Source: a virus
DNA length: 30,904 nucleotides
Direction: 5' to 3' (one strand)
IMG/VR virus record: IMGVR_UViG_3300005531_000024
Location: 1-30,904 of that record
The notes beneath the pieces were generated by a model. The model made no database searches, was not told the DNA's origin, and saw nothing but the letters and a program-made list of their open reading frames with translations. Positions within the stretch are counted from its first letter, which is position 1, and each line of letters starts with the position of its first letter. Position numbers and translations under genes: made by a program. Below, piece after piece: positions 1-30,904 of this stretch.

Positions 1-50
1 GCAAAATTGTTGTTTTAGCCATCAGAAAACCTTGATATGCTTAGGATGAA

Positions 51-75
51 AGCCCCCATGTGTCAGATGGGGGCT
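51..75 (-). terminator. Hairpin downstream of the acidic small gene
   Basis: A perfect 9-bp stem, AGCCCCCAT paired with ATGGGGGCT, surrounds the 7-nt loop GTGTCAG. It lies just beyond the 3' end of the minus-strand gene ending at 91. Read on the minus strand it is followed only by TTTC, so the U-tract is weak. A second short hairpin (ACTAGC/GCTAGT, 79-95) overlaps that gene's stop codon. Confidence 0.55.
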
Positions 76-90
76 GATACTAGCTAGAGG

Positions 91-306
91 CTAGTTCTCG
101 TCGGCTTCGGTATCGGGTGGAAGGTTAAGGTCTTCATCCTTTTGGATTTCGTAAGAGATCTCAGCTTCCCCAGTTTCTTCGTCCACTTTTGCCCATGTTC
201 GGTCATGGAGGTGTTCGTAGGTTGTGGTTGGCTCAGTTGGCTCTTCACCTTTACCGTTGCCCTGTCCGTTGCCGTTTGGATTATCCGTGTCTGTTATGTG
301 TCTCAC
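91..306 (-). CDS. Small acidic hypothetical protein
   Basis: This is a 71-residue, strongly acidic protein with an N-terminal Asn/Gly-rich stretch (GNGQGNGKG) and a Glu/Asp-rich remainder; I do not recognise a family. The only usable start is a GTG at 306. An AGGAG sequence directly abuts that GTG, closer than a normal Shine-Dalgarno spacing, so the start is uncertain. No other ATG, GTG or TTG lies between it and the upstream in-frame stop at 343-345. The gene is divergent from the one at 478, and the operator-like palindromes at 342-373 and 429-447 lie between them, so both may be controlled together. A hairpin follows the stop. The composition would suit a disordered binding or DNA-mimic protein, but nothing in the sequence proves that. 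Confidence 0.5.
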   Translation of the reverse strand: MRHITDTDNPNGNGQGNGKGEEPTEPTTTYEHLHDRTWAKVDEETGEAEISYEIQKDEDLNLPPDTEADEN

Positions 307-341
307 CTCCTGATGAGGGGTGAATTCGTTTCCCTCATATG

Positions 342-373
342 CCTATTATCGCTGGTATACCAGTGATAATAGG
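342..373. promoter_or_regulatory. 32-bp operator-like palindrome, copy 1
   Basis: Arms at 342-355 and 360-373 (CCTATTATCGCTGG and CCAGTGATAATAGG) pair with a single G-T wobble around a central TATA. The inner part, CTGGTATACCAGTGATAAT (352-370), recurs at 429-447 with three changes. It lies between the divergent genes at 306 and 478, which is typical of a repressor operator. Confidence 0.6.
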
Positions 374-428
374 TGAAATTAATGTAAAATCTGATTATTT
401 ATTTATGGAGCTTCTGTAAAGCTAATGC

Positions 429-447
429 CTGGTATACCGGTGAGAAT
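429..447. promoter_or_regulatory. Operator-like repeat, copy 2
   Basis: CTGGTATACCGGTGAGAAT matches 352-370 at 16 of 19 positions and keeps the palindromic core GGTATACC. Core centres are 77 bp apart, about seven helical turns, so looping between them is possible. It lies about 30 bp upstream of the ATG at 478, so binding could block that promoter. Confidence 0.55.
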
Positions 448-477
448 CTATTCTAGGAATAGAGTTCATATAAAGAG

Positions 478-675
478 ATGCCAAGCGATCGCAGTTTACA
501 GAATTTGAAGAAGGCTCCGTTTAAGCCGCTAGGCGATACAGCGTTGGCAAGGAAGCCGTTGTGTACCAAGGTGCCGCAAGACGTTGACGATTGGGTGAGA
601 GCGTTGCCCAACCCGTCAGCTTGGTTGCGCGAGGTGATTGTTGCTGCTGCCAAACAGCAATTTCAAAATGATTGA
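478..675 (+). CDS. Ribbon-helix-helix-like small DNA-binding protein
   Basis: This 65-residue protein has a disordered, basic N-terminus (residues 1-30). The segment KVPQDVDDWVRALP followed by PSAWLREVIVAAAKQQ reads as a beta strand and two helices, as in MetJ/Arc-type ribbon-helix-helix proteins. Small cyanobacterial proteins with a similar "P-x-x-hydrophobic, LP-x-PS-x-WLR" pattern are known to me but not functionally assigned. The ATG at 478 is preceded by AAAGAG with almost no spacer. Its stop overlaps the next ATG (668) by 8 nt, so the two genes form an operon. Two operator-like palindromes lie upstream, so autoregulation is the simplest inference. It is probably a plasmid or phage regulator. 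Confidence 0.65.
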   Translation: MPSDRSLQNLKKAPFKPLGDTALARKPLCTKVPQDVDDWVRALPNPSAWLREVIVAAAKQQFQND

Positions 676-898
676 CAGAAAAATACTTGAAATTCTATTT
701 CACTATCATTGCCCTCGGTGTTATGACTGGTGGTTGATTGATGACATGATTGACAACGACAATCTTCATTGTCCAAATTGCCGTACGCCTGTTTTAGAGC
801 TGCGGGGGCTTCAATACTTTAAACGCTCCGGTTTTTCATGTGCTTCACTGGCACAACGCGCCAAGACGATTATTCAAAACGAGGACGCACAAAGCTAG
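668..898 (+). CDS. Small zinc-ribbon protein
   Basis: Starting at the ATG at 668 gives 76 residues; the frame is open a little further upstream (638), but that would lie inside the preceding gene. Two knuckles, HCPRC and HCPNC, are about 20 residues apart, the spacing of a four-cysteine zinc ribbon. An amphipathic C-terminal half (LAQRAKTIIQNEDAQS) follows. The start overlaps the previous gene's stop by 8 nt, implying translational coupling with the ribbon-helix-helix-like protein. The ribbon may bind nucleic acid or a protein partner. I cannot assign a family. Confidence 0.6.
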   Translation: MIDRKILEILFHYHCPRCYDWWLIDDMIDNDNLHCPNCRTPVLELRGLQYFKRSGFSCASLAQRAKTIIQNEDAQS

Positions 899-929
899 AG
901 ATTCACTAGCAGGAATCAGACACCATTCT

Positions 930-1406
930 TCAACGTGTGCAAGGGCACGGTTCGATCGGGCATTGCCCAGGGTCTAGCTCTACTTGGGCAGCGAACTTAT
1001 CCAACGGGCGATCGCACTCCACACTCAATCGCTGCAACACTGCTTGTAAGTGAGTAGCAATCTGCCCAGTCGTGAGACCCAAGCAATGCATGGCGGCGAT
1101 TTCCTGCTGGCGTTTCTGCCCAATCCAGAGTTCGGCTCCAACAGCGTGCAGTGGTGCGTCAACCCGTTCTCGATAGAGGTGAAGGATGGCAGCCGGTGCT
1201 GTGGGTGGCAAGAGTTCAATTGGTTCCTTTTCAGCTCCCTTACGACGCTTTTTATTGAGCAGGTCACGGTTGCGGTAGTAGTAACGACGCTTGGGGCAAA
1301 CAGATTGCACCCAGCAGCCAGTGCCCCCACTGCCGTGGAGGGCGATCGCGTCTTCAGCAGAGAGCTTGGCGCATGATCGGCACTTCTGGACAATTCCCCT
1401 GGGCAT
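930..1406 (-). CDS. Cys-containing cyanobacterial conserved protein
   Basis: I place the start at the ATG at 1406 (158 residues), which has GGAG nine bases upstream; a TTG at 1421 would add five residues. The N-terminus carries KCRSCAKLSAEDAIALHG and then, after GGTGCW, VCPKRRYYYRNRD, giving Cys residues that could bind a metal next to a basic patch. I recall similar N-termini in short hypothetical proteins on cyanobacterial plasmids, without assigned function. The middle is helical (RQQEIAAMHCLGLTTGQIATHLQAVLQRL) and resembles a helix-turn-helix, so DNA binding is plausible. The gene stands alone on the minus strand. Overlapping open frames in the same place look like shadows. Confidence 0.65.
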   Translation of the reverse strand: MPRGIVQKCRSCAKLSAEDAIALHGSGGTGCWVQSVCPKRRYYYRNRDLLNKKRRKGAEKEPIELLPPTAPAAILHLYRERVDAPLHAVGAELWIGQKRQQEIAAMHCLGLTTGQIATHLQAVLQRLSVECDRPLDKFAAQVELDPGQCPIEPCPCTR

Positions 1407-1520
1407 GACAACTCGCTCCAATCTCAGAAGTTAAAGCAGTCAAATGGTTGATTCCGTCGTTTGGTTCTGTAAATGCCCATAACGTCAATCGCTAAAGAAT
1501 AGTGCGATTGTACGCTTACT

Positions 1521-1553
1521 TTGCTAGATTTTTGCTAGACTCTTGCTGAAATC
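1521..1553. repeat. Three 11-bp tandem units
   Basis: TTGCTAGA begins at 1521 and 1532, and the related TTGCTGAA begins at 1543. The 11-bp period would place bound proteins on one face of the helix. It lies about 115 bp upstream of the minus-strand gene starting at 1406. Confidence 0.45.
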
Positions 1554-1920
1554 TGCCTAACACTTCACAGCAGGGCGTTTCCGCAATTTGACGTGCAAAA
1601 ATCTCGTTTCAATCAATAAATTCTGCTGATATTCGGGTTTGGACTGGCTACCTGCTTGTGCAGCAGAAGTGCAACGACAGAATGGGCGTTTCAGCCGCTA
1701 AATTGGGTCAAAAACTGCCTGGATTACGGATACTACACCGCCAAAAAGTCCAAAAGTAGGCCAGGGCTGTAGTACGGCCTCAAACGGGCATCAAAAAGAC
1801 TGATTAGTTGGAAAAACGTGCCTCAAACGAGACAGACTTGTCTCACGGGAAGAATGAGCCTCAGGAAGGGCGTACGGCTTTCAGTAGTCAAACCGAACTT
1901 TTTTGTAAACTTTTAAGCCA

Positions 1921-1945
1921 GTATCTCAAAAATCCGTAGAGATAC
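1921..1945. promoter_or_regulatory. Inverted repeat upstream of the sigma gene
   Basis: GTATCTC (1921-1927) and GAGATAC (1939-1945) form a perfect 7-bp inverted repeat with an 11-bp spacer, about 58 bp before the sigma-factor ATG. This geometry fits a dimeric regulator site over the promoter or in the leader. Confidence 0.4.
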
Positions 1946-2002
1946 GAATCTTAAAAAACCCTGACATCTGGCTGAATAGGCTTATCGAGTTTCTCCATAC
2001 CC

Positions 2003-2749
2003 ATGATAGCCGCGCCAACCCGTAACCCTTCAGAGAAGCTCTGGAGATACTACAAACAAAGAACGGTCTCCCAGCAGCAGGATGCGCAGTTGCGGAACGA
2101 GGTGGCGCTTGACCACATGAATCTGGTGCGGGAAATTGCGCATCGAATGAAGAACCGCTGTACTGAGAGCTACGAAGATTTAGAGCAGATTGGCTTTTGT
2201 GGGGCGCTCCGAGCAATCGAGCGATTTGACCCCACCAAAGGCGTGGCCTTTAGCTCCTTTGCCGTCCCCTACATTCGCGGCGAAATCCTTCATTTTCTAC
2301 GGGACCACGGGACAGGCATTAAAATCCCCCGGCGCTGGCGTGAACTGCATGCCAATGCAAACGTAGTCGAACGGGCCTGGGCCGAGCGCCATCATGGCCG
2401 TATCCCTGACGATCAGATGGTTGCCGATTTGATGGGAGTCGAGGTCAAGAAATTGCGCGTGGTGCGTGAGGCGATCGGCAACCAGCAGGCTATTTCGTTA
2501 GACCACAAACCGTTAGAAATTGCAGACCCTTCAACTTATGCAGACCAGCAAGAATCAAGTGCACGCTTAGATTCAGCATGGAGCCAATTGCGGCAACGAG
2601 TGGATCGGTTATCTCCGGTTGAGCGATCACTGATTCAGGGCATCTACTTCCAGCGGCAAAGCCGCAAGGCCATTGCTCTCCAGTTGCAGATCGAGCCTGG
2701 GGCTGTAAAACAGACCTTGCAGAAGGCGCTGGTCGCATTAATCAGTTAG
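2003..2749 (+). CDS. Group 3 sigma-70 family sigma factor, SigF/SigB-like
   Basis: The 248-residue length suits sigma factors of the SigB/SigF/SigG type. Region 2 spans about residues 35-105 and contains YEDLEQIG (57-64), GALRAIERFDPTKGVAFSSFA and PYIRGEILHFLRDH. Region 3 follows (IKIPRRWRELHANA, about 107-165). Region 4 (about 193-245) keeps LSPVERSLIQGIYF but has a divergent recognition helix (SRKAIALQLQIEPGAVKQTLQ), suggesting unusual -35 recognition. No anti-sigma or anti-anti-sigma gene is adjacent. It is a single transcription unit: a long upstream region with inverted repeats and a strong terminator at 2788. In Synechocystis the group 3 factor SigF controls pilin expression, which matters because this window also encodes a pilin. 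A role in phage late transcription is inferred. Confidence 0.92.
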   Translation: MIAAPTRNPSEKLWRYYKQRTVSQQQDAQLRNEVALDHMNLVREIAHRMKNRCTESYEDLEQIGFCGALRAIERFDPTKGVAFSSFAVPYIRGEILHFLRDHGTGIKIPRRWRELHANANVVERAWAERHHGRIPDDQMVADLMGVEVKKLRVVREAIGNQQAISLDHKPLEIADPSTYADQQESSARLDSAWSQLRQRVDRLSPVERSLIQGIYFQRQSRKAIALQLQIEPGAVKQTLQKALVALIS

Positions 2750-2787
2750 TTTTAAGGTCTAGTAAGGCTATCATTACTCCCTTTTCA

Positions 2788-2810
2788 AGCCCCTCATTAG
2801 GGGCTTTTTT
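2788..2810 (+). terminator. Rho-independent terminator of the sigma gene
   Basis: A perfect stem AGCCCC/GGGGCT with loop TCATTA is followed by a run of T to 2810. It isolates the sigma gene from the operon starting at 2858. Confidence 0.88.
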
Positions 2811-2821
2811 GCGTGCCTGCG

Positions 2822-2830
2822 TGCGGGAAT
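2822..2830 (+). promoter_or_regulatory. TGCGGGAAT box before the 2858 gene
   Basis: TGCGGGAAT begins exactly 36 nt before the ATG at 2858. The same 8-mer TGCGGGAA begins exactly 36 nt before the ATGs at 25087 and 29393. It sits right after the sigma-gene terminator, where the next operon needs a promoter. It resembles the GGGTAT-type -10 element of SigB-class sigma factors; that assignment is inference. Confidence 0.4.
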
Positions 2831-2857
2831 CCTGGAGAGTTATCAATAGGAATCACC

Positions 2858-3157
2858 ATGTCTGAACCAGGCTCTAGTCCACAAGATTCCCCTCCACACT
2901 GTCCAATCGATTGCCCCAATCGTGCAAAGGCAAATCGCATCCGTATTTTTGGACAACCCATTGATCCGGTTGAGATCCTGGTCCATTTTGCTGTTTTGAC
3001 GGTTTTGTTGGTGCCAGCTTCTCGTCGGGCCAACAGCGAGAATTTTACCTGGCAGGAAGGAGCTGGCTGGTTTGGCGTCATTGCCCTGGCGGCTGCAGTT
3101 GTACGGCTCGCTCCAACAGATCGCATCAATGCCTATAAACAGCTATTTCCGAAATAG
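2858..3157 (+). CDS. Small membrane protein, unknown function
   Basis: Starting at the ATG at 2858, with AGGAA seven bases upstream, the product has 99 residues. The N-terminal 30 residues are Ser/Pro rich with two Cys (PPHCPIDCPNRAK). Two hydrophobic segments follow, roughly VEILVHFAVLTVLLVPA and GWFGVIALAAAVVRLAP, separated by a polar loop, and then a short basic tail. The two-segment hairpin could be a holin, but no lysis gene is next to it, so I only call it a membrane protein. It starts an apparent operon with the genes at 3167 and 3904. Confidence 0.6.
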   Translation: MSEPGSSPQDSPPHCPIDCPNRAKANRIRIFGQPIDPVEILVHFAVLTVLLVPASRRANSENFTWQEGAGWFGVIALAAAVVRLAPTDRINAYKQLFPK

Positions 3158-3166
3158 CTGAGGGTC

Positions 3167-3904
3167 TTGACCAACAACCCTATCGAATTTACTCCTGTGA
3201 CAGCCTCTAATGGAAACGGAAACACTTTTCAGCGATTCATCCAACGCTTGCTCAACTGGTTTCGAGAACGGCTCGGTGCTGAGCCAGAACCGAAAATCCT
3301 TGAGGAGCTATTTACCGACTACGCGACTATTCTTAGGCTGGAATCAGACGCGCCCGGGGTTGTTGAAAGCTGGCGCATCATCCACCGTTACTGCTGGCGA
3401 GACTTGCTCGTTACCCTCATCTACGTCCCCTGGCTGCGCGAAGACCTCGGACGTTATCGATCCACAGATCCAAGCGCTCCTACCTATACTGATTGGCAAA
3501 ACAGCCTGTCCGTTGAGTCGGTGGACGCAACTCCGACTGCGAGTTCAATGGGAGATGAGATGGCTGCCGGTGAACACATATTTATGGTCACGTGGATTAG
3601 CCGACGACGGTTCAAACAGACGGATCAGACAGGTCGCGATCGCATGGTTCGCCGCACTGAATGTCGTTGTGCCATCATCTGTGATTTGGAAGGGAACTCC
3701 CGTTACTGGAATGCACGCCACCACGCCGCACGAAAAATTACGCGGGTGATTGTGGCTCGTTTAGGAAGGATGTCTCCAGGCAAGCACAGTAACGTCACTG
3801 AATTCATCAACAAAATTGACTGGTTGAAGTGGCTGGATTTTTATACAAAGCAGGCGTTGGGACCATCCCATGTCTTGCAACCTAAACGCCCTAGAAGGTT
3901 CTGA
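3167..3904 (+). CDS. Hypothetical protein, 245 residues
   Basis: The frame starts with TTG at 3167, nine bases after the previous stop; no ATG is available until residue 128, so a non-ATG start is needed. The N-terminus is polar, followed by an amphipathic helix (FQRFIQRLLNWFRERLG), a Trp/Tyr-rich middle (RIIHRYCWRDLLVTLIYVPWLRED) and a basic C-terminal half ending KRPRRF. The pattern is soluble and possibly nucleic-acid binding, but I recognise no family. A 179-residue frame in another phase (3210-3749) is judged a shadow, because this frame is longer and couples to both neighbours. Its stop overlaps the next ATG (TGATG at 3902-3906). Confidence 0.65.
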   Translation: MTNNPIEFTPVTASNGNGNTFQRFIQRLLNWFRERLGAEPEPKILEELFTDYATILRLESDAPGVVESWRIIHRYCWRDLLVTLIYVPWLREDLGRYRSTDPSAPTYTDWQNSLSVESVDATPTASSMGDEMAAGEHIFMVTWISRRRFKQTDQTGRDRMVRRTECRCAIICDLEGNSRYWNARHHAARKITRVIVARLGRMSPGKHSNVTEFINKIDWLKWLDFYTKQALGPSHVLQPKRPRRF

Positions 3905-4221
3905 TGAGACTCAAGCTCAAGCTACAGCCCTTTGTTTTCAGTAACTCTGATTTGCAAGCGATCGCCCAATCCACCATGCATTGCAGAGATGCCGCTACGA
4001 AGCTGATTCGACTCCTGCAACAAATTCATCACTTTCGCGATAGCAGCATGACAGATTTGACGCCTCAGGAGACGGACTACTTTCAGCGGCTTGCTGCCAA
4101 GCTAGAAGCGGATGTCGCTTTGGCCCTCTACCTTTGCTTGCTAGAGTCTGGCCTGATTACGGACGGCTACCTTGACCTTGATCAACTGAGCCGTCAGTGC
4201 ATTACAAAAATCGCCCTTTGA
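3904..4221 (+). CDS. Hypothetical helical protein, 105 residues
   Basis: The ATG shares one base with the stop codon of the preceding gene, a typical translational coupling. The sequence is almost entirely helical: AIAQSTMHCRDAATKLIRLLQQIHHF, then TDYFQRLAAKLEADVALALYLCLLESG, ending with a YLDLDQLSRQ segment. No catalytic or membrane motif is visible. Its last codons overlap a hairpin (4211-4229) that looks like the terminator of the convergent minus-strand gene. It is probably the last gene of the 2858-4221 operon. Confidence 0.6.
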   Translation: MRLKLKLQPFVFSNSDLQAIAQSTMHCRDAATKLIRLLQQIHHFRDSSMTDLTPQETDYFQRLAAKLEADVALALYLCLLESGLITDGYLDLDQLSRQCITKIAL

Positions 4222-4229
4222 GAGGGCGA
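4206..4229 (-). terminator. Terminator of the minus-strand gene at 4255
   Basis: The 7-bp stem TCGCCCT/AGGGCGA has a 5-nt loop (4211-4229). Read on the minus strand it is followed by TTTTTGTAAT, a proper U-tract. It overlaps the stop of the convergent gene ending at 4221 and supports real minus-strand transcription here. Confidence 0.65.
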
Positions 4230-4254
4230 GATCAATGAGTGTCAAGTATGACCA

Positions 4255-4527
4255 CTATGATTGAAAAACCAATCTGAATTTACTACCGTCACCACAGTAA
4301 ATCTGTTTCAACTCGTCCATCGACTGATAAATTTGTGGACTTTTGATTGCAGGGTGTAGATAGGTTAATCGCACGAGACCACTATCTTCTTCAACAACAT
4401 CAGCAACCTTGCGATCAGGTAACTTCTGGAATGGTTCGGAGGTGAAAACGGCTGTACAAAGCGCAAAGGTTTGCATGGCAGGTTGGGTAACGCTGCTCTG
4501 GTATTCCCTCAGCCATATCCACAACAT
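4255..4527 (-). CDS. Hypothetical protein beside the partition locus
   Basis: The start is uncertain. From the ATG at 4527 the product has 90 residues and begins MLWIWLREYQ; an ATG at 4476 would be shorter. The frame stays open to an ATG at 4662 and beyond, but that extension would translate the iterons (as SSIQAFK-type repeats) and the 31-bp palindrome. I therefore treat those as non-coding and the start as 4527 or 4476. The C-terminal part (PDRKVADVVEEDSGLVRLTYLHPAI, then MDELKQIYCGDG) looks like genuine protein. A terminator follows at 4206-4229. It is divergent from parA and shares its control region. No family is recognised. Confidence 0.5.
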   Translation of the reverse strand: MLWIWLREYQSSVTQPAMQTFALCTAVFTSEPFQKLPDRKVADVVEEDSGLVRLTYLHPAIKSPQIYQSMDELKQIYCGDGSKFRLVFQS

Positions 4528-4544
4528 AACCCCATTCTTCAAAA

Positions 4545-4592
4545 ATGCTTGAATACTTGAATGCTTGAATGCTTGAATGCTTGAATGCGTCA
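4545..4592. repeat. 8-bp iteron array upstream of parA
   Basis: Six tandem units of ATGCTTGA: units 1 and 3-5 are exact, unit 2 is ATACTTGA and unit 6 is ATGCGTCA. The same unit recurs at 4681-4713 and, inverted, at 6088-6137, so it brackets parAB. This layout fits a partition centromere or the binding site of the parAB repressor. Confidence 0.75.
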
Positions 4593-4613
4593 AAAGTTCT
4601 AACAGTGGACGTT

Positions 4614-4644
4614 CCCAACTGGGGACAAATTGTCCCCAGTTGGG
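4614..4644. promoter_or_regulatory. 31-bp perfect palindrome upstream of parA
   Basis: The arm CCCAACTGGGGACAA (4614-4628), a single central A and the exact reverse complement (4630-4644) form a perfect palindrome. It lies between two iteron clusters in the parA upstream region. A 13-bp part, TTGTCCCCAGTTG, also occurs at 6310-6322 inside the HU gene. A ParB-type or regulator site is likely; it could also form a cruciform. Confidence 0.7.
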
Positions 4645-4680
4645 CTTGTTATCCTCATTCATGGCGACTTCTAGTCCTAG

Positions 4681-4713
4681 CTGCTTGAATGCTTGAATGC
4701 TTGCATTCAAGCA
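4681..4713. repeat. Second iteron cluster with inverted half
   Basis: TGCTTGAA units repeat here and the last turns around: TGCTTGAATG (4690-4699), four bases, then CATTCAAGCA (4704-4713), a perfect inverted repeat. It lies about 60 bp before the parA ATG, suiting operator or centromere function. Confidence 0.7.
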
Positions 4714-4775
4714 ACTTTGAATATAAGATCACAACACTGCAAACTTACATGCATTCATCAGTGCAAGGATGCAAT

Positions 4776-5591
4776 ATGCCAAACAACCAAGCAACGATCG
4801 CGCTGTCGCTGTCGTTGAGCGGAGGACAGGGCAAGACTCTGACCGCCTATATGATTGGATTGAAAGTGTCTAAGCTCGGTATACCAACCCTACTAATCGA
4901 CGGCGATCCTCAACGGAATTTGACCGACCTTCTGGGCGTTGAAGTGGAAAATCAGCCCACACTGCTAGAAGTCATCACAAACAAATGCTCGATTGAGGAC
5001 GCGATTTACCCTGTTCCCGATCGCGAAAATCTCTTTCTCGTCCCTTCGGATCGAGCCTTGGTCAATGCTCAGCATTACCTGGCTTCGTCAGCGAATTGCT
5101 CACGTGTATTGAAAAAACGCCTGGAGCCTGTCATGCAGGATTTTGGGCTGATTATGATTGACTCGCCACCGCAGAAGAATCACATCAATCTGACTGCGAT
5201 CGGTGCGGCAGATGTGGTCGTCATTCCAGCCGAGGCCGTTGCGAAAGGGCTGGGGTCATTAACCGAGACCTGGGCGCTGCTGGAAGAATGTCGTGACGGA
5301 GACGCGTTTGACGGTGAACTGATTGGCGTTCTGCCTTTCCGGGCACGAGTGGTTGGATTGCATCTTACAGGTGAGGCCTCGAGCACGCTTGCCAAGATGG
5401 AGAGCTTCATTGGCGCAACGATACTGCCCTCAGTAGTTGAGTCCGTTATCTATCAAAAGGCTCTCAATTATGGACAATTGCCTTCTGAGCTTGATGCCGA
5501 TAAAGCGGAGCTGGAAGCGCCTTTCGACGTGCTGTTAGAGCGTCTGAGCAAGTACGTACCAGCCATTCATAGTGAGGTAGTCCCTGTATGA
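4776..5591 (+). CDS. parA: ParA-family partition ATPase with variant Walker A
   Basis: The product has 271 residues from the ATG at 4776, which has AAGGA six bases upstream; the frame extends back to 4689, but that part is iteron sequence. It is a P-loop ATPase of the ParA/MinD/Soj family: Walker A SGGQGKT (15-21), Walker A' LLIDGDPQRN (39-48) and Walker B IMIDSPP (126-132). Such proteins form ATP-dependent patterns on the nucleoid that segregate plasmids. The signature lysine of the deviant Walker A (KGGxGKT) is replaced by Ser15. There is no N-terminal helix-turn-helix, so this is the short type Ib form, where the partner protein normally represses the operon. The downstream gene overlaps by 4 nt (ATGA), and iterons lie on both sides. 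Confidence 0.9.
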   Translation: MPNNQATIALSLSLSGGQGKTLTAYMIGLKVSKLGIPTLLIDGDPQRNLTDLLGVEVENQPTLLEVITNKCSIEDAIYPVPDRENLFLVPSDRALVNAQHYLASSANCSRVLKKRLEPVMQDFGLIMIDSPPQKNHINLTAIGAADVVVIPAEAVAKGLGSLTETWALLEECRDGDAFDGELIGVLPFRARVVGLHLTGEASSTLAKMESFIGATILPSVVESVIYQKALNYGQLPSELDADKAELEAPFDVLLERLSKYVPAIHSEVVPV

Positions 5592-6064
5592 AACCGACCG
5601 CAGCCGATCGCTTCATGAACCGCACTCGGCCAACTGTAGAAAAACGAGTTGACGAGGTGTCCGCCTCGCTACAATCAAATACAGGTAGTCCAGCCACAGA
5701 AGCTGATTCAACACCTGCTAAATCAATGCCTGTCAAAGAACGGTCAAACAACTTAACTGCCGCACCTGTAGACTTTGGCATCTCGGCACTGGAGCGAGAA
5801 CTGGCAGCCTTGCCAAAGGTCGTTAACTTTCAGTTGCGCGTTGAAGAGGGGTATAAACGCCAAATCCAGCAGGCGGCTGACCAGGCAGGCGTTACACCAG
5901 AAACACTTCTGCAAGGATTGTGGGCCGTGGCGCAAGATAGACCAGGGTTGCTGGAAGACGCGATCGCTGAAGCGAGAATCCACCATGCCCGACGCGCACG
6001 AGCACAAGAATTGAAACCTGCAATCACCCGGGCTAAGCGCACGGCTGAAAAGCTTGGTTTGTAG
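5588..6064 (+). CDS. ParB-like partner / centromere-binding protein
   Basis: This 158-residue protein overlaps the parA stop by 4 nt (ATGA), the classic position of the partition partner. Residues 1-70 are polar and probably disordered, as in ParB/ParG-type proteins whose N-terminus stimulates ParA. The segment VVNFQLRVEEGYKRQIQQAADQAGVTPETLLQGL (about 78-111) reads as a strand and two helices, a ribbon-helix-helix pattern. The tail is very basic (HHARRARAQELKPAITRAKRTAEKLG). It lacks the ParB N-terminal CTPase motifs. I infer that it binds the ATGCTTGA iterons on both sides and represses parA. Assignment rests on position and fold pattern, not on recognised homology. Confidence 0.65.
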   Translation: MKPTAADRFMNRTRPTVEKRVDEVSASLQSNTGSPATEADSTPAKSMPVKERSNNLTAAPVDFGISALERELAALPKVVNFQLRVEEGYKRQIQQAADQAGVTPETLLQGLWAVAQDRPGLLEDAIAEARIHHARRARAQELKPAITRAKRTAEKLGL

Positions 6065-6087
6065 TATCCAAGCATATAAGCAACCTT

Positions 6088-6137
6088 GCATTCAAGCATT
6101 CAAGCATTCAAGACTGTCTGAATACTTGAATGCTTGC
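6088..6137. repeat. Iterons and hairpin downstream of the partition genes
   Basis: Three exact copies of GCATTCAA (6088-6111) are followed by an 8-nt gap region and the inverted form TGAATACTTGAATGCTTGC (6119-6137). The halves can pair with about 17 bp and one mismatch. The units are the same iteron found upstream of parA, in the opposite orientation first. Lying between convergent genes, the hairpin may also limit read-through. Confidence 0.7.
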
Positions 6138-6140
6138 GGT

Positions 6141-6431
6141 TTAAACTGATGCTTTGGTTGGTGCGACTTTCTCTTTAAACAGCTTGCCAGCAGAAAAAGC
6201 TGGCACCTTGGTTGCTGGGATTTGAATCGGTTTCCCGGTAGAGGGATTACGTCCCTCCCGTGCCTGCCGCTCTCTAGATTCAAACGTACCGAAACCCACC
6301 AAGGTCACTTTGTCCCCAGTTGACACCGTTTCGATGATGGCATCGACGGCTGCGCTGAGAATTTCGTCTGCTTGCTTTTTGGTAACCGAAGCCTTTGCCA
6401 CGATCGCATCAACTAATTCAGCTTTGTTCAT
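6141..6431 (-). CDS. hup: HU-family nucleoid protein
   Basis: The 96-residue product is a full-length HU/IHF-family DNA-bending protein. The N-terminal helices (MNKAELVDAIVAKASVTKKQADEILSAAV...) are followed by GDKVTLVGFGTFESRER (39-55), the arm motif GRNPSTGKPIQIPA (60-73, with the RNP intercalation tip at 61-63) and the closing FSAGKLFKEKV helix. HU proteins bend DNA and help build replication, partition and packaging complexes. It converges on parAB and shares the iteron-containing interval. A plasmid- or phage-borne HU next to a centromere suggests help in shaping the partition complex. A 13-bp piece of the upstream palindrome lies in its TGDKV coding segment, which may be coincidence. 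Confidence 0.95.
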   Translation of the reverse strand: MNKAELVDAIVAKASVTKKQADEILSAAVDAIIETVSTGDKVTLVGFGTFESRERQAREGRNPSTGKPIQIPATKVPAFSAGKLFKEKVAPTKASV

Positions 6432-6508
6432 ATCAACTCTAGAACGCTACAGCCTTGATTTTAGGCAGTACGTGGCACTTTGAAACGATTGCTTACGGTG
6501 AAGTCAGA

Positions 6509-6772
6509 TCAATAACACAGTCGTTCAACATTTGCGTGCGCGTCCTGGAGCGCATAAACGTGGGATTGTGTTTTGGTGACGGTTGCGGCTACGTCGGAGC
6601 TGTCAAATCGAGGCGTATCTGCTTCTTCTGCTTTCAGCATGTCTTTTGCTTGCCCGCACGTCCAGGGACGACCGACCCAATAACCACAACTGCTAAACGT
6701 CAGCAGCACAAAGCCAATAATTAGCCCAATTCGAAGACGCTGAATCGACTTGGGTACAGAAGATCCGTTCAC
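6509..6772 (-). CDS. Small membrane-anchored protein or lipoprotein
   Basis: The 87-residue frame starts with GTG at 6772, and AAGGAGG lies ten bases upstream, the best Shine-Dalgarno in this part of the window. The basic N-terminus (KSIQRLRI) is followed by the hydrophobic stretch GLIIGFVLLTFSSC, a signal anchor or signal peptide ending in a weak lipobox (FSSC). The rest is soluble, with one further Cys pair (WTCGQ, ERLCY). The size would fit a spanin subunit, but it lacks a clear coiled coil or Pro-rich stretch and no endolysin is nearby. It is followed by HU on the same strand and is divergent from the tape measure gene. An open frame on the opposite strand (6455-6724) is a shadow. Confidence 0.65.
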   Translation of the reverse strand: MNGSSVPKSIQRLRIGLIIGFVLLTFSSCGYWVGRPWTCGQAKDMLKAEEADTPRFDSSDVAATVTKTQSHVYALQDAHANVERLCY

Positions 6773-6791
6773 TACAATTTGCCCTCCTTGC

Positions 6792-6830
6792 GTTCCTACT
6801 TAATTTGCCCAGTTGCCTCTTTGTAGGAAC
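6792..6830. promoter_or_regulatory. Inverted repeat between divergent genes
   Basis: GTTCCTAC (6792-6799) and GTAGGAAC (6823-6830) form a perfect 8-bp inverted repeat with a 23-bp spacer, between the minus-strand gene at 6772 and the tape measure gene at 6860. The right arm carries the GTAGGAAY box also seen before the pilin gene. It may be a pair of outward promoter elements or a regulator site. Confidence 0.45.
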
Positions 6831-6859
6831 TCTACTCTGCACGGTTTTGGGCGTTCGGG

Positions 6860-9800
6860 ATGAGTGAAGTCGTTGGCAGTGCTGCGATTGAGTTGCAGTT
6901 AGATCGGAGTCGATTCAATCGTGATCTGCGCGATCTAGAGACGCTAGCGCTGAAGCCGATCGCGTTGGGGGTGAATCTCAACCTTCAGCAACTTGAACGC
7001 CAGCTTAAGGGAATCGCTCTTAATCCACTCACTGTAGGGCTACGTGCCGATACTAGCGCCCTAGAGAAACAGTTGCAGGCATTCAGTGCCACAGTTGTTG
7101 TCACCGCCAGACTGGATACGGCCGCAGCGGAACAGCAACTCAAACGCTTTGCAGGGGAACGGACTCTAAAGCTGTCGGCGCTGGTTGATGATAGCCAGCT
7201 CACGGCCCTCAACAAACATTTAGACCTCAAGCAAAGGCACTTTGCTCAAGTCAATGCCTATTTCAAAAGCTCCCCGCTAACACCGCGAGTTGATTTTCAG
7301 CAACTAGACGCCCTGGAGCGACGGCTGCAATCGTTCCAGACCAGTAGCTATAAAGTCACCATTGACGCACAGGTCAATGTCGCCGATCTGCGATCGCAGA
7401 TCGGCACCTTAGATGTGCCAGTGGTTCTCCGCTACGCCAATGCCCAACCCTTAGCAGCTCTGACCCAAAAGGTTGAGATTGACACGAAGGGCATTGAAGA
7501 CTCGCTGGGTAACAGCGTTGAACGAGCATTTCAGCGGGTTAAGGGTGGAGGATTACTCAGTGGATTAGGCAGTGTGCTGACGGCTCCGCTCAAGCTGGCA
7601 GGCGGCGCTTTGAGCACTACCTTGAGTGGTCTAACGCTAGGAGCCACCCAGGAAGTCTCGCGGAATTTGGGTAAGGGACTGTCTACCGCACTGGAAGGAG
7701 CACTGTCTAAGAGCGTTGGCAGTTCCGAACTGTTGGGGGAGAAGGTTGGGGGTGCAATCGGTTCTGCCGTAGTGCAGGAGTTTCAAACTCAAACTCAGAA
7801 CCTGGCTCAGGTACTGGAACAGCAGATCGACAAAATTCAGGACGGCAAACTACGAACCAAACTGCGAGAACAGCTTCAGTCAGTGGTTGAGCTGCCTGGG
7901 CAAGTTGGGCAAGCCGTTCAAGGGACGATCGGTCAAGACAATATCAATCGGGAAGGATTATTCCAGCGGGGGCAGCGTAGGCAGACGGAGCAAGCCAAAA
8001 CTCCTGTCTTGAGAGAGGAAGCAGTTACCGAATTTCGTGAATCGATCGCCACCAGCAAAAGTGTCGAAGCTCGCGCTACACAGAGCAAAGCCACATTAGA
8101 ACAGCAGATTGCCGTCAGACAGCGAGAGGTTGCAGAAGTAGGGCAACAATACGAGCAGCTCGCGATCGCCATTCAGAAAGCGGAGGCAGGCGGGGCTAAG
8201 GTTGCAGACATTGAACCATTAGCCGCTCAACTTAATGCCACAGCACAGGACTTTCAGCAGCTATCGCAGTCCCTCACTGCACTGGTACAGGCACGGGATA
8301 TTGCCACCAATGCCGTGCAAGAGGCAAAGCAGAAACGCCTTGCCGCACGACAACAACTCGATCAGGTTAGCCCGCAGCAACAGTCCAGGGCTTACGCCGA
8401 ACTGGCTCAAAGCACGCTTGGTGAAGCCTTTGATGCTGACAAACTGCCCAAATTAGTTGTTGACGAAGCGCGGCTTAAAGCCGTTGGCGCAGGGTCACTT
8501 TACGTCCCGGCTGAAAATGCCATCATCACGACCAACAAAATTTATGAGGCGGTCAAAAGCGCATCCCTAACGCAGCAACAGGCAGAGGTATTAGGGGAAG
8601 AGATTGCCCACGCTGAAGACTTCGATTTTGGGTCTTTCAAGGGCATCCAGGCAGCGAAAGATAGCCGTCCGATCGGGCGCAAAGTTACTCCTACAGCCGA
8701 AGAAGCAACCAGGTTTGCACCAGAGCTAGGGCGGTATGCACCCGAAAAACGAGAGGCAGAGCTAAACGCCAAAGTCAAGGGCGCAAGGGGGGCCGAAGAT
8801 TACCTGCAACGGCAGGATCGGCTGCAAGCAATCAGCGATGCCAGCGATGTGGCAGTTCAGGGTGAGAAGTTTACGGCTCCTGCACGCAAGGCGGTTTTCA
8901 AAGACGCACTGATCACCCTTAAACAAGAAGCCTCAAAGCGATTTGTGGAATCGGATGAGGCAATCGGCCAGTTCATCGACAGCTACAAAGAGTCGCTCAC
9001 CGAGATCGAATCAATTTCTCAAAGAGCGGCCCAATCGGCAGGCACGGCAACTCGCGAAGAAGTTGCTGCATTGCAGGAAGAAATGAACCAGGCGATCGGT
9101 TCCCTCAGCCACATCTTCGACCAGGTGCGAAGCGAGATTCAACGCGTGCAGGCGATCGCTCCTGAAGACGCACTCCAAGAGCGGCAGCAGGAACTTGCTG
9201 GACTGCTCAAGCAATTTAGTAAGAAAGAGCTAACGCCACTGGCGGAGCAATTTGGCGTCCAAGATGCTGGCTCTCTTAAGAAAAAGGAGCTAATTCAGCA
9301 GCTAACGACAACCGCTGACCCCAGGCAGTTAGAGCCAAAAGTTTTTGAACTGACTAGAACCAAAGCACAGCAGCAATTAGAGCGGCAGGAACAACGTGCG
9401 GCACTGGCTCAAACAGCCGGGGGCGTTGCCAGAGGAGCCGTTGAACTGGCAGGCGCGACAGCCAGCAAAGTCCAGGACATAGCAACCTCTGCACCTGTGC
9501 AAAATGCAGTACAGGCAGCAGGAACCGCAGGCAAGGCGCTATTGGCTGTTGGGAAGGTGGGTTATACCGTTGCGTCCGGCATGGAAGCCCTGGCGCTGGA
9601 TCTTGTTCCAGCCGGACGAGCAATCAAAGCGATCGCCCAACAAACGGTTGTGCCTGCCGCCTTGTTTGCGGGCGCAACGGCATTACTTCCCGGTGGTGCG
9701 AGTGTCGCAGCAGGGCTGAGTCATGTCGTTGGCGGAGTGGCATCGCCGTTACTCCATGCAGCCGGTGCAGGGGCAACCGACGCAGCAACGTCAGCGATCG

Positions 9801-12800
9801 CAGGTCATGTGCCTAATGCGTTTGGATTGGCGAACGGCATTACCACAGCGCTGACAGGGGCGATTGATAGTGCCGTTAACGCGGCCTCAGCCGGAGTGGC
9901 TCAGGCTGGTGCGGCCCTGCTGGGTGGCAAAGTCATTCAAACGGCTGCGGGTCGCACATTGGGTGGCGCAGCGCAAGCGGTTAACAATTTAGCAGCACTT
10001 CCTCCAACCCAGGCAAAAGCACTTCCTCCAGCACCGGCTAACACACCTGAGAGCGCCATTACCGCGTTGCCGCCGTCGCCTGCATCAGCTCAAAGCCCTC
10101 AAGTTGAAGTCGTATCGAGTCCCAGCGGCAAAGAACAGCGGTTTGAAGAACTCAATAGCCAGTATTCCGCCGCTGGTTTGCGCGAGATTGCCAAGCGCGT
10201 TGGTATTACCAGTTCACGGGCGAGGAGCCTGAAGAAAGAAGACCTGGCGCGCGAGTTAGCGTTTACTGACTTTGGCGTGTCGATCGACAAGGTATTAGCT
10301 GAAGTTGGTGACAGTGCGAAACTCAAAGCGTTTCAAGATGGGGCTAAAAGCGCGGCTGTGCCAACATTGCCAGCCTCAGCGCTCACGGCGATTCAAAAGT
10401 CGAATGACAAGATCAAGCAGCTTTACAAACAGTTCCAGGCGGCGCAGGGACAGGAACGCGTTGCGATCGCTCAAGCACTAGCAACGGCTTCGGATCAACA
10501 GGTTGCCGCAATTGAAGACGCATTCAAGCAATACCAGATTGAAGGCAGGACTGCCCAACAGCTCTCAGGTTTTCGGACACAGGCGATTCAAAAGTCGGAA
10601 GCACCCAGGGCAGAAGCACGTGACGTGGCACGCCAACAAATTCAGCAGACCCAACGTCAGGGCAGCACTTCACGAAACTTTCAAACCGTTAACGCTACAG
10701 TCGTCGATGTTTCCGCAGGCGATGACCTGAATGCAGCCAACTTGCTGGCATCGCTGCGTGAAGGTGGGCAAGCGGTCAACCGCGAACTGAGTGCTGCGAT
10801 CGAGCGATTTAATCAGGCACAACACAGCCTCGCCGAAACTATCGGACGCGAGGTTGCTCGCTTTGCTGAAATTGAACCAGAGGCAACGTTGCCGGCCACA
10901 CTGCAAAAAGCCGCGAACACTCCCAAAGGGCGAGATTTGCTGGTCAATACGGCAGGCTTTGCGGCATCGGTAGCAGGCAACCACTTTGGTGGGGCAGTTG
11001 GTGGAGCCGCAGGCGATTTGATTGGGGCGATCACGGCACGGCATGTCCTTTCAGGAGGACAGCACGGGCAGGGGGATGAGTTGTTCGGCGACCTGGCTGG
11101 ATTTGCGATCGGGAACGCTTCAGCCGCAGCATTGGGTGCTATTCCAGGGTTGGGCGGGGTGCCGCTCAAAGGAGCAGCAGTTGCACTGGCAGCCGTTCCT
11201 CAATTGAGCAAATTGCGGCAACGCATCCAGGGCCGGTTGGGAGAGGACGATGAAGCGAAGGCAAGCGGCGAAGATTTAGAGTCGGCCAATCTGGTTGGCG
11301 GTGCAACTGGGCTAAAACGCACTCTTACCAGCAAATCTCGACAGTTGCTTTCGCAGTTGGAGAAGCAACTTGGAGACACGATTGACAATCTAGCCCTGGC
11401 GCTCTCCAGCGATAAAGACTACGCCGGACATGCAGGCAAACAGGAGATTCGGGCACTCAATCAGCTCAACCAAACCGTTGAACGACTGCTAGAAGAACGT
11501 GGGGAGATCATCAACGAAACGTTTGATGCGGAGATGACTCGCGCCAATCAGGAGCTGCTGGAGATCGGGCAACGTATTGCCGCTAAGACCGCTGCTCGAC
11601 CTGACTTTGGGCTACTGGCAGACCGGGCGATTAATGACGGCACCCAGGCAAAGTCGCAGCAAGTCATTGGCGAAAACCAGCAAGATCTGCGAGCAAACAA
11701 ACGTCGCGCCTTTGAGTTAGAGCGCCAAACCGGGGAAGCGGCTGATCCAGGCTTAACACGCATTGAAGACCCGATCGCCGGTGATGACTTCAAGGGTGTG
11801 TTTAGCACCTTACGAAATGTCTTGAAAGGTGTTCAGGCTGATATTCGCGCCGCTGTTGCAAAGGATGCTGAAGCGCTGGCTGTTGAAAGCAAGAGCCTGT
11901 TGAACGATATCCGTACCGGCCAGGCGGTTGCAAAAGGATCGGGCGACAGAACCCAGGAAACGCGGCTACGAAAAGCAGGCGATCGCACTGAACGAGCCAT
12001 TGCTGGTTCGGAAGCCATTCTGGCAAAACCTGCTGCACAAGTGACCAGCAAAGATATTTCGGCACTGCAAGGGTTCAGCAAGGAGTTGCGGAGTGTCTAT
12101 GCACTGCTCGATCGTCCGGCACCTACTAATCCCGGTGGTTTAGCAACCCTATCTAACCTTTTAGAGAAAGCAAAAGGGGCTACCGCTGGATTTTTGGCTG
12201 GATTTGTGGGGCTGCAATTAGTGCAGTCGATCGGCTTCCAGGTTATTGGTTCAATCCAGCAGCTTTTCCAGGGGCTATCCGCCGATGCAATCAACGCATC
12301 CATCAAGTTGGACAACCTCAAAACAGCGCTCGATTTTTCTGTGGGGGGTGCTAGCCAGGGCACTCAGAGTCTGGAGTTTGTTCGCAAGACAGTGGCGGAC
12401 TTGGGGACGCCATTAGAATCATCTATTGAAGGTTTTAGCCAACTCTCGGCGGCAACACGGGGCACAGCCGCAGCGGGCAAAACGACCAAAGATGTCTTTT
12501 TAGGGATTGAGCAAGCTTCCACTGTGTTGGGGCTATCCGCTGAACAGACAGGTGGTTCCTTGTCAGCGCTGACCCAAATTGCGTCCAAAGGCTCCGTCCA
12601 GGCTGAGGAGCTACGGGGGCAATTAGGTGAACGCATTCCCGGAGCATTAGGCATTGCAGCACGAGCAATGGGGGTCACCGAGGCCCAGTTGAACAAGATG
12701 CTCGAAACGGGCTCTTTGCTGGCAGATGATTTTCTACCCCGATTCGGAAAGCAGCTACAAGCCGAATTTGGTGACGCAGCCAAAACGGCTGGCGACAATG

Positions 12801-15800
12801 CACAGAGCGCGATTTTCAGATTTCAAAACGCTTACCTAACCCTCCAGCAAACTGTTGGTAAGGAGTTGCAGCCAGGGTCAGTGGTTGGATTCAAAATCCT
12901 CACATCGGTGCTGCAAGGAGTGACAGCGATCGCGCCTGAGATCATTGCAGGGCTAACGGCGATCGCCCTCACCATTGGTGTCCAAACGGCACCCGCACTA
13001 TTTAAATTGATTGGTGATTTAATTCTCACCAAAGCAGCTACTGGCACTGCGATTGGAGGATTGCAATCGTTCTTTCAAACGCTCAACACCTCGAAAGCCG
13101 TCATTGGTGCTGTGGGCATTTTTGCGCTGATTGAATATTTCAGATTATTGTCCGAAACCATTAACACCGAGTTGGTGAAGTCGTTTGATGACTTAGCCGA
13201 TTCTGCCAAACGGGCGGCTGACAACTCAAAAGAGGTGAAACTTCCCGGACAACCAGAAAAACCGGACAACTCGAAGCAGGAGGCAAAAGAAGATGCCGAA
13301 AAGCCCGCGCCGTTAGCAGGACCATTAGACGTTTTGACCCGCGGCAATATTGATTTCAGCGATCCAAATCATCCCAAGCTTGTTGGCAGTAAAACGACCT
13401 TCCGCAACTTTGGCGATGTGGAGCGTGATCGCGTCGGTGGTGACATCGATAAATCAGTCAGTGAAACAGGTCAACTCCTATCTAAAGGTCGTGCTCGTCT
13501 CACAACCCTGGACACTAAAACCGGAGAAGGGGCTGATTTACAGGCGATTGATCAACAGCTTCAGAATGCTGAACAGCAGCGTAAGAGTCTGCAAGCCCAA
13601 GCGGAGCAAGACTATACCCGCAAAGGAAAGACCATTCCGGCGGCGCTTCAACAACAGCTTCAGGATGCCAACACTAACATTCAGAGCCTTGTGGACAAGC
13701 GCGGTGACGCAGCGAAGCCATTTACTGACGACCTGAACTCAGCTAATAAACTGATCGACGCTTACAAGTCAAAGTTGAAAGAGCTGGATGACCCCAAAAA
13801 TGAAGGGCATTTTGGCAATAAAGCTCAAACGGAGGAACGGCGTAAGCAGCTCCAGCAATCGCTCAAAGACGTCACCGACTTTAAGAATCAGGCTGAGGAA
13901 AAATTGGGGTCACTGAAGGTCGATCCCATTTTGGGTATGACCGACGGCTTCAGAAATTTGGCAGCAGCGATCGAGAGTGCCGAACGTGCAACGAAACTTT
14001 TCGTCAGTCAACAGAAAGATTTCATTCTCAAGGGTCAACTCAAAACGTTTGGTACCGATGAGGACGCGGCCCGCAGCGCCGCACTCAGCAATGCAATTTC
14101 CGACCGTCAGGGTATCCAACAAAATTTGGACAGTACTGATAAGGCATTGAAAGATGGCGGGACATTGCTTGATCGACCTGAAAACGAAGCCGCGTTGAGG
14201 GGGTTTGGCGTCAGTAAAGATAATTCGATTGAAGATATTAAAAAAGAGCTAGAAGCCACACCCCAAGACGATTCTGGAAAGGCCAAACGCACCTTGCTCC
14301 AGCAATTGTTGAACTTCAAGGAGTTGCAACAGAAGCGCGGTGATTTGCAGGTCAATTTGGACGAAGCTGATTTGAAGGTGCAGGATCAGGTTCAAACAAA
14401 TACACTGGCTGTGCTCGATCGCGATGCAACGAAGCGCGACCAGAAGCTCAAGCAGGATGACGATGCCCGTGCTGTTCCAGTGCGTCAGGCCAGCGCTGAC
14501 CTGGCACGAGACAAGGCCAATAACAAATTTTTCAGCGAGTCAGATGCCGCAGTAGCAGAAGCGGACATTGGCATTAAGACTGCTCAAAATCAAGCTACTT
14601 CAATCGATCAGAAGACCGACAACACGCAGCAGTCCTTGGAGGAGTTAAATGCCAAGAAAGACCAGCTCAGCGCTGAAGAGTTTAACAAGCGCCAACGTGA
14701 GTTGACGACACAGTTGGCAGACCTGCGCGTTGAAAAAGCTAACGCGGCGGCGACGGTGGAGGAGGCACTGGCAAAGAAGGTGGAAGCGACCAACCGTAGA
14801 ATCATTGAAGGGTTGGAGTTAGCCAATGCAAAAGCCGCCGCCGCTATTCAACTATCAGAAACTAACCAATCGACTGCGGTTAAGCGAAAATTCCTGGCAG
14901 CAGGGCTAACCGACGATGCCCAAAAGCAAGCTGATCTGGAACAAACCGGAGTAGATGAAAGAGCCACCCAGCAGCGTTCTCAGCTATTGCAAAAGGAGAT
15001 TGTTGACTATAAGCGAGCCGCCGCTGAAAAACGAATTTCTGGTAAAGAGCTAACGCAAAAATTGCTGGAGTTTAACCAGCAGTTAGCAGAGAGCAATGGC
15101 AAACTTGTAGATCTCCAAATCCAGCGCCAGAAACAGCTTCAGGACATTTACAACCGCGAAATTGATAAGCAAGTCAATGCCCAAAATCGCGCTGACAATG
15201 TGGCCATTCGTGGCTACGAGCGCCAGAAGGCAGCGATCGACCGTATTAACCAATCACTTGAAATCACTCGCAAATTAACGCAGAGCCGGGGTGATTTGCA
15301 GCAGGCGGTCGCTGCTTACAACCAGACAATCGCGCAAGGTGCGGCGGACAGTGCATCGAAAATCCTGGATCTCTTCAACAAATCGACCCAGGAACAGGAC
15401 CCAAATAAACAGGAAGGTTATCGAAAGATTTTACGTGCCCAGGGCTTTCAACCTTCTGGCGACGATGATACCGATCGGGAACGGTTACTTGACCAAAAGG
15501 AGGCGGCTGAAAAGAACCTTGCCGCCATTAAAGAAAGAGCGCTGCAAACCGAATATGCCATCAAACAACAGCTTCTAGAATTGGATCTCAAGCGCGATCG
15601 CTTGCAGGCAGAGCAGGCATATCGAGAGGCTCAAATTGCGGAGTTGAACGCGAAAAAGGATTTCACCAAGAGCACAGGAGAACTCAAGAAAGCCATTCAG
15701 AATGGCGATCCTGAAAAAATTGCTGAAGCGAAAGACAACCTGGATTCTTCTCTTCAAGCTTATGACTTAGCCAAGCAAAACACTGCTGGAGCGCAGGAAG

Positions 15801-16330
15801 GGGTCGCTGCAATCGGTGAGCTGGAGGCGAATGCCAGAGCTAAATTCGACGTCGAGCGTGACACAGCCTTTGCTCAAACTGCCCAGGAGCAACAAAACCT
15901 CACCGTCAGTCAAGCTACTGAACGAGTTGAAGCAGGGTTAGACCCAGACAAGGTGCTGAACGGTGGTGGCGTGCAGACTAACTATGGTGTGCAGTCGGGC
16001 AACTATGCTCGTCGTGGAGGATACTACAACGACGATCGGGGGTTACGCGATACCCGATCGTCGTTCTCACCACAACCCAGTACGCCCGCTCCTGATCGCA
16101 GCAGCGGTGTGGTCGAAGCATCAGGTTCGACGGGCGATCGACTGGGTTCTTTCTTTGATAGCCTGACCTCGGCGGTAACTCAACGCCTAGACATGGTGAT
16201 TGAACTAATGCGGCAGGACATGGGCAACCCCAAATCGCTGACCTTCCACGCGACGGATCCGGTTGAAAGCTATGCCGACTACCAGAATCGGCAAACAGGC
16301 AATGCATTACGGTCACAGCCCAGTTATTAG
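6860..16330 (+). CDS. Giant tail tape measure protein
   Basis: At 3156 residues this is by far the largest gene. The N-terminus (1-220) has degenerate repeats of about 24 residues alternating beta and D-x-x-x-L-x-x-L helix segments. Residues about 515-655 hold a zincin-like segment with EEIAHAEDF. Two short Rho_N/SAP-like motifs follow (about 782-820 and 1104-1136), around Ala/Gly-rich hydrophobic regions (about 888-1033 and 1363-1400). The conserved tape measure domain lies at about 1800-1975 (QASTVLGLSAEQTGGSL, GQLGERIPGALGIAARAMGV), then hydrophobic helices (about 2007-2097) and nearly 900 residues of charged coiled coil. Such proteins set tail length and are ejected with the DNA; at about 0.15 nm per residue the tail could approach 470 nm. 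It lies far upstream of the portal and chaperone genes, which is unusual. No lysozyme motif was seen. Confidence 0.93.
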   Translation: MSEVVGSAAIELQLDRSRFNRDLRDLETLALKPIALGVNLNLQQLERQLKGIALNPLTVGLRADTSALEKQLQAFSATVVVTARLDTAAAEQQLKRFAGERTLKLSALVDDSQLTALNKHLDLKQRHFAQVNAYFKSSPLTPRVDFQQLDALERRLQSFQTSSYKVTIDAQVNVADLRSQIGTLDVPVVLRYANAQPLAALTQKVEIDTKGIEDSLGNSVERAFQRVKGGGLLSGLGSVLTAPLKLAGGALSTTLSGLTLGATQEVSRNLGKGLSTALEGALSKSVGSSELLGEKVGGAIGSAVVQEFQTQTQNLAQVLEQQIDKIQDGKLRTKLREQLQSVVELPGQVGQAVQGTIGQDNINREGLFQRGQRRQTEQAKTPVLREEAVTEFRESIATSKSVEARATQSKATLEQQIAVRQREVAEVGQQYEQLAIAIQKAEAGGAKVADIEPLAAQLNATAQDFQQLSQSLTALVQARDIATNAVQEAKQKRLAARQQLDQVSPQQQSRAYAELAQSTLGEAFDADKLPKLVVDEARLKAVGAGSLYVPAENAIITTNKIYEAVKSASLTQQQAEVLGEEIAHAEDFDFGSFKGIQAAKDSRPIGRKVTPTAEEATRFAPELGRYAPEKREAELNAKVKGARGAEDYLQRQDRLQAISDASDVAVQGEKFTAPARKAVFKDALITLKQEASKRFVESDEAIGQFIDSYKESLTEIESISQRAAQSAGTATREEVAALQEEMNQAIGSLSHIFDQVRSEIQRVQAIAPEDALQERQQELAGLLKQFSKKELTPLAEQFGVQDAGSLKKKELIQQLTTTADPRQLEPKVFELTRTKAQQQLERQEQRAALAQTAGGVARGAVELAGATASKVQDIATSAPVQNAVQAAGTAGKALLAVGKVGYTVASGMEALALDLVPAGRAIKAIAQQTVVPAALFAGATALLPGGASVAAGLSHVVGGVASPLLHAAGAGATDAATSAIAGHVPNAFGLANGITTALTGAIDSAVNAASAGVAQAGAALLGGKVIQTAAGRTLGGAAQAVNNLAALPPTQAKALPPAPANTPESAITALPPSPASAQSPQVEVVSSPSGKEQRFEELNSQYSAAGLREIAKRVGITSSRARSLKKEDLARELAFTDFGVSIDKVLAEVGDSAKLKAFQDGAKSAAVPTLPASALTAIQKSNDKIKQLYKQFQAAQGQERVAIAQALATASDQQVAAIEDAFKQYQIEGRTAQQLSGFRTQAIQKSEAPRAEARDVARQQIQQTQRQGSTSRNFQTVNATVVDVSAGDDLNAANLLASLREGGQAVNRELSAAIERFNQAQHSLAETIGREVARFAEIEPEATLPATLQKAANTPKGRDLLVNTAGFAASVAGNHFGGAVGGAAGDLIGAITARHVLSGGQHGQGDELFGDLAGFAIGNASAAALGAIPGLGGVPLKGAAVALAAVPQLSKLRQRIQGRLGEDDEAKASGEDLESANLVGGATGLKRTLTSKSRQLLSQLEKQLGDTIDNLALALSSDKDYAGHAGKQEIRALNQLNQTVERLLEERGEIINETFDAEMTRANQELLEIGQRIAAKTAARPDFGLLADRAINDGTQAKSQQVIGENQQDLRANKRRAFELERQTGEAADPGLTRIEDPIAGDDFKGVFSTLRNVLKGVQADIRAAVAKDAEALAVESKSLLNDIRTGQAVAKGSGDRTQETRLRKAGDRTERAIAGSEAILAKPAAQVTSKDISALQGFSKELRSVYALLDRPAPTNPGGLATLSNLLEKAKGATAGFLAGFVGLQLVQSIGFQVIGSIQQLFQGLSADAINASIKLDNLKTALDFSVGGASQGTQSLEFVRKTVADLGTPLESSIEGFSQLSAATRGTAAAGKTTKDVFLGIEQASTVLGLSAEQTGGSLSALTQIASKGSVQAEELRGQLGERIPGALGIAARAMGVTEAQLNKMLETGSLLADDFLPRFGKQLQAEFGDAAKTAGDNAQSAIFRFQNAYLTLQQTVGKELQPGSVVGFKILTSVLQGVTAIAPEIIAGLTAIALTIGVQTAPALFKLIGDLILTKAATGTAIGGLQSFFQTLNTSKAVIGAVGIFALIEYFRLLSETINTELVKSFDDLADSAKRAADNSKEVKLPGQPEKPDNSKQEAKEDAEKPAPLAGPLDVLTRGNIDFSDPNHPKLVGSKTTFRNFGDVERDRVGGDIDKSVSETGQLLSKGRARLTTLDTKTGEGADLQAIDQQLQNAEQQRKSLQAQAEQDYTRKGKTIPAALQQQLQDANTNIQSLVDKRGDAAKPFTDDLNSANKLIDAYKSKLKELDDPKNEGHFGNKAQTEERRKQLQQSLKDVTDFKNQAEEKLGSLKVDPILGMTDGFRNLAAAIESAERATKLFVSQQKDFILKGQLKTFGTDEDAARSAALSNAISDRQGIQQNLDSTDKALKDGGTLLDRPENEAALRGFGVSKDNSIEDIKKELEATPQDDSGKAKRTLLQQLLNFKELQQKRGDLQVNLDEADLKVQDQVQTNTLAVLDRDATKRDQKLKQDDDARAVPVRQASADLARDKANNKFFSESDAAVAEADIGIKTAQNQATSIDQKTDNTQQSLEELNAKKDQLSAEEFNKRQRELTTQLADLRVEKANAAATVEEALAKKVEATNRRIIEGLELANAKAAAAIQLSETNQSTAVKRKFLAAGLTDDAQKQADLEQTGVDERATQQRSQLLQKEIVDYKRAAAEKRISGKELTQKLLEFNQQLAESNGKLVDLQIQRQKQLQDIYNREIDKQVNAQNRADNVAIRGYERQKAAIDRINQSLEITRKLTQSRGDLQQAVAAYNQTIAQGAADSASKILDLFNKSTQEQDPNKQEGYRKILRAQGFQPSGDDDTDRERLLDQKEAAEKNLAAIKERALQTEYAIKQQLLELDLKRDRLQAEQAYREAQIAELNAKKDFTKSTGELKKAIQNGDPEKIAEAKDNLDSSLQAYDLAKQNTAGAQEGVAAIGELEANARAKFDVERDTAFAQTAQEQQNLTVSQATERVEAGLDPDKVLNGGGVQTNYGVQSGNYARRGGYYNDDRGLRDTRSSFSPQPSTPAPDRSSGVVEASGSTGDRLGSFFDSLTSAVTQRLDMVIELMRQDMGNPKSLTFHATDPVESYADYQNRQTGNALRSQPSY

Positions 16331-16370
16331 AAGGCGATCGCGGTGTATAGATGCCAAAAGCCAAAAGTCT

Positions 16371-16408
16371 AAAACAAAGCCCCCTGAGTGATTCGGGGGC
16401 TTTTGTTT
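16371..16408. terminator. Bidirectional terminator
   Basis: AAAGCCCCC (16376-16384), a 10-nt loop and GGGGGCTTT form a strong stem flanked by A-rich sequence upstream and T-rich sequence downstream, so it can end transcripts from both sides. It separates the tape measure gene from the convergent minus-strand gene ending at 16434. Confidence 0.88.
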
Positions 16409-16433
16409 TGTGAATAATGCCGAATGTCGAGGC

Positions 16434-16931
16434 TCAAGCCGCGACTAACACGCGTTGCTTAATGCAGTGTGCTACGTACAGCACTGCTATCGGGCTGTCT
16501 TCGCACTCAAATTTGTAGCACTGCTTAATCTGCCATCCGCTACTCGCCTCAGTTGGCTCCAGGTCATCATCCCAACTGTAGACACTGGCAAGGTCAAAAA
16601 TTGTCTGTGTTTTCTCGCTGACGAAAATATGCCGCGTCTCGTAGGACATTGCTCCTACTTCCGCTTGAACGCGAGCGCTCGAATTACACCACCAATCCTG
16701 CTTCTCAGGCGCTTCTAGTTCTGGGGGGTGAATGATCGCAAGCGTGAGACTGAATTCAGACGATGCAGCCTTATAGCTATAAGTTTGCAGCACCTTACAT
16801 TTGATGCCATCATACTCAACGATCTGACCAATCTGAGGTGGAGACGCCACGAACCAGGCATCATTCATGATTGCGTCTACGTTATCCGCGTTGGGATCAG
16901 CAAGTTCAAATAACGTCAAATGTTGCTGCAT
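16434..16931 (-). CDS. Hypothetical protein, 165 residues
   Basis: The frame starts at ATG 16931 and ends just before a bidirectional terminator, which supports it as a real gene. The sequence is soluble, acidic and Trp/Cys-containing (NDAWFVASPPQIGQIVEYDGIKCKVLQ, DWWCNSSARVQAEVGAMSYETRHIF). The early IGQIVEYDGIKCKV part looks like a small beta-barrel. No signal peptide, membrane segment or catalytic motif is evident. It is the last gene of the minus-strand group between the tape measure and portal genes, 32 bases after the lipoprotein stop. Function is not recognised. Confidence 0.7.
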   Translation of the reverse strand: MQQHLTLFELADPNADNVDAIMNDAWFVASPPQIGQIVEYDGIKCKVLQTYSYKAASSEFSLTLAIIHPPELEAPEKQDWWCNSSARVQAEVGAMSYETRHIFVSEKTQTIFDLASVYSWDDDLEPTEASSGWQIKQCYKFECEDSPIAVLYVAHCIKQRVLVAA

Positions 16932-16963
16932 GGCTGGATTCTCAAGTATCCCTAAAGTATAAG

Positions 16964-17692
16964 CTACTGCTTTGGATGTCTGCGATTGTATTCGTCAAGA
17001 TCCCTCAACCGCGCAGCATCTTCATCGGTAAATGGAGCGGTATCGTCGGGAATCGGCGGGGGCTGTGGCTGGAGTCGCTGCGTATCATGCCAATTCGGAT
17101 CTTCAATGTATTTGGGAATCCCATTGGGGGGATTTTCAAACGGGTGTGTTCGATCAACATAAGGATTTTCAGGGTACTCAGCGGCACTCTCCGGGTACGG
17201 AATCCCAATTTCACGATACATATCGTTGTAGGCAAAGCGGTTCGCCCTTGCGTCTTTGCCAAGAAAGACACAGAGCACTTGTCGCCGGTTTCCCGGCATT
17301 GGATTGGACTTGATCCGCAGTGTCAACCGAAGATTGTGCTGAAAAAACCAGAGTCTTAGCCTTTCGCACTCCCCCGCATTTCGAGCAGGGTGAGCCTCTT
17401 TCACCCCGTCGATTTCTTGAAAATCCTCGGCGCTGGCTCTGGAGTGCCGTTTTGCTTGCATCTCAGACAGCGCGATCGCTGTCCCGGTTGCGGGGACATT
17501 CGGCTGAGCTGGTGCCGGTGCTGGTTGAGCTGGAACAGTGGCAGGCGCTTGATCCTGCCCTTGCCAAGCCTTGCTAATCCCTTCGGCAATATCACCAACA
17601 GCAGGAGCAGGCACCGCAAATTCACCCGATCTCATACAGCCTGGTAGAGACATCAATACGATTGCAACGGCTAAAGCTTGGGTAGTTCGCAT
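16964..17692 (-). CDS. Putative lipoprotein, proline-rich, 242 residues
   Basis: The ATG at 17692 has GGAG eight bases upstream. The N-terminus is a classical lipoprotein signal (MRTTQALAVAIVLMSLPGC), with lipidated Cys expected at 19. A Pro/Ala linker follows (PAQPAPAPAQPNVPA, about residues 54-69), then a soluble domain with RLRLWFFQHNLRLTLRIKSN and a region rich in Pro, Tyr and Asn (YPESAAEYPENPYVDRTHPFENPP). The product should be anchored in a membrane facing the periplasm. It lies among other exported-protein genes on the strand opposite to the virion genes, a typical place for lysogenic conversion genes. A spanin or superinfection-exclusion role is conceivable but unsupported by a motif. 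Confidence 0.75.
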   Translation of the reverse strand: MRTTQALAVAIVLMSLPGCMRSGEFAVPAPAVGDIAEGISKAWQGQDQAPATVPAQPAPAPAQPNVPATGTAIALSEMQAKRHSRASAEDFQEIDGVKEAHPARNAGECERLRLWFFQHNLRLTLRIKSNPMPGNRRQVLCVFLGKDARANRFAYNDMYREIGIPYPESAAEYPENPYVDRTHPFENPPNGIPKYIEDPNWHDTQRLQPQPPPIPDDTAPFTDEDAARLRDLDEYNRRHPKQ

Positions 17693-17764
17693 CTTGGTTT
17701 CTCCGTTTTAATTTCAATGCATTCTGAATGCAGGCCAGAGTAGCACCCTGACCTGCAACAATGA

Positions 17765-18064
17765 TCAGTTTGAACCCCAGTCCCTATAAGCGTCTGGGTA
17801 TCGCACTGAAACGGCAGGACGGCGATGTCGATTCAAATAGCGACTATGCAACTTTAAGCCGATTGTGTCGGCCCATGAGTTGAGATCGCCTGGGCGATAG
17901 CGCTTGATTCGCTGCCCCAGCCAATCGGCCCCACGGTTCAAGTCGCCCCAGTGGTATGTGTAGCCGTAAGCGGTTTGCTGAACCAGTAAAACGCTGGCAA
18001 TTTGTATGCCAGCAATTGATCCAATCGAACAAAGAAGCAGCAAGTGAAAGCGAAGAAATTTCAT
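17765..18064 (-). CDS. Small exported protein, coupled to the upstream gene
   Basis: I choose the ATG at 18064 (99 residues) because it overlaps the stop of the preceding gene as ATGA. The N-terminus MKFLRFHLLLLCSIGSIAG-IQIASVLLVQQTAYG is a long hydrophobic signal peptide or anchor. The mature part (about 65 residues) is basic and aromatic: YTYHWGDLNRGADWLGQRIKRYRPGDLNSW, then LHSRYLNRHRRPAVSVRYPDAYRDWG. No family is recognised. The tight coupling implies that the two exported proteins are needed together, perhaps as partners in the periplasm or cell envelope. Confidence 0.6.
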   Translation of the reverse strand: MKFLRFHLLLLCSIGSIAGIQIASVLLVQQTAYGYTYHWGDLNRGADWLGQRIKRYRPGDLNSWADTIGLKLHSRYLNRHRRPAVSVRYPDAYRDWGSN

Positions 18065-18360
18065 CCCTTCGCCCCCGGAAACTGATCGACCTTCCATTGA
18101 GCGTTGAAATGAACTACGAACACCCTGTTTCCTGTTCCGTAGTACCAGGTTCGCCCGTCTTTCGACTTGCGATCAGGGTCGCCGTTCGTCTTTTTTACAA
18201 CCTCTTTACTCCAGCCAATATCAGCACTGTAAACCTTTGCCGATCTTGAAGCTGGTCTTGAAGCTGGCGCGGCGACAGTTTCAATGGGTGCAATCGCGAT
18301 CGCACAAACAGCGATCGCGCCTGCCACCCCCAGAACGGAGGAGAAAAAGCGTAATAACAT
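18061..18360 (-). CDS. Exported BamE/SmpA-like small protein
   Basis: The ATG at 18360 has GGAG nine bases upstream; a GTG at 18375 would add five residues. The first 31 residues form a signal peptide ending near ETVAAPA. The mature domain follows the SmpA/OmlA (BamE)-like pattern: a helix beginning IGWSKEVVKKTNGDPD, then RTWYYG and a strand pair RVFVVHFNAQWKVDQF. BamE-like domains bind other envelope proteins and are common in small periplasmic proteins. Cyanobacteria use this fold in many hypothetical proteins, so this points to location and fold, not to Bam function. It is translationally coupled to the next gene (ATGA overlap at 18061-18064) and divergent from the gene at 18554. Confidence 0.7.
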   Translation of the reverse strand: MLLRFFSSVLGVAGAIAVCAIAIAPIETVAAPASRPASRSAKVYSADIGWSKEVVKKTNGDPDRKSKDGRTWYYGTGNRVFVVHFNAQWKVDQFPGAKG

Positions 18361-18475
18361 TGTTTTGGACTCCACTAGGGTTAACTGCTCTGGAGTCTGG
18401 GCACTGGCAGGGAGGGAGCGACCAAACTATCCTCTCTGCTATCCCAAACTTGCGCGCATGATGCACATTGCCATA

Positions 18476-18527
18476 GTACAATCTCTTGTTCGTAAAAGCG
18501 AACGATCTGGTACAAGTTCGGTACAAT
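18476..18527. promoter_or_regulatory. GTACAA repeats before the 18554 gene
   Basis: GTACAAT at 18476, GGTACAAG at 18509 and GGTACAAT at 18520 form a small cluster; the last two are 11 bp apart. A GTTCG-N6-CGAAC inverted repeat lies between the first and second copies. The cluster lies 27-78 bp before the ATG at 18554, a plausible operator for that small regulator-like gene. Confidence 0.45.
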
Positions 18528-18553
18528 AATGCAATATCTTTATAGTTAAAGTT

Positions 18554-18841
18554 ATGCCCAAACGTTTTCAAGTCGGTCCACTAGGCGAACACGATGACGA
18601 GTGGCTAACGGCTTGGGCAGCACTTACGGGCAGATCCAAAAGCGATCAAGCCACTATGGTTCTGGCCTTTAGAATTCGCGATCGCAAACAATCCATTCAG
18701 GAGTTACTCGAACATTCAGCCAAGCGACGCGGCATGGAACCTGACGAACTGTTTGATCTACTAATACGGAATCCGAAATGGTTGAAAGAGAACCCCATTG
18801 ACGGTGAAGAAGACGACGACAGCACTCCAGAACTAGAGTAG
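18554..18841 (+). CDS. Small acidic-tailed protein, possible DNA-binding regulator
   Basis: This 95-residue protein starts at ATG 18554. The N-terminal part (FQVGPLGEHDDEWLTAWAALTGRSKSDQATMVLAFRIRDRKQSIQELLEHSAKRRGM) is helical and resembles a ribbon-helix-helix or short helix-turn-helix regulator. The C-terminus is strongly acidic (IDGEEDDDSTPELE). Tandem GTACAA repeats upstream would suit autoregulation. It is the only plus-strand gene in a mostly minus-strand block, and it is divergent from the exported-protein operon starting at 18360, so it may regulate that operon. No partner toxin is adjacent. The family is not recognised. Confidence 0.6.
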   Translation: MPKRFQVGPLGEHDDEWLTAWAALTGRSKSDQATMVLAFRIRDRKQSIQELLEHSAKRRGMEPDELFDLLIRNPKWLKENPIDGEEDDDSTPELE

Positions 18842-18879
18842 CGATCGCAAATAACCGCGATCACGGCGCAGGTGGCGGA

Positions 18880-19185
18880 TCACTTGCAAACAACTTCTTG
18901 AATCGCTTCTAAGTGCCTATCATCAAAAGCCAGCAGCAATTTGACATAAAGCGAATCTTCAGGCGAGATGGTCTTTGCTCTAAAGTTTTCTAGCCTGGCA
19001 AGTGGCTCCCATATTTCAATCCACCGATGACCACGCGATCGGCTCAACAATTTCATGCGCTCAAAGCCGTTTCCTGCGTTTGGGTTTAATACATACGCCA
19101 AACTACCTTTAGCAGAGGCACTTGTAGCGATCGCATAATTGCAAGCTATTCGCTTTAGGTCAGGCTGATTCTCAGGCTGATTCAT
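18880..19185 (-). CDS. Cyanobacterial conserved hypothetical protein
   Basis: I place the start at ATG 19185 (101 residues); a TTG at 19191 would add two. The central block ERMKLLSRSRGHRWIEIWEPLARLENFRAKTI resembles a short protein type I recall from many cyanobacterial genomes, with no assigned function. The N-terminus CNYAIATSASAKGSLAYVLNPNAG is less polar. No signal peptide or catalytic motif is seen. It converges on the gene ending at 18841 and is divergent from the portal gene, whose promoter must lie in the shared 83 bases. It may be host-derived cargo. Confidence 0.65.
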   Translation of the reverse strand: MNQPENQPDLKRIACNYAIATSASAKGSLAYVLNPNAGNGFERMKLLSRSRGHRWIEIWEPLARLENFRAKTISPEDSLYVKLLLAFDDRHLEAIQEVVCK

Positions 19186-19268
19186 GGACAAGCCTAGTAA
19201 GTAGTAACCACGAAATTAGATTAAGTTTAGCTGCTTTCAGCGATCGCTTCCAGTGGGAACCCCAGGGC

Positions 19269-20771
19269 ATGAATCCCTCTTCCCCCGCACTCACCAAAGA
19301 TCCATCGCTGCCTTCTTTCCTGCACCCCACGTATCTCGACGCGGCAAACGAACTGCAAATCGTTTGGGATGTGTGGCAGGAGCTAAAGGGCTGCAAAGGC
19401 GATTACCTCTCTAAAGAAGAGGAAGAACCACCGCTTGCGTACAAAAACCGTCTTGCCCGGACACAGTTCGACTCGCGCTTTAAGCCAGCGCTGAAGGGTC
19501 ACGCCGGACTGTTATCTGAGTTTGTTCTATCTGACGATGTGGCACCGTCGATCGCCGCTGCACGCGACGACATCGACCTGCAAGGCAGCAGCATTGAATC
19601 ATTTCTGACAGACCAGGATGAGACAGTACTGCGGGACGGCGGGATGGGCATTCTGGTGGAGCATCCGCCACAACCCACCGATGAAAATGGCAACCCACTG
19701 ATCCAAAGTGCGGCTGACGAGCAAAACTATGCGCTACGACCGTACCTCGTTGCCGTCGATCGACGCAACATCCTTAACTGGAGCATTATCTATGAGCAAG
19801 GTAAGCCGATCATTCAACGCTTAACAATTCAGGAAAGCCGCCTGGTAGCAGTAGATGATTATGGCGTCGAAACCAAAACTTACTATCGGGTGCTAACCCC
19901 TGGCAGATTTGATGTTTATGAACTGGTACAGATCCAGGGCGGCAAATATCAGAAGGTTTTAGTACCGGAGCTATCCGGCGCAACAGGTTTAGAAGTTGTG
20001 CCGTTTGTCTGGTACTCGGTTAGCGATAGCAAATGGTTTGAAAGTCAGCCTCCGTTTCTCAATCTGGCTCAGTTGAATATTGAGCATTATCAGAAACGAT
20101 CGAGCCTCAATGAGGTGATTCATAAATGCAATCTACCTGTGCCCGTGCGTAAAGGATTGATCAAAAACCTCGCTGATCTGCTGAAAGGCGTGGTCAAGCT
20201 GATCATCGGTCCCAACTCTGTTGTAGACATCCCCGCAGACGGGGACTTTTTCTTTGCGGAGCCAACGGGCAATGCCATTAATGCCACCCAAACCGATATT
20301 GAAAAGCTGGAACGCTCCATGGATCGGATGTCCCTAGCCTTCTTGACTGGCGGGGAAGCGGCAAAAACGGCAACGGAAGTGGTGATGGACACTGCCCAAA
20401 CCCAGTGCAGCCTGAAAAACATGGCACGTCGGAAGGAATCCACTGTGCAGCGACTTTTTGCGCTCTGGGTGCAGTACACCGGAGAAGACCAGGGCGGCAC
20501 GATCACTGTCAACGAGTCTATTCTGCAAACGCCTGCGAGTCCCCAGGAAGTACAGACCATTTTGGATGCGATGGGGGTCAAGATTAGCAACCAGCTCGGG
20601 TTACAAATGCTGCAAGAGCGGAAATGGCTGCCACCAGACACGGATATCAAGGAAGAGTTACGGCAAATTGGTGATCTTGAGGCCCAGAACCAGACCGTGT
20701 TGCCTACACCCGACGCGATCGCAGCCGAAGCAGCACGACATGCCGTTCAAACGTTGCCCGTTGCCGCGTAG
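19269..20771 (+). CDS. Portal protein, DUF4055-type
   Basis: This 500-residue protein matches my recall of DUF4055 phage portal proteins: a start like "P-x-Y-x-A-x-x-x-W-x-x-x-x-x-x-x-x-G" (LHPTYLDAANELQIVWDVWQELKGCKGDYL), YKNRLARTQFDSRFKPALKGHAGLL, a DGGMGILVEHP strand (about residues 120-130), and a stem/wing section with LNLAQLNIEHYQKRSSLNEVIH. The dodecameric portal forms the DNA entry channel at one capsid vertex and binds terminase and connector proteins. The C-terminus ends in a long helix (AIAAEAARHAVQTLP). It opens the virion module. A large terminase gene would normally precede it, but here the neighbours upstream are small minus-strand genes. Confidence 0.85.
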   Translation: MNPSSPALTKDPSLPSFLHPTYLDAANELQIVWDVWQELKGCKGDYLSKEEEEPPLAYKNRLARTQFDSRFKPALKGHAGLLSEFVLSDDVAPSIAAARDDIDLQGSSIESFLTDQDETVLRDGGMGILVEHPPQPTDENGNPLIQSAADEQNYALRPYLVAVDRRNILNWSIIYEQGKPIIQRLTIQESRLVAVDDYGVETKTYYRVLTPGRFDVYELVQIQGGKYQKVLVPELSGATGLEVVPFVWYSVSDSKWFESQPPFLNLAQLNIEHYQKRSSLNEVIHKCNLPVPVRKGLIKNLADLLKGVVKLIIGPNSVVDIPADGDFFFAEPTGNAINATQTDIEKLERSMDRMSLAFLTGGEAAKTATEVVMDTAQTQCSLKNMARRKESTVQRLFALWVQYTGEDQGGTITVNESILQTPASPQEVQTILDAMGVKISNQLGLQMLQERKWLPPDTDIKEELRQIGDLEAQNQTVLPTPDAIAAEAARHAVQTLPVAA

Positions 20772-20818
20772 GAATACCACAGCGGACTGTACAGCCAATT
20801 CGTTAGGAACTAAAATCG

Positions 20819-20998
20819 ATGGACAACTTAGACAAAGCAGCAAGCGCTGCTGAACTGGCCTCACAAGCGACGGAAGGAGTGGCGGAAAGCGGTGTAGTCG
20901 GCGCTAAAGCTGCTGCTACAACCAGCAAAGTAGCGGCTGGATTTTCGCTGCTCTCTACCATCCTCTCTGCCTTCAAAACAATTTTCGGTAAGAAATGA
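20819..20998 (+). CDS. 59-residue protein with amphipathic C-terminus
   Basis: A small frame with ATG at 20819 (AGGA ten bases upstream) and TGA at 20996-20998. The sequence is Ala/Ser rich (MDNLDKAASAAELASQATEG...) and ends in the amphipathic or hydrophobic helix GFSLLSTILSAFKTIFGKK. That tail resembles a membrane-inserting peptide, so a small membrane protein or virion-associated peptide are options; no family is recognised. The stop overlaps the next ATG (ATGA), and the gene lies 47 bases after the portal stop. Confidence 0.65.
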   Translation: MDNLDKAASAAELASQATEGVAESGVVGAKAAATTSKVAAGFSLLSTILSAFKTIFGKK

Positions 20999-21168
20999 GC
21001 GCACCCACAGAACCGGGTCAGCAAATAGTCAAACCATTAGGACAGCCAATCGCGCTTGAAACGTTGATGAAGCTCTCTAACTTCACTCAGGCTGATCTGG
21101 ACCGGGCAATCACCACCGCGAACCCACGCTTACGCCGTTATCTCAAGGCAAAGGTGAGGGAACGCTAG
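20995..21168 (+). CDS. 57-residue basic-tailed hypothetical protein
   Basis: The ATG overlaps the previous stop by 4 nt, which supports both small genes. The product has a Pro/Gln-rich start (MSAPTEPGQQIVKPLGQ), a helical section (ALETLMKLSNFTQADLDRAI) and the basic end RLRRYLKAKVRER. A strong terminator follows at 21212, so this closes the portal transcript. Function is unknown; a portal- or DNA-associated accessory role is possible. Confidence 0.65.
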   Translation: MSAPTEPGQQIVKPLGQPIALETLMKLSNFTQADLDRAITTANPRLRRYLKAKVRER

Positions 21169-21211
21169 GTCGGCTGCAATCAGCATATTGCCTCCTGTAT
21201 GGGTTTACCTT

Positions 21212-21239
21212 ACCCACCGCGCAGCCCGGTGGGTTTTTT
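21212..21239 (+). terminator. Terminator between portal unit and pilin gene
   Basis: ACCCACCG (21212-21219) pairs perfectly with CGGTGGGT around the loop CGCAGCC and is followed by six T. It should end most portal transcripts, so the pilin gene at 21274 needs its own promoter or read-through. Confidence 0.88.
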
Positions 21240-21273
21240 GTAGGAATGCTGAGGCAGTTGCTACTACTGCTCC
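21240..21273 (+). promoter_or_regulatory. Pilin leader with GTAGGAAT box and small hairpin
   Basis: GTAGGAAT (21240-21247) begins 34 nt before the pilin ATG, directly after a terminator. GCAGT and ACTGC downstream can pair as a small hairpin. The layout resembles the leaders of the genes at 25087 and 29393, so it is a candidate promoter for the pilin. Confidence 0.4.
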
Positions 21274-21666
21274 ATGAAAGGCTTTTCGCTGATTGAATTG
21301 CTTGTCGTTGTCATCATCATTGGGTTGCTGTCGGCGATCGCGCTCCCACTGTGGCTCACTCAGGCAAACAAAGCTAAAACTGCTGAGGCATATACCACTC
21401 TCAGAGCAGCAAACCAGGCCCAGCTACTTTACTTTTTGCAGCACAACGCCTTTGCCACGAATGCTAACGATCTACAAGCAGGCATTGCGCTAGAAAGCCC
21501 CAATTATGTTTATGCGGTCACGGGCAGCGTAACCGCTGGTGATACGGAGGCGCATCCCAAAGGCTGGCTGGTGCCAGGGTTCCGAGGTTGCGTCTTCGCA
21601 CAGCCAACCGATAAACCGGCGATTGAGGCTGGCGGTTTAGGCCAAAGTCCACCCCCATGCGAGTGA
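21274..21666 (+). CDS. Type IV pilin-like protein in the head module
   Basis: This 130-residue protein has a textbook class III signal: MKG followed by FSLIELLVVVIIIGLLSAIALP, with prepilin peptidase cleavage expected after Gly3 and the conserved Glu at mature position 5. The hydrophobic helix continues into QANKAKTAEAYTTLRAANQAQLLYFLQHNAF. The C-terminal part (NYVYAVTGSV, GFRGCVFAQP, PPPCE) resembles cyanobacterial type IV pilin-like G/H proteins and has two Cys that could form the usual pilin disulfide. The product should be processed by the host prepilin peptidase and enter the pilus or a pseudopilus. It lies between a strong terminator and the MuF-like gene, only 3 bases from the latter, so it is co-transcribed with phage genes. 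Pilins are not known to me as virion components. Confidence 0.93.
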   Translation: MKGFSLIELLVVVIIIGLLSAIALPLWLTQANKAKTAEAYTTLRAANQAQLLYFLQHNAFATNANDLQAGIALESPNYVYAVTGSVTAGDTEAHPKGWLVPGFRGCVFAQPTDKPAIEAGGLGQSPPPCE

Positions 21667-21669
21667 ACC

Positions 21670-22335
21670 ATGCCGTTTAGCACCGAAGAAATTTCTTACA
21701 ATCCCCGTGCTGGTCGGTATGTCCGCAGCGATGGCAAATTCGTGGGCAAAGAAGTGATCCGCAACCTGGTAGATCAAGAACAACAGCAGCTCAAGGTACG
21801 TTTGCAAGCTCATACTCGTTTGATGACAAACCAGCAGATCACGCTGACAGAATGGCAGCTACGGATGAGCGAAAGCCTACGGGATAGCCATTTGCGAATA
21901 GGCATTTTGGGCGCGGGTGGTCAGGCTCGTGCTCAATCACAGCATTTCGGTGCAATCGGATATCAACTACGACGCCAATATCAATACGTGGACGGCTTTG
22001 CACGGGCGCTGTACGAAGGTAAGTTAACCCGAGAGCAGGCATTAAGACGTGCGGGCAGCTACGCCGATTCGATTAACACTACCTTTCACCGGGCAGAGCA
22101 AATCAGCCGGGAGGATGAAGGGTTTGATGAAGCGCTGCGATCGCTCGATCCACAGGCACGGCATTGCGGATCGTGTGTTGAGCACAGCACCAATGGCGAA
22201 TGGCGACCGACGAGCCAGGTTGTCCCTCCAGGCACTAACTGCGCGTGTGGGCAGCACTGCAAATGTCAGATCTATTACCGACGCAGCAACCGACCCAACC
22301 CAACCATCCTCAACCGGGGAACTCTAGCCGCGTGA
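21670..22335 (+). CDS. MuF-like minor head protein
   Basis: The 221-residue protein resembles the Mu F / SPP1 gp7 family of minor capsid proteins that follow the portal and enter the capsid. The N-terminal half is helical (EVIRNLVDQEQQQLKVRLQAHTRLM) and the middle contains YVDGFARALYEGKLTREQALRRAGSYADSINTTFHRAEQ. The C-terminus carries HCGSCVEH, then VVPPGTNCACGQHCKCQIYYR, i.e. Cys 166, 169, 191, 193, 197 and 199. MuF domains usually end with C-x-x-C and "PPxHxNCRC" signatures, which this matches approximately, with extra Cys. It begins three bases after the pilin stop. Its place after the portal supports the call. Confidence 0.8.
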   Translation: MPFSTEEISYNPRAGRYVRSDGKFVGKEVIRNLVDQEQQQLKVRLQAHTRLMTNQQITLTEWQLRMSESLRDSHLRIGILGAGGQARAQSQHFGAIGYQLRRQYQYVDGFARALYEGKLTREQALRRAGSYADSINTTFHRAEQISREDEGFDEALRSLDPQARHCGSCVEHSTNGEWRPTSQVVPPGTNCACGQHCKCQIYYRRSNRPNPTILNRGTLAA

Positions 22336-22389
22336 GAAATGTTCTAAGTTTTGAACTGTTCCCCCACTCCCCACTCCCCACCCTTATCC

Positions 22390-22764
22390 ATGCCCTGGAA
22401 CACCACCTCTATCCCCACCGACCTGGAGCGCATTCGTCGGGCACTGAAAGTGCCTGCGGAGAAGACCTATCTGGATATCATCCGCTTATCAATGAGCCGT
22501 CTGGAGCTGCAAGCCCCTGACGCGATCGCTACGGTACAGGAAATCCTGGACAACCTGGACAACAACCGGGCGAAACGGATGGCCACCTTGGGTGATGCCA
22601 GTAGTGCACTGATTAAAGCAGATGTACTAGAGTGGCAACCAGGAGCCAAGTCAGACGGCATGGACCAGCTCGAAGCGCTTTGGGTGCAGGAACTTTGTGC
22701 AGCACTTTATCTGGAACTCCCAGTTCCCTCAACCTATGGCAATGGTACCCTCGGACGAAGCTAA
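22390..22764 (+). CDS. Putative head-tail connector protein
   Basis: I choose the ATG at 22390 (124 residues); the frame is open from 22351, but the earlier part is Pro/Ser rich and unlike protein. The product is helical: DLERIRRALKVP, TYLDIIRLSMSRLEL, DAIATVQEILDNLDNNRAKRMA, GMDQLEALWVQELCAALYLEL. This size, position (after the MuF-like gene) and all-helical pattern fit an adaptor-type head-tail connector of the gp6/gp15 type, which extends the portal ring. Identification rests on context and pattern only. It overlaps the next gene. Confidence 0.55.
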   Translation: MPWNTTSIPTDLERIRRALKVPAEKTYLDIIRLSMSRLELQAPDAIATVQEILDNLDNNRAKRMATLGDASSALIKADVLEWQPGAKSDGMDQLEALWVQELCAALYLELPVPSTYGNGTLGRS

Positions 22765-22972
22765 CCAAATATTGGGCGAACTGGCACTGCTGATGGGCAA
22801 TGCCATTCGCCAGCAAGACGTAGATCTGTTGCGCCAGGTCTTGCGCCAGATCGCTGTTACTAGCCCTGACCTGGATGCCCGTTGGGCATTCCGCACTGTG
22901 CAACGAGACCTATCGCCAGAGCAATTGCAATGGTTTGAAGCGGCGATCGCACAAATCCGCAACCCTGAGTAG
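22736..22972 (+). CDS. Small hypothetical protein, 78 residues
   Basis: Starts are available at ATG 22736 or 22742, both inside the end of the preceding gene, so the two are coupled. The product is helical and acidic: SDEANQILGELALLMGNAIRQQDVDLLRQVLRQIAVTS, then DARWAFRTVQRDLSPEQLQWFEAAIAQIRNPE. No known motif is visible. Position suggests a neck, scaffold or connector accessory protein. It ends 68 bases before the next start, and the terminator-like hairpin at 23014-23035 lies between them. Confidence 0.6.
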   Translation: MAMVPSDEANQILGELALLMGNAIRQQDVDLLRQVLRQIAVTSPDLDARWAFRTVQRDLSPEQLQWFEAAIAQIRNPE

Positions 22973-23013
22973 GGAACGGGGAACGCTAGAGCAATAAATT
23001 CAAACGATATTCT

Positions 23014-23035
23014 GCCCTCTGAGTAGAGGGCTTTT
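23014..23035 (+). terminator. Terminator-like hairpin abutting the next start
   Basis: GCCCTCT and AGAGGGC form a 7-bp stem with loop GAGT, followed by TTTTCTGT and the ATG at 23040. It could be a terminator, but its closeness to the start codon suggests attenuation or control of ribosome access instead. Confidence 0.65.
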
Positions 23036-23039
23036 CTGT

Positions 23040-23456
23040 ATGGCAACCCCATTCCCTGATTTTGTTCGCAACACCACACTCACTTTTGAGGTGCCGACGG
23101 GCGACATTACTTTTGATGAGGTGGGCAATGCGATCGCGGAGACTACTAGCATCAGAGTCACCGCCATGCTTGAGGCCAAGGTACCCGCTTATGGCAATAC
23201 CATTCAGCGCGCTCCAGAAATTGACGAGACGGCACTGTATCTAGAAGGCTATTGTCTGGAGCCGATGAAATTGCCACTCAGCATTCTGCCCAAAAATTGG
23301 GCAGTAGCCACTTGGAGCGGCACTCCAGGCTTCTTTTACCTCAATGTTCCGATTAACCCACCTTACGGCAGGGAGGGAATTGGGGCAGTGATGGAGGAGA
23401 GCGCTGGGACTAAAATCGTAGGATGGTTTCAAACATCGAGGGCGGAGTATGCCTGA
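23040..23456 (+). CDS. Hypothetical neck/head-tail joining candidate
   Basis: This 138-residue protein is beta-rich: NTTLTFEVPTGDITFDEVGNAIAETTSIRVTAMLEAKVP, then DETALYLEGYCLEPMKLPLSI and FFYLNVPINPPYGREGIGAVMEE. It is mostly soluble with one Cys. The length and beta-barrel-like pattern fit head-completion (stopper) proteins that follow the adaptor, but I do not recognise the family. A hairpin with a T-tract ends only 4 bases before the ATG, and no Shine-Dalgarno sequence is left free, so initiation may be unusual. The stop overlaps the next ATG by 8 nt. Confidence 0.65.
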   Translation: MATPFPDFVRNTTLTFEVPTGDITFDEVGNAIAETTSIRVTAMLEAKVPAYGNTIQRAPEIDETALYLEGYCLEPMKLPLSILPKNWAVATWSGTPGFFYLNVPINPPYGREGIGAVMEESAGTKIVGWFQTSRAEYA

Positions 23457-24294
23457 TTTTCAAGAGCCATCGGGCGAGGAATTGCGCCGGCAGTCAGAGC
23501 TCATACACGATTATGAGAGCATGATTCTGAACAGGATACAGCCGCGGATGGGGGCTGATTTTGATCGGACTCAGCCTTCGATACAAAGCAGATCCATCCC
23601 CGCACCAAGATTCCTGCATTTACAACACTGGGAACTCTGCCTGGGCGATCCGGGTCTATGCCAAGTCCGTCTTGGCCCCCACTGGCTGGCCTTCCCACTG
23701 TTAGATTTCACACTCAACAACGACGCAATCATCATTCGATTCACTGTTTTGGCTGCTGAGTTTCGAGCACCCATCCGGACTTTTTTACGGCTCCAGGAAG
23801 GAGATATTTTTGGCGACATCTTGGAATGGCGCTATCACAGAGATGCTGGTGACTTAGCGCTCAACGTGATCCTACGGCTACGGCCAGAATCATTTGAAAT
23901 GAGTGCTCAACGAGGCGAAGCCGTCAGGTATAGGTGCACAGTATCCACTGCCCAATATCTGCGCAATGCGACACGCGAAGAACTGCTGATTGAGGGGGGG
24001 CAATCGCTCTCTACATTCCGGTACAACCATGAAGCTCCTGACTCCTACTATCGACGGTTAGATCGTGCTGGGCTGCTACCCGATCGCGCTGAAGCGCTAG
24101 AAGAATTCAGTCAAGGGCGAGCCGTGCTTAATGCATTCAATCAGGCGCAATCTCACTCACTTATCAAACAGCCTGCACTCTGTAATGGATGTCAATACTT
24201 GCACGGCCATACCTACCGCGGCACCAAGCTGGTTTGTGGTATGCATCCTTACGGCAATGGGGAAAACTGCAGTGACTTTAAGGCAAAAACGTAG
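23449..24294 (+). CDS. Two-part protein with a C-terminal Cys4 domain
   Basis: The product has 281 residues. The first 230 are a phage-type mixed alpha/beta region (HWELCLGDPGLCQVRLGPHWLAFPLLDFTLN, IIIRFTVLAAEFRAPIRTFLRL, DLALNVILRLRP) that I do not recognise. The last 40 form a compact domain with Cys 245, 248, 263 and 274: CNGCQYLHGHTYRGTKLVC, GMHPYG, CSDF. I recall this CxxC...LVCxxHPYG...CxDF pattern from many small cyanobacterial proteins, so it looks like a host-type metal-binding module attached to a phage protein. It overlaps the previous gene by 8 nt, and the next ATG follows its stop immediately. Confidence 0.65.
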   Translation: MPDFQEPSGEELRRQSELIHDYESMILNRIQPRMGADFDRTQPSIQSRSIPAPRFLHLQHWELCLGDPGLCQVRLGPHWLAFPLLDFTLNNDAIIIRFTVLAAEFRAPIRTFLRLQEGDIFGDILEWRYHRDAGDLALNVILRLRPESFEMSAQRGEAVRYRCTVSTAQYLRNATREELLIEGGQSLSTFRYNHEAPDSYYRRLDRAGLLPDRAEALEEFSQGRAVLNAFNQAQSHSLIKQPALCNGCQYLHGHTYRGTKLVCGMHPYGNGENCSDFKAKT

Positions 24295-24426
24295 ATGTCT
24301 GGCAACTGGGACTGGAATCGATCGGCGCGGCGGAGCAAGGAAGCACGACGGCTGGAGAAATTGAAGCTGGGTCAGCCCAAGCGAAAACTGCCATCATTGA
24401 AGGGCTTTAAGAAAGACGTGCCATGA
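24295..24426 (+). CDS. 43-residue very basic protein
   Basis: The ATG at 24295 follows the preceding TAG without a gap, and the stop overlaps the next ATG (ATGA at 24423), so coupling on both sides supports a real gene. The product is Arg/Lys rich (WNRSARRSKEARRLEKLKLGQPKRKLPSLKGFKKDVP) and could bind DNA or an acidic capsid or portal surface. No known family; an open frame in another phase over it is a shadow. Confidence 0.65.
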   Translation: MSGNWDWNRSARRSKEARRLEKLKLGQPKRKLPSLKGFKKDVP

Positions 24427-25046
24427 GCATTCCGTTTAACGTTCAGCACCAGATCTGGCTGCACTCGGTCAAGAGTGGAGAGACTTACTGCGAGGGGCTG
24501 AAGCGACGATATCCCAAAGTGCCCGAAAACATCATGGTGCTGGTGACGACAGCGCTGGTGCGCTACTCCCATGAGAGTGTGTTGGATGCCATTCGTGATC
24601 GCCCACCACAGGAATGGGTAGAGGCATCACCAGACGATGAAATCGACAAATTTTGCGGTGTACTGCTGACCTGGGTAGACCCAGTGATGCAGAAAGCGTT
24701 TGATTGCCTTTCAGGGATGATTGCGCCCCAAGAAGCACACGATCGCGCCCAGGCGTACCGGGAAGAATTACTCCAAACCTTTCCCGCATCGACTCACAAA
24801 GGGGTCAATGATTTGCTGGTCTCAACAGGCACGATCGATTTTCTGGTGGAGACCGATCGCCGTTGGTGGCAGTACAACCGGGAACATCTGTCTGATCGTC
24901 AGGAAGTCATCGATCGCCTACGGCAAGTCGCTCGGCAAATCATGCAGGAATGTGCAGAGGCAAATCAACAGGCAGAGGAAGTAGTGGAGCAGTTTAAGGG
25001 CTTTGCCAAACGTGCGGCACAGTCGAGCAAGCGTACTCTGAACTAA
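24423..25046 (+). CDS. Hypothetical helical protein, 207 residues
   Basis: The protein starts with SIPFNVQHQIWLHSVKSGETYCEGLKRRYPKVPENIMVLVTTAL and is nearly all helical. The C-terminal third (DRQEVIDRLRQVARQIMQECAEANQQAEEVVEQFKGFAKRAAQ) should form a coiled coil. In phage genomes such a protein in this place could be a scaffold, a head-completion protein or an internal protein. It lacks features of an HK97-type capsid protein, and no protease motif was seen. It begins inside the stop of the 43-residue gene. Confidence 0.6.
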   Translation: MSIPFNVQHQIWLHSVKSGETYCEGLKRRYPKVPENIMVLVTTALVRYSHESVLDAIRDRPPQEWVEASPDDEIDKFCGVLLTWVDPVMQKAFDCLSGMIAPQEAHDRAQAYREELLQTFPASTHKGVNDLLVSTGTIDFLVETDRRWWQYNREHLSDRQEVIDRLRQVARQIMQECAEANQQAEEVVEQFKGFAKRAAQSSKRTLN

Positions 25047-25050
25047 CCGC

Positions 25051-25068
25051 TGCGGGAACACCAGGGCA
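25051..25068 (+). promoter_or_regulatory. 18-bp leader repeat, copy 1
   Basis: TGCGGGAACACCAGGGCA lies directly after the stop at 25046 and starts 36 nt before the ATG at 25087. The identical 18-mer starts 36 nt before the ATG at 29393. AGGGCA can pair with TGCTCT further on as a weak hairpin. Candidate promoter or translation element. Confidence 0.6.
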
Positions 25069-25086
25069 CTATTATGCTCTGAGACG

Positions 25087-25545
25087 ATGACTGAACCCAA
25101 ACAATTGCACCACCAGGACATCGCACTTGAACAGCAGACACAGCAGAAGTGCTCACCACCAGAACTCACGCTCGAACAGCAGATGCAGCAGAAATGCCGA
25201 GAATGGCAGCAACGGCTGAGGCTGGCTGATTGGGATGTAACTGTAAAAGTTGTGCCTGCCATGGATATGAGCAGTACGCAAGCGCAGGGCTGTATTCACT
25301 GGCGCATAACCGAGAAAACGGCAGACATTAAGCTGGTTACACCGGAAGATGCTGTTAAGCAGAACCCAATGCGACCCTACAACCTTGAAGAGACGCTGAT
25401 CCATGAGTTGCTGCATCTGCACATGGCACCGTTTGAACCAGACTCAAGTGAACAGACTGAGTGTATGGCAATGGAGTGGACGATTAACGCGATCGCGGGT
25501 GCCTTGCTCAAACTAGCAAACTCACAGGAGTCGGCAAATGTTTAA
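25087..25545 (+). CDS. Zincin-like metallopeptidase-family protein
   Basis: The 152-residue product carries LIHELLHLHMAPF with the HExxH zinc motif at residues 106-110 and a downstream acidic helix (ECMAMEWTINAIAGALLKL, candidate third ligand Glu130), a pattern of small phage zincin-like proteins. It could cut a capsid or host protein, but small phage zincins have unclear roles. The N-terminal 40 residues contain a duplicated segment, LEQQTQQKC and LEQQMQQKC, encoded by a 27-bp imperfect direct repeat. The core begins near REWQQRLRLADWDVTVKVV. It has the 18-bp leader repeat upstream and an 8-nt overlap with the next gene. Confidence 0.75.
   Translation: MTEPKQLHHQDIALEQQTQQKCSPPELTLEQQMQQKCREWQQRLRLADWDVTVKVVPAMDMSSTQAQGCIHWRITEKTADIKLVTPEDAVKQNPMRPYNLEETLIHELLHLHMAPFEPDSSEQTECMAMEWTINAIAGALLKLANSQESANV
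25126..25197 (+). repeat. Internal 27-bp direct repeat in the zincin gene
   Basis: Positions 25126-25152 and 25171-25197 match at 23 of 27 bases and encode LEQQTQQKC and LEQQMQQKC. The 45-bp period keeps the frame, suggesting a recent in-frame duplication in the N-terminal extension. Confidence 0.75.
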
Positions 25546-25753
25546 CTGGTCAAATCAGCGAATCGCCATCTTAGATTTCGTCATGGCTGGCAGTAGTTTT
25601 AGCGGCTGGATTGCCAATGTGCTGAAAGCACACGACCCGCTCAATCCCTACGCGATCATTAATCTCTCCTGTGCGGCGGTTTTGCTTTTTATAGGTTTGG
25701 TGCGGTTGGGCAAAATTAAAGGCATTGAGGCAGAAGACAACGATGAATTTTGA
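25538..25753 (+). CDS. Small membrane protein, 71 residues
   Basis: One clear membrane segment lies at about 39-58 (AIINLSCAAVLLFIGLVRL). A less hydrophobic helix at about 9-30 (IAILDFVMAGSSFSGWIANVLK) may be a second. The C-terminus is acidic (IEAEDNDEF). The two-segment layout would suit a holin-like or infection-related membrane protein, but no lysis cassette is adjacent. It overlaps the previous stop by 8 nt and the next start by 11 nt. Confidence 0.6.
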   Translation: MFNWSNQRIAILDFVMAGSSFSGWIANVLKAHDPLNPYAIINLSCAAVLLFIGLVRLGKIKGIEAEDNDEF

Positions 25754-26036
25754 ACTCAAAACAACGGGCAATGCTACTCCACGCAGTACCACCGTGACGC
25801 TGGATGGGCAAGATATTGGCGATCGTGCGTTCAACATTGAGCTTGAGCTTGCCATTCCAGCTAATGGACTGGCGATACTCAAAATTCATTTCCATGAAAC
25901 CGACGCGAATGGCAACCTGCGGCTGGGGGGTGAAGGCGAAAATCGGCACCTGCTGACTAAAACCGTCTCTTACACTGGCTCATTCACCATCTCTGGCGAT
26001 GTGAAACAACTTCTGGAACCAGTCGATGGGGATTAA
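25743..26036 (+). CDS. Small beta-rich hypothetical protein
   Basis: I use the ATG at 25743 (97 residues); the frame is open earlier, but that part overlaps the preceding gene. The sequence alternates strands: NFELKTTGNATPRSTTVTLDGQDIG, FNIELELAIPANGLAILKIHFHETD, HLLTKTVSYTGSFTISGDVKQLL. It is likely a single beta-sandwich virion or accessory protein. It overlaps the next ATG (26026) by 11 nt. Confidence 0.6.
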   Translation: MNFELKTTGNATPRSTTVTLDGQDIGDRAFNIELELAIPANGLAILKIHFHETDANGNLRLGGEGENRHLLTKTVSYTGSFTISGDVKQLLEPVDGD

Positions 26037-26433
26037 TTTCGATCGTGCCAAGCTCAACGCTGGCATCACCAAAGCATTCACGAAAACCGCTGAGGTGTAT
26101 GCGGCTCAGTTGCAGGTAGAACTGGACACCCCTGAGTGGCAGTGGACAGGAAAGGAAACCAAACGGCGTAACGGGGAAGTCGTCGATTCCCCACGGGACA
26201 TCAACGACACGGCAGAACTATTAGATTCGCAGCAGCCGGTGGTGATTGAAGAAAAGGGTGACGTGACGGTTGCCACAATCGAATATGACTGTGACCATGC
26301 AGCAGTAGTCTACACAGGCTGGACGGATGATCAGACGGTTTATCCTGGTCGTCAGTGGGATAAAGCGGCTCAGGAGCACATGAATGTGACTCAGCATTTT
26401 GCCGAACACTTGAAGAAGGAGCTAGGACTATGA
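26026..26433 (+). CDS. HK97 gp10-like tail/neck protein
   Basis: The 135-residue length, the position before the tail-terminator candidate and the C-terminal signature YTGWTDDQTVYPGRQWDKAAQEHMNVTQHFAEHL fit the HK97 gp10-like family of head-tail joining proteins (typically G-T/Y-x-x-x-YPGRxW near the end). The N-terminus is helical (INFDRAKLNAGITKAFTKTAEVYAAQLQ). The protein is expected at the tail end facing the head. Overlaps on both sides (11 nt before, ATGA after) show tight coupling. The family call is moderately sure. Confidence 0.65.
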   Translation: MGINFDRAKLNAGITKAFTKTAEVYAAQLQVELDTPEWQWTGKETKRRNGEVVDSPRDINDTAELLDSQQPVVIEEKGDVTVATIEYDCDHAAVVYTGWTDDQTVYPGRQWDKAAQEHMNVTQHFAEHLKKELGL

Positions 26434-26702
26434 CCGAAGATAAACCTGTGATTGAAGATAAAGCACCCTGTATTAAAGGCACGATCGACAAGCAAGCAGC
26501 GCTCATTGTCGACCTTCAAAAACGACTTAGAGAAGCCTGTATCAGGAACAATGCCGAAGACTCTAACCAGTTTGCTCAGGCAATGCTGGTAGCCACACAA
26601 ACCTGGAAGCTACTTTTGGATACCTGGGAAGACGTAAAGCCAAAACCAGCGGCGACCTATCAAACCTATCAATCAGACCCAACCCTTAGGAGAGGGCCAT
26701 GA
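26430..26702 (+). CDS. Small hypothetical protein, 90 residues
   Basis: Coupled on both sides by ATGA overlaps. The central part is helical (IDKQAALIVDLQKRLREACIRNNAEDSNQFAQAMLVATQTWKLLLDTWED). Both ends are polar and Pro/Tyr rich. No family is recognised; it may be a small tail accessory protein. Confidence 0.6.
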   Translation: MTEDKPVIEDKAPCIKGTIDKQAALIVDLQKRLREACIRNNAEDSNQFAQAMLVATQTWKLLLDTWEDVKPKPAATYQTYQSDPTLRRGP

Positions 26703-27106
26703 AAGCTGAAGATTTGCGCGATCGCATCCTTCTCCTCTTAGCGGAGGAGTTAGGCACCTACACCATTGGGAAGCCCCCGCTGACCAATGATTCGCCTGCG
26801 ATCTGCATCCAGGATTCGGGTGAGACACGGCCTAATGATCGCGCCATCACTGGGCTAGAGATCATTATTCGTCGTAGTCCTGAACGAAACTCTCCAGCCG
26901 TTTATGGCGGTGTTCATCGCCAGAGAGTATGGCAACTTTTTCTGGTGCAGCACCAGGGCTGCCACACTCTACAGACCGCGATCGACAAGTTAGAGTTGTC
27001 CTTCCCCAATACAAAATCGATTGTCATTGGTGCAAACCAACAGAAGAACATCCGCGAACAGGTTAGCGTCAAGATTCCTGACATGACGGAGTTTGCCAAA
27101 CAATAA
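26699..27106 (+). CDS. Tail terminator / tail completion candidate
   Basis: The 135-residue product has an N-terminal helix (MKAEDLRDRILLLLAEELGTY), strands with ICIQDS and LEIIIRRSPE, then VWQLFLVQHQGCHTLQTAIDKLELSFPNTKSIVIG and VSVKIPDM. The alternating pattern and place, directly before the major tail protein, fit the lambda gpU / tail terminator type, which caps the tail tube. Recognition is by context and pattern only. It overlaps the preceding stop as ATGA. Confidence 0.6.
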   Translation: MKAEDLRDRILLLLAEELGTYTIGKPPLTNDSPAICIQDSGETRPNDRAITGLEIIIRRSPERNSPAVYGGVHRQRVWQLFLVQHQGCHTLQTAIDKLELSFPNTKSIVIGANQQKNIREQVSVKIPDMTEFAKQ

Positions 27107-27128
27107 AGGCCTGGAAGAGCAGAGCGAG

Positions 27129-27159
27129 GGAATACCACAAGCGACCACCCTCGCGAGGG
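27129..27159 (+). promoter_or_regulatory. Leader element before the major tail protein
   Basis: GGGAATACCACA (27128-27139) resembles the leader box before 20819 (GGAATACCACA is shared exactly). The perfect palindrome CCCTCGCGAGGG (27148-27159) follows, about 11 bases before the ATG at 27171. It may stabilise or regulate translation of an abundant protein. Confidence 0.45.
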
Positions 27160-27170
27160 ATTCCGCTTCC

Positions 27171-28088
27171 ATGTCTCAAAATTTTGTCATCGGTGTACAA
27201 ACCGAAATTCTGTTTGGCATTATGCCGGGTGAGCTACTCTTGCTCGACAATCCGACCGCTCCGCCCGATGTCGTGATGACCACCAGCGCTGCCGCAAATG
27301 CCGGTACTGCAACGATCGCGCTGACCGCCTTGACCAAGCCCGTTGCGGCTGGTAGCTTACTCAAGTTTGCCGTGCCCGTGCTGGTAACGCTCTCTGCCAA
27401 TGCCGCCGAGAATGCAACCAGCCTGGCTGTATCAGCATTGTCAGGCGATATTCCTGACAACTCCACGATCTACTTCTTTAATGCTGGCTTTCAGGTCAAC
27501 ACTACGGCAGAGGCCGCCAACGCTGCGACGACCGTACCGATCGATCCATTGCCTGCGGCCCTAGAGAGCGGTGCGGTTGGTTACTACTTCACCACGGCAT
27601 TTAAGCTCGCGTATTCCACCAAAGATGCCAAGACAGGCGATACCAGCTTGTTTGTTGAACCACTGGCAGAAACGATCGCAACTGGTTCTGTGTGCCTGCA
27701 CTCTGGGTTGCAACTACTGCAAGGTGGGACGACATCCGACGAACAAATCCAGTCCAAGGACACCGAATCGCAGATTTACGGCAAGGGCTTGATTTACAGC
27801 ACCGGGAAAGTCACTGGTGCAAGCTGGCAGGTCAGCTATTCGTTTAACGTGCTGCCCAGCGACCCTGGCTATTTCAGCTTGAAATATGCCGCAGCGAATG
27901 CGATCGCAGGTGTGCGCGGCTGGGTGAGAAAGCTTGATCCGGCTCCCGATGGTTACACCGTTGGGGAACGCATTGAAGGCGTTTGCGACGTGACTGATTT
28001 TTCGAAGACTAACCCTTCGGACAATATCATCACAGGCAAATGCACGTTCAAAGGCCGCGGTACACCAACGATTGGGCACTACGCCTAA
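27171..28088 (+). CDS. Major tail protein with tandem repeats
   Basis: I choose the ATG at 27171 (305 residues), since the frame from 27093 runs through the previous gene and its leader. The C-terminal part (SKDTESQIYGKGLIYSTGKVTGASWQVSYSFNVLPSDPGY, and CKFKG-like end IITGKCTFKGRG) fits a tail tube protein. The N-terminal half holds four related units of about 35 residues (about 33-67, 68-103, 104-140, 141-177), each with an Ala/Asn/Thr strand and a hydrophobic ending, for example VTLSANAAENATSLAVSAL; similar repeats occur in many phage structural proteins. They probably decorate the tube surface. It precedes the chaperone gene, as in most long-tailed phages. Confidence 0.78.
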   Translation: MSQNFVIGVQTEILFGIMPGELLLLDNPTAPPDVVMTTSAAANAGTATIALTALTKPVAAGSLLKFAVPVLVTLSANAAENATSLAVSALSGDIPDNSTIYFFNAGFQVNTTAEAANAATTVPIDPLPAALESGAVGYYFTTAFKLAYSTKDAKTGDTSLFVEPLAETIATGSVCLHSGLQLLQGGTTSDEQIQSKDTESQIYGKGLIYSTGKVTGASWQVSYSFNVLPSDPGYFSLKYAAANAIAGVRGWVRKLDPAPDGYTVGERIEGVCDVTDFSKTNPSDNIITGKCTFKGRGTPTIGHYA

Positions 28089-28104
28089 CCAATCACTGAA
28101 GGAA

Positions 28105-28138
28105 GTCGAGCAGTCGTAGTTGAGCGAGACTGCCCGAC
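28105..28138 (+). promoter_or_regulatory. Large hairpin between tail and chaperone genes
   Basis: GTCGAGCAGTC (28105-28115) and GACTGCCCGAC (28128-28138) form an 11-bp stem with one A-C mismatch and a 12-nt loop. There is no T-tract, so it is not a normal terminator. A possible TTG start at 28120 would lie inside its loop. It may lower chaperone relative to tail-tube expression. Confidence 0.6.
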
Positions 28139-28203
28139 CTCTTAGTCATTCCTACCTTGAGATGCGGTGGGAACTCCACAGTCAGTTGAGCCAAAAAACT
28201 GCC

Positions 28204-28719
28204 ATGAAACTTCCATTTGTTGTTGAACCTAAAGCTGTTGAAACCGTTGCTGTCGGCAACGAAGCGACTGGAATCTTGAATATCCCTAAACTAGGTGACC
28301 TATCGCCTGTAGAACGTCGATTTTTGAAGCAGCAAAACTTGATCGATATACGGAGAGAAGGGATAAAGCTGGCAGCCGAAATTGCAACTAAAGAAGGAGC
28401 ACGGCTCAGTGACATCTACTCTGCCCTCATCCAAAATGATATGACGGCTCTGAGTGACTATCTTGGCGAACTGATTATCTTCCAGGATTTAGTTGATGAA
28501 GCTAATGACCAGAAGGCATTAGCATTAGCGACGGCGATTCTGCGGTTTCGTGTGATGCGGGATGAGGACTGGACGATCGAAGACACGCTAAACACCGATT
28601 TACTTCCGCCAGCGCTGGTCAAAGAAATTGTCATCTTTGCCCATAGAGAGGAAACGGGATGGGCTGAAGAAACGGCACCACCAGAAAACCCCTCCGACGA
28701 AGAATTGGGAAACTTCTAG
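28204..28719 (+). CDS. Tail assembly chaperone, short product (lambda G-like)
   Basis: I choose the ATG at 28204 (171 residues). Starts at 28120 (TTG) and 28162 (ATG) would add residues unlike the family and lie in or near a hairpin. The protein is soluble and acidic: MKLPFVVEPKAVETVAVGNEATG, IPKLGDLSPVERRFLKQQN, then a helical section to HREETGWAEETAPPENPSDEELGNF. Length and position between the major tail protein and the tail-tip genes fit lambda G-type chaperones. The final 12 codons contain two in-phase slippery heptamers, so some ribosomes should continue into the -1 frame. The tape measure that such chaperones normally serve is at 6860, far upstream. Confidence 0.75.
   Translation: MKLPFVVEPKAVETVAVGNEATGILNIPKLGDLSPVERRFLKQQNLIDIRREGIKLAAEIATKEGARLSDIYSALIQNDMTALSDYLGELIIFQDLVDEANDQKALALATAILRFRVMRDEDWTIEDTLNTDLLPPALVKEIVIFAHREETGWAEETAPPENPSDEELGNF
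28686..28713 (+). promoter_or_regulatory. Predicted -1 ribosomal frameshift site
   Basis: Two heptamers are in the correct X XXY YYZ phase of the chaperone frame: A AAC CCC at 28686-28692 and G GGA AAC at 28707-28713, the latter resembling lambda's GGGAAAG. The 0-frame stop follows at 28717. A possible downstream stem (28726-28733 with 28765-28771, one bulge) starts 12 nt after the second heptamer. The -1 frame is open from 28668 to 29345. Confidence 0.75.
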
Positions 28720-29348
28720 CTCAAGCGCCTGAAGATCCAGACTGGGAAGGGATTTTTTGGCGTATTCAGCGTTACTGGCCACACGACACACGATTCGACG
28801 CTGAAAACTTTGGGTTTCAACCAACCTGGTTGATCCTTCAGGCACTTGAGCATGGGGCGAAATTGAAGCTGGAAGCGTTGCACCATCAAGAATTGGGCAT
28901 TGCCACGCTAACGAGCTGCTTTATCAACGCCAACCGTGACCCCAAAAAGGGCGAACCTGCAAAGGCGTCAGATTTCTTCTACTTCCAGCCCAAAGATCAG
29001 AAAATCAAAATTCCGGCCCCAGCCTGCGATACGTTCTTTGCCCTGACCAAAGAGAACAAAATGCCGGGATGGGTTGTGGGCATGGCACCTATGGATACTT
29101 TGCGTGCTCATAAAGGCAATGGCAAGCGGCTGCCTGGTCGCGTCCGTGCATGGTCTGGCGATGGCGTGCTGCTGATTTTGCCACACATTGAAGGCAATAC
29201 CGTACGCTGTCCACTGGCGTTTGTTAGCACGAAGCGCCAGGGCAGTCTTTCTCTACGTGACGTGGATTCTGGCACCTTGTTTCGTGTGCAGTTACCGCCA
29301 GGGGAACGGCGGTGGGTGTTGGGGGCTGAATTCAAGATCGCAGAGTAG
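28713..29348 (+). CDS. Frameshift extension of the tail chaperone (GT-like)
   Basis: This frame has no good start: its first possible codon is a TTG at 28830, yet protein-like sequence runs well upstream of it (LLAQAPEDPDWEGIFWRIQRYWP and FGFQPTWLILQALEHGAKLK). It is therefore read best as the -1 extension of the preceding gene, giving a fusion of about 381 residues (170 plus 211). The C-terminal part (HQELGIATLTSCFINANRDPKKGEPAKASDFFYFQPK, then a beta-rich section MPGWVVGMAPMDTLRAHKG to WVLGAEFKI) is not one I can name. In lambda the GT fusion is needed at a low ratio to G and binds the tape measure. A separate protein initiated at 28830 is the alternative. Confidence 0.72.
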   Translation, partial: LLAQAPEDPDWEGIFWRIQRYWPHDTRFDAENFGFQPTWLILQALEHGAKLKLEALHHQELGIATLTSCFINANRDPKKGEPAKASDFFYFQPKDQKIKIPAPACDTFFALTKENKMPGWVVGMAPMDTLRAHKGNGKRLPGRVRAWSGDGVLLILPHIEGNTVRCPLAFVSTKRQGSLSLRDVDSGTLFRVQLPPGERRWVLGAEFKIAE

Positions 29349-29356
29349 TTTGGATT

Positions 29357-29374
29357 TGCGGGAACACCAGGGCA
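29357..29374 (+). promoter_or_regulatory. 18-bp leader repeat, copy 2
   Basis: TGCGGGAACACCAGGGCA, identical to 25051-25068 and at the same distance from the next ATG (36 nt from the first base). Here GGGCAG and CTGCCC form a perfect 6-bp hairpin between the box and the ATG at 29393. Confidence 0.6.
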
Positions 29375-29392
29375 GTCTCATCTCTGCCCACG

Positions 29393-29884
29393 ATGCCGAA
29401 TGCCGTTGCCCTTTCCATCGACACTTTCGCTGTTTCACTACAAGAGTTTGTGCTCAACGGTTATGAGCGCACGGTGATTGCGCCGGGTGGTGAAGTAGAG
29501 TATTCGCTTAATGGCACTCCAACTGTTGATGGGCAACTCTATGAGCCGAAGTACGTCTGGACGCTAGCAGCGTTTCTCAGTGAAGCGGAATGGCGGCAAC
29601 TGTGGTTGATCTATCGGCGATCAGAGCGGAAGCGGGCACAAGATCAACCATTTAGCATCACTGTCGCGGATTACGTCGAAGCATACGTTGAAGACCAGGA
29701 TGGACGCAGCAGAGCATTAGCGCCTGATGGTGAGGTCGTTGCGTTAGACGGTGGTGGCATCGAATATCCAGCCCTCTTCCACGCTCGGATGTACGAGCCA
29801 CGCTGGGAGCATTCTAATAATCTGCTCTATCCATACATCGCCCGGTGCGTGCTGCGCGAGCTAGACCCGGTGCCAGCGTCATGA
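29393..29884 (+). CDS. Tail protein, upstream of the hub-like gene
   Basis: The 163-residue product is mixed beta/alpha: NAVALSIDTFAVSLQEFVLNGYERTVIAPGG, YVWTLAAFLSEAEWRQLWLIYRRSERKRAQ, FSITVADYVEAYVED, IEYPALFHARMYEPRWEHSNNLLYPYIARCVLREL. This resembles small distal-tail proteins that sit before the hub/fibre protein, but I cannot name the family. It has the conserved 18-bp leader upstream, and its stop overlaps the next ATG by 4 nt, tying it to the tail-tip protein. Confidence 0.65.
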   Translation: MPNAVALSIDTFAVSLQEFVLNGYERTVIAPGGEVEYSLNGTPTVDGQLYEPKYVWTLAAFLSEAEWRQLWLIYRRSERKRAQDQPFSITVADYVEAYVEDQDGRSRALAPDGEVVALDGGGIEYPALFHARMYEPRWEHSNNLLYPYIARCVLRELDPVPAS

Positions 29885-30904
29885 CGATTAATCTCAGCAT
29901 TCGCCATTACAGCGTCACCATTGCTGGATTGAACTGCAACAACGCCGTGGTGAGCTTCACTGGCTCAGACACTAAGCTAGACAACGCGTCTGGATTGGTC
30001 ACCTTCAAAGGGACATTAGTGCTGGGCTATCCAGAAGGTGGTAGCTTTGAGAGCCTGGACGATCGCGTTAACGATCGCTGGAGTCGGGGTAACTCGCTAA
30101 CGATTCAACTTGCTGACTCGTCAGGCAGCCTGCGACTGCCCCCCCGAGGCGGAACGCTGCACATTCTAGAGGCAGCGTATGACCTCAAAACCCGCAAGCT
30201 GACGCTGCAAGTCGCTGATGTGCTTGAGTTGCTGCGAATGCGGGAACCGTTGATGAATGCGTCAAAAATTTGTCTGGGCACCAATTCAGCCAAGACAGAA
30301 GTGATCAGCAATCTGCTGGCAGCAGCCGGTGCACCGCAACTTTTTGCAGGTGATGCTGTCCCCGGCTTGCTCAGCATCCCGACGCCAAAGCTGTTAGACG
30401 GGAGCTATATCGACCAGGCCTCAGCGATCGCCGCCAGCGCTGGCTATTTTCTGTGGGTAGACACAGCAGGAAATGTGCGGGCAAGTGCCCTTGATACCAG
30501 CAACCGCGCGGCCGCTTTTACCATCAACAGCAGCAGCATCGTGCAAACTGAACGCGTTGCAGGCGAAGCGCCGCCATGCGAGCTGGTGATTAAAGGCAAA
30601 GCAGCCGTGGTCAAACCTGCGAACGATCACACCAGCTCAGACGATCAGCAGTTTGGCCCCCTGGTTTTGGCCGGTTTGAAAGCTGGTACAACGGCGTCCC
30701 CTGCGGGTGAGATGATCATTCGTGAGACAAGCGTGGATGACAACTTTCAGCGTTCCGGCAAGCAGCGCGTCATTCTGACGGTGATCAGAGAGCCAGCAGG
30801 AATTGTGTTTGCTGGAGATAAACAATACGCTGGAGTCACAGACCTGATCCTCAGCTCGGTGACCCGTGAAACGTACTACTACGAGCAATACAGCCCAATA
30901 ATTG
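29881..30904 (+). CDS. Tail hub/tip protein, 5' part only
   Basis: The frame begins at ATG 29881 (overlap ATGA with the preceding stop) and runs off the end of the window after 341 residues, so it is partial. It is beta-rich with repeated barrel-like sections: SIRHYSVTIAGLNCNNAVVSFTG, ASGLVTFKGTLVLGYPEGG, SLTIQLADSSGSLRLPPRGGTLHILEA, then a helical part (AKTEVISNLLAAAGAPQLFAG) and SAGYFLWVDTAGNVRASAL. This fits tail hub proteins of the gp27/gpD-like fold in tailed phages. The tail-tip genes presumably continue downstream. The exact family is unconfirmed. Confidence 0.72.
   Translation, partial: MTINLSIRHYSVTIAGLNCNNAVVSFTGSDTKLDNASGLVTFKGTLVLGYPEGGSFESLDDRVNDRWSRGNSLTIQLADSSGSLRLPPRGGTLHILEAAYDLKTRKLTLQVADVLELLRMREPLMNASKICLGTNSAKTEVISNLLAAAGAPQLFAGDAVPGLLSIPTPKLLDGSYIDQASAIAASAGYFLWVDTAGNVRASALDTSNRAAAFTINSSSIVQTERVAGEAPPCELVIKGKAAVVKPANDHTSSDDQQFGPLVLAGLKAGTTASPAGEMIIRETSVDDNFQRSGKQRVILTVIREPAGIVFAGDKQYAGVTDLILSSVTRETYYYEQYSPII

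Follow-up and report, generated by a model that had tools for sequence, protein, structure and literature searches.

A SigF-derived sigma factor of a temperate cyanobacterial phage and a candidate late-gene promoter box that accompanies it in related phages

In Synechocystis, the SigF promoter consists of TAGGC (-32) and GGTAA (-12), and SigF drives pilA1 (PMC2758279). Ma-LMM01 is reported to depend on the main sigma factor of its host (PMC5780444). Little is known about how temperate phages of filamentous cyanobacteria transcribe their late genes, and our literature search did not find a SigF-like factor described in cyanophages.

The stretch of DNA analysed here (the window; 30,904 nucleotides) lies within C32, a contig of 73,426 bases in the draft genome (6.96 Mb) of a cyanobacterium. 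By its gene content (tyrosine integrase, LexA/S24 repressor, primase-helicase, terminase, portal, scaffold, GP7-type capsid protein and tail genes, with a tape measure protein of 3156 aa), the entire contig reads as a temperate phage; phage genes are present at both of its ends, and no terminal repeat common to the two ends was found at the lengths tested. Elsewhere on C32, QueE-like, ParB-like and queuine tRNA-ribosyltransferase-like genes stand in a row (65305-68327 on the scale of the window, L020:2213-5235), which suggests 7-deazaguanine DNA modification. Repeated TTGAATGC / GCATTCAAG units flank ParA and a small partner gene (4689-6064) on either side (window 4600-4700 and 6065-6140) and are a possible partition site. 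The sigma gene and its surroundings are as follows:

1422-2002, + strand: region upstream of the sigma gene, 581 bases, without a late box (described below)
1829-1844: perfect inverted repeat GAGACA-GACT-TGTCTC (GAGACAGACTTGTCTC), 5' of the sigma gene
2003-2749, + strand: SigF-like group 3 sigma factor, ATG start, 248 aa, regions 2, 3 and 4, with a divergent region 4.2
2787-2806, + strand: intrinsic terminator after the sigma gene
2813-3157, + strand: small protein gene 3' of the sigma gene, which it likewise follows in the relative L086 (58% identity)

The open reading frame at 2003-2749 matched Pfam Sigma70_r2 at 63.3 bits (cut-off 24) and Sigma70_r4_2 at 28.6 bits (cut-off 25.7), with a sub-threshold match to Sigma70_r3 (19.8 bits, cut-off 25.3). 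Group 3 sigma factors were taken to be proteins of about 220-270 aa with regions 2 and 4 and no region 1.1, and the window's factor falls within this group of alternative sigma70-family proteins. The AlphaFold2 model was confident (mean pLDDT 81) and showed the helices of region 2 and the helix-turn-helix of region 4 (helices 221-228 and 232-247) to be intact; the closest solved structure was Bacillus sigma F (1l0o). The domain matches and the model bear out the preliminary description, made from the window's letters alone, of a complete group 3 sigma factor; its proposal that the gene is transcribed as a single unit fits the 581-base gap on the 5' side and the terminator on the 3' side. The inverted repeat may serve the phage repressor as an operator. 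The top NCBIfam model was the cyanobacterial SigF family PRK07408 (194 bits, E 2.9e-57), with a score below the family cut-off of 261.

Peptide-pattern searches of viral and genome collections returned no close relatives of the sigma factor, for which family alignment was required; profile-style searches of cyanophages and prophages revealed a SigF-like factor in more than 10 other cyanophages. Virion genes are common to C32 and G393 (L086; nearly the whole structural module), G390 (L083), G004 (L051) and G227, and the other sigma-bearing phages have few genes in common with C32. In a 54-row tree, 16 of the 17 phage factors formed a single clade (91/99) next to SigF and separate from SigJ; when long branches were left out (28 rows), all 10 phage factors did so (100/100). 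Those of L083 and L086 were nearest to the window's factor (98/93 to 100/94). Chromosomal SigF-like genes occur in the genomes of the host's order, most of which also have a SigJ-like gene. The window's factor is neither: against SigF and SigJ from its own genome it shows 38% and 36% identity, respectively. Placement among chromosomal paralogues, which the preliminary description had named as the outcome that would overturn its proposal, was not observed: the window's factor lies in a separate, phage-only clade beside chromosomal SigF, so that the phage factors descend from cyanobacterial SigF as a single clade.

Two candidates were removed from the comparison. The factor of IMG/VR L085 grouped with chromosomal SigF and was hence counted as host, and the Microcystis 'phage' MaAM05 (L169, MW495066.1), considered as the closest known phage factor, was dropped because ribosomal protein, trpS and ispD/ispH genes surround its fliA match, and it looks bacterial. 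Among the relatives, a 606-aa protein (L056:7501-9321), from a prophage whose tape measure gene is related, has SigF-like regions 2 and 4 fused to about 400 more residues with helix-turn-helix domains; in one branch a DUF3102 gene lies directly 3' of the sigma gene (L052:4494-5267, L053:8529-9299, L054:10648-11430), and the related phage contig G390 has a group II intron at L121:15497-16084.

Region 2.3-2.4 of a sigma factor reads the -10 element of the promoter and region 4.2 reads the -35 element. The window's factor and host SigF are 70% identical in region 2.3-2.4 (91% among chromosomal SigF of the class, 69% among the phage factors) and 19% identical in region 4.2 (83% and 33%, respectively), which confirms the divergent region 4 noted previously; in L055, a 171-aa factor of the clade, the sequence stops before region 4. 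With region 2.3-2.4 conserved and region 4.2 not, the -10 reading should be SigF-like and common to the phages, and the -35 reading should vary by phage or be lost.

A motif search of the late-strand gaps revealed GGGAAC near start codons, and the motif was then followed in the other sigma-bearing phages, where TAGGAA is the commoner form and T[AG]GGAA[CT]TCT the common one. The box was accordingly defined as T[AG]GGAA[CT] (TRGGAAY) or GGGAAC, and the following sites lie in the window:

6824-6833, + strand: late box TAGGAACTCT, 36 nt 5' of the tape measure gene (6860-16330), which is boxed in five other phages
19254-19260, + strand: late box TGGGAAC, 15 nt 5' of the portal gene (19269-20771), with an equal short distance in two relatives
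21241-21247, + strand: late box TAGGAAT, 33 nt 5' of the pilin start codon
25053-25059, + strand: late box CGGGAAC, 33-34 nt 5' of the gene at 25087-25545
29359-29365, + strand: late box CGGGAAC, 33-34 nt 5' of the gene at 29393-29884, which is boxed in three phages

The pooled sigma-bearing phages had 70 box sites versus 6.3 expected. C32 had 10 versus 0.7 (p 2e-9) and five relatives gave p-values of 3e-8 (G393), 1e-6 (G395 and G394), 1e-5 (G397) and 2e-5 (G398), single values that are optimistic because discovery and testing of the motif drew on overlapping data. Six cyanophages without a sigma region 2, all of other lineages, together with the host chromosome, had 4 sites versus 2.9 expected, and in the prophages with a related portal and no sigma factor, which are few, the box was found at 1 of 51 sites (about 0.9 expected). 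More weight falls on these controls, and on the box's conserved position 5' of the tape measure gene, than on the single p-values. Among orthologues of C32 genes, 28 of 91 late structural genes were boxed, as against 13 of 171 in the remainder (Fisher p 3e-6), foremost the tape measure gene (6 of 8 phages). The sigma gene itself was without a box in all 12 phages (0/12), so that autoregulation through the box was not seen.

The leader GGGAAC-NNCAGGGCA, followed by a hairpin before the start codon, occurs at window positions 19255, 25054 and 29360 and at 32297 and 35154 on the window's scale; the 7 Mb genome has no other exact copy, and all five are on C32. A candidate match to GTGGGAACTCCAGGGCA in viral contigs was rejected as one chance sequence in four overlapping contigs.

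On sequence grounds, the factor probably serves late genes, as a sigma from a new phage branch of SigF, and comes with a candidate recognition box. Since the box is shared by most sigma-bearing phages of the clade and stands before virion genes, the protein probably switches host RNA polymerase to the late genes, including the pilin gene of this phage. Our best reading, to which we give a probability of about 0.6, is thus a late-gene sigma factor that derives from host SigF and has a promoter box of its own.

The leading alternative is that the box and hairpin form a post-transcriptional leader of late mRNAs, spread among the phages and acting in translation, stability or processing, while the sigma factor uses other, unseen promoters. 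The majority of sites lie 33-38 nt 5' of start codons, an almost fixed distance that is tighter than promoters need and so counts against the promoter reading; hairpins of unrelated sequence stand between box and ATG at many sites (mean z -1.2), and neither the pooled sites nor a de novo two-box search gave a conserved or reliable -35 element. The leaders matched no Rfam family. Against a leader, however, many boxed sites have no hairpin, and the portal box, 15 nt before the ATG in three phages, leaves no room for one. Four boxes, the pilin's among them, follow immediately on an intrinsic terminator, so that there is hardly space for a further promoter (terminators before boxes were not enriched overall: 4/70 versus 41/1036, p 0.5). 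The box also tracks the core sigma clade, boxed genes have a median same-strand gap of 102 nt versus 11 nt, and GGGAAC resembles the -10 element of the SigB/SigF family (GGGWAY). The likeness to that -10 element, the boxes abutting terminators, the gaps, the 15-nt portal distance and the conservation of region 2.4 but not of region 4.2 favour a promoter, and we place the promoter reading ahead of the RNA-leader reading by roughly two to one; the latter we regard as rather unlikely.

The preliminary description had linked the sigma factor to a pilin in the same window and supposed a regulon that extends to pilus genes. Its features are:

21212-21234, + strand: intrinsic terminator just 5' of the pilin box
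21274-21666, + strand: type IV pilin-like gene, 130 aa, between the portal and MuF-like genes

The gene is indeed in the window; it has the prepilin GFxxxE motif and hydrophobic helix of a type IV pilin, matches Pilin_GH (44.8 bits) and N_methyl (25.7 bits, over its cut-off) and resembles host pilins most in its first 90 residues (46-56%), but it is in a different transcription unit, 18.5 kb away from the sigma gene. A pilin signature was present in only 1 of 14 sigma-bearing viral records, and the portal/MuF-like slot of the relatives, in which the pilin is absent, holds a methylase in G004, other genes in G393 and nothing in G227; sigma factor and pilin are therefore unlinked across the phages. 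A second sigma-bearing prophage (G399/L092, equal to G039:C89) has a pilin-like gene elsewhere. The pilin gene is most readily explained as a moron, and the order of terminator (21212-21234), box (21241-21247) and ATG (21274) makes it most likely a late gene. During virion production the phage pilin may alter the pili, for example against superinfection.

A factor that mimics host SigF, steering the host's SigF regulon of pili and cell surface, is a second alternative, one that the SigF ancestry, the 70% identity in region 2.3-2.4, the pilin on the element and the control of pilA1 by SigF in Synechocystis (PMC2758279) all invite. A SigF-promoter-like block, part of which may be coding, lies 5' of sigF in the host's order, including the window's own genome. 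However, the TAGGC / GGTAA promoter of host SigF was not enriched in the element (11 sites versus 9.8 expected, none before the pilin or the sigma gene), the host pilin genes have no phage box within 250 nt upstream, region 4.2 is only 19% identical to that of host SigF, and sigma factor and pilin do not travel together, so that we consider mimicry very improbable. Of the regulon supposed earlier, then, the element's own pilin stands, boxed behind its terminator, and control of host pili is not supported; redirection of polymerase to the element's late genes is the part that gained support, with the box marking late structural genes in most phages of the clade. Least probable, by a little, is that another phage protein (an activator or polymerase-binding factor) reads the box and the sigma factor is a passenger or serves lysogeny: association with the sigma factor, which is what the counts establish, is not proof of recognition, and three sigma-bearing prophages (G330, G353 and G362) have no box, but these have very divergent factors, the most divergent of all, and the sigma factor is the shared transcription factor noted in gene comparisons of otherwise divergent phages.

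Under our preferred reading of a late-gene sigma factor with its own box, induction or infection would be followed by expression of the sigma gene as a unit of its own, and the factor would bind the host core RNA polymerase and direct it to late phage genes. Its recognition site would most likely be the T[AG]GGAA[CT] / GGGAAC box, probably as a -10-type element read by region 2.3-2.4, with the region 4 contact to the -35 seemingly lost or phage-specific; the pilin of C32 would have been brought under late control as a cargo gene. A bolder version, which we offer tentatively with the odds somewhat against it, is that a phage-only SigF branch cut the two-box promoter down to a single -10-type TRGGAAY, that the late regulon of most phages of the branch rests on this box in the manner of T4 gp55, and that in one phage a host-derived pilin joined the regulon, the cell surface changing during virion production.

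What is new here is a box shared by most phages of the sigma clade, and factor and candidate recognition box are named together and are testable in vitro. If confirmed, the box would be a late-gene marker for the annotation of cyanophages, and the pair would represent a host regulator turned viral switch and a promoter-sigma pair for cyanobacterial synthetic biology.

Among described systems, cyanobacterial SigF (Synechocystis Slr1564, PRK07408) is the best family match and the nearest chromosomal relative, with a nearly identical region 2.3-2.4, whereas the window's factor scores 194 rather than 261 bits, diverges in region 4.2 and belongs to an element in which use of TAGGC / GGTAA was not seen. 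SigJ is the sister type of SigF in each host genome, but the trees set it apart from the phage clade. The SigF/SigG-like sigma factors of Bacillus phages (PMC9429907) are likewise host group 3 factors carried by phages; they have been reported only in phages of spore-formers and are non-essential for lytic growth where tested, whereas here there is a cyanobacterial clade with a box at virion genes. T4 gp55, with its -10-only late promoters, offers a parallel as a phage-encoded factor for late genes with, apparently, a single promoter box, and L055 without region 4 recalls it further; the gp55 box, however, is TATAAATA as against TRGGAAY here, homology between the two is not shown, and no requirement for a clamp or gp33 is known for the factor described here.
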